From Blattabacterium cuenoti (GTDB lineage Bacteria > Bacteroidota > Bacteroidia > Flavobacteriales > Blattabacteriaceae): a stretch of DNA of 64,000 nucleotides. Made by a program: the position numbers and the translations under genes. Location: positions 489,234 to 553,233 of the forward strand of contig NZ_CP060245.1 of the NCBI RefSeq assembly GCF_014252455.1, given 5' to 3'. Within the stretch, counting starts at the first letter, position 1. Every line of letters begins with the position of its first letter. Below the pieces are notes generated by a model that ran no database searches, was not told the DNA's origin, and saw only the letters and a program-made list of their open reading frames with translations. Below, piece after piece: positions 1-64,000 of this stretch.

Positions 1-1
1 T

Positions 2-91
2 TTGGACATTAGAAAAAACCTCCTTTTAATAGAAAATAATAAAAAAAAAGATCTTATTTTTATTCATAAAATAAATCCATATGGAATATAA
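2..91 (+). CDS. possible 3' end of an upstream gene, cut by the window edge
   Basis: An open frame runs from the window edge to a TAA at 89-91 and would encode about 29 residues ending in INPYGI. It overlaps the start of the DUF4290 gene by 11 bases, which matches the tight packing seen elsewhere here. No family can be recognised from so short a tail, and chance is a real alternative in DNA this AT-rich. Confidence 0.3.
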   Translation: MDIRKNLLLIENNKKKDLIFIHKINPYGI

Positions 92-671
92 TACTAATCG
101 TTTTAAATTGGTTATCCCAGAATATGGTAGAAATATTCATAAAATGATTGCTTATGCAATTAAAATAAAAAACAGAAAAAAACGTAATCGTTGTGCATTG
201 AGTATCATTAAATTAATGACAGATTCTAATCTAAGATTTAATAAAGCATTTCCTTATTTTCAACATAAATTATGGAACCAATTATTAATTATGTCTAGAT
301 ATCAATTAGATATTGATACACCTTTTCCTAAATATCATCCAGATAAATTCAAAACTTCTTTTTATAAAGCTGTATATCCTGAATATTTAACTAATTTTAG
401 ATATTATGGTAAAATTATAAGAAATATGATCCATGTTGCTATTCATTGTAAAAATGAACAAAAAAAAGAAGGATTATTATATGCTATAGCAAATACTATG
501 AAAAAAAATTATTTAAGATGGAATAAAAATTTAGTAGAAGATAATGTAATTTTTCAAGATTTAAAAAAACTTTCAAAAGGAAAAATATGTTTAATGAATA
601 ATATGGATCCATTATTACAATGTTCTTATCTCCTTTATAAACATAAATATAAAAAAAAAAAAAAAAAATGA
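81..671 (+). CDS. DUF4290 family protein
   Basis: This 196-residue protein matches my memory of the DUF4290 family, which is restricted to Bacteroidetes and has no known function. The sequence shows the typical N-terminus (EYNTNRFKLVIPEYGRNIHK), a central FQHKLWNQL segment, and a C-terminal block (YAIANTMKKNYLRWNK) followed by VEDNVIF. It has no signal peptide or membrane segment, so it is probably cytosolic. The family commonly sits directly upstream of murA, as here. The TGA stop at 669-671 is followed at once by the murA ATG, so the two are surely co-transcribed. The last six codons are all AAA, inside a run of 18 A residues. Confidence 0.85.
   Translation: MEYNTNRFKLVIPEYGRNIHKMIAYAIKIKNRKKRNRCALSIIKLMTDSNLRFNKAFPYFQHKLWNQLLIMSRYQLDIDTPFPKYHPDKFKTSFYKAVYPEYLTNFRYYGKIIRNMIHVAIHCKNEQKKEGLLYAIANTMKKNYLRWNKNLVEDNVIFQDLKKLSKGKICLMNNMDPLLQCSYLLYKHKYKKKKKK
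651..668 (+). repeat. run of 18 A residues at the end of the DUF4290 gene
   Basis: This is the longest homopolymer I noticed in the window. It encodes the last six lysines of the DUF4290 protein and ends at the TGA stop. A slipped transcript would change only the tail of the protein (either new frame stops within about eight codons), so the run can be tolerated here. It is a useful comparison for the shorter runs that break genes elsewhere. Confidence 0.9.
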
Positions 672-1979
672 ATGGCTACTTTTAAAATAAAAGGAGGAAT
701 TTCATTAAAAGGAGAAATTCAACCACAAGGAGCTAAAAATGAAGCTTTACAAGTTTTATGTGCAACTTTATTAACTGAAGAAAAATTAAGAATAAAAAAT
801 ATCCCTAATATAGGAGATGTACAATGTTTAATTAACATATTAAAATATTTAGGAGTAAAAGTTATAAAAAATAATATTGGAGATTATACTTTTCAAGCTA
901 AAGAAATTAATTTAAAATATTTAAATACAAAAAAATTTCATAGATATGGAAAATTGATTAGAGGATCTATTATGATTATTGGTCCATTATTAACTAGATT
1001 TAAAAAAGTAAATATGCCTATTCCTGGAGGAGATAAAATTGGACGTAGACGTTTGGATGTCCATTTAAAAGGGTTTAAATTATTAGGAAGTAATATAGAT
1101 TATTCTAATCATCATCAATCTTTTTTATTTTCAACTTCTTCTTTAATAGGTAATTATATTCTTTTAGAGGAAGCTTCTATTACAGGTACTGCTAATATTA
1201 TTATGGCTTCTACTTTAGCAAAAGGAATAACTACTATTTATAATGCAGCATGTGAACCTTATATACAACAATTATGTAAATTGTTAATAAAAATGGGAGC
1301 TAAAATTAAAGGTATTGGTTCTAATTTAATTAAAATTATTGGAATTAAAAAATTAGGTGGATGTACTCATACAATTTTACCTGATATGATAGAAATAGGA
1401 AGTTGGATAGGATTAGCTGCAATTACTCATTCTGAATTGAAAATTAAAAATGTAAGTTGGAAAAATTTAGGAATTATTCCTAATACATTTAAAATGATGG
1501 GAATAAAATTAGAAAAAATTAATGATGATATTTATATTCCATATCAAAAATCATATAAAATTCAAAAATTATTAAATAACGCTATATTAACTTTATCTGA
1601 TGCTCCATGGCCAGGATTAACTCCAGATTTACTAAGTATTTTAACTGTAGTAGCTACACAAGCTAAAGGATGTGTTTTAATTCATCAAAAAATGTTCGAA
1701 AGTAGATTATTTTTTGTAGATAAATTAATTGAAATGGGAGCACAAATCATATTATGTGATCCTCATAGAGCTACTATTATAGGTTTAAATCATCAATATC
1801 CTTTAAAAGGATCTATATTAAATTCTCCAGATATAAGAGCAGGAATATCTCTTCTTATAGCAGCACTTTCTGCTAAAGGAACAAGTATTATAAAAAATAT
1901 AGAACAAATAGATAGAGGATATGAAAATATAGATCAAAGATTACGAATTTTAGGAGCTCAAATTATCCGTATAGAATAA
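672..1979 (+). CDS. murA: UDP-N-acetylglucosamine 1-carboxyvinyltransferase MurA
   Basis: MurA transfers enolpyruvate from PEP to UDP-GlcNAc, the first committed step of peptidoglycan synthesis in the cytosol. The 435-residue length is normal and the sequence aligns with the family throughout, from the N-terminal QGAKNEAL to the C-terminal RGYENIDQRLRILGA. In the catalytic loop the usual Cys (Cys115 in E. coli, in PGGCTIG) is Asp: the loop reads PGGDKIGRRRLD. In other bacteria a Cys-to-Asp change at this site keeps activity but blocks covalent modification by fosfomycin, so natural insensitivity is expected. The start is the ATG touching the DUF4290 stop. Together with ddl and murF in this window it shows that a cell wall is still made. 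Confidence 0.96.
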   Translation: MATFKIKGGISLKGEIQPQGAKNEALQVLCATLLTEEKLRIKNIPNIGDVQCLINILKYLGVKVIKNNIGDYTFQAKEINLKYLNTKKFHRYGKLIRGSIMIIGPLLTRFKKVNMPIPGGDKIGRRRLDVHLKGFKLLGSNIDYSNHHQSFLFSTSSLIGNYILLEEASITGTANIIMASTLAKGITTIYNAACEPYIQQLCKLLIKMGAKIKGIGSNLIKIIGIKKLGGCTHTILPDMIEIGSWIGLAAITHSELKIKNVSWKNLGIIPNTFKMMGIKLEKINDDIYIPYQKSYKIQKLLNNAILTLSDAPWPGLTPDLLSILTVVATQAKGCVLIHQKMFESRLFFVDKLIEMGAQIILCDPHRATIIGLNHQYPLKGSILNSPDIRAGISLLIAALSAKGTSIIKNIEQIDRGYENIDQRLRILGAQIIRIE

Positions 1980-2099
1980 TATTTTATAATTAATCAATTC
2001 TAATTTATTGTATAAATTTTTTTTATAAAAAAATGAATTATTATTATAAACAAAATCAATTAACTTTATTATTATAAATAATCTAATCAATAAATTATT

Positions 2100-2573
2100 A
2101 TGACAAAATTTGAATATCTTACTAAAGAAGGTTTAAAAAAACTACAAAAAAAAATAGAAAAATTAGAAAATATTGAACGTCCAAAAATGTCTATGCAAAT
2201 AGCTGAAGCTAGAGATAAAGGAGATATTTCAGAAAATGCTGAATATGATGCGATCAAAGAAGCACAAGGTTTTTTAGAAATGAATATAGCAAAATTAAAA
2301 AGAAAATTATATAATGCAAGAATTATTGATGAATCCAAAATTAATAAAGATCGAGTTTCTATTTTATCTACAGTAAAAGTAAAAAATTTAACATATGGAG
2401 GAGAACAAAGATATACCTTAGTACCAGAAGGAGAAGCTGATTTAAAATTAGGTAAAATATCTATCAATACTCCTATTTCTATTGGATTACTAGGAAAAAA
2501 AATAGGAGATATTGCTCATATTAAATTACCTAATAATATGATATTAAATTATAAAATATTAGAAATAATATAA
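2100..2573 (+). CDS. greA: transcription elongation factor GreA
   Basis: GreA rescues backtracked RNA polymerase by stimulating transcript cleavage. The 157-residue length is standard. The N-terminal coiled-coil hairpin carries the family signature around residues 35-55 (AEARDKGDISENAEYDAIKE), including the acidic tip residues that enter the polymerase secondary channel. The C-terminal FKBP-like domain ends in a typical PISIGLLGKKIGD-type segment. The gene follows a 120-base intergenic stretch and is only 6 bases from the HIT gene downstream, so the two probably form one transcript. In a genome rich in A tracts, backtracking and slippage factors may matter more than usual; that is inference. 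Confidence 0.96.
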   Translation: MTKFEYLTKEGLKKLQKKIEKLENIERPKMSMQIAEARDKGDISENAEYDAIKEAQGFLEMNIAKLKRKLYNARIIDESKINKDRVSILSTVKVKNLTYGGEQRYTLVPEGEADLKLGKISINTPISIGLLGKKIGDIAHIKLPNNMILNYKILEII

Positions 2574-2579
2574 TAATAT

Positions 2580-2987
2580 ATGAATAAAAAAAATAATAAT
2601 ATTTTTACAAAAATTATTAATAATGAAATTCTTTCTTATAAAATAGCAGAAAATAAAAATCATTTAGCTTTTTTAGATATTTATCCAATAAAAATTGGAC
2701 ATACTTTAGTAATTCCAAAAAAAAATATAGACAAAATATTTTCTCTTACAGAGAAAGAATTTTTATCTTTTATGTCTTTTACTAGAAAAATAGCTTTAGT
2801 ACTTGAAAAAGTGATACCTTGTAATCGTATAGGAGTATTTGTTTTGGGATTTGAAATTCCTCATGTTCATATACATTTAATTCCTATGGATCAAGAAAAT
2901 GATGTAAATTTTTCTAAAAAAAGAATGATTTTTTCTAAAAAAAAATTAGTAATTTTATCTAAAAAAATTAAAAAATATATTACTTAA
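2580..2987 (+). CDS. HIT family nucleotide-binding protein
   Basis: This 135-residue histidine-triad protein is of the Hint/PKCI branch, which hydrolyses nucleoside phosphoramidates or related nucleotide conjugates. The triad motif HVHIHLIPM lies near residues 94-102, and an upstream IFTKIINNEILSYKI plus HTLVIPKKN are typical of the family. It is probably cytosolic. It is 6 bases downstream of greA, and its stop is one base away from the 3' end of the convergent coaX. The natural substrate cannot be told from sequence. Confidence 0.92.
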   Translation: MNKKNNNIFTKIINNEILSYKIAENKNHLAFLDIYPIKIGHTLVIPKKNIDKIFSLTEKEFLSFMSFTRKIALVLEKVIPCNRIGVFVLGFEIPHVHIHLIPMDQENDVNFSKKRMIFSKKKLVILSKKIKKYIT

Positions 2988-2988
2988 A

Positions 2989-3756
2989 TTAAGTATTCCA
3001 ATGAAATAAAATTCTCAAACCTTTGATAGTATGTAATTTATCTTTTAAATGAATTTTTTTAGTTAAAGGTGTATAAATATGAGACATTCCTCCAGTTGCA
3101 ATAACAAAACATTTAGTTTTTAATTCTTTATTGATTCTATAAATTATCCCTTCTATCATACTTAAATATCCATAAATTATTCCACTTTGTATACAATTTT
3201 CCGTATATTTACCTAATATATTCGGTGGTTTTTTTAATTTTATTTTTGAAAGTAAAGCTGTATTTCCAATTAATTGTGATAAAGAAGTATTAATTCCTGG
3301 AGCAATAATAACACCTTTAATAGTCCCATATTGATCTATACAAGTAAAACTTAAAGCTGTTCCAAAATCTATGACTAGATAAGTATTTTTATTTTTATAT
3401 AAAGTATATGCAGCTATAGCATTAGCATATAAATCAGTTCCTAATTCATGAGAAGAATGTTTAATTACAGAATCAGAATATCTATCTACTATTATTGGTT
3501 TTATTTTATGAATTTTATATACATATTTTTTTATAATCTTTGTAAGATTTGGAACTACAGATCCAATTACTATATTTTTAATTAATTGATAAATAATTCC
3601 ATATTTTTTATATTTTTTTAATAAAATAGATTCATACAATGATTTATTTATATGACTATCAATAGTCCATGAAAAATTACATTTATAATTAATATAATTA
3701 TTTTTAAATAAACCAAAACGAATATTAGAATTTCCAATATTAATAACTAATAACAT
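2989..3756 (-). CDS. coaX: type III pantothenate kinase CoaX
   Basis: CoaX phosphorylates pantothenate, the first step of coenzyme A synthesis. The 255-residue protein has the ASKHA-fold hallmarks: N-terminal phosphate loop (VINIGNSNIRFGLF), IGSVVPNLT, a GTDLYANAIAAY segment, DFGTALSF near residue 130, GVIAPGI, and C-terminal ATGGM. Two usually conserved positions differ. The acidic residue of the DxGNT loop is Asn6, and the Arg of the GxDR motif is Leu109; the neighbouring acidic residues Asp108 and Asp130 are kept. Whether the changes reduce activity or are normal for this lineage cannot be decided here. The gene is convergent with the HIT gene, one base apart. Confidence 0.9.
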   Translation of the reverse strand: MLLVINIGNSNIRFGLFKNNYINYKCNFSWTIDSHINKSLYESILLKKYKKYGIIYQLIKNIVIGSVVPNLTKIIKKYVYKIHKIKPIIVDRYSDSVIKHSSHELGTDLYANAIAAYTLYKNKNTYLVIDFGTALSFTCIDQYGTIKGVIIAPGINTSLSQLIGNTALLSKIKLKKPPNILGKYTENCIQSGIIYGYLSMIEGIIYRINKELKTKCFVIATGGMSHIYTPLTKKIHLKDKLHTIKGLRILFHWNT

Positions 3757-3813
3757 TTTTAATTAAAAAACGTAATTTTAATTTAAAAAAAATTTAATAA
3801 TATCTGATAAAAA

Positions 3814-4605
3814 ATGTATCTATCTTTAGATAAAAATAATATTTATTATCAAATAAAAGGAAAAGGGATTCCTCTTGTTTTTTTACATGGATTTATGGAA
3901 AATTTAGAAATTTGGAAAAATATTAATAATTTTTTTTCAAAAAAATATCAAATAATTTCTATTGATTTTCCTGGTCATGGAAAAAGCTTTTTAAAAAAAA
4001 ATAAAAAAATTTTTACTATGGAAAAAATAGCAGATTATATAGATCTTATTTTAAAAAAAGAAAATATAAAAAAAGCTATTTTCATAGGACATTCTATGGG
4101 AGGATATATTTCTTTAGCTCTTTTAGAAAAAAATCCTAAATTATTTTTAGGATTATGTTTACTTCATTCTACAGCAGAATCAGATAATGTAGAAAGAAAA
4201 AATTTACGAATTAGATCTATAAAATTATTTAAAAATAATTATTCATTATTTATTAATAATAGTATTAATAGATTATTTTATCCTAAAAAATTAATTTTTT
4301 TTAAAAAAGAAATTTTTTTATTAAAAAAAATGGCTTTATCAACTTCTATGAATTCTATTATTCCTTTTTTACGAGGAATGTCCATTCGCAATGATCGAAG
4401 ATTTTTATTAAAAACAACTAATTTTCCAAAATTATATATAACTGGGTTGTATGATGTAATACTTCCTGCAAATAAACTTAGAAAAGAAGTAGAAATAGGA
4501 TATAAAATTTGTTTAAAAGAAATTCCTACAGGTCATATAGGATTTATTGAACAACCTAATAAGGTTATTGATATTTTAAAAAAATTTATTCAAAAAATTA
4601 AATAA
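3814..4605 (+). CDS. alpha/beta-fold hydrolase
   Basis: This 263-residue alpha/beta hydrolase has the oxyanion region FLHGFMEN (near residue 25), DFPGHGKS, the nucleophile elbow GHSMGGY (Ser near residue 94), an acidic residue in TGLYDVILP, and the catalytic His in PTGHIGFIEQP. No signal peptide is seen, so it is likely cytosolic. It resembles MenH/BioH-type esterases, but the substrate cannot be assigned. The gene starts 57 bases from the divergent coaX and lies 5 bases before the folate cyclo-ligase gene, so those two are likely co-transcribed. Confidence 0.88.
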   Translation: MYLSLDKNNIYYQIKGKGIPLVFLHGFMENLEIWKNINNFFSKKYQIISIDFPGHGKSFLKKNKKIFTMEKIADYIDLILKKENIKKAIFIGHSMGGYISLALLEKNPKLFLGLCLLHSTAESDNVERKNLRIRSIKLFKNNYSLFINNSINRLFYPKKLIFFKKEIFLLKKMALSTSMNSIIPFLRGMSIRNDRRFLLKTTNFPKLYITGLYDVILPANKLRKEVEIGYKICLKEIPTGHIGFIEQPNKVIDILKKFIQKIK

Positions 4606-4610
4606 TTTTT

Positions 4611-5183
4611 ATGAATAAAAAAGAATTACGTAAAAAATATCTTTTTTACAGAAAGTCTTTATCTAAAAAAGAAATACTTGAAAAAAGTTATAAAATTTTT
4701 TTTCAAATAAAAAAAATTTTTTTATGGGATAAAACTTATTATCATATTTTTTTACCTATACGAAAATATAATGAAATTAATACCTTTATTTTAATCAATT
4801 TTCTTTTGAAAAAAAAAAAGTGTATTACAATTCCTTATTCTAATTTTCATAAATTATCCATAGATAATTGTTTTTTTGATAAAAAAACCCCTTTATTAAA
4901 AAATAAATATGGAATATTTGAACCTATTAAAAAAAAAATTGTTTCTCCAAAATTGATTGAAGTTATATTTATTCCTTTATTAATTTTTGATTTACAAGGA
5001 TATCGTATTGGTTATGGAAAAGGTTTTTATGATAGATTTATTTTATTATGTAAAAAAAATGTTATTAAAATAGGATTAAGTTTTTTTGATCCTATACAAA
5101 ATATTAATAATATACATAAAAATGATCTTATTTTAGATATCGGAATTACTATTAATAATAATTTTTTCTTTAAAAAAATTTAA
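4611..5183 (+). CDS. 5-formyltetrahydrofolate cyclo-ligase
   Basis: This ATP-dependent enzyme converts 5-formyl-THF to 5,10-methenyl-THF and so returns stored folate to the one-carbon pool. The 190-residue length is normal. The N-terminal KKELRKKYLFYRKSLSK matches the family, and the C-terminal block LQGYRIGYGKGFYDRFI is the diagnostic substrate- and phosphate-binding motif. The gene lies 5 bases after the hydrolase gene, and its last 4 bases overlap the convergent rseP stop. With folP broken elsewhere in the window, recycling of folate may be important; that is inference. Common symbols for the family are fthC or ygfA. Confidence 0.93.
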   Translation: MNKKELRKKYLFYRKSLSKKEILEKSYKIFFQIKKIFLWDKTYYHIFLPIRKYNEINTFILINFLLKKKKCITIPYSNFHKLSIDNCFFDKKTPLLKNKYGIFEPIKKKIVSPKLIEVIFIPLLIFDLQGYRIGYGKGFYDRFILLCKKNVIKIGLSFFDPIQNINNIHKNDLILDIGITINNNFFFKKI

Positions 5184-6493
5184 TAAAAAAATACTTTAAA
5201 AATATCCCAAATAATTACCATCATCATTAATAAACTAATAATAATGAATCCAAAAATAGTATAACGTTCAAGTATTTTTTCTTTAATTTTTTTTGTAGTA
5301 ATCATTTCTATTATAATAAATAAAATATATCCACCATCTAATGATGGAATAGGTAATAAATTTAAAAAAGCTAACCAAATAGATAAGGTTCCTGTTAATA
5401 TCCAAAAAATATTCCAATTCCATTGACTAGAAAATTCTTTAGCTATAGAAAAAAAACTTCCTATTTGTTTATAAGCCTTAGTTTTAAAAGAAAAAATATT
5501 TTTAAAAAAAAATATTTGATCTTTTAAAATAGACCAAGTTTTTTTTATCCCATAAGGAAAACTTTGTATAAGAGAATAATTGTTTTTTTCTAATAAAAAA
5601 ATTTTATTTAAATCTAAAAAGTTTTTTAAAAAAATTCCCAAAATTCCATTTTTATCTAAAAAAATTTTTTTCTTAATAAGAATACTATTTCTATTTATAG
5701 ATAAAAATACAGTTTGATTTTTATATTTATATAAAATATTTTTTAATTGATCAGCAAATAAAATAAATTCTGAATTAATAGCTAAAATTTCATCATTATT
5801 TTTTAATCCATATTTATCTGCTATAGAATTTTTAATTACATAATTAATAATAGGTGGGACTCTTGGTTGAATAAAAAAATTTGATTTTTTCCTTTCAAAA
5901 AGAAATCTTTTTTTTTCATCATTTAATGATAAATGAATAATTTTTCCCATACGATCTATAGTAATAGAATTCCCTAAAAGAATAGATTTAGGAATATCAT
6001 TAAAATAAGGTATATATTTACCATTTATAAATAAAATATTATCTCCATTTTTTAATCCAATTCTTTCTCCTAAAGAATCTACTTCAATTCCATATTTAAC
6101 ATTTTTTGTAGGAAGATAAATATCTCCATATTTAAATAATAAAAAAGAAAAAATAAAAATAGACAATAGTACATTAAAAATAATACCTCCTGAAATAATC
6201 AGTAATCTTTGTATAGAAGATTTTGAACAAAATTCCCAATTTTTATTTTCTTTTTTTTCCGTTAGCATTCCTGCTATTTTTACATACCCTCCTAAAGGGA
6301 TCCAACCAATCCCATAAATAGTATCTCCTATTTTTTTTTTAAAAATAGAAAACCATGGGTCAAAAAATAAAAAAAATCTTTCTACACGTACTTTAAATAT
6401 TTTAGATAATAAAAAATGACCTAATTCATGAATAACTATTAATATAGAAATACAGAGAATTAACTGCATGAATCTAACAATAATAGAAAACAT
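5180..6493 (-). CDS. rseP: RIP metalloprotease RseP (site-2 protease, M50)
   Basis: This membrane zinc protease cleaves transmembrane anchors such as anti-sigma factors and remnant signal peptides. In the 437-residue protein the first membrane helix carries HELGH at residues 22-26, the zinc-binding and catalytic motif. The third ligand lies in the LNLLPIPSLDGGYI helix near residue 380. Between them are PDZ-like segments (VDSLGERIGLKNGDNILFING and a second copy near IADKYGLKNNDEILAI). Final membrane helices follow. The length matches Flavobacteriales homologues. The promoter region would be shared with divergent feoA. The 3' end overlaps the convergent folate gene by 4 bases. Confidence 0.95.
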   Translation of the reverse strand: MFSIIVRFMQLILCISILIVIHELGHFLLSKIFKVRVERFFLFFDPWFSIFKKKIGDTIYGIGWIPLGGYVKIAGMLTEKKENKNWEFCSKSSIQRLLIISGGIIFNVLLSIFIFSFLLFKYGDIYLPTKNVKYGIEVDSLGERIGLKNGDNILFINGKYIPYFNDIPKSILLGNSITIDRMGKIIHLSLNDEKKRFLFERKKSNFFIQPRVPPIINYVIKNSIADKYGLKNNDEILAINSEFILFADQLKNILYKYKNQTVFLSINRNSILIKKKIFLDKNGILGIFLKNFLDLNKIFLLEKNNYSLIQSFPYGIKKTWSILKDQIFFFKNIFSFKTKAYKQIGSFFSIAKEFSSQWNWNIFWILTGTLSIWLAFLNLLPIPSLDGGYILFIIIEMITTKKIKEKILERYTIFGFIIISLLMMMVIIWDIFKVFFY

Positions 6494-6595
6494 ATAATAT
6501 TTATATTAAAAAAAATAAAAGATAAATTTAAATTTTTATTTTTTTTTTATAAAAAAAATTTTTAATTTTTTTGAAATTTTCAATATATATAAATT

Positions 6596-6820
6596 TTGAA
6601 TTTATCAAATCTTAAAAAAGGAGAAAAGGGAATAATTAAAGGATATAAAAATGAAGATTTTCCTATTAGATTATTAGAATTAGGTATAATTCCTGGTATT
6701 GAAGTTGAAATACTTTTTTTTTCTATTTTTTATGATCCCATTTATATTATTTATGAACAAACTTTTTTAGTTTTACGTCAAAAAGAAGCAAAAAATATAC
6801 TTATAGAACCTATTATTTAA
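6596..6820 (+). CDS. feoA: FeoA-domain ferrous iron transport accessory protein
   Basis: FeoA is a small SH3-like protein that supports FeoB in ferrous iron uptake. The 74-residue protein contains the typical LKKGEKGIIKGY start, LRLLELGI-like LLELGIIPG and the closing LRQKEAKNILIEPI. The start codon is TTG at 6596; no ATG is available in frame upstream of the conserved domain. It is 10 bases before feoB, so the two form an operon. The 102 bases upstream, shared with rseP, are almost pure A and T and hold no clear promoter match. Confidence 0.92.
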   Translation: MNLSNLKKGEKGIIKGYKNEDFPIRLLELGIIPGIEVEILFFSIFYDPIYIIYEQTFLVLRQKEAKNILIEPII

Positions 6821-6830
6821 TTATTATTTA

Positions 6831-8882
6831 ATGCGAAATTTTTATAAAGTTGCTTTATTAGGAAATCCTAATGTTGGAAAAACTTCTTTATTTAACAAAC
6901 TTACTGGACTAAATCAAAAAATAGGAAATTATTTAGGTGTAACTGTTGATAAAAAAATAGGATATTTTTCTTATAAAAATTTTTTTTATCAAATTATAGA
7001 TCTTCCTGGAATTTATAGTTTATATCCTTCCTCTTCAGATGAAGAAATTGTAAGTCAATTATTAATAAATAATGTAAAAAATATTGATTATCCAGATAAA
7101 ATTCTAATTGTAGCGGATTCTTCGAATATTAAAAAAAGTCTTCTTTTATTTCAACAAATACAAGATTTAGGATTTCCAATCCTATTAATTTTAAATATGA
7201 TAGATGAAGCAAAAAAAAAAGGAATTATTATTGATATTAAAAAATTGAAAAAAATTTTAATAACAGAAATTATATTAATTAATGCAAAAAAAGGAATAGG
7301 GATAAAACAAATAAAAAAAAAAATTAATAGTATAAAAAAAATACATACTAAAAAACAATGTAATTTTATTAATTTTTATTCAAAAGCTATTAAAGATGTT
7401 AAAAATTATTATAAAATAGATACTTATAAAGCTTGGTATTATTTGTCCTCTACTAATAAAAAGTTAATAAATAAAAATTATTTAAATAAAATAAAAAAAA
7501 AATATAATATTTTTTCAAAAAAATTACAAATTAAAGAAATATTAAATCGATATCAAAAAATCGAAAAAATATATTCAAAAACAGTTTTAAAAAATATTTC
7601 AAATAAAAAAAATAATTATTTAGAATTTTATAAAAAAATAGATACTTATTTATTAATACATCCATTATGGGGATATTTAATATTTTTTTTCTTATTATTT
7701 TTTATTTTTCAAAATGTTTTTTTTTGGTCTGAAAAACCTAAAGAATTAATAGAATTTTTATTTTTTCAAATAAAAAATAAATTAGTAAATATCTATCCTG
7801 GGCCTTTAAATAATTTTATTTTACAAGGTATTTTTCCAGGAATTACTACTATTATTTCTTTTATTCCTCAAATTTTTATTTTATTATTTTTTATCCTTAT
7901 TATGGAGGAAAGTGGATATCTCAGTAGAGTAATATTTTTAATGGATAAAATTATGCGTCCATTTGGATTAAATGGAAAAAGTATAGTTCCTATGATTTCT
8001 AGTTTTGCATGTTCTATCCCAGCAATTATGTCAACTAGACATATTGAAAATTCTAGAGATCGTTTAATTACTATTTTAGCAATTCCTTTTATAACTTGTT
8101 CAGCTAGATTACCTGTATATACTTTAATTATTTCTTTAATTATTCCGGATAAAAAATGGTTATTTATTCAATTAAAAGGAATAGTTTTATTTTTAATGTA
8201 TTTATTAGGTATTGTTTTTTCTTTAATTATATCTTTAATATTTCATAAAATTTTAAAAAAAACTTATCCAAGTTATCTTATTATGGAAATTCCTACTTAT
8301 AAATATCCTAATATAAAAAATATATTAATTACTTTATGGATTCAAATAAAAAGTTTTATTTTGAATGCAGGAAAAATGATTTTAATCATTAGTGTATTTA
8401 TTTGGGTTTTAGGATCTTTTGGTCCTAATAAAAATAAATCATTTAATTCAAATTTTATAATTAAAAAAAAAGAATTATCTAATTCTTTTTTAGGTTTATT
8501 AGGTAAAAAAATAGAACCAATAATTATTCCATTAGGATATGATTGGAAAATTGGAATTGGTTTATTATCTTCTTTTTTAGCAAGAGAAGTTTTTGTAAGT
8601 ACCATGGTTTCTGTATATAATTTAGAAACAGAAAAAGGAATTGTAATTTTAAAAAAACAAATGAAAAAAGATTTTTTTTCTAATAAAAAACCTATTTATA
8701 ATTTAGCTACAGGTTTTTCTTTATTATTTTTCTATGCTTTTTCTATGCAATGCATGAGTACTTTATCTATCATAAAAAAAGAAACAAAATCTTGGAAATG
8801 GCCATTAATACAATTTGTATATATGACTATTTTAGCTTATTTTTCTTCTTTTTGTATTTATCAATTTTTAAAACAAATCTAA
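6831..8882 (+). CDS. feoB: ferrous iron transport protein B
   Basis: FeoB is the inner-membrane ferrous iron permease with a fused GTPase domain. In the 683-residue protein the N-terminal G domain shows G1 GNPNVGKTS (residues 11-19), G3 DLPG, and G4 NMID. The membrane part carries the two Gate regions, including ACSIPAIMSTRHIE and the later LLSSFLAREVFVSTM, with about eight or more hydrophobic helices. The end (FAFSMQCMST-like segment near residue 640) is conserved. It follows feoA by 10 bases and precedes a tiny Cys-containing membrane protein, the usual Bacteroidetes arrangement. Confidence 0.97.
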   Translation: MRNFYKVALLGNPNVGKTSLFNKLTGLNQKIGNYLGVTVDKKIGYFSYKNFFYQIIDLPGIYSLYPSSSDEEIVSQLLINNVKNIDYPDKILIVADSSNIKKSLLLFQQIQDLGFPILLILNMIDEAKKKGIIIDIKKLKKILITEIILINAKKGIGIKQIKKKINSIKKIHTKKQCNFINFYSKAIKDVKNYYKIDTYKAWYYLSSTNKKLINKNYLNKIKKKYNIFSKKLQIKEILNRYQKIEKIYSKTVLKNISNKKNNYLEFYKKIDTYLLIHPLWGYLIFFFLLFFIFQNVFFWSEKPKELIEFLFFQIKNKLVNIYPGPLNNFILQGIFPGITTIISFIPQIFILLFFILIMEESGYLSRVIFLMDKIMRPFGLNGKSIVPMISSFACSIPAIMSTRHIENSRDRLITILAIPFITCSARLPVYTLIISLIIPDKKWLFIQLKGIVLFLMYLLGIVFSLIISLIFHKILKKTYPSYLIMEIPTYKYPNIKNILITLWIQIKSFILNAGKMILIISVFIWVLGSFGPNKNKSFNSNFIIKKKELSNSFLGLLGKKIEPIIIPLGYDWKIGIGLLSSFLAREVFVSTMVSVYNLETEKGIVILKKQMKKDFFSNKKPIYNLATGFSLLFFYAFSMQCMSTLSIIKKETKSWKWPLIQFVYMTILAYFSSFCIYQFLKQI

Positions 8883-8887
8883 AAGAT

Positions 8888-9016
8888 ATGTGGCAATATA
8901 TAATTATTAGTATATATTTTTGTTATTCTATAATTTATTTATTTAAAAAATTTAAAAAAAATTTTTATTCATATAATAAAAAAAATTTTTGTAAAAAAAA
9001 ATGTTATTATAAATAA
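8888..9016 (+). CDS. FeoB-associated Cys-containing small membrane protein
   Basis: A 42-residue frame begins at the ATG at 8888, five bases after the feoB stop. It opens with MWQYIIISIYFCYSIIYLFKK, a single membrane helix, then has a Lys-rich tail with FCKKKC. This matches the small FeoB-associated Cys-rich membrane proteins (typically MWQ at the start, one helix, terminal Cys residues) found just after feoB in many Bacteroidetes and Firmicutes. Its role is unknown, perhaps iron handling beside FeoB. The last 10 bases overlap the convergent ddl. The frame stays open upstream inside feoB, but the ATG after the feoB stop is the likely start. Confidence 0.75.
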   Translation: MWQYIIISIYFCYSIIYLFKKFKKNFYSYNKKNFCKKKCYYK

Positions 9017-9996
9017 TTTTTATTGATAGAATCAAATATATAATTTTTAAAAAAATTAGATAAAGATATACCTGCAACTTCTAATTGTTTAGGAAAAATA
9101 CTTTCATTTAATAACCCAGGAATTGTATTAATTTCCAAAAAAAATGGAGTTCCATTTACTATAATATATTCTGATCTAGAAATTCCTGATAAATTTAAAA
9201 TAATAGCTATTTTTTTAGCTAATTTTTTAATTTTATTTTCAATATCTTTTGGTAAGATAGCAGGAGTAATTTCTTTAGATTTTCCAGAATATTTCGATTC
9301 AAAATCAAAAAAATCATTTTTACTAATTATTTCTGTTATAGGTAAAATTTTAATATCATTATTTAATGAAATGACTCCTACAGAAATTTCTATTCCATTT
9401 AAAAATGATTCAATAATAATTTCTTCATCTATTTTAAAAGCTATTTCTACAGCTTTTAAAAATTCATTTTCTTTATACACTTTAGATATTCCTAAACTAG
9501 ATCCAGATCTATTAGGTTTTACAAAACATGGAAGTCCTATTTTTTTTATAATATCTTTTTGATTAAAAGATTGTTTTTTATTTAAAAAAAAAGATTTAGC
9601 TGTTTTTACCCCAAATTTCTGTAATAAAGTTAAACAATATTTTTTATTAAAAGTTATATTAGCATGATGAAAATGACATCCAGTATAAGGAATTTTTAAT
9701 AAATGGAAATAAGCAGAAAGAATTCCATCTTCTCCTGGAGTTCCATGTATTACATTAAAAACACAATCAAATTTTAAAATTTTTTCTTTTCCAAAAGAAA
9801 CAGTAAAATTATGTTTATTAATACAATATTCTTTATTTTTATCATCTTTTAAAAACCATTTATTTTTAAAAATAAAAATCTTATAAAGCTCAAATTCTTT
9901 TTTTTTATTTAAACTGTCAAAAACTACTTTTCCACTTTTTATAGAAATCAACGATTCTTCTGTATAACCTCCCATAAGAATGGCTATTTTTTTCAT
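9007..9996 (-). CDS. ddl: D-alanine--D-alanine ligase
   Basis: Ddl joins two D-alanines for the peptidoglycan stem peptide in the cytosol using ATP. The 329-residue ATP-grasp protein has the N-terminal ILMGGYTEESLISIKSG, the IHGTPGEDG substrate loop, the ATP-binding CFVKPNRSGSSLGISKV, and the Mg-binding FFLEINTIPGLLNESI near the end. All expected landmarks are present and the length is normal. It is divergent from the PASTA protein gene, only about 30 bases away, and its 3' end overlaps the small FeoB-associated gene. Confidence 0.96.
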   Translation of the reverse strand: MKKIAILMGGYTEESLISIKSGKVVFDSLNKKKEFELYKIFIFKNKWFLKDDKNKEYCINKHNFTVSFGKEKILKFDCVFNVIHGTPGEDGILSAYFHLLKIPYTGCHFHHANITFNKKYCLTLLQKFGVKTAKSFFLNKKQSFNQKDIIKKIGLPCFVKPNRSGSSLGISKVYKENEFLKAVEIAFKIDEEIIIESFLNGIEISVGVISLNNDIKILPITEIISKNDFFDFESKYSGKSKEITPAILPKDIENKIKKLAKKIAIILNLSGISRSEYIIVNGTPFFLEINTIPGLLNESIFPKQLEVAGISLSNFFKNYIFDSINKNYL

Positions 9997-10025
9997 TATT
10001 TTTGATTTGTTTTATATATTATTTT

Positions 10026-10862
10026 ATGAAAAATTATTATAAATATTATTTAATTTTTTTTATTAATTTATTAATTTCTATATTTTTTTTATATAAAATA
10101 TCTAATTTTTTTTTAAATTGGATTGATCGTTATACTAACCATGGATCTTATGTTATAGTACCAAATATTCATCATTTACATTTAAATAAAGCTATATCTA
10201 TTTTAAATAATTTAGGATTAAAATATGAAATAGATTTTTCCCATTATAATCCTTCTTTTAATCCTTATCAAATAATTTTTTTTTCCCCAGAAGCAGGAGA
10301 TCATGTAAAAATAGGAAGATCAATATATATACAAGCTAATTCAAAAAAAATTTTAACTACTATATTACCTAATATTATTAATAAAAATAAAAATATAGCA
10401 TTGGATTTACTAAAAAAAAACAATATTATGATTAATTATATTAAATATATCAATGATTTATCTAAAGATAAAATTTTAAAAGTATTGTATAAAGAAAAAT
10501 CAATATCATCAGGATATATTATTCCATATAAAAATAAAATTACTTTAATTATCGGAAATGGATATTATGAAAATAATAAAGTACCAAATGTTATTGGATT
10601 ATCATTATCTAATGCTACTACTATTTTAAAAAAAAAACTCTTTAATATAATTAATTTTTATTACGATAAAACATTAAATATTGATACTAATAATAAAAAT
10701 ACAATAGTTTATAATCAAGATCCTTTACCTGGTAAAATCATAAAAAATAAAAAAAAATCTATTGATCTTTGGATAACTTATAAAAAAACAAAAGAAAAAT
10801 TATTAAATAATTTAATAGAAATAGATGAATCTAATTTAGATGATAAAAATACACAAGAATAA
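10026..10862 (+). CDS. membrane-anchored PASTA-domain protein
   Basis: The 278-residue protein begins with a short cytosolic tail and one membrane helix (YLIFFINLLISIFFLYKI), followed by three PASTA-like repeats. These start near VPNIHHLHLNKAI, LPNIINKNKNIAL and VPNVIGLSLSNATTI; the third is the clearest, with its YNQDPLPGKIIK. PASTA modules bind peptidoglycan or are structural. No kinase or transpeptidase domain is attached. The position between ddl and rluD is conserved in Bacteroidetes. A TTG eight codons upstream is possible, but the ATG at 10026 gives the more usual N-terminus. Confidence 0.88.
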   Translation: MKNYYKYYLIFFINLLISIFFLYKISNFFLNWIDRYTNHGSYVIVPNIHHLHLNKAISILNNLGLKYEIDFSHYNPSFNPYQIIFFSPEAGDHVKIGRSIYIQANSKKILTTILPNIINKNKNIALDLLKKNNIMINYIKYINDLSKDKILKVLYKEKSISSGYIIPYKNKITLIIGNGYYENNKVPNVIGLSLSNATTILKKKLFNIINFYYDKTLNIDTNNKNTIVYNQDPLPGKIIKNKKKSIDLWITYKKTKEKLLNNLIEIDESNLDDKNTQE

Positions 10863-10907
10863 AAAATTAATAATTAAATCAAAAATTTAAATTTTTATAA
10901 ATAATTA

Positions 10908-11885
10908 ATGTCAATAAAAAAATTTAAATTTTTTTTAAATAAAAATCAAAAATTAATTAGAATTGATAAATTTTTGAAAAAATTAATCCCTAATATTAGT
11001 AGAAATCAAATACAAAATGCAACTTATTCAGGAAATATATTAGTAAATAAACATTTAATTAAAAAAAATTATAAAATTAAACCTTTCGATATTATCGATG
11101 CAGAAATACATTATCCCATTGATTTAGATCCAGAATATAAAAATATTATTGCAGAAAATATACCTCTTAATATTATTTATGAAGATGAAGATATTCTTAT
11201 TATTAATAAACCATCAGGAATTGTAGTACATCCTGGTATTGGTCATAAAACAGGCACATTAATTCATGGAATTAAATATTATTTAAATAATCCTAATTTA
11301 TTTAGATCAGGATTAATTCATAGAATTGATAAAGATACATCAGGATTATTAATTGTCGCTAAAAATGAACAATCTCAAAAATATTTATTACAACAATTTT
11401 TATCTAAAACTATTCAAAGAAAATATATAGCTTTAGTATGGGGTAATTTAAAAAAAAAAAATGGAACTATAACTGGTTATATAGGAAGAGATCCAAAAAA
11501 TAGAAAAAGAATGAAACTTTTTAAAAAATATTTTCATAAAGGTAAATATTCTATTACTCATTATAAAGTTTTAGAAAAATTTAAGTATATTACTTCTATT
11601 TATTGTTATTTAGAAACAGGAAAAACACATCAAATAAGAGCCCATTTTAAATATTTAGGACATCCTATATTAAATGATTATATTTATGGAGGGAATAAAA
11701 TAAAAAATATTGAAAAAAAACAAATTAAATTTTTAAAAAATTATTTAAAATTTTTCAATAGACATGCTTTACATGCCATTTCTCTTTCTTTTATTCATCC
11801 AAAAAAAGGAAAATGTAATTTTACATGTTCAATCCCTGAAGAATGGAAAAAACTTTTAGAAAAATTTAGAAAAAAATTATTATAA
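10908..11885 (+). CDS. rluD: RluA/RluD family pseudouridine synthase
   Basis: This enzyme converts uridines in 23S rRNA (RluD sites in helix 69) to pseudouridine. The 325-residue protein has an N-terminal S4 RNA-binding domain (RIDKFLKKLIPNISRNQIQ, residues 19-37), then the catalytic domain with NKPSGIVVHPG and the signature HRIDKDTSGLLIVAK carrying the catalytic Asp. GKTHQIRAHFKYLGHPILND is also conserved. The exact target site is inferred from family. The 3' end overlaps the convergent mgtE by 6 bases. Confidence 0.93.
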   Translation: MSIKKFKFFLNKNQKLIRIDKFLKKLIPNISRNQIQNATYSGNILVNKHLIKKNYKIKPFDIIDAEIHYPIDLDPEYKNIIAENIPLNIIYEDEDILIINKPSGIVVHPGIGHKTGTLIHGIKYYLNNPNLFRSGLIHRIDKDTSGLLIVAKNEQSQKYLLQQFLSKTIQRKYIALVWGNLKKKNGTITGYIGRDPKNRKRMKLFKKYFHKGKYSITHYKVLEKFKYITSIYCYLETGKTHQIRAHFKYLGHPILNDYIYGGNKIKNIEKKQIKFLKNYLKFFNRHALHAISLSFIHPKKGKCNFTCSIPEEWKKLLEKFRKKLL

Positions 11886-13243
11886 TAATATTCCATGTAA
11901 TAATAGATATGACATAGAAAAATAAATAATTAATCCAACAACATCTACTAATGTAGCTACAAAAGGAGCTGAAGAACTTGCTGGATCTCCTTTAAATTTT
12001 TTAATAATAAATGGAAACATAGATCCACTTAAAGTCCCCCATAAAACTACACCAATTAAAGATAGAAAAATTGTCAATCCAACTAATATCCAATGGGGTC
12101 CATAATTAAAAAAATGAATTTTATGCCAAGTAAAAATACGAATAAACCCAGTAATACCTAAAATACTTCCTAAAAAAAAACCACAAATAATTTCTCTTCT
12201 CATTACAATCCACCAATCTTTTATTTTTACTTCTCCTAACGCCATAGCTTGAATAATTAAACTTGCAGCTTGAGCCCCACTATTCCCTCCACTTGAAACA
12301 ACTAATGGAATAAATAAGGCTAAAACTATAGCTTTTTCTATTACACTTGAAAAAGCTTGCATAACCGTAGTTGTTAACATTTCTCCTATAAATAATAAAA
12401 TTAACCATCCAGCTCTTTTTTTAATTAATTTTGATAAAGGAACTTTTAAATAAGATTGATTTAATGTTTGCATTCCTCCTATTTTTTGAATATCTTCTCT
12501 ATAATTTGTATTAGATACCCATAAAATATCATCAATTGTCACTATTCCAAGTAAAATATTTTTATCATCTATTACAGGAAGAGACATCCTATTATTTACA
12601 GAAAACATTTTAATTGCTTCTTCTTCTGTATTCATAACACTTAAAAAAACGGGATGATATTGTTTTTTCATTAATTGAGATACTTTAGTATTTCTATCTA
12701 CAAATAAAAATTCTCGTATTTTAATATCATTTAATAATTTTCCTTTTTTATTAATTATATATACTATTTCTATAAAATCATTATTTTTTCCTTCTTTTCT
12801 TATATAATTTAATACTTCTTGAACTGACCAAGTATCTTGCACCGCAAGATAATATGGAATCATTAAACGTCCTACACTATTTTCAGGATATCCTAAAAAA
12901 AAAACTAAAGTTTTTCGTTTTTCTTCTGTATTTAAATATTTTATAAAATTTTTTAATGATTTTTTAGTAAGGTTTTTTAAAAAATTAATACGATCATGAA
13001 TTGATAATTTATTTAAAAAATATATTTTTTTTACTAATGGTAATTGTTCTATAATTTTTTTTTTGTAGAAAAATCTAAAATGTTAAAAACAGATGTAGCC
13101 TTATTTATTTTTAATAAAATAAATATATCGACAATATTATTTGGATAATTTTGTATTAATTTAACTAAAAAATTAACTGTTTGATTATTTAAAAATTTTT
13201 CATTAAAATTTTTTTTAAAATAATTTTTATAAGGATTAAACAT
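11880..13243 (-). pseudogene. mgtE: magnesium transporter MgtE, frame disrupted at a poly-A run
   Basis: The gene begins at ATG 13243 and reads 64 codons to a TAG just after a run of ten A residues (13055-13064 on the plus strand as T). Adding one A lets the frame run on without stops through IIEQLPLVKK and GYPENSVGRLM into the long open frame that ends at 11880. The joined product would be 454 residues, the normal MgtE size. It has the N domain, two CBS modules (near TVDDILW), and five membrane helices with GNSGAQAASLI and DPASSSAPFVATLVDVVG, the Mg-path residues. Without correction only a cytosolic stub, or a protein lacking the N domain, is made. Slippage rescue or a sequencing error are both possible. 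Confidence 0.9.
13055..13064 (-). repeat. A10 run breaking mgtE
   Basis: Ten A residues on the minus strand at codons 60-63 of mgtE. Eleven would restore one continuous reading frame, checked codon by codon from 13064 to 12840 with no stop. Confidence 0.9.
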
Positions 13244-13373
13244 TACTTTTCTTTTTTAGAAAAAATTATCATTTAATGATTATGAAAATTATAAGTAAAA
13301 ATTTTTTTATTTATTTTACTGTAAAATACAAATTATGATAATTTTTATATAATAAATTTAATATAAAATCAAT

Positions 13374-16184
13374 ATGGAATATAATTTTAGAGAAATAGAA
13401 AAACGTTGGCAAAAATTTTGGAAAAATCATAATATTTTTTATACTAAAAAAAATATTAAATATCCAAAATATTATATTTTAAATATGTTTCCTTATCCTT
13501 CTGGTTCAGGTCTACATATAGGACATTGTTTAGGATATATAGCATCAGATATTTATGCACGATATAAACGTATAGAAGGTTATAATGTTTTAAATCCTAT
13601 AGGATTTGATTCTTTTGGTTTACCTGCTGAACAATATGCTATTCAAACAGGGAAACATCCATCTGATACTACTAAAAAAAATATAGAACAATATAAAAAA
13701 CAAATAAATAAATTAGGTCTTTCATTTGATTGGAGTCGTGAATTATGTACCAGTGATCCTAATTATTATCGTTGGACTCAATGGATGTTTATTCAAATTT
13801 TTCATTCTTGGTATGATAAAAATAGTGAAAAAGCTAAATCTATAAATATTTTAATTGAGGAATTTAATAAAAATGGAAATTTACTAATTAATGCTAGTAG
13901 TTCCTATCCTGATAAATTTAATTCCATTACATGGAAAAAATTTAGTCCTATAAAAAAAGAATCTATATTGTTAAATTATCGTTTGGCTTACTTAAGTAAA
14001 GAATATATTAATTGGTGTCCATATTTAGGAACTGTTTTAGCTAATGATGAAATACAAAATGAAAAGAGTAAAAGAGGTGGATATCCTATATATAAAAAAA
14101 AAATGTTACAATGGCATATAAGAATTAGTGCTTATGTTGAAAGACTTTTAAAAGGACTTAAATTAATTGAATGTTCTAAATCTTTAAAAGATATTCAATA
14201 TAATTGGATTGGTAAAATCAAAGGAGCTTCTATTTTTTTAGAACTTTTATATCCTTTGAAAAAAATAAAAAAAATAGAATTTTTTATTGATCGTCCAGAA
14301 ATGATATTTGGAATAAGTTTTGTGATTTTATCTATAGATCATAATTTTTCAAAAAAAATTACTATTTCTTCCTATAAAAAAAATGTTCAAAAATATTTTT
14401 ATCGAGAAACTAAAAAATTACAAAAAAAATCCACTATTTCTGGTGTTTTTACAGGGAATTATGTTTTACATCCATTTATTAAAAAAAAAATTCCTATTTA
14501 TATCAGTAACAATAATTTTTTTTCTATAGATAAAACAACTAATTCTTTTATTGGAATCCCTGGACATGAAAAATATAGCGAAAAATTTGCCAAAATTTTT
14601 AATTTAGAAATTATATCTGTTTCAATTCCTAATAATAAAAATAACCTTTGTGAAGGTCATAATGAAATATGTATTAATTCATATTTTTTAAATGGGTTAA
14701 ATTTTAAAGAAGCTAAAAATAAAGTTATTCAACTTTTAAAAAAAAAAAATATAGGTAGTCAAAAAAATAGTTATCGATTACGTGACGCTGTTTTTTCCAG
14801 ACAAAGATATTGGGGAGAACCAATTCCTGTTTTTTTTAAAAATAAAAAACCTCAAACAATCCCAATAGAAAAATTACCTATTTTTTTACCAAAAATTGAT
14901 AATTATTATCCAAAAAATGGAAAATCTCCATTATATCGAATAAAAAATTGGGCTTGGGATGAAAAAAATATGAAAATAGTTTCTAATAAACTTATAAATC
15001 ATAAATCTATATTTCCAATGGAAACTAATACTATGCCTAGTTGGGCTGGATCTAGTTGGTATTTTCTTCGTTATATGGATGTTAATAACAATCTATTTTT
15101 TTTAGATAAAAAAAAAGAAAATTATTGGAAAAATATAGATTTATATCTTGGTGGATCTGAACATTCTACAGGACATTTAATCTATGCTAGATTTTGGCAT
15201 AAATTTTTAAAAGATAGAGGATGGGTTACAACAGAAGAACCTTTTAAAAGGATATTAAATCAAGGAATGATTCTTAGTAATTCTGCCATTATATTAAAAA
15301 TAATAGGAAAAAAAATATTTGTATCTTATGAATTAAAAAAAAATTATAAAAATTTTTTATTTCAAGAAATATATGTCGATATTTCTTTAATTAATCATAA
15401 AAATCAATTAAATATCAATAAATTTAAACAATGGAGACCAGAATTTTCTAATGCAAAATTTCTTGTAAAAGAAAAAATTTTTTTTTGCAAAAGAAAATTA
15501 GAAAAAATGTCTAAATCTAAATATAATATTATAACTCCAGATTATATCCATAAAAAATATGGATCGGATATCTTTCGTCTTCATGAAATGTTTTTAGGTC
15601 CAATTACAAAAACTAAACATTGGGATGAAGAAAAAATTAATGGAATTAAAAAATTTTTAAATAAATTTTGGAGATTATTCTATGACCATGGAGTATTAAA
15701 AGTTAATGACCTTACTCCAACATTAGAAGAATTAAAAATTTTACATTATACTATTAAAAAATTAAAAGAAAAAATACAATTTTTTTCTTTTCATACATCT
15801 ATTAGTGATTTAATGATACTTGTTAATAAATTAACTATTTTAAAATGTAATAAAAAAAAAATATTAAAAAAATTGATAAAATTAATGGCACCATTTGCTC
15901 CTCATATATCAGAAGAACTTTGGAATAAATTAGGAGAAAAAAAATCCATTATATTTTCTAATATTCCTAATTTTAATAAAAAATATCTTATAAAAAAAAC
16001 TATAACATATCCAATAATGTTTAATGGAAAATTAAAATTTCAAGAAACATTTCAATCAAATTTAACAATAGAAAGTATAAAAAAGAAAATTTTAAAAAAA
16101 CCTAAAATTCAATTATATTTTAAAAAAAAAAATATTAAAAAAATTATTATTATTCCTAATAAAATAATTAATATTTTATTTTAA
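13374..16184 (+). CDS. leuS: leucyl-tRNA synthetase with a degraded editing pocket
   Basis: LeuRS charges tRNA-Leu with leucine. The 936-residue protein has the class I motifs HIGH (residues 48-51) and KMSKS (711-715), the tRNA-contacting C-terminal region, and the Bacteroidetes-type insertion before KMSKS, so aminoacylation should work. The CP1 editing domain (about 230-430) is unusual. The Thr-rich motif normally TTRPDT reads IDRPEM (305-310). The GTG of the second motif reads TTN (388-390). The AHDxRD segment reads GHEKYS (397-402), so the aspartate that holds the amino group (Asp345 in E. coli) is Ser. Loss of post-transfer editing is inferred. The gene follows a 130-base gap shared with divergent mgtE. 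Confidence 0.95.
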   Translation: MEYNFREIEKRWQKFWKNHNIFYTKKNIKYPKYYILNMFPYPSGSGLHIGHCLGYIASDIYARYKRIEGYNVLNPIGFDSFGLPAEQYAIQTGKHPSDTTKKNIEQYKKQINKLGLSFDWSRELCTSDPNYYRWTQWMFIQIFHSWYDKNSEKAKSINILIEEFNKNGNLLINASSSYPDKFNSITWKKFSPIKKESILLNYRLAYLSKEYINWCPYLGTVLANDEIQNEKSKRGGYPIYKKKMLQWHIRISAYVERLLKGLKLIECSKSLKDIQYNWIGKIKGASIFLELLYPLKKIKKIEFFIDRPEMIFGISFVILSIDHNFSKKITISSYKKNVQKYFYRETKKLQKKSTISGVFTGNYVLHPFIKKKIPIYISNNNFFSIDKTTNSFIGIPGHEKYSEKFAKIFNLEIISVSIPNNKNNLCEGHNEICINSYFLNGLNFKEAKNKVIQLLKKKNIGSQKNSYRLRDAVFSRQRYWGEPIPVFFKNKKPQTIPIEKLPIFLPKIDNYYPKNGKSPLYRIKNWAWDEKNMKIVSNKLINHKSIFPMETNTMPSWAGSSWYFLRYMDVNNNLFFLDKKKENYWKNIDLYLGGSEHSTGHLIYARFWHKFLKDRGWVTTEEPFKRILNQGMILSNSAIILKIIGKKIFVSYELKKNYKNFLFQEIYVDISLINHKNQLNINKFKQWRPEFSNAKFLVKEKIFFCKRKLEKMSKSKYNIITPDYIHKKYGSDIFRLHEMFLGPITKTKHWDEEKINGIKKFLNKFWRLFYDHGVLKVNDLTPTLEELKILHYTIKKLKEKIQFFSFHTSISDLMILVNKLTILKCNKKKILKKLIKLMAPFAPHISEELWNKLGEKKSIIFSNIPNFNKKYLIKKTITYPIMFNGKLKFQETFQSNLTIESIKKKILKKPKIQLYFKKKNIKKIIIIPNKIINILF

Positions 16185-16299
16185 ATAAAATAAAATTTAT
16201 TCTAAGTTAGATCGATTTTTTATATAAATTATATATTGAAAAAATATTTTAATAGAAATTGTTTTATTCTATATTTAGAAATGTGTAAAAACTTTTTTT

Positions 16300-17733
16300 A
16301 TGTCAAAAAAAAATACCAATAAAGTTGAGACGTATAGTTTTTTTAGTTGTATAAAAAAAAATTTTGATAAAGCTACACCATTTCTTTCTAATATCGAAAA
16401 AGGTCTTCTAGATCAAATTCAATCTTGTAACGCTGTCTATCGCATGAACTTTCCTATAAAAATAGGAAAAAAAATAAAAATTATTGAAGCTTATAGAGTA
16501 CAACATTCTCATCATAAACTACCATGTAAAGGAGGTATTAGATATAGTATAAAAGTCAATCAAGATGAAATTATGACATTAGCAGCATTAATGACATATA
16601 AATGTGCTATCGTAGATGTTCCTTTTGGAGGATCAAAAGGAGGAATAAAAATTGATCCACAAACTACTTCTATAGAAATTATAGAAAAAATTACCCGTCG
16701 TTATACTTCTGAATTAATTAAAAAAAATTTTATAGGACCAGGTATTGATGTTCCAGCTCCAGATTATGGAACTGGAGAAAGAGAAATGAGTTGGATTTTT
16801 GATACTTTTTTATCTATAAAACCTGGAGAAGTCGATGCTTTAGCTTGTGTAACGGGAAAACCCATTTCACAAGGTGGAGTAAGAGGGAGAAAAGAAGCAA
16901 CTGGATTAGGAGTTTTTTATGGAATTAGAGAATTATGTAGAATAAAAAAAGAGATGTTGTATCTAGGTTTAGATGTCGGATTACATGGTAAAAAAATTAT
17001 TATACAAGGACTAGGAAATGTAGGATCTCATGCTGCTTACTTTTTTCATGAAGCAGGTGCTATTATTGTTGGTATTGCAGAAAGAGAAGGAGCTATTTAT
17101 AATCCAAATGGATTAAATATATCTAATGTATTAATGCATTTAAAAAATACTGGATCAATATTAAATTTTCCAGAATCAAAAAATATTGAAAATACAGAAA
17201 AAGCATTAGAATTAGAATGTGATATTCTTATACCTGCTGCATTAGAAAATGTAATACATACTAAAAATGCATATCGTATCAAGGCTAAAATTATTGGAGA
17301 AGCAGCAAATGGCCCTATTACTCCGGAAGCTGAAGAAATTTTAGAAAAAATGGGAGTAATTATTGTTCCAGACATCTATTTAAATGCTGGAGGAGTTACG
17401 GTTTCTTACTTCGAATGGTTAAAAAATTTAAGTCATGTACGTTATGGCCGTATGGAAAAACGTTTGAGTGAAAATATGAATTCTTATTTTTTACAAGTGA
17501 TTGAAACTATTTGTAAAAAAAAAATACCAAAAGAAGAAAAAAAAAGAATTTTAAGAGGCCCGAGAGAAATAGATTTAGTGAGAAGTGGATTAGAAGATAC
17601 AATGATTATTGGATTTCATAAAATTAGAGATATAAAAAAATCATTAGGAATAAAAAATATGCGTACAGCTGCATTTGTTTTAGCTATAAAAAAAATTATA
17701 GATTCTTATGAAAAATTAGGAATTTTTCCATAA
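16300..17733 (+). CDS. gdhA: glutamate dehydrogenase
   Basis: This enzyme interconverts 2-oxoglutarate plus ammonia and glutamate. In cockroach symbionts it is held to be central to recycling host nitrogen waste. The 477-residue protein has the substrate-binding lysines in CKGGIRYS (Lys77), TYK (Lys101) and GGSKGG (Lys113). It also has PAPDYGTGEREMSW and the Rossmann loop IQGLGNVGSHAA near residue 235. Cofactor preference cannot be read with certainty. The N-terminus is about 30 residues longer than short bacterial forms. The gene stands alone after leuS with a 115-base AT-rich upstream region and lies 30 bases before pyrH. Confidence 0.94.
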   Translation: MSKKNTNKVETYSFFSCIKKNFDKATPFLSNIEKGLLDQIQSCNAVYRMNFPIKIGKKIKIIEAYRVQHSHHKLPCKGGIRYSIKVNQDEIMTLAALMTYKCAIVDVPFGGSKGGIKIDPQTTSIEIIEKITRRYTSELIKKNFIGPGIDVPAPDYGTGEREMSWIFDTFLSIKPGEVDALACVTGKPISQGGVRGRKEATGLGVFYGIRELCRIKKEMLYLGLDVGLHGKKIIIQGLGNVGSHAAYFFHEAGAIIVGIAEREGAIYNPNGLNISNVLMHLKNTGSILNFPESKNIENTEKALELECDILIPAALENVIHTKNAYRIKAKIIGEAANGPITPEAEEILEKMGVIIVPDIYLNAGGVTVSYFEWLKNLSHVRYGRMEKRLSENMNSYFLQVIETICKKKIPKEEKKRILRGPREIDLVRSGLEDTMIIGFHKIRDIKKSLGIKNMRTAAFVLAIKKIIDSYEKLGIFP

Positions 17734-17763
17734 TCTTCTTAAAACAAATACTAAAAATAATCC

Positions 17764-18483
17764 ATGAAGTACAAAAGATCATTGTTGAAATTAAGCGGAG
17801 AGTCTCTTATGGGAAAAAAAGAATTTGGACTTCATTCTACTCGTCTTAAACAATATGCTCAAGAAGTAAAAAAAGTAGTAGATATGGGGGCTCAAGTAGC
17901 TATTGTTATAGGAGGAGGGAATATATTTAGAGGATTTTCTTCGGATATCAAAGAAAATACGATAGATCGTATAGGTGGGGATTATATGGGTATGTTGGCT
18001 ACTATTATCAATGGAATAGCTTTCCAATCTTATTTAGAAAATGTAGGAATATGCACATATATACAAACAGCTATTAGAATGGATCAAATAGCAGAACCAT
18101 TTGTTAAAGATCGAGCCATTCATCATCTTGAAAAAGGAAGAGTAGTAATTTTCGTAGCAGGATTAGGAAATCCATATTTTACTACAGATACAGCGGCAGT
18201 ATTACGTGCTATAGAAATTAAAGCGGATATTTTATTAAAAGGGACTAGAGTAGATGGAATTTACACTAAAGATCCAGAAAAAGATAAGTATGCTAAAAAA
18301 TTAAAAAATATATCTTTTGATATGGCCTATAAAATGGGAATTAAAGTAATGGATCAAACTGCTTTTATTTTAGGGAATGAAAATAATTTACCTATTATTA
18401 TTTTTGATATAAATAGAAAAGATAATTTTAAAAAAGTAATTTCTGGAGAACAAATAGGAACTCTAGTTTATAAAACTAAATAA
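17764..18483 (+). CDS. pyrH: UMP kinase
   Basis: PyrH phosphorylates UMP to UDP for pyrimidine nucleotides and, through UDP-GlcNAc, cell wall precursors. The 239-residue amino-acid-kinase-fold protein has KLSGESLMG (residues 8-16), VIGGGNIFRG, DRIGGDYMGMLAT, and GLGNPYFTTDTAA, all typical. Codon use is slightly richer in G here than in neighbours, consistent with strong constraint. It lies 6 bases before frr, the usual pyrH-frr pair. Confidence 0.97.
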   Translation: MKYKRSLLKLSGESLMGKKEFGLHSTRLKQYAQEVKKVVDMGAQVAIVIGGGNIFRGFSSDIKENTIDRIGGDYMGMLATIINGIAFQSYLENVGICTYIQTAIRMDQIAEPFVKDRAIHHLEKGRVVIFVAGLGNPYFTTDTAAVLRAIEIKADILLKGTRVDGIYTKDPEKDKYAKKLKNISFDMAYKMGIKVMDQTAFILGNENNLPIIIFDINRKDNFKKVISGEQIGTLVYKTK

Positions 18484-18489
18484 TAATAT

Positions 18490-19044
18490 ATGGATGAATT
18501 AAATAAAATTTTTTTTTCTTGTAAAGAAGATATGAAAAAAATTTTTAAAAATTTTCAAAAAGATCTTCATTATCTTCGATTAGGAAGTAATTCTATTCTT
18601 CCTATTTTAGAAAAAATTAAAGTAAAATGTTATGATTCTTTTTTTCCTTTAATTGAATTAGCAAATATTTCTATTATAGACAATATGAATTTAAATATTC
18701 ATCCTTGGGATCGTTCTATCATATCACATATAGATAAAGCTATCATAAATGAAAATTTAGGTTTTATTCCAACTAATAAAGGAGAATATCTACATATTAA
18801 TCTTCCCATTATAACAGAAGAAGGAAGAAAAAATTTAATAAAAAAAATTAAATTAATAACAGAAAAAACTAAAATTTTTATTAGAAATAAACGAAAAAAA
18901 AATAATCAATACATAAAAAAATTAAAAATATCCGAAGATTTATCTAAAAAAGGAGAAAATTATATACAAAAAATTACCAATAATTATATTAAAAATATTG
19001 ATATTTTTTTTCTTCTTAAAAAAAAAGAAATATTAAAAATATAA
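18490..19044 (+). CDS. frr: ribosome recycling factor
   Basis: RRF splits the post-termination ribosome with EF-G. The 184-residue length is standard. Conserved landmarks are FQKDLHYLRLGSNSILPILEKIKVKCY near the N-terminus (with the RxGRA-type segment altered to RLGSN), LNIHPWDRSI, and LGFIPTNKGEYLHINLP. The C-terminal helix is shortened in charge but present. The pyrH-frr-asnS-rpoN genes run head to tail with gaps of 3-13 bases and are probably one transcript. Confidence 0.93.
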   Translation: MDELNKIFFSCKEDMKKIFKNFQKDLHYLRLGSNSILPILEKIKVKCYDSFFPLIELANISIIDNMNLNIHPWDRSIISHIDKAIINENLGFIPTNKGEYLHINLPIITEEGRKNLIKKIKLITEKTKIFIRNKRKKNNQYIKKLKISEDLSKKGENYIQKITNNYIKNIDIFFLLKKKEILKI

Positions 19045-19056
19045 AAATATTCATTT

Positions 19057-20472
19057 ATGATTAAAAAATATTCAATTAAAAAATTATTGGATAATGGAAA
19101 ATTTTTTTTAAAGAAAAAAGTTGTAGTAGAAGGATGGATTCGTTCTGTACGTCATTCTATTTTTATTACATTAAATGATGGATCTTCTATTAGAAATCTT
19201 CAAATAATTTTACCTAAAAATTTAGAAAAAAATTTTAAAAAAAAAATAAATATTGGAGCTTCTGTTAGAATTATAGGAATAATTAAGGAAAGTATAGGTA
19301 AACAACAATTAATAGAATTAAAATCTTCATATATCAATATATATGGAACTGTAGATAAAGAAAAATTTCAAAAATCTATTTTACAACCAAAAACACATAG
19401 TTTAGAAAAAATTAGAAAACAAGCACATTTGCGTTTTCGTACAAATTTCTTTAGTTGTATTCTGCGTATACGTCATTATATTGCTATTTCTATACATAAA
19501 TATTTTCATAAAAATGGATTTTTTTATATTCATACTCCAATTATTACAACTTCTAATACTGAAGGATCAGGAGATATGTTTCAAGTAACTACTATGGATT
19601 TAAAAAATATTCCTAATCAAAAAAATATAAATTATTCAAAAGATTTTTTTAAATGTAAAACTTATCTTAGTGTATCTGGACAATTAGAAGCAGAAGCGGC
19701 TTCCCTTTCTTTAGGGAAAGTTTATACTTTTGGACCTGTATTCAGGGCAGAAAATTCTAATACATCACGACATTTATCTGAATTTTGGATGATAGAACCA
19801 GAAATGGCTTTTTATCATTTAGAAGAAAATATGAATTTAGCAGAAAATTTTTTAAAATTTATAATACAATATATTATTGATCATTGTAGAGAAGATCTCT
19901 TTTTTTTAAAAGAAAATATAAAAAAATGGAATCCAAAAATTCACAACACTTCTATTTTAGAAAAATTAGAATTTTTATTAAAAAAACCATTTCAAAGAAT
20001 AAGTTATACTGAAGCTATAAATATTCTTCAAAAAACCAATAAGAAAAAATTTATTAATCCAATTATTTGGGGGATGGATTTACAATCAGAACATGAACAA
20101 TTTTTAGTAAATCATTATTTTAAATATCCTGTTATTATTTTTGATTATCCTTCTTGTATTAAAGCTTTTTATATGAGAATGAACAGTGATGGAAAAACAG
20201 TTAGAGCTATGGACGTCTTATTTCCAGAAATAGGAGAAATTATTGGAGGATCTCAAAGGGAAGAACGTTATGATTTTTTATTAAAAAGAATAAAAGAAAC
20301 AAATTTAGATGATAAACTACTTTGGTGGTATTTAGATACTCGTCGTTTTGGTACTGTTCCTCATAGTGGATTTGGATTAGGTTTTGATAGATTAGTTCAA
20401 TTTATTACAGGAATGAAAAATATAAGAGATGTTATCCCTTTTCCAAGGACCCCAAATCATGCAGAATTTTAA
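19057..20472 (+). CDS. asnS: asparaginyl-tRNA synthetase
   Basis: AsnRS charges tRNA-Asn directly, so a GatCAB route for Asn is not needed. The 471-residue class IIb enzyme has an N-terminal OB fold for the anticodon (VVVEGWIRSVRHS, residues 22-34). Class II motif 2 is FRAENSNTSRHLSEFWMIEPE, slightly split in this text as FRAENSNTSRHLSEF and WMIEPE. Motif 3 is GFGLGFDRLVQ, followed by RDVIPFPRTPNHAEF at the C-terminus. The Asn-type signature at the end separates it from AspRS. It lies 12 bases after frr. Confidence 0.96.
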   Translation: MIKKYSIKKLLDNGKFFLKKKVVVEGWIRSVRHSIFITLNDGSSIRNLQIILPKNLEKNFKKKINIGASVRIIGIIKESIGKQQLIELKSSYINIYGTVDKEKFQKSILQPKTHSLEKIRKQAHLRFRTNFFSCILRIRHYIAISIHKYFHKNGFFYIHTPIITTSNTEGSGDMFQVTTMDLKNIPNQKNINYSKDFFKCKTYLSVSGQLEAEAASLSLGKVYTFGPVFRAENSNTSRHLSEFWMIEPEMAFYHLEENMNLAENFLKFIIQYIIDHCREDLFFLKENIKKWNPKIHNTSILEKLEFLLKKPFQRISYTEAINILQKTNKKKFINPIIWGMDLQSEHEQFLVNHYFKYPVIIFDYPSCIKAFYMRMNSDGKTVRAMDVLFPEIGEIIGGSQREERYDFLLKRIKETNLDDKLLWWYLDTRRFGTVPHSGFGLGFDRLVQFITGMKNIRDVIPFPRTPNHAEF

Positions 20473-20475
20473 AAT

Positions 20476-21921
20476 ATGTTAAAACAAAAATTATTACAAA
20501 AAGGACAATATAAACTTTCTCCTAATCAAATTAAATTAATGAAATTAGTACAATTATCTACTTTAGATTTTGAAGAACAAATAAAACAAGAATTAGAAGA
20601 AAATCCAGTTTTAGAAGAAATAAAAGAAGATGATTTTACTATTATTGATAATAATACAACAACATATAATATAGATTTAAATTCTTCAGAAAAAAAAAAT
20701 AAAATTAATATTGATGAATATTTTAATGATTATAAAATTTTTAATTTTAAAAATAAAAAAAATTATAATATAAATGAAGAAAAATCTATTTCCATCATTT
20801 CAGGTATTTCTTTTCAAGAATATTTAAAAAATCAATTACACACATTTCGTTTTTTAAAAAAAAAAGATTTATTAATCGCAGATTTTATATTAGGTTATAT
20901 AGATGATAATGGTTATATTCGAAGAAAAATATCATCTATAGTAGATGATATTTATTTAATAATGGGAATATCTGTAACTGTAAAAAAAATTAAAAAATTA
21001 CTTATAAATTATATACAAAAATTGGATCCTATAGGAATAGGAGCTAGTAATCTACAAGAATGTCTTTTAATACAATTACAAAATAAAAAAAAAACAAAAG
21101 ATATTATTTTAGCTAAAAATATTATTCAAAATTATTTTGAATTTTTTGTAAAAAAAAATTACCAAAAATTGCAAACTAAATTAGTAATAAATAAAAAAAA
21201 TTTACGAAAATCTATCAATGAAATAGAAAAATTAAATCCAAAACCAGGTAAAATTTATTCTGGAAATTCTATAAATTTAGAATATATCATTCCAGATTTT
21301 ACTATCAATATTATTGATGGAAAATTAAATTTATTTCTAAATAATAGAAACTCTCCAAAATTAAAAATTTCTTCTTTATATATAAAAATGTTAAAATTTT
21401 ATAAAAAAAATATTAAAAAAAATGTCAATATAATTCGTTTTTTAGAAAAAAAAATAGATTCAGCTAAATGGTTAGTCGATGCTATCAAAAAACGTAAAAA
21501 TACATTAATGTTGACAATGAATGCAATTATGAATTATCAAAAAGAATATTTTTTAACTGGAGATACATATAAGATAAAACCTATGATTTTAAAAAATATA
21601 TCTAAAAAAATTGGAGTAGGAATATCTACAGTTTCTCGTGTAGCTAATAGTAAATATATAAATACACCATATGGTACTTTTTTAATTAAAAGTTTTTTTT
21701 CTGAAAAAATAATTAATAAAAAAGGAAAAGAAATATCATCAATTAAAATTAAAAAATTTTTAAAAGAATATATAAATAAAGAAAATAAAAAAAACCCACT
21801 TACTGATGAAAAATTATCAAAAATTTTACAAAAAAAAGGTTATTCTATCGCTAGAAGAACAATTTCTAAATATAGAGATCAAATGAAAATACCTATTTCA
21901 AAAATGAGAAAAATTATTTAG
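20476..21921 (+). CDS. rpoN: RNA polymerase sigma-54 factor
   Basis: RpoN directs RNA polymerase to -24/-12 promoters and needs an AAA+ activator. The 481-residue protein has region I (LSPNQIKLMKLVQLSTLDFE, then IKQELEENPVLEE), an acidic low-complexity linker, and a core-binding domain. A helix-turn-helix follows, and the C-terminal RpoN box reads ARRTISKYRDQMKIP. It appears complete. No activator and no convincing -24/-12 site is seen in the window, so its targets are open. It is 3 bases after asnS and ends 2 bases from the convergent aldehyde dehydrogenase gene. Confidence 0.96.
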   Translation: MLKQKLLQKGQYKLSPNQIKLMKLVQLSTLDFEEQIKQELEENPVLEEIKEDDFTIIDNNTTTYNIDLNSSEKKNKINIDEYFNDYKIFNFKNKKNYNINEEKSISIISGISFQEYLKNQLHTFRFLKKKDLLIADFILGYIDDNGYIRRKISSIVDDIYLIMGISVTVKKIKKLLINYIQKLDPIGIGASNLQECLLIQLQNKKKTKDIILAKNIIQNYFEFFVKKNYQKLQTKLVINKKNLRKSINEIEKLNPKPGKIYSGNSINLEYIIPDFTINIIDGKLNLFLNNRNSPKLKISSLYIKMLKFYKKNIKKNVNIIRFLEKKIDSAKWLVDAIKKRKNTLMLTMNAIMNYQKEYFLTGDTYKIKPMILKNISKKIGVGISTVSRVANSKYINTPYGTFLIKSFFSEKIINKKGKEISSIKIKKFLKEYINKENKKNPLTDEKLSKILQKKGYSIARRTISKYRDQMKIPISKMRKII

Positions 21922-21923
21922 AT

Positions 21924-23276
21924 TTATTTCATAATAATTGTTTTACAATTAGAAAATTCTGATATAGATGAAATAGTAAGTTCTCTGCCGTATCCAGATT
22001 TTTTAATTCCTCCAAAAGGAAAACGAGGATCAGATTTGACCATTTCATTAATAAAAACCATTCCAGTATTTATTTCTTGAGATAAAATTTCCGCTTTTTT
22101 TAAATCTTGAGTCCAAATAGAAGCTCCTAATCCATAATCAGTAGCATTTATCATAGGAATAATTTCTTTTTCATTATAAAATGTATAAATTAATCCTATT
22201 GGTCCAAATATTTCTTCTTCTTTGAATAAAGAAAAATCCTCTATCTTTAATAAAGATGGAGAAAAAAAATTTTTATCTCTTGTTATTTCTAAACATATTT
22301 TACCTCCATGTAAAAGAATATTTTTATATTGTTTATGTAATTTTTCCGATAAATCTATACGAGATATATAACCTATTTTAGTATATATATCATATAAATC
22401 TCCTTTTTTATATTTTTTCATTTCTTGTATCACAAGATCTATAAAATCATCTACAATAGTATGATCTATTATAAATCGTTTAGCAGAAATACATGTTTGT
22501 CCAGTATTATTTAATCTAGATTCTGTCGCTATTTTTGCTATTTTTTCTATATTTTTTACATCTTTAAGAACAACAAAAGCATCATTACCACCTAATTCTA
22601 AAACAGATTTTTTAATATATTTTCCAGATAAAGATCCTACAGAACTTCCAGAAAAATGACTTCCTGTAAAACTTACTCCTTGTATAATATCATTAGCTAT
22701 TAATAATTCTATTTTAGGAATATCAATTAAACAAACTTGAAAAATTCCTTCTGAAAAACCAGCATCAATAAAAATTTTTTCTAAAATTAAAGAACATCCT
22801 GCAGTGTTCATAGAAGGTTTAATAATAATAACATTTCCTAATAAAATATTAGGAATAGAAAATCTAATAATTTGCCAAATAGGATAATTCCATGGCATAA
22901 TTCCTAATATAACTCCGATAGGATCAAATTTAATATAAGATTTTTTATATTCAGTAGGTATTTTTTTTAAAAAAATAGATTTTTTTAAAAAAGAATAATA
23001 TTGACATAAATTAATACTTTTATTAATTTCTAAATATGATTGATTAATAGGTTTTCCCATTTCTTGGGTAATTAAATAAGCGATAATCTCTATTAGATTT
23101 TTCATTTTATATGATAATCTATTAACAAATTTTACTTTTTCTTCAAAAGAAACATTTTTCCATTTTTTATACGCTTGATGACCTATCAATAGCTTATTAT
23201 TAATTTCATTATCTTTAATAAAAGAATAAGTTTTTAATACATTATTATCAACAGGATTAATGGTTTTAAATATCAT
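21924..23276 (-). CDS. NAD(P)-dependent aldehyde dehydrogenase, succinate-semialdehyde type
   Basis: This 450-residue enzyme oxidises an aldehyde to an acid. It resembles the succinate-semialdehyde dehydrogenase branch (short N-terminus, MIFKTINPVDN start). Visible landmarks are IMPWNYPIWQ, IIKPSMNTAG, FTGSHFSGSSVG, the general base Glu227 in VLELGGND, and the nucleophile Cys262 in NTGQTCISAKRFI. EEIFGPIGLIY and FPFGGIKKSGYGRE close the fold. Succinate semialdehyde as substrate would feed the TCA cycle, but this rests on overall similarity only. It lies 5 bases after sufE. Confidence 0.88.
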   Translation of the reverse strand: MIFKTINPVDNNVLKTYSFIKDNEINNKLLIGHQAYKKWKNVSFEEKVKFVNRLSYKMKNLIEIIAYLITQEMGKPINQSYLEINKSINLCQYYSFLKKSIFLKKIPTEYKKSYIKFDPIGVILGIMPWNYPIWQIIRFSIPNILLGNVIIIKPSMNTAGCSLILEKIFIDAGFSEGIFQVCLIDIPKIELLIANDIIQGVSFTGSHFSGSSVGSLSGKYIKKSVLELGGNDAFVVLKDVKNIEKIAKIATESRLNNTGQTCISAKRFIIDHTIVDDFIDLVIQEMKKYKKGDLYDIYTKIGYISRIDLSEKLHKQYKNILLHGGKICLEITRDKNFFSPSLLKIEDFSLFKEEEIFGPIGLIYTFYNEKEIIPMINATDYGLGASIWTQDLKKAEILSQEINTGMVFINEMVKSDPRFPFGGIKKSGYGRELTISSISEFSNCKTIIMK

Positions 23277-23281
23277 ATATT

Positions 23282-23722
23282 CTAATTTTTTTTATTTTTA
23301 ATAGAAAGTAATTCATTAAAAGCTATTGCATATAATTTAATTTTTTTTAAAAATAAAAAAATTCCATTAGCACGATTAGGGGATAAAAATGTTTTCAATC
23401 CTATTTCAGAAATATAATTGTCATTAGATGAAATAATTTCAAAAGGAAAATGACCAGAATAGACACTAATCATTAGAGCCACCATCCCTTTAGGTAATAA
23501 AGCATCACTATCTGCATCGAAAAAAATACGTTTTCCTATTAATTTAGCTTCTAACCAAACTTTAGATTGACATCCATAAATTAATTTATCTTTTGATCTA
23601 AATTTATCTGATTTTTTTTTTAAATTTTTTCCTAAATATATGATATATTCATATTTTTCTTCCCAATTATTAAAAAGAAAAAATTTTTTTTTTATCCATT
23701 CTTTTTGATTTTTTAACGTCAT
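23282..23722 (-). CDS. sufE: SufE-family sulfur acceptor
   Basis: SufE takes the persulfide sulfur from the cysteine desulfurase SufS and passes it to the SufBCD scaffold for iron-sulfur cluster building. The 146-residue protein has the acceptor cysteine at Cys51 in IYGCQSKVWL, the same position as in E. coli SufE, and the conserved LIGKRIFFDADSDALLPKGM and LSPNRANGI. It sits between metE and the aldehyde dehydrogenase with gaps of 21 and 5 bases. The rest of the suf cluster is not in this window. Confidence 0.93.
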   Translation of the reverse strand: MTLKNQKEWIKKKFFLFNNWEEKYEYIIYLGKNLKKKSDKFRSKDKLIYGCQSKVWLEAKLIGKRIFFDADSDALLPKGMVALMISVYSGHFPFEIISSNDNYISEIGLKTFLSPNRANGIFLFLKKIKLYAIAFNELLSIKNKKN

Positions 23723-23743
23723 TTTAAAAAATTTACAAAAATT

Positions 23744-26044
23744 TTATTTTTTTAATTGTTCTCTAGCTATTTTTGCTGCTTTTGTCATATTTATAAGTGA
23801 TTTTATGACTTCATTCCATTTTCTAGTTTTTAATCCACAATCTGGATTAATCCAAATATTACGAATTGGAAATTTATTAGTAACTTTTAAAATTAAATCT
23901 AATATTTCTTTTACAGAAGGAATTCTTGGAGAATGAATATCATATACTCCTGGACCAATTTCATTAGGATAAGAAAAATCTGAAAAAGCATTTAATAATT
24001 CCATTTTTGATCTAGATGTTTCTATAGTAATAACATCTGCATCTAAATCTGATATATATTCTATAATATCATTAAATTCACTATAACACATATGTGTATG
24101 AATTTGAGTTTCATCTTTTACTATACTAGAAGCTAAACGAAAAGCTTTAATAGACCAATTAAAATAAGATTTCCATTTTTTTCTTTTTAAAGGCAACCCT
24201 TCTCTTAAAGCAGGTTCATCTATTTGAATAATTTTAATTCCAGAATTTTCTAAAGATTTAACTTCTTCTCTAATAGCAAAAGCAATTTGATACGCTGTAT
24301 GATAAATCGGTTGATCATCTCTAACAAAAGACCATTTTAAAATAGTAACTGGCCCTGTTAACATTCCTTTCATTAATTTTTTTGTATTTTTTTGAGCAAA
24401 ATTTATCCATTGAACAGTCATATCTCCATTTCTACTAATATCTCCATAAATAATAGGAGGTTTTACACAACGACTTCCATAACTTTGGACCCATCCATTA
24501 TCTGTAGAAAGACATCCTTTTAATTTTTCTGAAAAAAATTCCACCATATCATTTCTTTCAAATTCTCCATGTACTAATACATCTAAATTTATTTTTTCTT
24601 GTTTTCGAATAACATCAATAATAAATTTTTTTAGTTGATTGTCATATTCTTTTTGACTTATTTTTTTAATTTTTAATTTTTTACGTAAAGAACGTATTTC
24701 TGATGTTTGAGGAAAAGAACCAATAGTCGTTGTAGGTAATATTGGTAATTGAAAATTTTTATGTTGTTTAATTTTACGAATATTAAAAGAATTTTTTCTT
24801 TTTATATTATTATTTATATCTATATTTTTAATTTTATCTTGTATTTTTTTATCATGAATCAAAAAAGATTTTTTTGTTTTTTCTAAAATTTTGAAATTTT
24901 TCAATAAAATATTTTTATTTCCTTTTATAATATTATATAAATCATTTAATTCATCAATTTTTTGTCTTGCAAAAGACATTTTATTTTTTATATCTTTATG
25001 TATATTAATTTCATAATTTAAATCTAAAGGAACATGTAATAAAGAACAATTTGGTGCAATCATAACTCTTTGTTCTCCTAATATTTTTATAGTTTTATCA
25101 ATTTTTTTAATTGAATAAACATAATTATTTTTCCAAATATTTCTTCCATCTATTATTCCTAAAGACAAAATTATTTTTTTTTCTTTTAAAAAATTTAATA
25201 CAATATCTAATTGATCAGGATCTTCTATAAGATCAATATGTAAAGCTTTTATATCAATATCTTTCAAAAGATAAAGATTTTCAGAAATATCATCAAAATA
25301 AGATGTTATTAAAATATTAATATTAGAAGAACATTCTTGAGTAATTATTTTATATCCATATTGAAAAGCTTCTATTTCTTTTTGAGATAAATCTAAACCT
25401 AAAATAGGTTCATCTAATTGAATCCATTTAGCTCCTTGAAAAATTAATTTTTTAATAATCTTTACATAAATAGGAATAATATTTTCAATTAAATCCATTC
25501 TATGAAAAGTTTTTTTATTTTCTTTTCCTAAAAAAAGATAAGATACAGGTCCAATTAAAACAGGTTTAGGTTGTTTTTTTATATTTTTTTTAATTTCTTC
25601 AAATTCATTAAATATTTTTTTATAAAAAATAAAAAAATTTTGGTTTTTTTTAAATTCTGGAACTATATAATGATAATTAGTATTAAACCATTTTGTCATT
25701 TCCATAGCTTTAATATCCAATCCATTTTTTTGAATTCCTCTAGCCATAGAAAAATATAAATCAATTTTATTATTATGATGGATAATAGGGTTTTCTAAAT
25801 ACCATTTTGGAATTACTCCTAATAAGAAAGACATATCTAATACATGATCATAAAAACTAAAATCATTGCATGGAATTAAATCTAAACCACATTTTTCTTG
25901 TATATTCCAATTTTTTTGTCGTATATTTTTACCAATATCAAATAATTGTTTACAATCTATCTTATTATTCCAATAATTTTCACAAGCTTTTTTTAACTCT
26001 CTTTTTATTCCTATACGAGGATAACCTAAATTATGTTTCAGCAT
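23744..26044 (-). CDS. metE: cobalamin-independent methionine synthase
   Basis: MetE moves the methyl group from 5-methyl-THF polyglutamate to homocysteine, giving methionine without vitamin B12. The 766-residue length is normal for the two-barrel enzyme. The N-terminal barrel opens LGYPRIGIKRELKKA. The C-terminal barrel has LPTTTIGSFPQTSEIR, and the zinc ligands lie in IHTHMCYSEFNDI (His and Cys) and INPDCGLKTRKW (Cys). It shows that methionine can still be made, and it depends on folate, for which folP in this window is damaged. Spacing to sufE is 21 bases. Confidence 0.97.
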   Translation of the reverse strand: MLKHNLGYPRIGIKRELKKACENYWNNKIDCKQLFDIGKNIRQKNWNIQEKCGLDLIPCNDFSFYDHVLDMSFLLGVIPKWYLENPIIHHNNKIDLYFSMARGIQKNGLDIKAMEMTKWFNTNYHYIVPEFKKNQNFFIFYKKIFNEFEEIKKNIKKQPKPVLIGPVSYLFLGKENKKTFHRMDLIENIIPIYVKIIKKLIFQGAKWIQLDEPILGLDLSQKEIEAFQYGYKIITQECSSNINILITSYFDDISENLYLLKDIDIKALHIDLIEDPDQLDIVLNFLKEKKIILSLGIIDGRNIWKNNYVYSIKKIDKTIKILGEQRVMIAPNCSLLHVPLDLNYEINIHKDIKNKMSFARQKIDELNDLYNIIKGNKNILLKNFKILEKTKKSFLIHDKKIQDKIKNIDINNNIKRKNSFNIRKIKQHKNFQLPILPTTTIGSFPQTSEIRSLRKKLKIKKISQKEYDNQLKKFIIDVIRKQEKINLDVLVHGEFERNDMVEFFSEKLKGCLSTDNGWVQSYGSRCVKPPIIYGDISRNGDMTVQWINFAQKNTKKLMKGMLTGPVTILKWSFVRDDQPIYHTAYQIAFAIREEVKSLENSGIKIIQIDEPALREGLPLKRKKWKSYFNWSIKAFRLASSIVKDETQIHTHMCYSEFNDIIEYISDLDADVITIETSRSKMELLNAFSDFSYPNEIGPGVYDIHSPRIPSVKEILDLILKVTNKFPIRNIWINPDCGLKTRKWNEVIKSLINMTKAAKIAREQLKK

Positions 26045-26081
26045 ATAATCATTTTTTTAAAAATACATTAATCATCTATAA

Positions 26082-27302
26082 TTAAATATTAACAAACGAA
26101 GTGATATCATCCATTAAATAATATAAATATTCTAAAATATCTTTATCTAAAAAAGAAAAAAAAACATTTCTTCTCTTCATCATTATTTCAGCTGTATCAC
26201 AAACTTTTTGAAAAGAAATTACTTTTTTATTTTGTATTCCTCCAAAGGAAAAAGAAGGAATATATCTGGGAGGAAATCCATATCCGAAAATATTTGTATT
26301 TACTCCTACAATTGTAGCTGTATTAAATTGAGTATTTATAGAAGATTTTGAATAATCACCCATTATTATACCAAAAAATTGGATATCAATAGGAAAAAAA
26401 TCTTTTTTTTCATAATTCCAAACTGTCACTTTAGAATAATCATTTCTTAAATTAGAAATATTCGTTCCAGCACCTATATTACACCATTCTCCTAAAATAG
26501 TATTTCCTAAAAAACCATCATGAGCTTTATTAGAATAAGAAAATATAACAGAATTTTTTATTTCTCCTCCAACTTTACAAAATGGACCAATAGTAGTAGA
26601 TCCATATATTTTAGTCCCCATATTTAATATAGATTTTTTACATATAGCTACAGGACCTCTAATCATAGATCCTTCCATTATTTTAACTCCTTTTTCAATA
26701 TATATTGGTCCAATTTTAGCATTTAATACAATATTTTCTGCATAAATATTTTCCTCTAAAAAAATTTTTTCTTTATAAAGAAGATGATTATTCCCAAATA
26801 CATTAAAAGAACTTTTTCCTTTTGTTAAAATAGTATAATCTTGTTTTAATACACTTTCATTATTTATAAATATATCCCATGGATATTGAATATAAATAAC
26901 TTTATTAATATGATATATTTTTTTATATTTTTTAATTTTTTGAAAATTTTTTTTATAATAAAAATAAGACAATTTAATTGCTATCATTTTTTCTTTAAAA
27001 AAAATCGCTTCATTTTCTTTTAAATCAAATATTACCTGAATTAATTTTTTATTTGGAATAAAAGAAGAATTAATAAATAATATATTTTTTAATATATCTT
27101 TTTTTTTTAAATCTAAACCAAAAGAATATTTTTTTGAAAGAAATTTTTTTGTATAAATTAAAGCTTTACCACCCATATATTTTTCCCATCTTTCTCTTAT
27201 AGTAAATATACCTAAACGTATTTCCGATATAGGTCTAGTAAATGTTATAGGAAGTAAATTTTTCCACTCTATATTTCCATCATATAATATAAAATAATCC
27301 AT
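26082..27302 (-). CDS. GlmU-family sugar-nucleotidyltransferase/acetyltransferase
   Basis: This 406-residue protein belongs to the alternative GlmU-like family of Bacteroidetes (sugar-1-phosphate nucleotidyltransferase plus left-handed beta-helix). The N-terminus (YFILYDGNIEWKNLLPITFT, then RPISEIRLG) is diagnostic. The C-terminal half has hexapeptide repeats (IYIEKGVKIMEGSMIRGPVA, STTIGPFCKVGGEIKNSVIF) and GEWCNIGAGTNISNLRNDYS. It probably supplies UDP-GlcNAc for MurA and for lipid precursors. The usual nucleotide loop of classical GlmU is altered, as in this family. It lies 9 bases after rpmE. Confidence 0.87.
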   Translation of the reverse strand: MDYFILYDGNIEWKNLLPITFTRPISEIRLGIFTIRERWEKYMGGKALIYTKKFLSKKYSFGLDLKKKDILKNILFINSSFIPNKKLIQVIFDLKENEAIFFKEKMIAIKLSYFYYKKNFQKIKKYKKIYHINKVIYIQYPWDIFINNESVLKQDYTILTKGKSSFNVFGNNHLLYKEKIFLEENIYAENIVLNAKIGPIYIEKGVKIMEGSMIRGPVAICKKSILNMGTKIYGSTTIGPFCKVGGEIKNSVIFSYSNKAHDGFLGNTILGEWCNIGAGTNISNLRNDYSKVTVWNYEKKDFFPIDIQFFGIIMGDYSKSSINTQFNTATIVGVNTNIFGYGFPPRYIPSFSFGGIQNKKVISFQKVCDTAEIMMKRRNVFFSFLDKDILEYLYYLMDDITSFVNI

Positions 27303-27311
27303 AGAAAATTT

Positions 27312-27569
27312 TTAATTTAATTTTTTATATTTCTCATATTTTTTTTTAAATTTTTCTGCTGGACCAGTTTTAACTATAAATTTTTTTTCTCCAGTAAAAA
27401 AAGGATGTGAATAACTAGATATTTCCATTTTATATAATGGATAATTAATTCCTTTAATTTTAATAGTATTTTTAGTATTTACAGTTGATCTACTGATAAA
27501 AAATTTATCATTATTAATATCTTTAAAAACAACTTTTCTATAATTTTTAGGGTGTATATTTTTTTTCAT
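27312..27569 (-). CDS. rpmE: 50S ribosomal protein L31 type B
   Basis: L31 is a large-subunit protein that bridges the subunits. The 85-residue sequence is the type B form without zinc cysteines. It starts MKKNIHPKNYRKVVFKD, has ISSYSHPFFTG near the middle and ends in a Lys-rich tail. The absence of CxxC is normal for this form. It lies in a minus-strand series of FabH-like, rpmE and GlmU-like genes with gaps of 9-11 bases. Confidence 0.96.
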   Translation of the reverse strand: MKKNIHPKNYRKVVFKDINNDKFFISRSTVNTKNTIKIKGINYPLYKMEISSYSHPFFTGEKKFIVKTGPAEKFKKKYEKYKKLN

Positions 27570-27580
27570 ATTTTTTTTTA

Positions 27581-28675
27581 TTAAAATTTTGTAGGAAATC
27601 GATAAATCATTCCATTAATATTCATTCCGGCTCCTAATGAAACCATTAATATAATATCTCCAGGATGAATTTCATGAGGTAACATTTTTTTTTTAAGAAT
27701 TAAATCTAATAAAGTAGGAACAGTTGCTACAGATGAATTTCCAAATTTTTGAATAGTCATTGGCATTAAATTTTTACAAAATTCTTTATTATATGAATAA
27801 TTATACAATTTCAATAATCTTTTTAAAATAGCATAATCCATTTTTGCATTAGCTTGATGAATAAGAATTTTTTCAATATTTTTGATATGTAAATTTTCAT
27901 GATCTAATATTTTTTTTAACATATGCGGAACTTCTGTTAAGGCATATTCATAAATACGTCTTCCATTCATTCTAATATTCAATAAAGATTTTTTATAACT
28001 AGGATTTAAAGATGGCCCATTTTTTAAATAATGTAATTCTTCATTATTATTACATTGTGAATCATAATGAATAATTCCATAATTATCTTTATAAATTTCA
28101 ATCGCAGATAAAATAACAGCTCCAGCTCCATCTGAAAAAATCATAGAATTTCTATCATGAGGATCAATTACTTTAGACAAAGTTTCTGAACTAGTAATCA
28201 AAATATTTTTAGCATATTGAGATCTTATAAGTTGATCAGCTAATATCATTCCTTCGATTGATCCTGTACATCCAAAAATCATATCATATGGACGACATTT
28301 TTTATTTTTTATTTGAAGTTTATTTTTTACTCTAGCAGCGATAGATGGCATTAAATCAGATTGAAAAGATATAGGATGTATATCTCCATAATTATGAGCA
28401 GAAATAATATAATCTATTTTTTCTTTACAAATATTGGAATTTTTTAAAGCTATTTTAGCAGCTATAGTAGCAATATCTGAATTGAATAAATTATTACTAA
28501 TATATCTTCTTTCTTTAATTTCTGTAATTTTTTGAAATTTTTTAATAATTTCTTCATTAGATTTGTCAATTTTTAATCCTTTTTTATTATAAAATGTATT
28601 TTTTAAAAAAAAATTACTTTTTATAATATTATTTGGTAAATAATGTCCAGTCCCTGTAATAATAGATCGAATCAT
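27581..28675 (-). CDS. 3-oxoacyl-ACP synthase III family protein (FabH-like)
   Basis: This thiolase-fold condensing enzyme is 364 residues, longer than E. coli FabH (317). The triad is visible: Cys136 in IFGCTGSIEGM, His in HQANAKMDYAIL, and Asn in FGNSSVATVPTLL. The extra length is mainly in the N-terminal insert (KKGLKIDKSNEEIIKKFQKI). Probable role: start of fatty acid synthesis from acetyl-CoA and malonyl-ACP, working with acpP and fabF of this window. A more specialised branch cannot be excluded. The gene is divergent from menG with about 69 bases between. Confidence 0.88.
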   Translation of the reverse strand: MIRSIITGTGHYLPNNIIKSNFFLKNTFYNKKGLKIDKSNEEIIKKFQKITEIKERRYISNNLFNSDIATIAAKIALKNSNICKEKIDYIISAHNYGDIHPISFQSDLMPSIAARVKNKLQIKNKKCRPYDMIFGCTGSIEGMILADQLIRSQYAKNILITSSETLSKVIDPHDRNSMIFSDGAGAVILSAIEIYKDNYGIIHYDSQCNNNEELHYLKNGPSLNPSYKKSLLNIRMNGRRIYEYALTEVPHMLKKILDHENLHIKNIEKILIHQANAKMDYAILKRLLKLYNYSYNKEFCKNLMPMTIQKFGNSSVATVPTLLDLILKKKMLPHEIHPGDIILMVSLGAGMNINGMIYRFPTKF

Positions 28676-28744
28676 TAGGTGTAAAAATAAAATTTTTTGA
28701 AAAAATCGTTTTTCTTAAGTAAATTATAAAAATATAATTAATTT

Positions 28745-29466
28745 ATGAACAAATATCTTTTTTTTTCTGATGAAGAATTAATAAAAATGTTTGATAGTAT
28801 TTCTTCTAAGTATGATTTTTTAAATCATATTTTATCTTTTGGAAGAGATATTTTTTGGAGAAAAAAAATGATAAAAATACTAACTCCATTTATTAAAAAA
28901 AAAAATCTATTATATTAGATTTAGCAACTGGTACTGGAGATTTAGCTATTTTACTTTCTCAAACATTTAATAATGTTAATGTAACAGGATTAGATCCATC
29001 TAAAAAAATGTTAAAAATTGCTAAAAATAAAATAAAAAATAATTTTTTAGAAAAAAAAATTAAAGTAATTATTGGAGATTCCCATTTTATTCCTTTTCAA
29101 AAAAACACTTTTGATATAGTCACTATTTCATTTGGACTAAGAAATTTTAAAAATATCCATCTTTCTTTAAAAGAAATTTATAAAATTCTTAAACCATTTG
29201 GAATCTTAGAAATTTTAGAATTTTCTAAACCTAAAAATTTTTTTATAAAAAAAATTTATCATTTTTATTCTAATTTTATTTTAACTAAAATAGGAAGTTT
29301 TTTTTCTAAAAATTATTTTGCTTATAAATATTTAAAAGAATCTATTAATTTTTTTTCTGAAAAAAAAATTCAAAAAATAATTATTAAAAATAAATTTCAT
29401 CATATTCAAACAAAAAAATTAACATTTGGAATTGTTTCTATTTATTTATTTCAAAAAATTATTTAA
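28745..29466 (+). pseudogene. menG: demethylmenaquinone methyltransferase MenG/UbiE, frame disrupted at a poly-A run
   Basis: From ATG 28745 the frame reads [20 protein letters not shown] and [18 protein letters not shown], then stops at a TAG just after a run of 11 A residues (28895-28905). One more A gives a continuous 240-residue protein, the usual UbiE size. It includes the SAM-binding [20 protein letters not shown] and TISFGLRNFKN. The C-terminal part alone has an in-frame ATG at 29008, but that would lack the SAM-binding core. The enzyme makes the last methylation of menaquinone. The gene may be rescued by slippage, be decaying, or carry a sequence error. Confidence 0.9.
28895..28905 (+). 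repeat. A11 run breaking menG
   Basis: Eleven A residues at codons 51-54 of menG. Twelve would join the N-terminal frame (first codon base 28745) with the frame that ends at 29466. Confidence 0.9.
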
Positions 29467-29481
29467 TTTTTATTAAAAAAA

Positions 29482-30987
29482 ATGAAATATTTATCTGGAT
29501 ATTTAACATCTTCTTTTATCAGGAAAAGAATAAAAAAAATAGAATTTTTTATAAAAAATCCAATTGAAATCCAATATAAATTAATAAATCAATTAATTGA
29601 TTATGCTAAAAATACAGAATTTGGAAAAAAATATAAATTTAATGATATTAAAAAATATCAACAATTTTCTGAAAGAATTCCATTATGCAAATATAATGAT
29701 ATAAAACAAACAATTAAAAGAATTCGTAAAGGAGAAAAAAATGTATTATGGCCAGGAAAAATTAAATGGTTTGCAAAATCTTCTGGAACTACTAATACAA
29801 AAAGTAAATATATTCCTATATCCTCGTTTTCTATGTATAAATGTCATTACAAAGCAGGAATGGATATGTTATCTATATATATTCATAATCATCCAAAAAC
29901 TAAAATTTTTTTTGGTAAAGCTCTTCGTCTAGGTGGAAGTCATAAATTATATAAAAATTATAATACTTTTTATGGAGATTTATCTTCTATTTTAATAAAA
30001 AATTTACCATTTTGGGCTGAATATATTAGTATTCCTAAAAAAAAAATAGCGTTAATCAGTGAATGGGAAAAAAAATTAGAAACTTTAGTACAAGAAACAG
30101 CATATCAAGATGTTCGTATTTTATTAGGAGTTTGTTCTTGGTTATTAATATTTTTAAATAAATTATTAGATTTTTTCAAAAAAAAAAAAATTAATGAAAT
30201 ATGGCCGAATATAGAAGTTATATTTCATGGTGGGGTAAATTTTCAACCATATATTAAACAATATAATAATATATTTTCTTCTAAAATATATTATTATGAT
30301 GTATATAGTGCATCAGAAGGTTTTTTTGCTGTACAAGATCAAAAAAATAAAGAAGACCTATTACTTTTATTAAATCATGGAATTTTTTATGAATTCATTC
30401 CCATGGAAGATTTTGATAATACGTCTCCAAAAGTTATTCCTATTGAAAAAGTTGAATTAAATAAAAATTATGCAATAGTAGTTTCTACTAATGCTGGATT
30501 ATGGAGATATATAGTTGGAGATACTATTAGATTTACTAATCTATCTCCATATAGAATATATATATCCGGAAGAACGAATCATTATATTAATTCTTTTGGA
30601 GAAGAATTAATTATAGAAAATGCAGAAAAAGCATTAAAAAAAACTTGTATAAAAACTGATTCTATTATTCATGAATATACAGCTGGACCAATTTATATTA
30701 ATAAAAAAAATTCTGGAGCTCATGAATGGATTATAGAATTTAAAAAACATCCAAAAAATTTAAAATATTTTAGAGATATTTTAGATAAAGAATTAAAATA
30801 TTTAAATTCTGATTATGAAACTAAAAGACATAAAAACATGATTTTACTTCCTCCTGTAATAAAAGTTGCTAGAAATGGATTATTTTATGATTGGTTAAAA
30901 AAATATAAAAAATTAGGTGGACAAAATAAAGTCCCACGTTTATCCAATAATAGAAAATATCTCGATTCTATACTTAAAATAAAATAA
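29482..30987 (+). CDS. GH3 auxin-responsive-promoter family protein (acyl-adenylase-like)
   Basis: This 501-residue protein resembles bacterial members of the GH3 family, which in plants join acyl acids to amino acids through adenylates. Supporting blocks are the N-terminal PIEIQYKLINQLIDYAKNTE, the ATP-binding WPGKIKWFAKSSGTTNTKSK, YDVYSASEGFFAVQDQ, and the C-terminal GLWRYIVGDTIRFTNL and FGEELIIENAEKAL. No membrane segment is seen. The bacterial role is unknown, yet it has been kept in a reduced genome. The gene contains an in-frame run of 13 A residues at 30178-30190. It lies 15 bases after menG. Confidence 0.87.
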   Translation: MKYLSGYLTSSFIRKRIKKIEFFIKNPIEIQYKLINQLIDYAKNTEFGKKYKFNDIKKYQQFSERIPLCKYNDIKQTIKRIRKGEKNVLWPGKIKWFAKSSGTTNTKSKYIPISSFSMYKCHYKAGMDMLSIYIHNHPKTKIFFGKALRLGGSHKLYKNYNTFYGDLSSILIKNLPFWAEYISIPKKKIALISEWEKKLETLVQETAYQDVRILLGVCSWLLIFLNKLLDFFKKKKINEIWPNIEVIFHGGVNFQPYIKQYNNIFSSKIYYYDVYSASEGFFAVQDQKNKEDLLLLLNHGIFYEFIPMEDFDNTSPKVIPIEKVELNKNYAIVVSTNAGLWRYIVGDTIRFTNLSPYRIYISGRTNHYINSFGEELIIENAEKALKKTCIKTDSIIHEYTAGPIYINKKNSGAHEWIIEFKKHPKNLKYFRDILDKELKYLNSDYETKRHKNMILLPPVIKVARNGLFYDWLKKYKKLGGQNKVPRLSNNRKYLDSILKIK

Positions 30988-31034
30988 TTAAAAAAAATAT
31001 TTTTAACTTTATTATAATCATCATAATACATGAT

Positions 31035-31304
31035 ATGTACTTAACTGTAGAAAAAAAAAAAGAAATATTTAAAACTCATGGAAAGTCTATTTTAGATACA
31101 GGGGGAACAAAAACTCAAATTGCTTTATTAACTTTTAAAATTAATCATTTAAGTATACATTTAAAAAATCATAAAAAAGACTTTAATACAGAAAGATCAC
31201 TTATAAGAATGGTTGTAAAAAGAAAAAAATTATTAAAATATTTAAAAACAAAAAATATAAATCATTATACAAAATTAATCACTATTTTAGGATTAAGAAA
31301 ATAA
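31035..31304 (+). CDS. rpsO: 30S ribosomal protein S15
   Basis: S15 is a primary 16S rRNA binder of the platform. The 89-residue protein starts MYLTVEKKKEIFKTHG and has DTGGTKTQIALLTFKINHLSIHLK-type helices (shown here in parts: TKTQIALLTF and INHLSIHLKNHKKDF) and RRLLKYL-like KKLLKYLK. The rpsO-pnp pairing is conserved widely; in E. coli both are linked by transcription and mRNA processing. The gap to pnp is 53 bases, and no hairpin is evident in it. Confidence 0.95.
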   Translation: MYLTVEKKKEIFKTHGKSILDTGGTKTQIALLTFKINHLSIHLKNHKKDFNTERSLIRMVVKRKKLLKYLKTKNINHYTKLITILGLRK

Positions 31305-31357
31305 TTATTATATAATATTTGATTTCTTTTTTTTTATATATATAAAATAAATTAAAT

Positions 31358-33478
31358 ATGTCAAATAGTATAAAAGAAATCATATCATTAGATAATAATC
31401 GTAATATTATTATAGAAACAGGACAATTAGCTAAACAAGCTGATGGATCTGCAATTGTTCGCGTTAATAATACTATTTTATTAGCAACTGTAGTAGTTTC
31501 TTCTAATGATAAAAAAAATGACATTGATTTTCTACCATTAACCGTAGATTATAGAGAAAAATATTCTGCAGGAGGAAAAATACCTGGTGGATTTATAAAA
31601 AGAGAAGGAAGACCTTCTAATGAAGAAATTTTAACAATGAGATTAGTAGATCGTGTTATAAGACCTACATTTTCAGAATTTTTTAGAAAAGAAATACAAA
31701 TCATGATCTCTCTATTATCTTATGATAAAACTATTTTACCAGATGGACTAGCTGGTTTAGCAGCTTCTACAGCTTTATCTGTAGCAGGAGTTCCATTTAA
31801 TGGTCCTATATCAGAAATTCGTATTATTCGTATAAATGGAAAATTTTTTATAAATCCTAATATAGATCAATTAGAACAATCAGATTTAGATTTAATAGTT
31901 GGTGCTTCAAATAACTCTATAATTATGATAGAAGGTGAAATGAAAGAAATAAAAGAAAATGAATTCATTAAAGCTATTCATATCGCTCATAAAGCTATAA
32001 AATATCAAATAGAAGCTCAAAAAAGATTAATACAAAAAATAAAACCTAAAAAATTTTTATTAGAGAAAATAAAAAATTCTATAGAACAAGAAACTATAAA
32101 AAAACAATTATTTTCTTACTCATATAAAAAAACTTATCAAAGTTATAAAAAATTTTTATCTAAAAAAAATAGATCTATTCAAGAATATTCAATATTAAAT
32201 AATTTTAAAAACACATTATCTATAGATCAAAAAGATAATTATGAGATTTTTATTAATCAATGTTATGATGAAATAAAAAAAATAATCATTACCAATATGA
32301 TTTTAGAAAAAGGAATTAGATTAGATAATAGAAAATTCGAACAAATTAGATCTATATCTAGTATAGTTAATTATCTTCCTGAAGTTCATGGTTCTGCTAT
32401 ATTTACTAGAGGAGAAACTCAATCTTTAACTACAGTAACATTAGGATCATCTTTAGACGCAAATAGAATTGATAATGTAATTATTGAAAATCAAGAAAAA
32501 TTTTATCTTCATTATAATTTTCCTCCTTTTTCTACAGGTGAAATACGTCCAATAAGAGGTGTTTCTAGACGAGAAATAGGTCATGGTAATTTAGCACAAA
32601 GAGCATTAAAAAATGTTATTCCAGATAATAATCCATATACAATTCGTGTAGTCTCAGATATTTTAGAATCTAATGGGTCTTCTTCTATGGCAACTGTTTG
32701 TGCTGCTAGTTTAGCTTTAATGGATGCAGGAATAGCTATTAAAAATCCTGTTGCTGGTATTTCTATGGGTTTATTTATGAATAAAAAAAAAACAGTAATA
32801 TTATCAGATATTATGGGAGATGAAGATCATTTTGGAGAATTAGATTTTAAAATAACAGGAACTAAATATGGAATAACAGCATGTCAAATGGATGTTAAAA
32901 AACCTATATTAACCTATGATCTTTTAAATACTATCTTAAAACAAGCTTTAAAAGGCCGTATTTTTATTTTAAATAAAATGTACAAAATATTACCTATTTA
33001 TAGAAATAAATTAAAACCTAATGCTCCTAAAATATATACTTTACATATTCCAAAAAATTTTATAGGGTCTGTTATTGGACCAGGAGGAAAAGTTATTCAA
33101 GAAATACAATCTGAAACAGAAACTAATATAGTAATTGAAGAAAAAAATAATAAAGGAAATATTGAAATAATAGGAAAAAATATTAAAAAAATAAAAAAAG
33201 CTATTGATAGAATTAAAGAAATAACTTTTGTTCCTGAAATTGGAAAAATTTATAAAGCAAAAGTCAAATCTATAAAAGATTTTGGAGCATTTGTAGAAAT
33301 ATCTAAAGGAGTAGAAGGACTCTTACATATTTCTGAAATAAGATGGAAAAGATTAAATAAAATAGAAGAAGAATTAAATATAGGAGATATTATTGAAGTA
33401 AAATTTATGGGAATTGATATTAAAAATAAAAAAATGAAACTTTCTAGAAAAATACTATTACCTCGTCCAAACAAATGA
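31358..33478 (+). CDS. pnp: polynucleotide phosphorylase
   Basis: PNPase degrades RNA 3' to 5' by phosphorolysis. The 706-residue protein has two RNase PH domains (FFRPTF-like RVIRPTFSEFFRK near residue 100, and the catalytic second copy with TRGETQSL and DILESNGSSSMATVCA), a KH domain (IGPGGKVIQEIQSETETNIVI) and an S1 domain (GAFVEISKGVEGLLHISEI). All landmarks are present. It is followed 17 bases later by rpoD. Confidence 0.97.
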   Translation: MSNSIKEIISLDNNRNIIIETGQLAKQADGSAIVRVNNTILLATVVVSSNDKKNDIDFLPLTVDYREKYSAGGKIPGGFIKREGRPSNEEILTMRLVDRVIRPTFSEFFRKEIQIMISLLSYDKTILPDGLAGLAASTALSVAGVPFNGPISEIRIIRINGKFFINPNIDQLEQSDLDLIVGASNNSIIMIEGEMKEIKENEFIKAIHIAHKAIKYQIEAQKRLIQKIKPKKFLLEKIKNSIEQETIKKQLFSYSYKKTYQSYKKFLSKKNRSIQEYSILNNFKNTLSIDQKDNYEIFINQCYDEIKKIIITNMILEKGIRLDNRKFEQIRSISSIVNYLPEVHGSAIFTRGETQSLTTVTLGSSLDANRIDNVIIENQEKFYLHYNFPPFSTGEIRPIRGVSRREIGHGNLAQRALKNVIPDNNPYTIRVVSDILESNGSSSMATVCAASLALMDAGIAIKNPVAGISMGLFMNKKKTVILSDIMGDEDHFGELDFKITGTKYGITACQMDVKKPILTYDLLNTILKQALKGRIFILNKMYKILPIYRNKLKPNAPKIYTLHIPKNFIGSVIGPGGKVIQEIQSETETNIVIEEKNNKGNIEIIGKNIKKIKKAIDRIKEITFVPEIGKIYKAKVKSIKDFGAFVEISKGVEGLLHISEIRWKRLNKIEEELNIGDIIEVKFMGIDIKNKKMKLSRKILLPRPNK

Positions 33479-33495
33479 TTAAAAAATAAAATGAC

Positions 33496-34359
33496 ATGAG
33501 ACAACTTAAAATTACTAAACAAGTAACCAATCGTGAATCTGAATCATTAGATAAATATCTTCATGAGATAGGTAAAATTCCATTATTAACTCCAGAAGAA
33601 GAAGTAAAATACGCTCGTAAAGCAAGAAAAGGAGATTCTAGTGCTGTAGATAAACTTGTTAATGCTAATTTACGTTTTGTCGTTTCTGTTGCAAAACAAT
33701 ATCAAAATCAAGGATTAAGTTTATGTGATTTAATTAATGAAGGAAATTTGGGTTTAATTAAGGGAATTTTACGTTTTGATGAAACAAGAGGATTTAAATG
33801 TATTTCTTATGTTGTTTGGTGGATTAGACAAGCTATTTTACAAGCAATAGCTGAACAATCACGTTCTATTCGTCAACCTACAAATAAATTAGCTTTATTA
33901 AATAAAATATTAAAAACTTTGTCTCTCTTAGAACAAAAACTTCAAAGGACACCATCTGCAAGAGAAATTTCAGAATATTTAAATATGAATGAAAAAGATG
34001 TCGAAGAATCTATAAAAAATTCAGGACGTCATATTTCAATGGATGCACCTTTAATAGAAGGAGAAGATTCTAATTTATATGACTTAGTCCGATCTGATGA
34101 ATCTCCACGTCCAGATGAACATTTAGAAAAAGAATCTCTTCGTAAAGATATTAAACGTATTTTAGAAACTTTAAGTGAAAGAGAACGTCGTGTAATTATC
34201 TTACATTTTGGATTAAATGGATCCCCTCCAATGACATTAGAAGAAGTAGGACAATTTTGTGATTTAACTAGAGAACGTGTTAGACAAATTGAAAGTATCG
34301 CATTAAAAAGATTAAAACATTCTACTAGAAGTAAAATTCTTAAACCTTATTTAGGATAA
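33496..34359 (+). CDS. rpoD: primary sigma factor RpoD (short Bacteroidetes type)
   Basis: This is the main sigma factor. The 287-residue protein lacks region 1.1, as is normal in Bacteroidetes. It starts MRQLKITKQVTNRESESLDKYLHEIGKIPLLTPEEE (shown here for the domain 1.2 start; key residues DKYLHEIG). Region 2 carries NLRFVVSVAKQY and GLIKGILRFDETRGFKCISY with the WWIRQAI melting helix. Region 4 ends with VGQFCDLTRERVRQIE. This sigma reads the TAnnTTTG type -7 element. Codon use is less extreme than in neighbours. Confidence 0.96.
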   Translation: MRQLKITKQVTNRESESLDKYLHEIGKIPLLTPEEEVKYARKARKGDSSAVDKLVNANLRFVVSVAKQYQNQGLSLCDLINEGNLGLIKGILRFDETRGFKCISYVVWWIRQAILQAIAEQSRSIRQPTNKLALLNKILKTLSLLEQKLQRTPSAREISEYLNMNEKDVEESIKNSGRHISMDAPLIEGEDSNLYDLVRSDESPRPDEHLEKESLRKDIKRILETLSERERRVIILHFGLNGSPPMTLEEVGQFCDLTRERVRQIESIALKRLKHSTRSKILKPYLG

Positions 34360-34369
34360 AATAAATGTG

Positions 34370-34443
34370 TGACCTCGAAGGGATTCGAACCCATAACCTT
34401 CTGATCCGTAATCAGAAACTCTATCCAATTGAGCTACGAGGCC
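34370..34443 (-). tRNA. tRNA-Arg (anticodon ACG)
   Basis: The minus strand folds as a 74-base cloverleaf. The 7-pair acceptor stem is GGCCTCG with CGAGGTC (one G-T pair), the D stem GCTC, the anticodon stem TCTGA/TCAGA around loop TTACGGA, and the T loop TTCGAAT. The anticodon ACG reads CGN arginine codons after A34-to-inosine editing. CCA is not encoded. The second pair of the T stem looks like a T-T mismatch. It lies 22 bases after tpiA on the same strand. Confidence 0.95.
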
Positions 34444-34465
34444 TAATAAAAACAAATATATCTTA

Positions 34466-35224
34466 TTAAGATTGAATAATTGTTAAAAATTTTTCTATTT
34501 TTAATGAAGCATTTCCTATAAGACCTCCGTCTACATTATTTATAGAAAAAATATTTTTAGCATTAATATCATTAATACTACCTCCATATAATATAGATAT
34601 ATTGTTAGATATATTTTCTCCATATTTTTTTTTAAATAAAAAACGAATATATTCATGCATTTTTTTTATTTCTTCAGGATAAGCTGTATTTCCTGTTCCT
34701 ATAGCCCATATAGGTTCATATGCTATAATAAAATGATGAATATATTTTAAAGAAAATTTAAAAATAGTTTCTTCCAATTGTTTTTTTATTATTAAAAAAT
34801 GTTTTTTTGTTTCTCTTTCAATTAACGTTTCTCCAATACAAAATATTATATCAAAATTATATTGTAATCCTTTTTGAATTTTTTTAAAAAGAATATCATT
34901 TGTTTCTATAAAATATTTTTTACGTTCACTATGTCCTAATATTATTTTTTGAATTCCTATCGATTTTAACATCGAAGCAGATACTTCTCCTGTATAAGAT
35001 CCATTATCCATATAATGGATATTTTGTGCTGCAATATTTAAAGTAGTTCCTTGTATAATTTGATTAGAAATATGTAAAAAAGGAAAAGAAGGAGAAATTA
35101 TAATTTTTTTTTTATGATATATTTTTCTTTCAAAAATAAATTTTAATAAATTTCTAATAAAAGAAGTTGTTTCATAAAAATCATGATTCATTTTCCAATT
35201 TGCAATAATAATTTTTTTTCTCAT
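34466..35224 (-). CDS. tpiA: triosephosphate isomerase
   Basis: TpiA interconverts dihydroxyacetone phosphate and glyceraldehyde 3-phosphate. The 252-residue barrel has IANWKMN (substrate Asn and Lys, residues 6-12), GHSERKKYF (catalytic His near residue 98), IAYEPIWAIGTGNTAYPEE (catalytic Glu), and the phosphate-binding LYGGSIND and GGLIGNASL. It is complete. It follows the DUF1599 gene by 19 bases. Confidence 0.97.
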   Translation of the reverse strand: MRKKIIIANWKMNHDFYETTSFIRNLLKFIFERKIYHKKKIIISPSFPFLHISNQIIQGTTLNIAAQNIHYMDNGSYTGEVSASMLKSIGIQKIILGHSERKKYFIETNDILFKKIQKGLQYNFDIIFCIGETLIERETKKHFLIIKKQLEETIFKFSLKYIHHFIIAYEPIWAIGTGNTAYPEEIKKMHEYIRFLFKKKYGENISNNISILYGGSINDINAKNIFSINNVDGGLIGNASLKIEKFLTIIQS

Positions 35225-35243
35225 CTTTTTTTTTAAAAAGATT

Positions 35244-35732
35244 TTAATTTTTTAATTTAAGTGTAAGTGATATGATAATGTTTAACATTTTTAAAATAAT
35301 TTTTTCTAATTCTTTATTCAATAAATTTTTTTTATTTTTTTTTAGAAAAAAAATATATTCTATAATTTTTTCTAAAGAAAGATATTTTTTTTTTAATTTT
35401 GTTAAATTTTTTATTTTATTAAATTGTTTAATATAAAGATTAATTATTTCATAATGTGAAAGTTTTTTAATAAATTTATAAGAAATATTCAATTTTATCA
35501 AAATAATAATCAAATAATTTATAACATCTATATAAGTATCTGTAATATTTTCTTCTTTTATTTTTTGATATCCTTTTTTTTGAATATTTTTTATTCTAAT
35601 TATTTTAATAAAAATTTGATCTATTATAGAACTAATTCCTATAATATTCCATGATAAATTATAATAATTTAATTTTTTTTTAAATATTTTTTGACATTTA
35701 TTCATAATAAAATCAACAAACATACAATTCAT
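35244..35732 (-). CDS. DUF1599-like (nucleotide-modification-associated) protein
   Basis: This 162-residue protein has no assigned function. The segment CQKIFKKKLNYYNLSWNIIG, followed by DQIFIKIIRIKNIQKKG and DVINYLIIILIKLN, matches my memory of DUF1599, now called a nucleotide-modification-associated domain. Its place between folP and tpiA is typical of Bacteroidetes. The sequence is rich in Lys and Ile and has diverged, especially in the C-terminal 60 residues. It shares a short divergent region with folP (44 bases). Confidence 0.7.
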   Translation of the reverse strand: MNCMFVDFIMNKCQKIFKKKLNYYNLSWNIIGISSIIDQIFIKIIRIKNIQKKGYQKIKEENITDTYIDVINYLIIILIKLNISYKFIKKLSHYEIINLYIKQFNKIKNLTKLKKKYLSLEKIIEYIFFLKKNKKNLLNKELEKIILKMLNIIISLTLKLKN

Positions 35733-35776
35733 ATCATTTAATTTTATTTCATTAAAAAATTAAAATTAATTCTTTC

Positions 35777-36588
35777 ATGACAATTAATTGTGCAGGAACC
35801 TTATTATCTTTTAAAAATCCAAAAATTATGGGAATAGTAAATCTAACTCCTGATTCTTTTTATGATGGAGGAAAATTAAATTCTGAAAAAAAAATTTTAC
35901 AACATGTAGAAAAATTATTAAATGAAGGAGCAGATATTATAGATATTGGAGGATGTTCTTCTCGTCCAGGATCCAAATATCCTTCAATAGAAGAAGAAAT
36001 TAGACGTATTATAAAACCTATTCGTTTAATTTTAAAAACTTTTCCAGATATCAAAATATCTATAGATACTTTTCGTAGTAAAGTAGCAAAAATAGCTATT
36101 AATGAAGGAGTTTTAATGATTAATGATATATCTGGAGGGACATTAGATCCACATATGTTTAATTTATTATCTAAGTTTAAAATTCCTTATATATTAACTT
36201 ATATAAAAAAAAAAATGAATTTTCTAAAAATATCATTATAAAAGCAAATCATTTTTTTTCTAAAAAAATTTTTGATTTAAAAAAAAAAGGAATTAATGAT
36301 ATTATTTTAGATCCAGGATTTGGTTTTGGAAAAACTTTACAAGAAAATTTTCAATTATTAAAACATTTATCTTTATTAGGATTTAAAGATTATATAATAT
36401 TAATAGGGATATCTAGAAAATCTATGATTCAAAATATTTTAAATATTTCTTCTAAAAAATCTTTAAATGCTACTACTATTATTCATACTTTAGCTATTTT
36501 AAATGGAATAAAATTATTTCGAGTCCATGATGTAAAAGAAGCGATAGAATGTATTAATTTAATAAAATTTTATAATAAAATTTTATAA
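35777..36588 (+). pseudogene. folP: dihydropteroate synthase FolP, frame disrupted at a poly-A run
   Basis: From ATG 35777 the protein shows GIVNLTPDSFYDGG, the DIGGCSSRPGS loop and SIDTFRSKVA, then is lost after a run of 11 A residues (36205-36215), with a stop at 36239-36241. Adding one A gives an open frame through ILDPGFGFGKTLQENF, ILIGISRKSM and LFRVHDVKEAIE to TAA 36586-36588, 270 residues in all, the normal size. DHPS joins p-aminobenzoate and a pterin diphosphate in folate synthesis. The unrepaired product lacks the pterin and phosphate sites of the second half. The intact second half, with no other stops, argues for recent loss, slippage rescue, or a sequence error. Confidence 0.92.
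36205..36215 (+). repeat. A11 run breaking folP
   Basis: Eleven A residues at about codons 144-147 of folP. Twelve would join the two halves of the gene in one frame; the second half then reads cleanly for over 120 codons. Confidence 0.9.
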
Positions 36589-36627
36589 TTTATTACATAA
36601 TTTTAAAAACTTATATTATAATTTTTT

Positions 36628-37386
36628 TTGAAAATTTCTTTTATAGATATTTTAGATATTTTTTTAGTAGCTATTATTTTATTACAAATATATAGACTTG
36701 TTTATAATACAGTTGCTTTAAATATTTTTTACGGGATTATTGCTACTTTTATTTTTTGGAAAATTGTAGAAGCTTATAAAATGAAACTACTTAGTGTAGT
36801 AATAAGCGTTTTTTTTCAAGGAGGTTTTTTAGTATTAATTATTTTATTTCAACCAGAAATAAGAAAATTTCTTCTTATAGTAGGAAGTAGAATTTTTTTA
36901 AAAAAATTTATTTTCTCTATTTTTGGAAAATCAGGAGTTTCTATAAAAACGGAAACTATAGATAGTATTGTAAAAGCTTGTGCTATTTTTTCAGGAGATA
37001 AAACTGGAGTTTTAATTGTTATTCAATTACATCAAGATATTAAAAATTTTATACAAAATGGAGATGATATGGATGCTAAAGTAAATATTCCTATTTTAGA
37101 AAGTATTTTTTATAAAAATAGTCCATTACATGATGGAGCTGTGGTAATTATAGAAAATAAAATTATAAAAACTAGAGCAATACTTCCTGTATCTTATAAT
37201 AAAGAAATACCTTCTCGTTTAGGTTTACGTCATAGAGCAGCTATTGGTTTATCAGAAAAAACAGATGCGATATGTTTAGTAATTTCAGAGGAAACAGGAT
37301 ATATTTCTTATATTAAAAATCAAAAAAGAACAATAATTAACAATATTAATAATTTAAAAATGAAACTAGAAAAAGATTTTTTTTAA
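36628..37386 (+). CDS. cdaA: membrane diadenylate cyclase CdaA (DisA_N domain)
   Basis: CdaA makes cyclic di-AMP, a second messenger tied to osmotic and cell wall balance. The 252-residue protein has N-terminal membrane helices (FIDILDIFLVAIILLQIYRL and on to residue 75), then FQPEIRKFLLIVGSR. The catalytic DisA_N domain follows with SPLHDGAVVI (DGA motif) and LGLRHRAAIGLSE (RHR motif). The start is TTG at 36628. In Bacteroidetes this gene follows folP; in Firmicutes it sits with glmM. It is one base from murF, so cyclase and cell wall ligase are co-transcribed. Confidence 0.93.
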   Translation: MKISFIDILDIFLVAIILLQIYRLVYNTVALNIFYGIIATFIFWKIVEAYKMKLLSVVISVFFQGGFLVLIILFQPEIRKFLLIVGSRIFLKKFIFSIFGKSGVSIKTETIDSIVKACAIFSGDKTGVLIVIQLHQDIKNFIQNGDDMDAKVNIPILESIFYKNSPLHDGAVVIIENKIIKTRAILPVSYNKEIPSRLGLRHRAAIGLSEKTDAICLVISEETGYISYIKNQKRTIINNINNLKMKLEKDFF

Positions 37387-37387
37387 A

Positions 37388-38698
37388 ATGGATAATAATA
37401 TCAAAATTAAAAATTTTTATAAATTATATTATACTAAATCATCTGGTATAGTAATTCATAGTAAAAAAGTAAAAAATAATTCTATTTTTTTTTCTTTGAA
37501 AGGAAAAAATTATGATGGAAATAAATTTGCTCATGATGCAATTTTAAATGGCGCTATGATAGCTATTATAGATAATAATCAATATTTTTATAAAAATAAA
37601 AAATTTTTTTTGGTAAAAAATTCTTTAATTTTTTTACAAAAATTAGCTTTATATCATAGATTAAAATTAAATAATATACCTATTATTGCCATTACAGGAA
37701 GTAATGGAAAAACTACTACTAAAGAATTAGTAAAAGTTGTTCTTTCTAAGAAATATAAAATTGTTCATTCAACAAAAAATAATTTTAATAATCATATAGG
37801 GATCCCTTTAACTATTTTATCTATTCCAAATAATGCTCAAATTTCGGTTATAGAAATAGGTGCTAATCATGAAAAAGAAATAGAAAAAATGTGTTATATC
37901 ATCCATCCAGATTATGGATATATTACTAATTTTGGAAAAGCTCATTTAGAAGGATTTAAAAATATACAAGGAGTAATAAGGGGGAAATTAGAATTATATA
38001 ATTTTTTAAAAAAAAATAAAAAAATGGTTTTTGTAAATGGAGATGACCCTATACAATTAACGAATAGTTTAGGAATAAAAAGATATATTTTTTCAGAAAA
38101 AAAAGATTCAGATGTTCCCATTAAATATTTATATAATACAAATAATTTAAAATCTATTTTATTATTTAAAAAAACACCAATAATATCTGCATTAATTGGA
38201 TCTTATAATTTATATAATATTGCTTCAGCTTTATCTATAGGACTTTATTTTAAAATTTCTTTAAAAAAAATTAAACAAGCTATAGAAGAATATATTCCTA
38301 ATAATAATAGATCTCAAATTTTAAAAAAAAATAATATACAAATTATTGCAGATTGTTATAATGCTAATCCTAATAGTATGTTATCTTCTTTAAATTTTTT
38401 TAATAAAATTAAAGGATCTAAAATAGCTATATTAGGAGATATGTTAGAATTAGGTAATTTTTCTAAAAAAGAACATGAAAATATTATTTTTTTTTTAAAA
38501 AAAAGTAATATAAATACTATTTTTTTAATAGGAAAAATATTTTTTAATATAAAAAAAAATAATTCTAATAAAATTAAAAAATTTTTAAATTTGAAAATAT
38601 TTATTAAATGGATTAAAAATAATTCTATTCAAACAGATTATATTTTAATTAAGGGTTCTAGAAAAAATTATTTAGAAAAAATTATTCATTTTATTTAA
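37388..38698 (+). CDS. murF: UDP-N-acetylmuramoyl-tripeptide--D-alanyl-D-alanine ligase
   Basis: MurF adds the D-Ala-D-Ala made by Ddl to the UDP-MurNAc tripeptide. The 436-residue Mur ligase has the P loop ITGSNGKTTTKELV (near residue 102), NFNNHIGIPLTIL, EIGANHEKEIE, ITNFGKAHLEGF, and the C-terminal ADCYNANPNSM and LGDMLELG. The C-terminal domain is somewhat short and Lys-rich but complete. It follows cdaA by one base and precedes a promoter for pdhA. Confidence 0.95.
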   Translation: MDNNIKIKNFYKLYYTKSSGIVIHSKKVKNNSIFFSLKGKNYDGNKFAHDAILNGAMIAIIDNNQYFYKNKKFFLVKNSLIFLQKLALYHRLKLNNIPIIAITGSNGKTTTKELVKVVLSKKYKIVHSTKNNFNNHIGIPLTILSIPNNAQISVIEIGANHEKEIEKMCYIIHPDYGYITNFGKAHLEGFKNIQGVIRGKLELYNFLKKNKKMVFVNGDDPIQLTNSLGIKRYIFSEKKDSDVPIKYLYNTNNLKSILLFKKTPIISALIGSYNLYNIASALSIGLYFKISLKKIKQAIEEYIPNNNRSQILKKNNIQIIADCYNANPNSMLSSLNFFNKIKGSKIAILGDMLELGNFSKKEHENIIFFLKKSNINTIFLIGKIFFNIKKNNSNKIKKFLNLKIFIKWIKNNSIQTDYILIKGSRKNYLEKIIHFI

Positions 38699-38707
38699 TT
38701 TTAAATT

Positions 38708-38739
38708 TTTGTAGATTTATTTTTTATAGATTAAATTTG
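38708..38739 (+). promoter_or_regulatory. Bacteroidetes-type promoter before pdhA
   Basis: TTTG at 38708-38711, then 20 bases, then TAAATTTG at 38732-38739, an exact match to the TAnnTTTG -7 element with a TTTG -33 element. It lies 33 bases before the pdhA ATG, inside the gap after murF. This is the best full promoter match I saw in the window. Confidence 0.6.
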
Positions 38740-38772
38740 TTTTTATAATATAACTTCATAAAATTTTTTCTT

Positions 38773-39777
38773 ATGAAAAAAATTACCAAAAAAACTTATC
38801 TTAAATGGTTTAAAGATATGTCTTTTTGGAGAAAATTCGAGGATAAATGTCGTTCATTATATTTAAAACAAAAAATTAGAGGATTTTTACATTTATATAA
38901 TGGACAAGAAGCTTTACCTGCTGGATTAACTCATGCTATGGATTTAAATAAAGATAAAATTATTACTGCTTATAGATGTCATATTTTACCTATTTCTATG
39001 GGAGTAGATCCAAAAAAAGTCATGGCGGAACTTTTAGGAAAAATAACAGGGACTTCTCATGGAATTGGTGGATCTATGCATATTTTTAGTAAAAAATATC
39101 GTTTTTATGGAGGCCATGGAATTGTTGGAGGACAAATTCCATTAGGAGCTGGGATTGCTTTTGCAGATAAATATTTTAATAGAAAAGCTGTAACACTTAC
39201 TATTATGGGGGATGGAGCAGTGAGACAAGGATCTTTACATGAAACATTTAATATGGCTATGATATGGAAATTACCTGTAGTTTTTATTTGTGAAAATAAT
39301 CAATATGCAATGGGAACATCTGTCAAAAGAAGTACAAATATAAAAGATATATATAAAATTGGTCTTTCATATGGAATGCCTTCTTATCCTGTAGATGGAA
39401 TGGACCCAGAAAAAATAGCAAAAGTTGCTTATAAAGCAATTGAAAAAGCTAGAAATGGATATGGATCTACTTTTTTAGATATTCAAACTTATAGATATAG
39501 AGGCCATTCTATGTCTGACTCAGAATTATATCGTAGTAAAGATGAACTTTTTTTATATAAAAAAAAAGATCCTATTTTAAAATTAAAAAAAATTATTTTA
39601 AAAAATAAATGGAAAACTATAAAAAATTTAGATTTTATTGAAAAAAAAATTAAAAAAGAAGTAGATTTTTGTGTAAAATTTGCAGAAAATTCTGATATTC
39701 CTTCTTTAAAGAATATGTATGATTACGTTTATAATGAATCTAATTATCCTTTTTTAGATAAAAAAATATCTTCCTAA
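38773..39777 (+). CDS. pdhA: pyruvate dehydrogenase E1 component, alpha subunit
   Basis: PdhA with PdhB and thiamine diphosphate decarboxylates pyruvate to feed acetyl-CoA. The 334-residue protein has GFLHLYNGQEALPAG near residue 38, GGSMHIFSKKYRFYGGHGIVG, and the ThDP motif GDGAVRQGSLHETFNMA. ENNQYAMGTSV follows, then the phosphorylation-loop-like YRYRGHSMSDSELYRS. The length is normal. It is followed by pdhC with a 37-base gap; pdhB and the E3 gene are not in this window. Confidence 0.95.
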   Translation: MKKITKKTYLKWFKDMSFWRKFEDKCRSLYLKQKIRGFLHLYNGQEALPAGLTHAMDLNKDKIITAYRCHILPISMGVDPKKVMAELLGKITGTSHGIGGSMHIFSKKYRFYGGHGIVGGQIPLGAGIAFADKYFNRKAVTLTIMGDGAVRQGSLHETFNMAMIWKLPVVFICENNQYAMGTSVKRSTNIKDIYKIGLSYGMPSYPVDGMDPEKIAKVAYKAIEKARNGYGSTFLDIQTYRYRGHSMSDSELYRSKDELFLYKKKDPILKLKKIILKNKWKTIKNLDFIEKKIKKEVDFCVKFAENSDIPSLKNMYDYVYNESNYPFLDKKISS

Positions 39778-39814
39778 TCTTAATTATAATGTTAAAAATA
39801 AATATTTTAAAATA

Positions 39815-41068
39815 ATGGCAGAAATAATATCTATGCCCCAATTAAGTGATACAATGAAAGAAGGGACTGTAATTAAATGGAATAAAAAAGTAGGAGATAA
39901 AGTATCAGAAGGGGATATTATAGCTGAAATTGAAACGGATAAAGCTATTCAAGATTTTGAAATTGATGTTAGTGGAATAATTCTTTTTATTGGAGTCAAA
40001 GAAGGAGAAACTACACGAGTCAATGATATTTTAGCTATTATAGGAAAAAAAGGAGAAGATATAAAACCTATTATAAAACAATATAATGAAGAAAAAAATG
40101 AATTGAATGAAGAAAAAAATGAATTAAATAAAGAAAAAAATGAATTGAATGAAGAAAAAAATGAATTGAATGAAGAAAAAAATGAATTGAATGAAGAAAA
40201 AAATGAATTGAATGAAGAAAAAAATGAATTACAAAGAATTTTTATCTCTCCTTTAGCAAAAAAAATGGCAAAAAGAAGAGGAATTTCTATTCATAAAATC
40301 AAAGGAAGTGGAGATAATGGTCGAATTATTAAAAAAGATATTGAATTATATGATGAAAAAAAAAGAAATAATTTGTCATTAAAAAATGAAAAACGTATTA
40401 TAGTTACATCCATAAGAAAAAAAATTGCGAAACATTTAACTTTTTCTAAATTTACTGCACCACATTATTATCTTTTTCAAGAAATTAATGTAGGTAAAAT
40501 AATAGAATTAAGAAAAAATTTAAATGAAAAACTTGATATAGAAGAAAAAATTTCATTTAATGATATTATTATTAAAGCAGTATCTATTTCTTTAAGAAAA
40601 CATATATATATGAATATTTCTTGGAATGATAATGAAATTATTTATCATTATAATATTAATATCGGAGTAGCAGTAGCTATAAAAGATGGATTAATAGTTC
40701 CAGTTATAAAAAATACGGATGAAAAATCTTTACTTCAAATTTCCAAGGAAATTAAAGATAAAGTTGAACGTTCAAAATTAAGAAAAATTAAACCAAAAGA
40801 ATTAGTAAATAGTACATTTACTGTTTCAAATTTAGGTATGTATGGAATAGAATCTTTTACTTCTATTATTAATTATCCAAATTCCTCTATTCTTTCTATA
40901 GGTGCTATTATAGAAAAACCAATTATTAAAAATTCTAATATTATTATTGGAAATATGATGAAAATTACTTTATCTTGTGATCATAGAATTATAGATGGAT
41001 CTACAGCAAGTAATTTTATTACTTATTTAAAAAAAATATTAGAAGATCCATTAATTATATTAGTTTAG
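39815..41068 (+). CDS. pdhC: dihydrolipoamide acetyltransferase (E2) with a heptad-repeat linker
   Basis: E2 forms the core of the pyruvate dehydrogenase complex and passes the acetyl group to CoA. The 417-residue protein has one lipoyl domain (residues 2-75, with lipoyl Lys in EIETDKAIQDF). The linker at residues 91-139 is made of seven copies of NEEKNEL. The E1/E3-binding domain is ISPLAKKMAKRRGISIHKIK, and the catalytic domain ends in CDHRIIDGSTASNF with the active His. The linker normally is Pro/Ala-rich and flexible; here it looks like a charged helix or coiled coil. The 3' end overlaps convergent terC by 9 bases. Confidence 0.95.
   Translation: MAEIISMPQLSDTMKEGTVIKWNKKVGDKVSEGDIIAEIETDKAIQDFEIDVSGIILFIGVKEGETTRVNDILAIIGKKGEDIKPIIKQYNEEKNELNEEKNELNKEKNELNEEKNELNEEKNELNEEKNELNEEKNELQRIFISPLAKKMAKRRGISIHKIKGSGDNGRIIKKDIELYDEKKRNNLSLKNEKRIIVTSIRKKIAKHLTFSKFTAPHYYLFQEINVGKIIELRKNLNEKLDIEEKISFNDIIIKAVSISLRKHIYMNISWNDNEIIYHYNINIGVAVAIKDGLIVPVIKNTDEKSLLQISKEIKDKVERSKLRKIKPKELVNSTFTVSNLGMYGIESFTSIINYPNSSILSIGAIIEKPIIKNSNIIIGNMMKITLSCDHRIIDGSTASNFITYLKKILEDPLIILV
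40085..40231 (+). repeat. seven tandem 21-base repeats inside pdhC
   Basis: Seven near-identical 21-base units, each beginning AATGAAGAAAAAAATGAATT and coding NEEKNEL; the third reads NKEKNEL. The unit length is a multiple of three, so copy number can change without breaking the gene. The repeat lies between the lipoyl and the subunit-binding domains. Confidence 0.95.
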
Positions 41069-41776
41069 TTTTTTACAAAAAAAAGAAATACTAATAGACA
41101 AAATAAAAATTATTATAGTAATAAAATAAAAATAATTATCTAATATAATATTTATTATATTAATATTTATAATATTTTTTTCTTTAAAAGAAGAAATAAT
41201 AAGTTTAAATCCAAGTAATAAAATTACATAAAAAGCTGAATTTTTTAAAAAAGGATAAATTTCTATTAAATAAATAAAACTTTTAGATAAAAATCTGATA
41301 AATAAAATTCCTATAAAAACTCCTAAAAAAATTAATATAAAATTATTTGAAAAAGAAATAGCTGAAACAATATTATCAATAGAAAAAATTAAATCCATTA
41401 ATTCTATTGATATTAATATTTTCCAAAAAGAATGTGATTTTTGATGTTTTATTTTTTTATATTTTTTTTGAAAAAAAAAATAATTTAAACTAATAAATAT
41501 TAAATATAAACCTCCTAATGGTTTTAACCACCAAATTTTAATTAAAATAGAAGTAAATAATAACCCTATAAATCTAAAAAAATAAGCTCCAAAAATTCCA
41601 TATTTTATAGCTTTTTTACGATCATTTTTTTTTAATTTTAAAACCATAGTTGCTAATAAGGTTATATTATCTATAGATAAAATACTTTCTATAAGAAAAA
41701 TATTCCCTATAATTAATAAAGATATTATAGGATGATCTTTAATTTCTATTAAATACTTAATAAAGAAATTATTCAT
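41060..41776 (-). CDS. TerC-family integral membrane protein
   Basis: This 238-residue protein with about seven membrane helices is of the TerC/Alx family, linked to tellurium resistance and, in recent work, to manganese export. Landmarks are IESILSIDNITLLATMV (first helix with the acidic SxDN motif) and the second acidic motif LMDLIFSIDNIVSAISF. Both metal-site aspartates are present. In this setting a role in metal loading of exported proteins or manganese balance is more likely than tellurium resistance. It is divergent from secDF with 88 bases between. Confidence 0.88.
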   Translation of the reverse strand: MNNFFIKYLIEIKDHPIISLLIIGNIFLIESILSIDNITLLATMVLKLKKNDRKKAIKYGIFGAYFFRFIGLLFTSILIKIWWLKPLGGLYLIFISLNYFFFQKKYKKIKHQKSHSFWKILISIELMDLIFSIDNIVSAISFSNNFILIFLGVFIGILFIRFLSKSFIYLIEIYPFLKNSAFYVILLLGFKLIISSFKEKNIININIINIILDNYFYFITIIIFILSISISFFCKKLN

Positions 41777-41864
41777 TTTATAAAAAAAATTGTATCAAAA
41801 TATCAAAATGTTTTTTTATATTTTAAATTTAAAAAAATATTATTAAGTTTTATATTATTATAAA

Positions 41865-44630
41865 ATGCGTATAAGAAATTTTTTTACATTTTTTATATTT
41901 TTTTCACTTACTATTATTTCTTTATATTATATTATTTTTAGTATTTATTTTTATCAATTAGATAATAAAAATTTTGATCAAAATAAAAAATTATATATTG
42001 ATGATTTTTCTATTTATAATAAAATTTTAAATCTAGGTTTAGATTTAAAAGGAGGTATTAGTATGATTTTAGAAATATCTGAAAAGGATTTATTAAAAAA
42101 ATTTTCTAATAATTCTACAAATCCTTTTTTTTTAAAAATTTTGAAAATAACAGATAAAAAAATAGAACAAAATTCAAATATTGATTATTATACAACTTTT
42201 ATAAATTCATTTTATAAAGAAAAACAAAAACATAAAAATAATTTATCCATTTTAGATTTATTTAATAATCAATTTTTTTTAAAAAATTATGATAATGAAT
42301 ATGATTTAAATAAAAAAATAGAAAAATTAATTAAAAATAAAATAGAATTATCTATTTCTACAGCTTATAATATTATTAAATCTAGAATTTATCAATTAGG
42401 GATACATCAACATCATATTCAAAGAATTAAAAATTCAAATAAAATTTTAGTAGAATTATCTGATATAAAAAATATAGATAGAATAAAACATATTTTACAA
42501 AAAAAAGCTGAATTAAATTTTTTTGAAATATATAATTTGCAAGATCTTTTTCCATTTTTTGAAAAAATTAATAAAATTTTTTCAAAAAATGGAAAAAGAT
42601 CTTTAATCGATATTTTAAATATCCGTCATATTCCATTTAATAATTCTATAGGATTTGTTAATACAAAGGATAAAAATATAATCAATAATTTTTTCAATTC
42701 TGAAAAAATTATTGATTATCTCCCATATAATTTACATAATATAAAATTTATATGGGGATATAAAACTTATAAATATAAAAAAGAAAAATTTTTTCAATTA
42801 TTTGCTATCAAAAATTTTAATAAAGAAATTTCTCAATTAAATGGAAATATGATTATTGATGCATATAAATCTTTTGGACCTTTTAATGAAATATTTATAA
42901 ATATTAAAATGAATCAAGAAGGAACTAGAAATTGGAAAATATTTACTGAAAAAAATATTGGAAAAAATATTGCTATAGTACTTGATGATTTAGTATATAC
43001 TGCACCTAATGTTCAATCTATTATTTATAATGGAATATCTCAAATATCAGGAAAATTATCTTTACAAGAATCAGAAGATTTAATTAATATATTAAATGCA
43101 GGAAAACTTCCTAGTTCAATTAAAATTATTCAATCAGAAATTATAGGCCCTTCTTTAGGAAGAGAAACTATTAAAAATGGAATATTATCCTTTTGTATCG
43201 CTATATTTTTTGTTTTCATTTGGATGATTTTTTATTACTCAATTCCAGGTATATATGCTAATATCATATTAATCTTTAATTTAATATTTATTTTAGGAAT
43301 TATGATTTCTACAAATTCTGTATTAACTTTACCAGGAATAGCTGGTATTATATTAACATTAGCTATGTCCATGGACTCTTTTATTCTTATTTATGAAAAA
43401 ATTAAAGAAAATATTAATCATGGATTTTCGATTATAACTTCTATTAATAATAGTTATACTATTAAAGGAGCGTTATCTTCTATATTAGATGGACAAATTA
43501 CTACTTTATTATGTGGATGTATTTTATTTTATTTTGGAATAGGACCTATTAAAAGTTTTTCTAAAACTTTAATCATTGGTTTTTTTACATCTGTTTTCTC
43601 TTCTATTTTTTTAGGAAGATTCTTTTTAGAATGGCATTTAAAAAAATATAAAAATATTTCTTTTTCTAAAAAATTTTTTATAAAAAAAATACAATGGGAT
43701 TTTTTATCTAAAAGAAAATTAAATTATATGATTTCTTTGATATTAATTTTAATAAGTATTTTTTCAATTTTTTATAAAAAATTAAATTATGGAATAGATT
43801 TTTTAGGAGGACGTTCTTATATAATCCGTTTTGATAAAAAAGTTATACCAGAAAAAATTTCATTATCTTTATCTAAAATTTTTATAGAAAATGGAAAATA
43901 TTCATTTCCAGAAGTAAAAACTTTTGGTAAAAAAAATCAATTAAAAATAATAACTAAATATAAAATTCAAAATAAATCTAATCAAGTAGATCAAGAAATT
44001 TTAAAAAAAATGTTTTTAGTTTTAAAACCTTATTATAATCATATTAATTATCAAAATTTTAAAAAAATAGAAAAAAATAAATTTTTAGGAATTTTATCTA
44101 CAGAAAAAGTAGAACCTATTTTAGCTTCAGAAATAACTAATAAAGCGATATTCTCTATTATATTATCTTTCATAGGTATATTTTTTTATATTTTTATAAG
44201 ATTTAAAAAATGGCAATTTGGAGTAGGAGCTATTATTGCATTATTACATGATATTATAATTGTTATTGGTTTTTTTTCTTTTTTTTATAAATATATTCCT
44301 ATTTTAGAAATAGATCAAACTTTTATTGCAGCTTTATTAACTATTATAGGATATTCTATTAATGATACCGTAATTGTTTACGATAAAATAAGAAAATATC
44401 ATTCAAAAAAATTAACAAAAAATATTATAAATAATGGAATTAATAATTCTTTAAATAGAACAATCAACACTTCATTTATAACTTTATTAGTTATAAGTAT
44501 TATTTTTTTATTTGGAGGAACTTCTATACGTAGTTTTATGTTAGCTTTATTTTTAGGAGTAAGTATTGGAACTTATTCTTCCATATTTATAGCGTCATCT
44601 ATTGTATATGATTTTTCTAAAAAAAAATAA
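41865..44630 (+). CDS. secDF: fused protein translocase subunit SecDF
   Basis: SecDF uses the proton gradient to pull proteins through the Sec channel on the periplasmic side. The 921-residue fused form is typical of Bacteroidetes. The SecD half has LGLDLKGGISMILEI near residue 52, a large periplasmic domain, and IIGPSLGRETIKNGI plus IAGIILTLAMSMDSFILIYEKI. The SecF half starts near residue 630 with YGIDFLGGRSYIIRF and carries IGYSINDTVIVYDKIR and LNRTINTSFITLL. All twelve expected helices appear to be present. tatA follows by 18 bases. Confidence 0.96.
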   Translation: MRIRNFFTFFIFFSLTIISLYYIIFSIYFYQLDNKNFDQNKKLYIDDFSIYNKILNLGLDLKGGISMILEISEKDLLKKFSNNSTNPFFLKILKITDKKIEQNSNIDYYTTFINSFYKEKQKHKNNLSILDLFNNQFFLKNYDNEYDLNKKIEKLIKNKIELSISTAYNIIKSRIYQLGIHQHHIQRIKNSNKILVELSDIKNIDRIKHILQKKAELNFFEIYNLQDLFPFFEKINKIFSKNGKRSLIDILNIRHIPFNNSIGFVNTKDKNIINNFFNSEKIIDYLPYNLHNIKFIWGYKTYKYKKEKFFQLFAIKNFNKEISQLNGNMIIDAYKSFGPFNEIFINIKMNQEGTRNWKIFTEKNIGKNIAIVLDDLVYTAPNVQSIIYNGISQISGKLSLQESEDLINILNAGKLPSSIKIIQSEIIGPSLGRETIKNGILSFCIAIFFVFIWMIFYYSIPGIYANIILIFNLIFILGIMISTNSVLTLPGIAGIILTLAMSMDSFILIYEKIKENINHGFSIITSINNSYTIKGALSSILDGQITTLLCGCILFYFGIGPIKSFSKTLIIGFFTSVFSSIFLGRFFLEWHLKKYKNISFSKKFFIKKIQWDFLSKRKLNYMISLILILISIFSIFYKKLNYGIDFLGGRSYIIRFDKKVIPEKISLSLSKIFIENGKYSFPEVKTFGKKNQLKIITKYKIQNKSNQVDQEILKKMFLVLKPYYNHINYQNFKKIEKNKFLGILSTEKVEPILASEITNKAIFSIILSFIGIFFYIFIRFKKWQFGVGAIIALLHDIIIVIGFFSFFYKYIPILEIDQTFIAALLTIIGYSINDTVIVYDKIRKYHSKKLTKNIINNGINNSLNRTINTSFITLLVISIIFLFGGTSIRSFMLALFLGVSIGTYSSIFIASSIVYDFSKKK

Positions 44631-44648
44631 TAAAATAGAAAAAAAATA

Positions 44649-44900
44649 ATGATAACATTTTTATTTATTAGTATTGAAGAAAGTTTTTTAATTATTATTA
44701 TAGCTATAATTTTGTTTGGTCCAAAAAAAATACCAGAAATTGCTCGTATGATGGGTGAAGGTGTTAGATTTTTAAAAAATGCTAAAAATAAAATTTATAA
44801 TGAAATTATTCAAAATAGTTTTGATAAAAAACATATAACAGAAAAAAAACATATTTTTTTTAAAAAAAAAGAAAAATTAAATTCTATAAAACGTAATTAA
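44649..44900 (+). CDS. tatA: Sec-independent translocase protein TatA/TatE
   Basis: The 83-residue protein has one N-terminal membrane helix, then the TatA hinge and amphipathic helix: LFGPKKIPEIARMMGEGVRFLKNAKN. The C-terminal tail is Lys-rich. TatA oligomers export folded proteins together with TatC, which is not in this window. It follows secDF by 18 bases, so two export systems share a transcript. Its last 4 bases overlap the end of the convergent ppiD. Confidence 0.88.
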   Translation: MITFLFISIEESFLIIIIAIILFGPKKIPEIARMMGEGVRFLKNAKNKIYNEIIQNSFDKKHITEKKHIFFKKKEKLNSIKRN

Positions 44901-47026
44901 AATTTTTTAATATTTCTATAATCTTCTATTCTAGATTTATTTATTAATACTTTTCCTACAAGTTCTAATATATTTTTTCTTAAAAAAGTATTTAATGTTT
45001 CTATTTCATAAAAAAGATATGAAGGTTTTTTAGTATAAGAAGAATGTTTTAATACTTTAATAAAAAAAATTCCTTTTTTTCCTAATAAAGGTTTAGAAGT
45101 TTTTTCTGTTTTAAAAGAAGAAGCAAATCCAACAATTTTTGGTTCTTTATCATGATTAATAATAGAATTATAAAAATTAATTTTATAATTTTTTTCTATT
45201 TTTTTAGAAAAAAAATTTGCTATTTTTTCTAATTTTTCAAAATTAAACTTTTTATAAGATAAAATTTTTTCTATTTTTTTTCTTCTAATTAATGGAATAA
45301 TATCATTTTTAATTTTTTCAATATTAAATCCTCTTTGTTTAATTTTGGAAAGATAAACAATAATAGAATCTTTATTTGAAGAATAAAAGACATTACTATC
45401 TCCTTCTTTTCTTTTTTTTTCAAAACTCCAATTAATAATTTCTTTATCTACATCTGTATTTAATCCATCTATTTTCCATTGATTATTATTAATAGTTCTT
45501 AAATAAAGAGTTTCATATTTTTTTTTTCTTGCTTGATTAATAAACGTATTAATTGTATAATTTTTAATTTCTAATAAAAAATTTTTAACATTTTTATTTA
45601 TAAAATTTTCCGTTTTATTAGATGTATTTAATGTTTTTATAATAACTGCAAATTTATAAGCAGTATTAGGAGGACTCTTTTTATCTATTCGTACAATATG
45701 ATATCCAAATTTTGTTTCAGTTAATTGAATCATTCCTTGTTTTTTTTCTGAATTAAAAATATTAAATGGTCCAATATATTTTTGATCTTCATATCTTAAC
45801 CATCCTAAATTTCCTTTATGGTTTTTTGCATTTATTATATCTTCTGATTTTTCTTTTACTAAAGAATTAAATTTATCAGGATTTTTTTTAATAAATTTAT
45901 ATAATTTTTTAGCTATTTTTTCAGCTTCTTTTTTAGTTCTATGATTAGATGTCCGTATAGCATCTTTATGAGAAATTAAAATATGACTAGATAAAACTGA
46001 TTCAGATATTTTTTTTTTCCCTATTATTTTTGCAATAATATAAATATTATCTTTTTCTATAGGACCCAATATATTCCCTATGTTATTATTTTTAATAACA
46101 AAATTTTGTAAAAATACAGGAAGATCTTTTTTAAAATAATAATGAGAATCAAAAGATTTTTCAGAATAATTTTCAACTAAATCATAATCATTATGAGTAT
46201 TTTTCAATTTATTAAATAAAATACTCATTTTTTTTTTCATATTTTTTTTATCGTTTAAAGATGGTTTAGATCTAATAATAACAAAACTAAGATTTCTTAA
46301 ATTTTCTTTATGAAAAAGAAATTTATGTTTATGAATATAATTTTTTATATCAAAATAATTTATCTTTAATAAATTATATTTTTTTTCTATTTCTGAATAA
46401 GGAATAAAAATATAATCAATAATAGTATTATAATTTTTATTTTTAAAATTTAATTCTGCTTCTACTAAAGATGTATTTAATCCATACATTAACATTTCTA
46501 TATATTTTTGAGAAAGAATTCTTTTTGGTATATTATTTTTTTCATATAACCAAATATTTTTTTCATCTTCAATTTGAGAATTATTATATTGTAATTTTTT
46601 TTCTAAATTTTTTAAATAAATTTTAAATTTATTTAAATCAAAAAAACCATTATTATCTTGAAAATCTAAGACATAACTATATATAGATTGTTTAGATATA
46701 GCATTCCAAAAATCTTTTTTAGTACTTTCTAATCCTAATTTTAAAGCTTGTTGATTCAATAATTTTTCATTTATTAATAATTTCCAAGCTTTATTTTTTA
46801 AATCAACATCTGAATCAGACTGATTAAATCTTTTTAAAAATTGAAAAGTATTTATATATTCTTTTATAGAAATATTTTCTCCATTTACTTTTCCTATTAT
46901 ATTATTATAATCTTTTATAAATAATTTAATTAAAATATTAGGATCTAATATGAAGGAAATTAAAAAAATTCCTATAAATAAAAATAAAATCCATGTATTT
47001 TTTCTAATTTTTTCTAAAAAACTCAT
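44897..47026 (-). CDS. ppiD: peptidyl-prolyl isomerase PpiD/SurA-like periplasmic chaperone
   Basis: This 709-residue membrane-anchored foldase has an N-terminal helix (TWILFLFIGIFLISFILDPN) and a SurA_N-like helical domain (residues 35-260). Next comes a parvulin domain (about 340-450: SSHILISH, then NLGWLRYEDQKYIGPFN and TKFGYHIVRIDKK), then a long C-terminal helical region. It assists folding of proteins leaving the Sec channel. It starts 4 bases inside the upstream hemolysin-family gene and belongs to a minus-strand envelope block. Confidence 0.9.
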   Translation of the reverse strand: MSFLEKIRKNTWILFLFIGIFLISFILDPNILIKLFIKDYNNIIGKVNGENISIKEYINTFQFLKRFNQSDSDVDLKNKAWKLLINEKLLNQQALKLGLESTKKDFWNAISKQSIYSYVLDFQDNNGFFDLNKFKIYLKNLEKKLQYNNSQIEDEKNIWLYEKNNIPKRILSQKYIEMLMYGLNTSLVEAELNFKNKNYNTIIDYIFIPYSEIEKKYNLLKINYFDIKNYIHKHKFLFHKENLRNLSFVIIRSKPSLNDKKNMKKKMSILFNKLKNTHNDYDLVENYSEKSFDSHYYFKKDLPVFLQNFVIKNNNIGNILGPIEKDNIYIIAKIIGKKKISESVLSSHILISHKDAIRTSNHRTKKEAEKIAKKLYKFIKKNPDKFNSLVKEKSEDIINAKNHKGNLGWLRYEDQKYIGPFNIFNSEKKQGMIQLTETKFGYHIVRIDKKSPPNTAYKFAVIIKTLNTSNKTENFINKNVKNFLLEIKNYTINTFINQARKKKYETLYLRTINNNQWKIDGLNTDVDKEIINWSFEKKRKEGDSNVFYSSNKDSIIVYLSKIKQRGFNIEKIKNDIIPLIRRKKIEKILSYKKFNFEKLEKIANFFSKKIEKNYKINFYNSIINHDKEPKIVGFASSFKTEKTSKPLLGKKGIFFIKVLKHSSYTKKPSYLFYEIETLNTFLRKNILELVGKVLINKSRIEDYRNIKKF

Positions 47027-48297
47027 TTATAATTTTTTTTTCTAAGAAAAACCTCTTCTATTTTATTTTTATATACTTTGTTTACTTCAATATATAAAAT
47101 ATCATTAATAATTATTTTTTCTCCATCTTTAGGAAGATACCCGATATAATTAACAATTAAACCTCCTAAAGTTTCATATTCTTCAGATTTTGGAAGATTT
47201 AATTTATATTTTGTATTTAAAAAATCAATTTCTAAACGAGCTGAAAATAAAAATTCATTATCATTTAATTTTTTATCAATAAATTTTATTTCATCATGTT
47301 CATCCTTTATATCTCCAAGAAATTCCTCTAAAATATCTTCTATAGTTATCATTCCAGCCGTTCCACCATATTCATCTAATACAATTGCTATACTTTTTTT
47401 TTTTTTAATTAAAAGATCCATAATTTCTCGCACAGGTGTAGTATCATGAACTAATTCTACAGGAAGAATAATATATTCAATATTTTTAGGTTTTTTTAAA
47501 ATATCTAAATAATGAATATATCCTATAATATTATCTATATTATTTTTATAAATCACTATTTTTGATAATCCTTTTTCCGTAAATTTATAACGTATTTTAT
47601 CAATAGTAGATATATTTAATATATTTAAAGAAATAATTTCTTTTCTATGAACCATACAATCTTTTGCTTTTTTTTCAGAAAAAACCAAAGCTTGATGAAA
47701 TATTTCTACTTCTGATTCTACTATTCCTTGAATATTGTTTTTTATATTTTCTGATATAAAATAAATTAAATCTTCTTTATCAAAAATTTTTTTTTTATCA
47801 TCTTTTTTTTCACCAAAAAAATTTAAAAAAGTATTAGTAATCCATATAATAAAATTAGTAATAGGATAAAATATTTTATATATAAAATATACAGGAATAA
47901 TAAATAAACTTAATAATTCATTAGAATATATCCTAAAAATTAGTTTAGGGATATATTCTCCAAATATAAGAATAATAATTGCAGAAATTATACTTTCTAA
48001 AAGTAAAATATAAAAAAAATTATCATGATTTAAAAAACTTTTTGGTAAAATATATATAAATAATTTTTCCATATATATTCCATATATAACTAACGATATA
48101 GTATTTCCTATTAACATAGTAGTTATAAATGTTTTATACTTTTGAATACTTATAGAAAGTAATTTAGAACGAAAAGATCCTTTCTTTTTTTCTAATTCTA
48201 TTTTGAATAAATTAGAAGAAATAAGAGCCATTTCCATTCCGGAAAAAAAAGCAGATATAAGTATAGTAATAAACACTATACTAATATGAAACCCCAT
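47023..48297 (-). CDS. hemolysin-family (CNNM/CorC) membrane protein
   Basis: The 424-residue protein has an N-terminal DUF21 membrane domain (FITILISAFFSGMEMALISS and two more helices), a CBS pair (VHRKEIISLNI and YGGTAGMITIEDILEEFLGDI), and a C-terminal CorC_HlyC domain (YETLGGLIVNYIGYLPKDG). Such proteins are thought to move magnesium or cobalt, although they are named after hemolysins. Since mgtE in this window is broken, this could be the remaining magnesium-linked transporter; that is inference. It lies 11 bases after lptC. Confidence 0.9.
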   Translation of the reverse strand: MGFHISIVFITILISAFFSGMEMALISSNLFKIELEKKKGSFRSKLLSISIQKYKTFITTMLIGNTISLVIYGIYMEKLFIYILPKSFLNHDNFFYILLLESIISAIIILIFGEYIPKLIFRIYSNELLSLFIIPVYFIYKIFYPITNFIIWITNTFLNFFGEKKDDKKKIFDKEDLIYFISENIKNNIQGIVESEVEIFHQALVFSEKKAKDCMVHRKEIISLNILNISTIDKIRYKFTEKGLSKIVIYKNNIDNIIGYIHYLDILKKPKNIEYIILPVELVHDTTPVREIMDLLIKKKKSIAIVLDEYGGTAGMITIEDILEEFLGDIKDEHDEIKFIDKKLNDNEFLFSARLEIDFLNTKYKLNLPKSEEYETLGGLIVNYIGYLPKDGEKIIINDILYIEVNKVYKNKIEEVFLRKKNYK

Positions 48298-48308
48298 AAA
48301 ATATTTTT

Positions 48309-48842
48309 TTATATAGGAATAATCCCACTAATATTTTTTAATCTAATTTTTTTTAAATTATCAGATGCTTCTATTCCATTTTTAGCATATAATATTGTCC
48401 CATTAGAACAATATATTATTGTATATTTTTTATTAAAAATTGTTTTATTTTTTTTATTCCAAAATATTTCTTCACTTTTTAAAAAATCTCCATTTTTATT
48501 TTTAATTAAAATATTTCCTTTAAAATGATAAAATATTTTTTTAGTATATTTCATCCAATTTGCACTAAGGTAAGTATATTTATTAGGATATTTTTCGTAA
48601 AAAAATAATTTTATTCCATTTGGAAACAAAGTATGCATAGAATATTCTTCCATAATTGGAGAATTTATTAATAATCGAATCAATCCATTTTCTTTATATA
48701 AAAAGCTAGAATGAATAAAAACTCTTATAGGATAACTTTTATTTTGATTTTTTTTATTTAAATAAATTTCTTTTCTTGTATTACAAGAAATAAGTAAAAA
48801 TATTCCTATATATAAACTTATTAATTGTTTTATTATATTAAT
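48309..48842 (-). CDS. lptC: LptC-like lipoprotein with no canonical start codon
   Basis: LptC is the periplasmic bridge of the lipopolysaccharide export system. The body shows NSPIMEEYSMHTLFPNGIKLFFYEK, written here as two halves (NSPIMEEYSMH and FPNGIKLFFYEK), typical of Bacteroidetes LptC, which lies next to the hemolysin-family gene. A TTG at 48683 would give only 124 residues. The same frame stays open upstream for 53 codons and encodes a lipoprotein signal, QLISLYIGIFLLISC, with the lipobox Cys at position 20. No ATG, GTG or TTG exists in that stretch before the tRNA gene. The best start is ATT at 48842, giving 177 residues. Either a non-AUG start is used or the start codon was lost. 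Confidence 0.72.
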   Translation of the reverse strand: MNIIKQLISLYIGIFLLISCNTRKEIYLNKKNQNKSYPIRVFIHSSFLYKENGLIRLLINSPIMEEYSMHTLFPNGIKLFFYEKYPNKYTYLSANWMKYTKKIFYHFKGNILIKNKNGDFLKSEEIFWNKKNKTIFNKKYTIIYCSNGTILYAKNGIEASDNLKKIRLKNISGIIPI

Positions 48843-48867
48843 ATTGTATTTTTGTTTATTAGAAGTT

Positions 48868-48940
48868 GGTATCTTAGCTCAGTAGGTAGAGCAAAGGACT
48901 GAAAATCCTTGTGTCCCCGGTTCGATTCCGGGAGATACCA
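48868..48940 (+). tRNA. tRNA-Phe (anticodon GAA)
   Basis: A 73-base cloverleaf: acceptor GGTATCT with AGATACC, D stem GCTC/GAGC, anticodon stem AAGGA/TCCTT around loop CTGAAAA, T stem CCCGG/CCGGG with loop TTCGATT, discriminator A, CCA not encoded. It is the only plus-strand gene in a long minus-strand block. Confidence 0.97.
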
Positions 48941-48957
48941 CTTCTTTTGTTTTATTT

Positions 48958-49476
48958 TTATTCAATTCCTAATTCTTTTTTTACTTCTTCTGTGATATCT
49001 AATCCTTTATTAACTAATACTCCTTTTCCAGGACTGCAATCATCTACCCGTATTATTGTTTTATCTTTATTTATAACTTTATAAATAGCATCTTCTATTT
49101 TTTTATATATAGGGTTTAATAATTTATTTTGATTTTTTGCTAAATCATCTGAAGCTATTTTTTGATAAGCATTCGCTCTAGCTTGTAATATTTCTAATTC
49201 TTTTTTTAAAATTGGATTTTTATTTTTTTTAAATCTTTCTACTTTTTTATGGAATTCTTTAGCTATTTTTGCTAAAATATTTTCATGATTTTTACTTAAT
49301 CTTTCTAATTTTTTTTGAACTTCTGAAAATTCAGGCATTTTTTCTATAAGAATTAAACTATTTAAACAAACAATTTTTTGATTACATAAAATTCTTTTAT
49401 TACATTCTGTAGAATATAAAAAATTACAAAAAAATAAAAAAAAGAATAAATAATAGACTATCTGATTTTTTTTCAT
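48958..49476 (-). CDS. OmpH/Skp-family periplasmic chaperone
   Basis: The 172-residue protein has a signal peptide (MKKNQIVYYLFFFLFFCNFL, cut near residue 22). A long charged coiled-coil region follows, residues 50-130 (FSEVQKKLERLSKNHENILA and following), the Skp tentacle fold. The C-terminal end DITEEVKKELGIE is typical of Bacteroidetes OmpH. It holds unfolded outer-membrane proteins for BamA, whose gene is directly upstream (23 bases). Confidence 0.88.
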   Translation of the reverse strand: MKKNQIVYYLFFFLFFCNFLYSTECNKRILCNQKIVCLNSLILIEKMPEFSEVQKKLERLSKNHENILAKIAKEFHKKVERFKKNKNPILKKELEILQARANAYQKIASDDLAKNQNKLLNPIYKKIEDAIYKVINKDKTIIRVDDCSPGKGVLVNKGLDITEEVKKELGIE

Positions 49477-49499
49477 ATAATTTTTATTTTATAAATTTG

Positions 49500-52028
49500 T
49501 TAATCTTTTCCTATAATAAAATGCATTTTCCATTTTGATTGATTATTTTTCTTCCTATTTATTATAGGATAAGCCATATCTATCCCAAAAACTCCTATTG
49601 GTAAATAAAAAAAACGGAACCCTAATCCTAAAGATTTATTCATATTTAATGGATTAAAATTTTTATAAAAATCATTAATAATCCCACCTTCTATAAATCC
49701 AATAGTCCATAATTTAGATTGATTCAACAATGTTTTTATTAAATAACGAATCTCAACAATAGATTTATTATAAATAATCCCTCCATTATTAGGATTAATA
49801 TAATCTGGATGATTTTTATTAAAAGAATATCCTCTTAAGGATATATAATCTATATTTTCTAATTTAGAATTAAATAAATTTTTTAAACCACCCATATAAA
49901 ATTTTTGATAAGGAAATAATTGTGTTTTTTTATTATATTTTCCTAAAATTCCAAATTCTCCTCCAGCTTTAATTACCATTTTATTCATAATTTTTTTATA
50001 CCAAAAAGAAGTAATTTTAAATTTAAAAAATTCCATCCAATTAAATGAATCTTCGTAAGATTTAATTTTATCTTTTTTTAAAAAAAAAGAATAAGGTAAA
50101 GTAAAAATGCTATTTACTTGTATTTGAGATCCTTGGAAAGGAAAAATAAAATCTGGTTTTAAAGTAAATCTTTGTAAAGAAATTAAATAATTTAAATTAT
50201 TAATTTGTATTTTTTTATTTAAATTAGAAAATAAATTTTTATTATAAAAAAATTTGTCATAATTAATAGAAAATATAATTTTTAATTTAGGATCTAAATA
50301 ATTTAAAGACTTATTAAAATCAATAGACGTTCCTATTTTTTTTAAAAAACCTTCATGTATAATTATTTTATCATTAGTAGGTAATAAAGAAAAATCTTCT
50401 ATATTTTTTATTTTTTTTTTAAAAAAATTTATATTAAAACTTAATAAAGTTGGAGTATTTTTTTCTATCCATGGATTTGTAAAAGATATATTATATAATA
50501 AAAAATCTTTTCCAAATTTACTAGATAATAACAGTTTTTGTCCTTCTCCTTGAGGAATAGGAGTCCATGAATAAATGTTGAATAAATTTCTAAAAGAAAA
50601 ATTACCACAATTTAATTGAAAAGTACCAATTAATTTTTTATTTTCATATCCTCCATGTAATTGAATTTGATTAGAATTTTTTTCAACTATATGCCATTCA
50701 ATATTTACATTTTCTTTTTCCTTGTCTTCTTTAATAAAAGGATATATTTTTTTATTATCAAATAAATTTAACTTAGATAAGTTCAATAAACTAGACCTCA
50801 TTTTACTAGAAGAAAAAGTATCTCCAGGAATTAAATTTAATTCTCTTCTAATAATATGATCTTTAGTAATAGTATTTCCTATAATATTTATTTTATTTAT
50901 AATAACTGGTTTATTTTCTTCTATTTTTATATCTATAAAAATTTTATTATTTTCTATTTTTTTTTCTATCAAATTTATTTTTACAAATAAATATCCTAAA
51001 TCTAAATAATATGAAAGGATACTATTAGAAATCTGATCGAAAACATTTTTATTAATTTGTTGTTTATTATAAATTTCTCCTGCTTGATAAGAAATTATTT
51101 TTTTTAAAAGATTTGTATGAATAATATTATTTCCAATAAAATTAATATTTCCTAAATAATATTTTTTTCCTTCAATAATTTTTATTTTTATTATATAATT
51201 TTTATTATAATTTTTTTTAATAGAATCTAAAAAAATTTTAACATCTATAAAACCTTTTGAATGATATTGAGATTTAATATTTTTTAAATCTTCTTCTATA
51301 TTTTCATATATAAAAGATGTATATTTTTTTAAAATAGAAATAGGAAATTTTGTTTTAGTTTTTATTAAAAAATTTATTAATTGTTTTTGAGTAAAAATTT
51401 TATTTCCAGAAAATATTATTTTTTCTATTTTTATTTTTTCACCTTTATTAACATCAATATCTAAAATATTTTTTTTATTATAATTGATAATTTTACTATC
51501 TATTAAAATATTAGGATATCCTTTTTTTAAGTAAAAATTTTTAATATAATTTTTTATATTATTAATTTCATATTCATAAATATGTTTTTTTAAAAAAAAT
51601 TTTTCCAAAATAGAAAATAAATTTTTATCAATTCCTTTGATATTAACTTTATCAAATTCTATAAAATCATCTAAATCAAAAAATAAATTAATTTCATTTT
51701 TATGATATGATGAATAAATATTTTTTTTATAAATAGATATTTTTTTAAATAAATTACTTTTCCATAATTTTTTAATAGCTTTATCAATTGTATTACCAGG
51801 TAATTGAATTTCATCTCCAGGAAAAATATTGGATAATTTTGAAATAATATTTTGATTATATTTTGTTTTTCCTATAATAAAAATTTTTTTTATAAAAAAA
51901 TTTTTAATATTTTCAGATTCTTTTTGTTTTTTTTCTAAAAAAAAATCTGTTTCAGAAAATGAAAACATATATATTAAAAAAATAAAAGGAAAAAAAATTT
52001 TAATTTTAAAATTATTCAATTTTTCCAA
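49500..52028 (-). CDS. bamA: outer membrane assembly protein BamA
   Basis: BamA inserts beta-barrel proteins into the outer membrane. The 842-residue protein has a signal-like N-terminus (IKIFFPFIFLIYMFSFSE), then five POTRA-like repeats up to about residue 450 (for example IKKIFIIGKTKYNQNIISKL and VIINKINIIGNTITKDHIIR). The C-terminal barrel has the LRGY motif (ISLRGYSFNKNHP) and SLGLGFRFFYLPIGVFGIDM near the end. The listed start is TTG at 52028 within the 3' end of uppS (17-base overlap); a second TTG three codons later is also possible. It is followed by the Skp gene. Confidence 0.94.
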   Translation of the reverse strand: MEKLNNFKIKIFFPFIFLIYMFSFSETDFFLEKKQKESENIKNFFIKKIFIIGKTKYNQNIISKLSNIFPGDEIQLPGNTIDKAIKKLWKSNLFKKISIYKKNIYSSYHKNEINLFFDLDDFIEFDKVNIKGIDKNLFSILEKFFLKKHIYEYEINNIKNYIKNFYLKKGYPNILIDSKIINYNKKNILDIDVNKGEKIKIEKIIFSGNKIFTQKQLINFLIKTKTKFPISILKKYTSFIYENIEEDLKNIKSQYHSKGFIDVKIFLDSIKKNYNKNYIIKIKIIEGKKYYLGNINFIGNNIIHTNLLKKIISYQAGEIYNKQQINKNVFDQISNSILSYYLDLGYLFVKINLIEKKIENNKIFIDIKIEENKPVIINKINIIGNTITKDHIIRRELNLIPGDTFSSSKMRSSLLNLSKLNLFDNKKIYPFIKEDKEKENVNIEWHIVEKNSNQIQLHGGYENKKLIGTFQLNCGNFSFRNLFNIYSWTPIPQGEGQKLLLSSKFGKDFLLYNISFTNPWIEKNTPTLLSFNINFFKKKIKNIEDFSLLPTNDKIIIHEGFLKKIGTSIDFNKSLNYLDPKLKIIFSINYDKFFYNKNLFSNLNKKIQINNLNYLISLQRFTLKPDFIFPFQGSQIQVNSIFTLPYSFFLKKDKIKSYEDSFNWMEFFKFKITSFWYKKIMNKMVIKAGGEFGILGKYNKKTQLFPYQKFYMGGLKNLFNSKLENIDYISLRGYSFNKNHPDYINPNNGGIIYNKSIVEIRYLIKTLLNQSKLWTIGFIEGGIINDFYKNFNPLNMNKSLGLGFRFFYLPIGVFGIDMAYPIINRKKNNQSKWKMHFIIGKD

Positions 52029-52758
52029 AACGACGTTTTCTTTTTTGATAATGAATTATAGCTTTATAAAAATCTATTTTACGAAAATCTGGCCATAAAA
52101 CATCCGTGAAATATAATTCTGCATAAGCTGATTGCCATAATAAAAAATTACTAATACGTTGTTCTCCACTAGTTCTAATAATAAGATCTACATATGGAAT
52201 ATTTTTAGTATACAAATAATTATTAAAAGAAAAAGTATTAATATCTTTTATAGATAAATTACCTTTATTTACTTGTTTCACTATATTTTTTGTAGCTTGT
52301 ATAATTTCTTCTCTAGATCCATAATTTAAAGCTAAAATTAAAGTAATGGATGTATTATTTTTAGTTTTTTTTTGAAAAAAAAATAAATTTTTTTGAATCC
52401 AATTAGAAAATTTTTCTATTTTTCCTATAATAATAATTTTTATATTATTATTATGAATTTCTTCTAAATAATTTTTTAAATTATTTTGAAATAAATACAT
52501 TAAATTATCAATTTCTTTTTTAGGACGATTCCAATTTTCTGAAGAAAAAACATATAAAGTAATATAAGGAATACCTAATATTTTACATCCATTGATAGAA
52601 TCTCTTACAGATTGTATCGCATTTTTATGTCCAAATGTTCTAATTTTCCCCCTTTTTTTAGCCCAACGACCATTTCCATCCATAATAATAGCCACATGAT
52701 GTGGTATTTTATTTAAATTTATTTTTTTTAAAAAATCTTCCATAAAATGAATAAACAA
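52012..52758 (-). CDS. uppS: isoprenyl transferase (undecaprenyl diphosphate synthase)
   Basis: UppS builds the C55 lipid carrier for peptidoglycan and other envelope polymers. The 248-residue protein has HVAIIMDGNGRWAKKRGKIR near residue 20 with the catalytic Asp, LYVFSSENWNRPKKEI, ALNYGSREEI, and the C-terminal DLIIRTSGEQRISNFLLWQS and YFTDVLWPDF. The family signature is complete. Substrate comes from the isoprenoid pathway, to which the mevalonate kinase of this window belongs. It is 15 bases after nadK and overlaps bamA. Confidence 0.96.
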   Translation of the reverse strand: MFIHFMEDFLKKINLNKIPHHVAIIMDGNGRWAKKRGKIRTFGHKNAIQSVRDSINGCKILGIPYITLYVFSSENWNRPKKEIDNLMYLFQNNLKNYLEEIHNNNIKIIIIGKIEKFSNWIQKNLFFFQKKTKNNTSITLILALNYGSREEIIQATKNIVKQVNKGNLSIKDINTFSFNNYLYTKNIPYVDLIIRTSGEQRISNFLLWQSAYAELYFTDVLWPDFRKIDFYKAIIHYQKRKRRFGKIE

Positions 52759-52773
52759 ATATATAAAAATAAA

Positions 52774-53664
52774 TTAATTTCTTTGATCCATTCCCCATAA
52801 TAATTTTTCTCGTAAAGTTTTATAATAAGTAGATTTTTTTTCTTGAATAAAATATATATAAAAAGGAGCTTTTTTAATATACAATTCAGTATCTTTATTT
52901 AAAGAAATTAATCTAGTATCCATAGATAAAGAATAATATTTGACACGACTATGTACTTTTAAATGTACTTTTTGATGATCGGAAATAATTAACGGACGTG
53001 AAAATAAATTATGTGGAGAGATAGGAGTAAGAACAAAATTTTTATTATCAGGAGTAATAATAGGTCCTCCACAGCTCAAAGAATATCCTGTTGAACCAGT
53101 TGGAGTAGAAATTATCAATCCATCGGCCCAATAAGAAGTTAAAAATTCATTATCAATATACGCATCTATAGTAATCATAGAAACCATTTCTTTTCTAAAG
53201 ATAACAATTTCATTTAATGCAAAATTAAAAAATTTATGATGATCCATTATCGAGGTTTCTAAATATAATAAACTTCGAGGAAGTACATGTAGTTTTCGAT
53301 TAAAAATTTCATCTATTTTTTGAATAAATACATCTTTATTTAAAGTCGCTAAAAAACCTAAATTTCCTGTATTAACTCCTACTATAGGTATTCCTGTATC
53401 TCTAATCCAAGGAATAGCAGATAATATAGTTCCATCTCCTCCAAACGTTAACATTAAACTAAAATCTTTAGTTAATTCTTTATAATGAGAAAAAACAGGA
53501 AAATTAAGATTTTTAAATTCTTTAAAAGAAGATAATATATGAAAGAATGATTTTTCTATATAAATATCAATTGAACGATTAGATACAACATAGCCTATGA
53601 ACTTATTTAAGTAAGGTATATTCTTTTGTCCAATTTTTTGTCCATATAAGGCTATTTTCATCAT
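52774..53664 (-). CDS. nadK: NAD kinase
   Basis: NadK makes NADP from NAD. The 296-residue protein has the GGDG motif (LTFGGDGTILSAIPWI, near residue 75), NTGNLGFLA, the NAD-binding ALNEIVIFR, and WADGLIISTPTGSTGYSLSCGGPI. All features are present. A candidate -7 element lies 36 bases upstream of the start on the minus strand. Confidence 0.96.
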   Translation of the reverse strand: MMKIALYGQKIGQKNIPYLNKFIGYVVSNRSIDIYIEKSFFHILSSFKEFKNLNFPVFSHYKELTKDFSLMLTFGGDGTILSAIPWIRDTGIPIVGVNTGNLGFLATLNKDVFIQKIDEIFNRKLHVLPRSLLYLETSIMDHHKFFNFALNEIVIFRKEMVSMITIDAYIDNEFLTSYWADGLIISTPTGSTGYSLSCGGPIITPDNKNFVLTPISPHNLFSRPLIISDHQKVHLKVHSRVKYYSLSMDTRLISLNKDTELYIKKAPFYIYFIQEKKSTYYKTLREKLLWGMDQRN

Positions 53665-53700
53665 AAATTATTATTGATTATCTTTATTAAATAAAAATTA

Positions 53701-53708
53701 CAAATTTA
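53701..53708 (-). promoter_or_regulatory. candidate -7 element for nadK
   Basis: The minus strand reads TAAATTTG, an exact TAnnTTTG match, 36 bases before the nadK start in the region shared with divergent mevalonate kinase. No TTTG is seen at the expected -33 position, so confidence is moderate. Confidence 0.4.
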
Positions 53709-53938
53709 ATAAATATTAATAAATTAGATTGTTTTAAATAAATTCTGATTTTTATTATGAAACAATCTTTTTTTTCATCTAAAATTCTTTTATTTGGAGA
53801 ATATGGAATTATAGAAAATTCTAGTGGACTTTCTATTCCTTATAATTTTTATAAAGGAACTTTAAAATTTTATTCTACTAAAACATCTTATTATTATAAA
53901 AATTCTAATATAGAATTAAAAAAATATTTTAAATTTCT

Positions 53939-53949
53939 AAAAAAAAAAA
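53939..53949 (+). repeat. A11 run breaking mevalonate kinase
   Basis: Eleven A residues at about codons 61-65 of mvk. Twelve would join the first frame with the frame that ends at 54679; about 200 stop-free codons follow. Confidence 0.9.
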
Positions 53950-54095
53950 TTTAATAAAAATAAATTTTAAAAATTTATATAAAGATATTCAAAAAGGAAT
54001 CATATTTTATTCTAATATACCTCAAGGATATGGAATTGGTAGTTCAGGAGCTTTAGTTGCAGCAATTTATGATAAATATGCTAAAAATAAATTAG

Positions 54096-54135
54096 AAAAA
54101 AAACTTTTTAAGTATAAAAAAAACTTTTTAAGTAT
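54096..54135 (+). repeat. 20-base tandem duplication in mevalonate kinase
   Basis: Two exact copies of a 20-base unit (AAAAAAAACTTTTTAAGTAT), followed by a third A8. Twenty is not a multiple of three, yet both flanks read in the same frame, so the duplication must have been accompanied by another indel. Confidence 0.92.
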
Positions 54136-54688
54136 AAAAAAAATTTTTAGTAAAATGGAATCTTTTTTCCATGGAAAAAGTTCTGGATTAGATCCTTTAA
54201 TTTGTTATTTTAATCATCCTTTACTTATTCGTTCTAAAAATAATATTTTTAAAATAAAAATTCCTAAAATGAAAGGAAAAGGAGCTATTTTTTTAATAAA
54301 TTCCGGTTTTCCTAAAAAAACTTCTTCTATGATAAATATTTTTTTAAAAAAATTAAAAAATAAAAAATTTAAAAAAATATTTAAAGAAGAATTTATAAAA
54401 TATAATGAAAAATGTATTGAAACTTTTCTTCATGGAGATTTTAAAATTTTATTAAATTATGTTAAATTACTTTCTTATTGGGTTTTTCATTATTTTCGTC
54501 CTATGATTCCAAAAATTTTTTTAAAAATATGGAAAAAAGGTTTAATGACTAATACTCATTATTTTAAATTATGTGGATCTGGAGGTGGAGGTTTTATTTT
54601 AGGATTTACTCCAAATTATAATATTTCTAAAATAGAATTGAAAAAATATACAATGGAAATTCTTTTTCGTTTTGAATAATTTAAAATT

Positions 54689-55417
54689 ATGATAAAAGAT
54701 AAAAAAAAAGATTATATACGATTAAATCGTTATTTATCTAATGCTGGTATTTCTTCTAGAAGAGAAGCAGATAAATTAATTCAATCCGGAGTAATAGAAG
54801 TAAATGGAAAATCTATTTATCAATTAGGAACAATCGTTCATAAAAATGATATTATTAAATATCATGGGAGAAAAATTAAACATCAAAAAAAAATATATTT
54901 ATTACTTAATAAACCAAAAGGATTTATTACATCTACAAAAGATCCATTAAATAGAAAAACAGTAATGAATTTAATTCCAAAATTTTCTAATTATAGAATA
55001 TATCCTATTGGACGATTAGATCGTTTAACTACAGGAGTTTTACTTTTTACAAATGATGGATTAATTACTGAAAAATTAACTCATCCAAAATATCATGTAA
55101 AAAAAATATATCATGTTTTTTTAAATAAAAATCTTGAATATGAAGACATCAATAAAATTAAAAAAGGAAAAATATACCTTAAAGAAGGAAAAGTAAAAGT
55201 AGATTTCATTTATAAATCAAAAAATAAAATAATAATTGGATTACATTTAGGATGGAATAGAATCATTAAAAGATTATTTAAAAAACTTACTTATCAAGTA
55301 ATTAAAATAGATAGAGTAAATTTTGGAGGATTTACTAAAAAAAATATTCCTATAGGTAATTGGTGTTTTTTAAATGAAAAAGAAGTTTACCATAAATTAA
55401 TAAATCATTTTTTATGA
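54689..55417 (+). CDS. rluB: RluB/RsuA-family pseudouridine synthase
   Basis: This family makes single pseudouridines in rRNA (RluB at helix 80-90 of 23S rRNA). The 242-residue protein has an N-terminal S4 domain (RLNRYLSNAGISSRREADKL), then LLNKPKGFITSTKDP, the catalytic YPIGRLDRLTTGVLLFTNDG, and ITYQVIK-like LTYQVIKIDRVNFGGF. The Asp in GRLDRLT is the nucleophile. It follows mevalonate kinase by 9 bases and overlaps aroQ by 4 bases. Confidence 0.92.
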   Translation: MIKDKKKDYIRLNRYLSNAGISSRREADKLIQSGVIEVNGKSIYQLGTIVHKNDIIKYHGRKIKHQKKIYLLLNKPKGFITSTKDPLNRKTVMNLIPKFSNYRIYPIGRLDRLTTGVLLFTNDGLITEKLTHPKYHVKKIYHVFLNKNLEYEDINKIKKGKIYLKEGKVKVDFIYKSKNKIIIGLHLGWNRIIKRLFKKLTYQVIKIDRVNFGGFTKKNIPIGNWCFLNEKEVYHKLINHFL

Positions 55418-55839
55418 AAAAAATAAGTATTATTAATGGACCAAATTTAAATCTTTTAGGAAAAAGAGAACCAAATTTATATGGTACTGAAAATTTTATA
55501 GATTATTTAAATAAAATAAAAAAAAAAAAAATATTTTCTAATATAGAAATATCTTATTATCAAAGTAATTATGAGGGAAAGATTATAGATTTTTTACATA
55601 AAATAGGTTTTAATTATGATGGAATTATTTTAAACGCGGGAGCATATACTCATACTTCTTTAGGAATAGCAGACGCTATTAAAGCTATTACATCTCCAGT
55701 TATAGAAGTTCATATTTCTAATATTTATGCTAGAGAACATTTTAGAAAACAATCTTTTTTATCTTCTGTTTGTCAAGGATCTATTTTAGGTTTTGGATTA
55801 AAGTCCTATGAATTAGGAATTTTAAGTTTTTCTTTATAA
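55414..55839 (+). CDS. aroQ: type II 3-dehydroquinate dehydratase
   Basis: AroQ converts 3-dehydroquinate to 3-dehydroshikimate in the shikimate pathway to aromatic amino acids and folate. The 141-residue protein has INGPNLNLLGKREPNLYG (catalytic loop with Arg and Tyr), NAGAYTHTSLGIADAI, VEVHISNIYAREHFR-type (VIEVHISNIYAREHFR), and GFGLKSYELGI. A run of 14 A residues at 55518-55531 lies inside the gene and is in frame. The 3' end overlaps convergent engB by 6 bases. Confidence 0.95.
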   Translation: MKKISIINGPNLNLLGKREPNLYGTENFIDYLNKIKKKKIFSNIEISYYQSNYEGKIIDFLHKIGFNYDGIILNAGAYTHTSLGIADAIKAITSPVIEVHISNIYAREHFRKQSFLSSVCQGSILGFGLKSYELGILSFSL

Positions 55840-56421
55840 AAATTTTTTTTGAAAAATTATATTTAAATTCTTAATATACTGTATAATTTTTTTTCTTCCA
55901 TATTTTTTTTTAGTAGATATCAAAAAATATGGATATTTTTTTATTTTTGTTTTATATAAACTTATATTTTTATTAAAAATTTTTTTATTTAATTTATCTA
56001 TTTTTGTAAAAATAACACAAAAATTAATTTTAAATTTTTTTAGTTTATGTATAAAATATAAATCTATTTTTTGTATAGGTATTCTACTATCTATTAATAA
56101 AAATAAACAAATTAAATTTTTTCTATAAAAAATATAATTTATAATTAATTTTTTTATACTATGTTTTTTTTTTTTAATAGAAAAAAAACCATATCCAGGT
56201 AAATCTATAAAAAACCATTTATTATTAATCAAAAAGGTATTAATTAATTTAGTACATCCTGGTTTAGATGAAACTTTAGCAATTTTACAATTAAGAATAA
56301 AATTAATTAAACTAGATTTTCCTACATTAGAACGTCCAATAAAAGCATATTCTGGAATAATAAAAGAAGAATCATTAAGTTTTTCAAAACTTCCTTTAAA
56401 TTTTACAGAGTAAATTTTCAT
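55834..56421 (-). CDS. engB: ribosome biogenesis GTP-binding protein EngB/YsxC
   Basis: EngB is a small GTPase needed for 50S subunit assembly. The 195-residue protein has G1 IGRSNVGKSSLIN (near residue 30), SSKPGCTKLINTF (G2), DLPGYGFF (G3), and TKIDKL (G4). The length is typical. The start at 56421 overlaps the end of the upstream hydrolase gene by 26 bases, which is large for this genome, but the family N-terminus supports it. Confidence 0.95.
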   Translation of the reverse strand: MKIYSVKFKGSFEKLNDSSFIIPEYAFIGRSNVGKSSLINFILNCKIAKVSSKPGCTKLINTFLINNKWFFIDLPGYGFFSIKKKKHSIKKLIINYIFYRKNLICLFLLIDSRIPIQKIDLYFIHKLKKFKINFCVIFTKIDKLNKKIFNKNISLYKTKIKKYPYFLISTKKKYGRKKIIQYIKNLNIIFQKKFL

Positions 56422-57178
56422 GATGAAAATTAAATTTAGAAAGCCATTTTTCTAAAATTTTTATAAATTTTTTAGGATGTTCCATCATAGGAACATGTCC
56501 GCATTTATCTATCCAATATAATTCAGCATGAGGAAGTAATCTATGAAATTTTTTTGCTACTTTTGGTGGAGTAACAGGATCTTGTTTCCCCCAAATTAAA
56601 CAAAAAGGTTGTTTTATTACAGATAAATCTTTAGACATATTATATTTCATAGAACTTTTCGCAATATATAAAATTTTAATTCCTTTTTTTTTATCATTTA
56701 CCATATGAAATACTTCATCTACTAATTTTTTAGTAGCAATTTTAGGATTATAAAAAACTTCTTGTGATTTTTTTCTAATATATTCATAATTTTCCCTTTT
56801 AGGAATAGCATCTCCAAAAGCTTTTTCAAATAATCCAGAACTTCCTGTAAGAACTACAGAATGTACTAAATCAATTCTTTTTTTTGCAATAATTAAAGCA
56901 ATATGACCTCCTAAAGAATTTCCTATTAATGTAGCTTTTTCTATTCCTATTTCTATTAGTAATTTTATAACATATTTAGATAAATTATAAATATTAGTAA
57001 GTAATAATGGCATATTATAAATAGGTAATGAAGGAATAATCACTTTATATCCTTTTTTTGGAAAAAAATCTAAAAGAGCATTAAAATTACTTAAATTCCC
57101 CATTAATCCATGAAGTAATATTAAAGGATGACCTGTTCCTTTTATTATATAAGAAAATTTTTTCTTAAGAAGAAACAT
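56396..57178 (-). CDS. alpha/beta-fold hydrolase
   Basis: The 260-residue protein has the oxyanion region LLHGLMGNLSNF (near residue 22), the nucleophile elbow IGNSLGGHIAL, an acidic residue in IWGKQDPVTPP, and the catalytic His in CGHVPMMEHP. It has no signal peptide. The gene lies in the Bacteroidetes order rnc-hydrolase-engB. The substrate is unknown; it is not closely similar to the other hydrolase of this window (3814-4605) beyond the fold. Confidence 0.88.
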   Translation of the reverse strand: MFLLKKKFSYIIKGTGHPLILLHGLMGNLSNFNALLDFFPKKGYKVIIPSLPIYNMPLLLTNIYNLSKYVIKLLIEIGIEKATLIGNSLGGHIALIIAKKRIDLVHSVVLTGSSGLFEKAFGDAIPKRENYEYIRKKSQEVFYNPKIATKKLVDEVFHMVNDKKKGIKILYIAKSSMKYNMSKDLSVIKQPFCLIWGKQDPVTPPKVAKKFHRLLPHAELYWIDKCGHVPMMEHPKKFIKILEKWLSKFNFHHENLLCKI

Positions 57179-57181
57179 AAT

Positions 57182-57928
57182 TTAAATATTTTTTTTAATT
57201 TTTTTTTGTATTAAAAAATAAGCTTTTTTAGCTGCTAATTCTTCTGATCTTTTTTTAGAAAAACCTTTACCTTTTGTTTTAATTCCATAATTAGATATAA
57301 TACATTCAGATAAATAAATATTTATGTTTTTTTTTTCTATTTTTTTTTCTTTAAAAGTATTAAAATTTATTATAAATTTATTTTTTTGTGACCATTCTAT
57401 AATCCATACTTTATAACTAAAAATTTCTTTTTGCAATTTTAAAAGATTTACATGATTATGTAATATTTTTTTATATACAAAATTTTTACACCCTTGATAT
57501 CCTATATCTAAATAAATAAAACCAATTAAAGCTTCTAAAGTATTTCCTAATATATTATCAGATATAATAGGAATATTTTCTTTAATAAAAATATTTATAA
57601 TAGTTAATTTTTTAGAAATTTTATTTAAATTATTTCTACATACAATTTTAGCTCGAATTTGAGTTAATTCTCCTTCTTTTTTTTCAGATAATTGTTCATA
57701 TAAAAAATGTGAAATAATAGAATTTAATATAGAATCTCCTAAAAATTCTAATCTTTGAAAATTCATATAATAATTTTTATTATAATTTTTTTTTTTTACA
57801 GAAAAACTATAAATAAAAACTTCTTTTAAAAATTTTACATTTTTAGGAATAAATCCTAATATTTTAATCAATTTATTAATAAATAAAGAGTTAAATTTAT
57901 TCTCAATAATATTATTATTAGATAACAT
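57182..57928 (-). CDS. rnc: ribonuclease III
   Basis: RNase III cuts double-stranded RNA, including rRNA precursors. The 248-residue protein has the signature RLEFLGDSILNS, KEGELTQIRAKIV, and a C-terminal double-stranded-RNA-binding domain ending in GKGFSKKRSEELAAKKAYFL. In the second catalytic segment (ILGNTLEALIGFIYLD), the aspartate of E. coli (Asp114, ADTVEAL) is Asn, while the following Glu is kept. I think Asn occurs in other Bacteroidetes too, so this may be normal for the group. It overlaps fabF by 11 bases. Confidence 0.93.
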   Translation of the reverse strand: MLSNNNIIENKFNSLFINKLIKILGFIPKNVKFLKEVFIYSFSVKKKNYNKNYYMNFQRLEFLGDSILNSIISHFLYEQLSEKKEGELTQIRAKIVCRNNLNKISKKLTIINIFIKENIPIISDNILGNTLEALIGFIYLDIGYQGCKNFVYKKILHNHVNLLKLQKEIFSYKVWIIEWSQKNKFIINFNTFKEKKIEKKNINIYLSECIISNYGIKTKGKGFSKKRSEELAAKKAYFLIQKKIKKNI

Positions 57929-59177
57929 TTATTTTTTTAAATAAAAGACAAACATTATGCCCTCCAAAACCAAAAGTATTACATATACTAATATTAACTT
58001 TTTTTTTTATAGCTTTATTAGGTGTAAAATTCATTCTATAATCTATTTTTTTATCTATTTTAAATAAATTAATAGTTGGTGGAATAATTTTTTTACTCAA
58101 AGGAAGTATAGATGCAATAGCCTCAATAGATCCTGCTGCACCTAATAAATGACCAGTCATAGATTTAGTTGAATTGATATTAATATTATATACTTTTTCA
58201 TGAAAAACTTCTTTAATTGCTTTTACTTCTGCAATATCTCCTAAAATAGTAGAAGTTCCATGAGAATTAATATGATCTACTTCTGTATATTTAATTCCAG
58301 CATCTTTAATGGCAGCTTTCATTGCAAGTATTATCCCTTTTCCTTCTGGATGAGGTGCTGTAATATGATAAGCATCTCCAGACATACCTACTCCTCCTAT
58401 TTCTGCGTAAATATTTGCATTTCTTTTTTTTGCATGATTATATTCCTCTAATATAAGACATCCAGCTCCTTCTCCTAAAACAAACCCATCTCTATCTTGA
58501 TCAAAAGGACGTGAAGCTGTTTTATAATCTTCATTTCTTGTAGATAAAGCATGTAAAGCATTAAAACCTCCTACTCCACTTTGTGTAATAGCCGCTTCTG
58601 ATCCACCAGTAATCATAATATCTGCTTTTCCTAAACAAATTAAATGATACGCATCAACAATTGCATTAGATGAAGATGCACAAGCTGATACAGTCGCATA
58701 ATTAGGTCCATGTATTCCATAATTCATAGAAATAAAACCTGCAGTAATATCTATTAACATTTTAGGAATAAAATAAGGACTAAATCTAGGTATTTTTCCT
58801 CCATTAATATAATCTGAAATAGATTTTTCTAAATTTAATAAACCACCAATTCCAGATCCCCAAATAACTCCAATTCTTTCTTTTTTTTCTTTATAAAAAT
58901 TTATTTTACTATTTATTATAGCTTCTTGAGAAGCTATAATACCATATTGTGCACATGGATCTAATTTTCGTTGTTCTTTTTTACTAAAAAAAGTGCTAGG
59001 ATCATAATTTTTTAATTCACAAGCGAATTTAGTTTTAAACTTATTAGTATCAAAATAAGTAATAGGAGCAGATCCATTTTTTCCTTTAATTAGAGATATC
59101 CAATAATCTTCAATATTATTACCTATTGGGGTAATAGAACCAATTCCAGTTATTACTACTCTTTTTAATTCATTCAT
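57918..59177 (-). CDS. fabF: 3-oxoacyl-ACP synthase II
   Basis: FabF elongates acyl-ACP with malonyl-ACP in fatty acid synthesis. The 419-residue protein has the catalytic Cys166 in VSACASSSNAI and the two His residues in INSHGTSTILGD and KSMTGHLLGAAG. The end has CNTFGFGGHNVCLLF. The length and all active-site residues are standard. The gene order acpP-fabF-rnc is conserved in Bacteroidetes; the gap to acpP is 16 bases. Confidence 0.97.
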   Translation of the reverse strand: MNELKRVVITGIGSITPIGNNIEDYWISLIKGKNGSAPITYFDTNKFKTKFACELKNYDPSTFFSKKEQRKLDPCAQYGIIASQEAIINSKINFYKEKKERIGVIWGSGIGGLLNLEKSISDYINGGKIPRFSPYFIPKMLIDITAGFISMNYGIHGPNYATVSACASSSNAIVDAYHLICLGKADIMITGGSEAAITQSGVGGFNALHALSTRNEDYKTASRPFDQDRDGFVLGEGAGCLILEEYNHAKKRNANIYAEIGGVGMSGDAYHITAPHPEGKGIILAMKAAIKDAGIKYTEVDHINSHGTSTILGDIAEVKAIKEVFHEKVYNININSTKSMTGHLLGAAGSIEAIASILPLSKKIIPPTINLFKIDKKIDYRMNFTPNKAIKKKVNISICNTFGFGGHNVCLLFKKINVI

Positions 59178-59193
59178 AAAAAATTAATATTTT

Positions 59194-59472
59194 TTAATCA
59201 GAATTTTTTTTTTCATTATTATCTATTTTTTTTTTCTCATTTAAAATCTCTTCTATCGCCTGTATCGCTTCTCCTACAGTAGTTATTTTTTCTGCTTTTT
59301 CATCAGAAATACTAATATTAAATTCTTTTTCAAATTCCATAATAAGTTCTACTATATCTAATGAATCTGCTCCTAAATCATTAGTAAAACTAGAAGTAGG
59401 AAGAATTTCATTTTCTTCTATACTCAATTTTTCTACGATAAGAGCATAAACTCTTGATGAAAGATCAGACAT
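59194..59472 (-). CDS. acpP: acyl carrier protein
   Basis: ACP carries growing fatty acyl chains on phosphopantetheine. The 92-residue protein has the attachment Ser37 in [18 protein letters not shown] and an acidic composition. The C-terminal tail after EEILNEKK is somewhat longer and Lys/Asp-rich compared with E. coli (78 residues). It is the first gene of the acpP-fabF-rnc series, with a candidate -7 element 30 bases upstream. Confidence 0.97.
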
Positions 59473-59501
59473 AAAATCATAATTTTTATTTTTTTATGGT
59501 A

Positions 59502-59509
59502 CAAAATTA
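59502..59509 (-). promoter_or_regulatory. candidate -7 element for acpP
   Basis: The minus strand reads TAATTTTG, an exact TAnnTTTG match, 30 bases before the acpP ATG. No clear TTTG at -33. It faces the pckA element in the same 97-base region, so the two promoters are back to back. Confidence 0.5.
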
Positions 59510-59531
59510 GTAAACTTTTATAAATCATATA

Positions 59532-59539
59532 TAAATTTG
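59532..59539 (+). promoter_or_regulatory. candidate -7 element for pckA
   Basis: TAAATTTG at 59532-59539 matches TAnnTTTG exactly and lies 30 bases before the pckA ATG. No clear TTTG at -33. Confidence 0.5.
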
Positions 59540-59569
59540 TTACTTTAAGATATCTAACAGAAAATACAT

Positions 59570-61171
59570 ATGGAATCTATCTCTTTAAAACATTATGGAA
59601 TATTAAATTCTTTAAATTATTGTCAATTATCTCCTGATAAATTACAAAATTTAATTGTTAAAAATAAAATGGGAATAGAAACTAAATCTGGAGTATTAGC
59701 TATTAATACTGGATTATTTACTGGAAGATCCCCTAAAGATCGATTTATAGTCAAAGATCATATTACAAATGATAAAATTTTTTGGGATGAAAAAATTAAT
59801 CAATCTTTTGATCCAAAAAAATTTGATTTTTTATATAAAAAAGTAGTCAAATATTTATCTGGAAAAAAATTATATATAAGAGATGGATATCTTTGTTCTG
59901 ATTCTAGATATCAATTAAATATACGTTTTATTAATGAATATCCATGGTCTGATTTATTTGTTCATAATCTTTTTTTTAGATTTTCTAAATTTGGACAAAT
60001 TTCACCAGAATGGATATTATTGTGTGCTCCTAGTTTTAAAGCTAATCCATTTACAGATGGAACAAAAAAAAAAAATTTTTCTATTTTAAATTTTTTAAAA
60101 AAAATTATATTAATCGGGGGAACAGGATATACAGGAGAAATTAAAAAATCTATGTTTTCAGTTTTAAATTTTATACTTCCTACATATAAAAATGTATTTC
60201 CTATGCATTGTGCAGCAAATATTGGAAATAAAAAAGATACAGCATTATTTTTTGGATTATCAGGAACTGGAAAAACTACTATTTCTAATGATCCTAATAG
60301 AAAATTAATAGGAGATGATGAACATGGATGGAGTTATAATAATATTATTTTCAATTTTGAAGGTGGTTGTTATGCAAAAATATTCGGAATTTCTAAATCC
60401 AAAGAACCGATAATTTATCATGCTATAAAAAAAGGGGCTATGTTAGAAAATGTAATCTTCAAAAAGGAAACAAAAGAAGTCGATTTTTTTAATAATTCTA
60501 TTACAGAAAATATGAGAATTAGTTATCCCATTTATTTTATAAAAAATTTTGAAAAAAAATTATATTCTTCTAATATTAAAAATATTTTTTTTCTTACATA
60601 TGATGCTTTTGGTGTATTACCTCCTATTTCTAAATTAAATAAAGAACAATCAGCATATTATTTTTTATTAGGTTATACTTCTAAAGTAGCTGGAACAGAA
60701 TTTGATATAATAAAACCAAAAGCAACTTTTTCTTCTTGTTTTGGAGCTCCTTTTATGCCATTACATCCAGTGATGTATACAAAAATGTTAATAAAAAAAT
60801 TAAAAAATACTAAAATAAATGTTTGGATGGTAAATACAGGAATTATTATATATGGAGAAAATCAAGGAGATTCTTTAAAAAAGAAAAGAATTCAATTAAA
60901 GGATACAAGAAAATTAGTAAAATGTGCATTAAATGGAGATTTATCTTTATCTAAAATTAGATATGAAAAATATCCTTTTTTTAATTTTAAAATTCCAAAA
61001 TATTGTCCAGGAATATCTTCTGATATATTAAATCCAAAAAATACATGGAAAAATAAAAAAATGTATAAAAATCAAGTACAAAAACTTATTAAAAAAATTA
61101 TTAAAAATTTTGATATATATAGAAAATATACAGATAAAGAAATTTTATCTGGTGAACCTAAAATAAAATAA
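59570..61171 (+). CDS. pckA: phosphoenolpyruvate carboxykinase (ATP)
   Basis: PckA interconverts oxaloacetate plus ATP with PEP, either for gluconeogenesis from amino acids or the reverse. The 533-residue protein has GLFTGRSPKDRFIVKD near residue 50, the P loop FFGLSGTGKTTIS (near residue 227), IGDDEHGWSYN, and FEGGCYAKIF. YTSKVAGTE closes the active site. It contains a run of 12 A residues (60064-60075) in frame. A host supplying amino acids would make this enzyme useful; that is inference. Confidence 0.97.
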   Translation: MESISLKHYGILNSLNYCQLSPDKLQNLIVKNKMGIETKSGVLAINTGLFTGRSPKDRFIVKDHITNDKIFWDEKINQSFDPKKFDFLYKKVVKYLSGKKLYIRDGYLCSDSRYQLNIRFINEYPWSDLFVHNLFFRFSKFGQISPEWILLCAPSFKANPFTDGTKKKNFSILNFLKKIILIGGTGYTGEIKKSMFSVLNFILPTYKNVFPMHCAANIGNKKDTALFFGLSGTGKTTISNDPNRKLIGDDEHGWSYNNIIFNFEGGCYAKIFGISKSKEPIIYHAIKKGAMLENVIFKKETKEVDFFNNSITENMRISYPIYFIKNFEKKLYSSNIKNIFFLTYDAFGVLPPISKLNKEQSAYYFLLGYTSKVAGTEFDIIKPKATFSSCFGAPFMPLHPVMYTKMLIKKLKNTKINVWMVNTGIIIYGENQGDSLKKKRIQLKDTRKLVKCALNGDLSLSKIRYEKYPFFNFKIPKYCPGISSDILNPKNTWKNKKMYKNQVQKLIKKIIKNFDIYRKYTDKEILSGEPKIK

Positions 61172-61224
61172 TTTATTTTTATTTATTAAATTATTTTTAA
61201 TTTTTTAAAATTAAAATATTTATT

Positions 61225-62262
61225 TTGAAAAGTAAAAAAATTAAAATTGGTTTTTCTACAGGAGATATTCATGGAATAGGAATAGAAGTATTTTTAAAAG
61301 TATGTCGTAAAAAAAGACTTTTAGATTTTTTTACACCAATATTATTTGGATCTACTAAATTATGTCATTATTATAAAAAAATTTTAAATTTAGAAGTAAA
61401 TAATATACAAGAAATAAATAATTTAAAAGAAATTATAGATTATAAAATTAATATTATTAATATTTATAAAGAAGATATTAAATTTGATTTAATTAAATAT
61501 AATCACCAAGATTCAATAAAATATCCAATTTTATCTTTACAAAAAGTAACAAAAGCTTTAAAATATGGAAAAATAGATGTTATGGTTACTGGACCTGTTA
61601 ATAAAAATTATATGAATATAAAAGGATTTTCCTTTTTTGGTCATACTGAATATTTAAAAAATATTTTAGAAGGATATCCTTTAATGTTAATGATTCATGA
61701 TACTTTAAAAATTGCTTTAGTTACTCATCATTTACCATTAAAATATGTTCATTCTGAATTAACTAAAAAAAAAATTATAAAATCTATTCAAATTTTACAT
61801 AAATCATTAATTATTGATTTTTCTATAAAAAAACCTAAAATAGCTGTATTAGGATGTAATCCTCATTCAGGAGAAAACGGATTATTAGGTAATGAAGAAA
61901 AAACAAAAATTAAACCGGCTATTGATTTTTTCTTAAAAAAAAAAGGTTTTTTAATATTTGGCCCTTATTCTTCAGATAGTTTTTTTGGAAATCATAATTA
62001 TCGTCATTTTGATGCAGTATTAGCGATGTATCACGATCAAGGATTAATTCCATTTAAAACATTAACTTTTAATGAAGGAGTAAATTTTACAGCTGGTCTT
62101 TCTCATATCCGTACTTCTCCAGATCATGGAGTTGCTTATGATATTGCTAAAAAAGGTATTGCTAAAGAAAATTCGTTAGAAGAAGCTATTTTTAGCGCAA
62201 TAAAAATATTTAAAAATAGAGCAGAATATATGAAAATAAAATCATATTCTATAAAATTATAA
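61225..62262 (+). CDS. pdxA: 4-hydroxythreonine-4-phosphate dehydrogenase
   Basis: PdxA oxidises 4-phosphohydroxy-threonine in vitamin B6 synthesis. The 345-residue protein has IGFSTGDIHGIGIEVFLK at the N-terminus, VTGPVNKNYM, FGHTEYLKNI, the metal-ligand NPHSGENGLLGNEE, and AMYHDQGLIPFKTL. The start is TTG at 61225. Two runs of 10 A residues are in frame. The 3' end overlaps convergent atpC by 14 bases. Confidence 0.94.
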   Translation: MKSKKIKIGFSTGDIHGIGIEVFLKVCRKKRLLDFFTPILFGSTKLCHYYKKILNLEVNNIQEINNLKEIIDYKINIINIYKEDIKFDLIKYNHQDSIKYPILSLQKVTKALKYGKIDVMVTGPVNKNYMNIKGFSFFGHTEYLKNILEGYPLMLMIHDTLKIALVTHHLPLKYVHSELTKKKIIKSIQILHKSLIIDFSIKKPKIAVLGCNPHSGENGLLGNEEKTKIKPAIDFFLKKKGFLIFGPYSSDSFFGNHNYRHFDAVLAMYHDQGLIPFKTLTFNEGVNFTAGLSHIRTSPDHGVAYDIAKKGIAKENSLEEAIFSAIKIFKNRAEYMKIKSYSIKL

Positions 62263-62491
62263 TTACAATATTTTTTTTTGTATATAAAAAACCACCATTT
62301 ATTGGTATTTTTATTTTTTTTGATAAAAAATTTATTTTTATAACTCCATTTTTTAATATAGATATTAATGGGGCATGATTTTTTAAAATTTGAAATTTTC
62401 CATTTAAACCAGGTAATGTTATAGATCTAACTGTATTTTTATTACTTTTAAAAATAATTTTATTATAACTAATAATAGTTATTTTCATCAT
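62249..62491 (-). CDS. atpC: ATP synthase F1 epsilon subunit
   Basis: The epsilon subunit joins the rotor stalk to the c-ring. The 80-residue protein is the short form without the C-terminal inhibitory helices, as is usual in Bacteroidetes (around 90 residues). Landmarks are SITLPGLNGKFQILKNHAPL and INGGFLYTKKNIVIII. It directly follows atpD on the minus strand with no gap. Its end is trimmed compared with relatives. Confidence 0.88.
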   Translation of the reverse strand: MMKITIISYNKIIFKSNKNTVRSITLPGLNGKFQILKNHAPLISILKNGVIKINFLSKKIKIPINGGFLYTKKNIVIIIL

Positions 62492-63999
<1,508 letters not shown>

Positions 64000-64000
64000 A

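Follow-up and report, generated by a model that had tools for sequence, protein, structure and literature searches.

The leucyl-tRNA synthetase (LeuRS) encoded by this Blattabacterium genome very probably charges tRNA-Leu while its post-transfer editing is dead, the CP1 (editing) domain surviving as a scaffold; this would be one of three such losses in the genus, with norvaline the likely intruder at leucine positions. The window, that is, the whole stretch of 64,000 nucleotides that was analysed, spans bases 489234-553233 of a single-contig genome of 608,467 bases (608 kb). In it, the leuS gene occupies positions 13374..16184 of the plus strand, as are all window features below, and forms an uninterrupted 936-codon open reading frame (936 aa). 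The best PDB matches of its product, found with phmmer, are the LeuRS of Thermus and E. coli. Orthologues were found in 68/68 genomes of the family, and identity to the LeuRS of 36 same-genus genomes is 62-73%. Alignment shows that the HIGH (residues 48-51, 13515..13526) and KMSKS (residues 711-715, 15504..15518) motifs are intact, in agreement with the first-pass annotation, and so are the leucine-pocket segments of the synthetic site. HIGH, KMSKS and a LeuRS-type core are thus all present, as in a bacterial LeuRS, and the enzyme would be expected to load tRNA-Leu normally.

The situation in the CP1 domain is different. In the CP1 pocket of LeuRS, Asp345 holds the alpha-amino group and T252 is the specificity gate (E. 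coli numbering, taken here from the phmmer alignment to solved LeuRS). In the Blattabacterium protein, IDRPEM (residues 305-310, 14286..14303) replaces TTRPDT (E. coli 247-252), turning T252 into Met; KTTN (14532..14543) replaces YGTG (E. coli 330-333), its last three residues being TTN (388-390, 14535..14543); and GHEKYS (residues 397-402, 14562..14579) replaces (A/G)HDxRD, placing S402 (codon AGC, 14577..14579) at the essential Asp345 position. The full set of changes reads T247I, T248D, D251E, T252M, Y330K, G331T, G333N, D342E, R344Y and D345S. Hence the features that mark an editing-competent LeuRS (Asp345, T252, TTRPDT and YGTG) are missing from the aligned Blattabacterium enzymes. The first-pass annotation had read the first and last of these replacements correctly and at the right place. 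It had also seen the replacement of GTG by TTN, but its claim that the threonine there is lost does not stand: the middle position remains Thr in this genome and in 26/43 sequences, and the altered residues are the glycines on either side of it and, before them, Tyr330.

Two alignments support this reading. Against solved LeuRS, phmmer paired FIDRPEM with Thermus FTTRPDT and GHEKYS with HDQRD, and the motif columns of a MAFFT alignment of 76 LeuRS agree with this pairing. An alignment shift that would restore the motifs, a way out named in the first-pass annotation, is ruled out, since both methods give identical columns. A sequencing error or a pseudogene is ruled out as well, because the frame is open and the loss is common to all 43 aligned Blattabacterium LeuRS. 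The damage is concentrated in the editing domain: of the positions conserved in intact relatives, Blattabacterium has lost 9/44 in CP1 versus 9/235 elsewhere (odds ratio 6.5, p = 0.0005). Mutations T252R, Y330D and those equivalent to D345 are standard ways to abolish editing in the E. coli enzyme, and Y330D abolishes both editing routes, tRNA-dependent pre-transfer editing included (PMC3834818). The D345A change alone makes E. coli LeuRS error-prone in vivo, with norvaline at 0.9-8.8% of leucine positions, negligible misincorporation of isoleucine, and valine rejected at binding (PMC4932531). Mischarged tRNA-Leu would then no longer be hydrolysed by a pocket without Asp345, the TTRPDT threonines, the T252 gate, Tyr330 and the YGTG glycines, although weak residual or pre-transfer editing may persist.

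An alignment with Flavobacteriales relatives and other strains of the symbiont, proposed as a check by the first-pass annotation, showed the motifs kept in the relatives and lost throughout the genus. The D345 column holds Ser in 37 and Cys in 6 of the 43 Blattabacterium LeuRS but Asp in 19/19 intact relatives, among them a 1.3 Mb member of the same family (G076) and two symbionts of 337-345 kb (G072/G073). As judged from these sequences, the proposed loss of the editing active site (43/43 against 19/19) is well supported. Thirteen order-level relatives and G076 keep the editing site, one of them (G046) with a GTG motif that is altered in part. Other family members range from a near-complete site (G090 and G074/G075) through a partly altered one (G088 and G089) to loss in Karelsulcia (G077/G078) and erasure in g24, a genus with genomes of 170-200 kb. 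A tree of LeuRS built without CP1 groups Blattabacterium, Karelsulcia, G088 and g24 with support 100, and places the intact G072/G073 as the sister of this group with support 98; for this reason, decay of LeuRS editing may have begun in the common ancestor of the four. Because G088 still carries Asp345, Blattabacterium and Karelsulcia may have lost this particular residue convergently, an uncertain point given the long branches. The site is thus lost in Blattabacterium genomes of 500-640 kb and kept in some relatives of ~340 kb. The loss is an old, genus-wide state and no peculiarity of this one organism, and would be at least as old as the common ancestor of every Blattabacterium sampled.

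LeuRS does not seem to be the only enzyme affected. Outside the window, the gene for ThrRS (L103:604-1854; G000:C1:183403-184653, minus strand) encodes 416 aa without the N-terminal editing half, and in alignment its product covers just residues 237-632 of the full-length G076 enzyme. In 49/49 Blattabacterium genomes the thrS model, 565 positions long, is matched by ThrRS only from about position 146-172 onwards, and each of these genomes (n=49) has one SAD domain, located in an AlaRS-length frame, while most related genera keep the ThrRS SAD. No second SAD domain was found in this genome, nor was an editing half found split off or frameshifted upstream, where the neighbour of thrS is an unrelated putative membrane channel. 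In the editing domain of the PheRS beta-subunit PheT (L146; G000:C1:582329-582838), 33/34 Blattabacterium have Gly where Thermus has Glu334, 10/10 relatives have Glu or Asp there, and Gly318 is mostly Asn in Blattabacterium. A published account calls Glu334 critical to the anchoring of Tyr-tRNA-Phe (PMC3275996). G020, G025, G033 and G036 give much lower scores for this domain. On the other hand, the motifs of IleRS (TTTPWT, GTGIVH..P), ValRS (TTRPET, PAHD..ND) and AlaRS (HxxxH, CxxxH) are intact in the genomes compared. At least two further loading enzymes of the genus, ThrRS and PheRS, therefore appear to have lost editing residues, the former with its editing half gone outright and the latter without Glu334 and neighbouring residues, and editing by IleRS, ValRS and AlaRS would be kept. 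Rescue of tRNA-Leu editing by another protein was also considered and rejected: neither a second LeuRS nor a free-standing CP1 was found. D-aminoacyl-tRNA deacylase (DTD, PF02580) was found in none of the 68 family genomes and in 8/14 control genomes.

The CP1 domain itself (residues 281-470, 14214..14783) retains its predicted fold. An AlphaFold2 model of the domain reached a pLDDT of 91.2 and a pTM of 0.86, and Foldseek matched it to many LeuRS editing domains, with a TM of 0.85 to Thermus LeuRS 1h3n; our structural reading rests on this model, the mediocre full-length one (pLDDT 77) having been set aside. The ratio of CP1 rate to that of the rest of the protein is 2.19 in Blattabacterium; the corresponding values are 1.27 for free-living relatives together with G076 and 1.25 for symbionts with an intact site, meaning that, relative to the rest of LeuRS, the domain evolves about 1.7 times faster in Blattabacterium than in intact relatives. 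In a control on the same five Blattabacterium genomes, this ratio was 2.33 for LeuRS, 1.17 for IleRS and 0.77 for ValRS. Across the 25 closest pairs, dN/dS was 0.17-0.67 in CP1 and 0.09-0.31 in the rest of LeuRS. Selection on CP1 is hence relaxed yet not neutral, with purifying selection persisting (dN/dS <1). The domain would persist as a folded scaffold, probably serving enzyme stability and tRNA binding.

One position does not obviously follow from a purely passive scaffold. Across the 43 sequences residue 402 is always Ser or Cys: Ser is inferred to have turned into Cys five times and never into Asn, Gly or Thr, and this in a genome of very high AT content. In the CP1 model a helix starts at residue 400, and our guess is that 402 has a structural role at the start of this helix. 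The restriction of this residue, the conservation of PExxFG and GIPGHExx(S/C) and the dN/dS below 1 in CP1 would also suit a rebuilt pocket, in which other residues, with Ser/Cys402 standing in for Asp345, still hydrolyse mischarged tRNA. We consider this very improbable: most species carry a bulky or charged residue (M, I, K, L, F, Y) at T252, and the positions T248, R249, T252, G331, T332 and R344 are free to vary, with entropy ranks of 122-155 out of 174, as is expected of an abandoned pocket. There is equally little to recommend the idea that CP1 is kept for a non-canonical purpose, with the Ser/Cys at Asp345 and the pattern PExxFG ... GIPGHExx[SC]xxF marking a remodelled pocket of altered chemistry or with a new ligand.

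Other alternatives accept the dead pocket and differ in its cause or consequence. The leuA pathway of leucine biosynthesis is the source of norvaline, and its loss could have made editing dispensable; indeed, leuA is missing in six congeners (G006, G012, G060, G035, G025 and G064). Nevertheless, 43/49 Blattabacterium, this genome included, have leuA, those aligned all being without the editing site, and the intact relatives G072/G073 keep the site without leuA. Given this distribution, we reject absence of leucine biosynthesis as the cause of the loss, and hold it to be the hardest of all the readings to credit. Throughout the family leuA is short (~400 aa; in this genome G000:C1:560040-561194) and covers just positions 1-385 of the 494 in the leuA model; the C-terminus, which probably holds the feedback domain, seems to be missing, and this shortening could influence norvaline levels. 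A more serious, if still doubtful, proposal is that editing was lost harmlessly, a more selective synthetic site allowing little mistranslation. It concerns the consequence and not the loss, and for that reason our confidence in it overlaps with that in the reading we prefer. Its precedent is human mitochondrial LeuRS (hmtLeuRS), in which a defunct editing site coexists with better discrimination at the synthetic site (PMC3834818). Core positions that are fixed in Blattabacterium and not in intact relatives (D37N, I138M, R642K, L734F and G754K) speak for it, although D37N and I138M also occur in Karelsulcia and are perhaps lineage markers. Moreover, the position of E. coli L570, which we take to be the one altered in hmtLeuRS, is still Leu in 42/43 Blattabacterium, and the parallel losses in ThrRS and PheRS suggest a general relaxation rather than compensation specific to LeuRS.

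We therefore retain the reading of a charging enzyme devoid of post-transfer editing, with errors that only the selectivity of the synthetic site and a scarcity of the wrong amino acids would keep in check. Loss of editing need not by itself entail mistranslation, hmtLeuRS being a case in point; Blattabacterium proteins nonetheless probably contain more errors than those of free-living bacteria. The first-pass annotation had expected isoleucine, valine or norvaline at leucine positions, and the E. coli D345A data (PMC4932531) favour norvaline and not the other two. The main error is likely to be norvaline, since E. coli LeuRS deprived of editing misincorporates it almost exclusively and leuA is present here. 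By the same logic Ser at Thr and Tyr at Phe would complete the predicted pattern, from which Val at Ile and Ser at Ala would be absent. The association of Blattabacterium with cockroaches is more than 200 million years old (PMC9603385). The genus, which would tolerate these errors, has apparently persisted with three of its six synthetase editing sites out of action and the other three kept, and offers a natural experiment on translational proofreading that is dated and densely sampled. Relatives with smaller genomes that keep LeuRS editing make the claim that genome reduction alone drives loss testable.

Editing-site degeneration in host-restricted bacteria has reportedly been surveyed by Melnikov et al. 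(2018, PNAS), a study known to us through reviews. With these bacteria Blattabacterium shares obligate symbiosis, a reduced genome, the loss of several editing sites and a kept synthetic site; as in their editing-defective LeuRS, the editing residues are gone, the synthetic site is intact, and the editing site is retained in relatives that are free-living or less reduced. What differs from that survey is that the Blattabacterium loss is mapped across genus and family, including smaller genomes in which the site is kept. Another degenerate editing site in a CP1 domain that is still present is that of hmtLeuRS, on which Lue and Kelley are said to have reported in 2005; the Blattabacterium enzyme is from a bacterial symbiont, and a compensating gain at the synthetic site, as in hmtLeuRS, would be conjectural for it. 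Editing by LeuRS, ThrRS and PheRS of Mycoplasma was reportedly treated by Li et al. (2011, PNAS). The comparison with Mycoplasma made by the first-pass annotation is apt, the same three synthetases being affected (PMC7373986, PMC4014445), but the LeuRS of M. mobile has no CP1 altogether, whereas that of Blattabacterium keeps it. Yeast mitochondrial ThrRS, also without an editing domain, is of independent, mitochondrial origin (PMC4267643). Several reviews present the loss of editing as a common feature of host-restricted bacteria (PMC10057733, PMC11020763, PMC11415595, PMC7373986), and Blattabacterium LeuRS is a well-documented instance of this known trend. According to one of these reviews, Mycoplasma genomes with two editing losses exist and none with three or more; in contrast, three editing sites look lost in one Blattabacterium genome.
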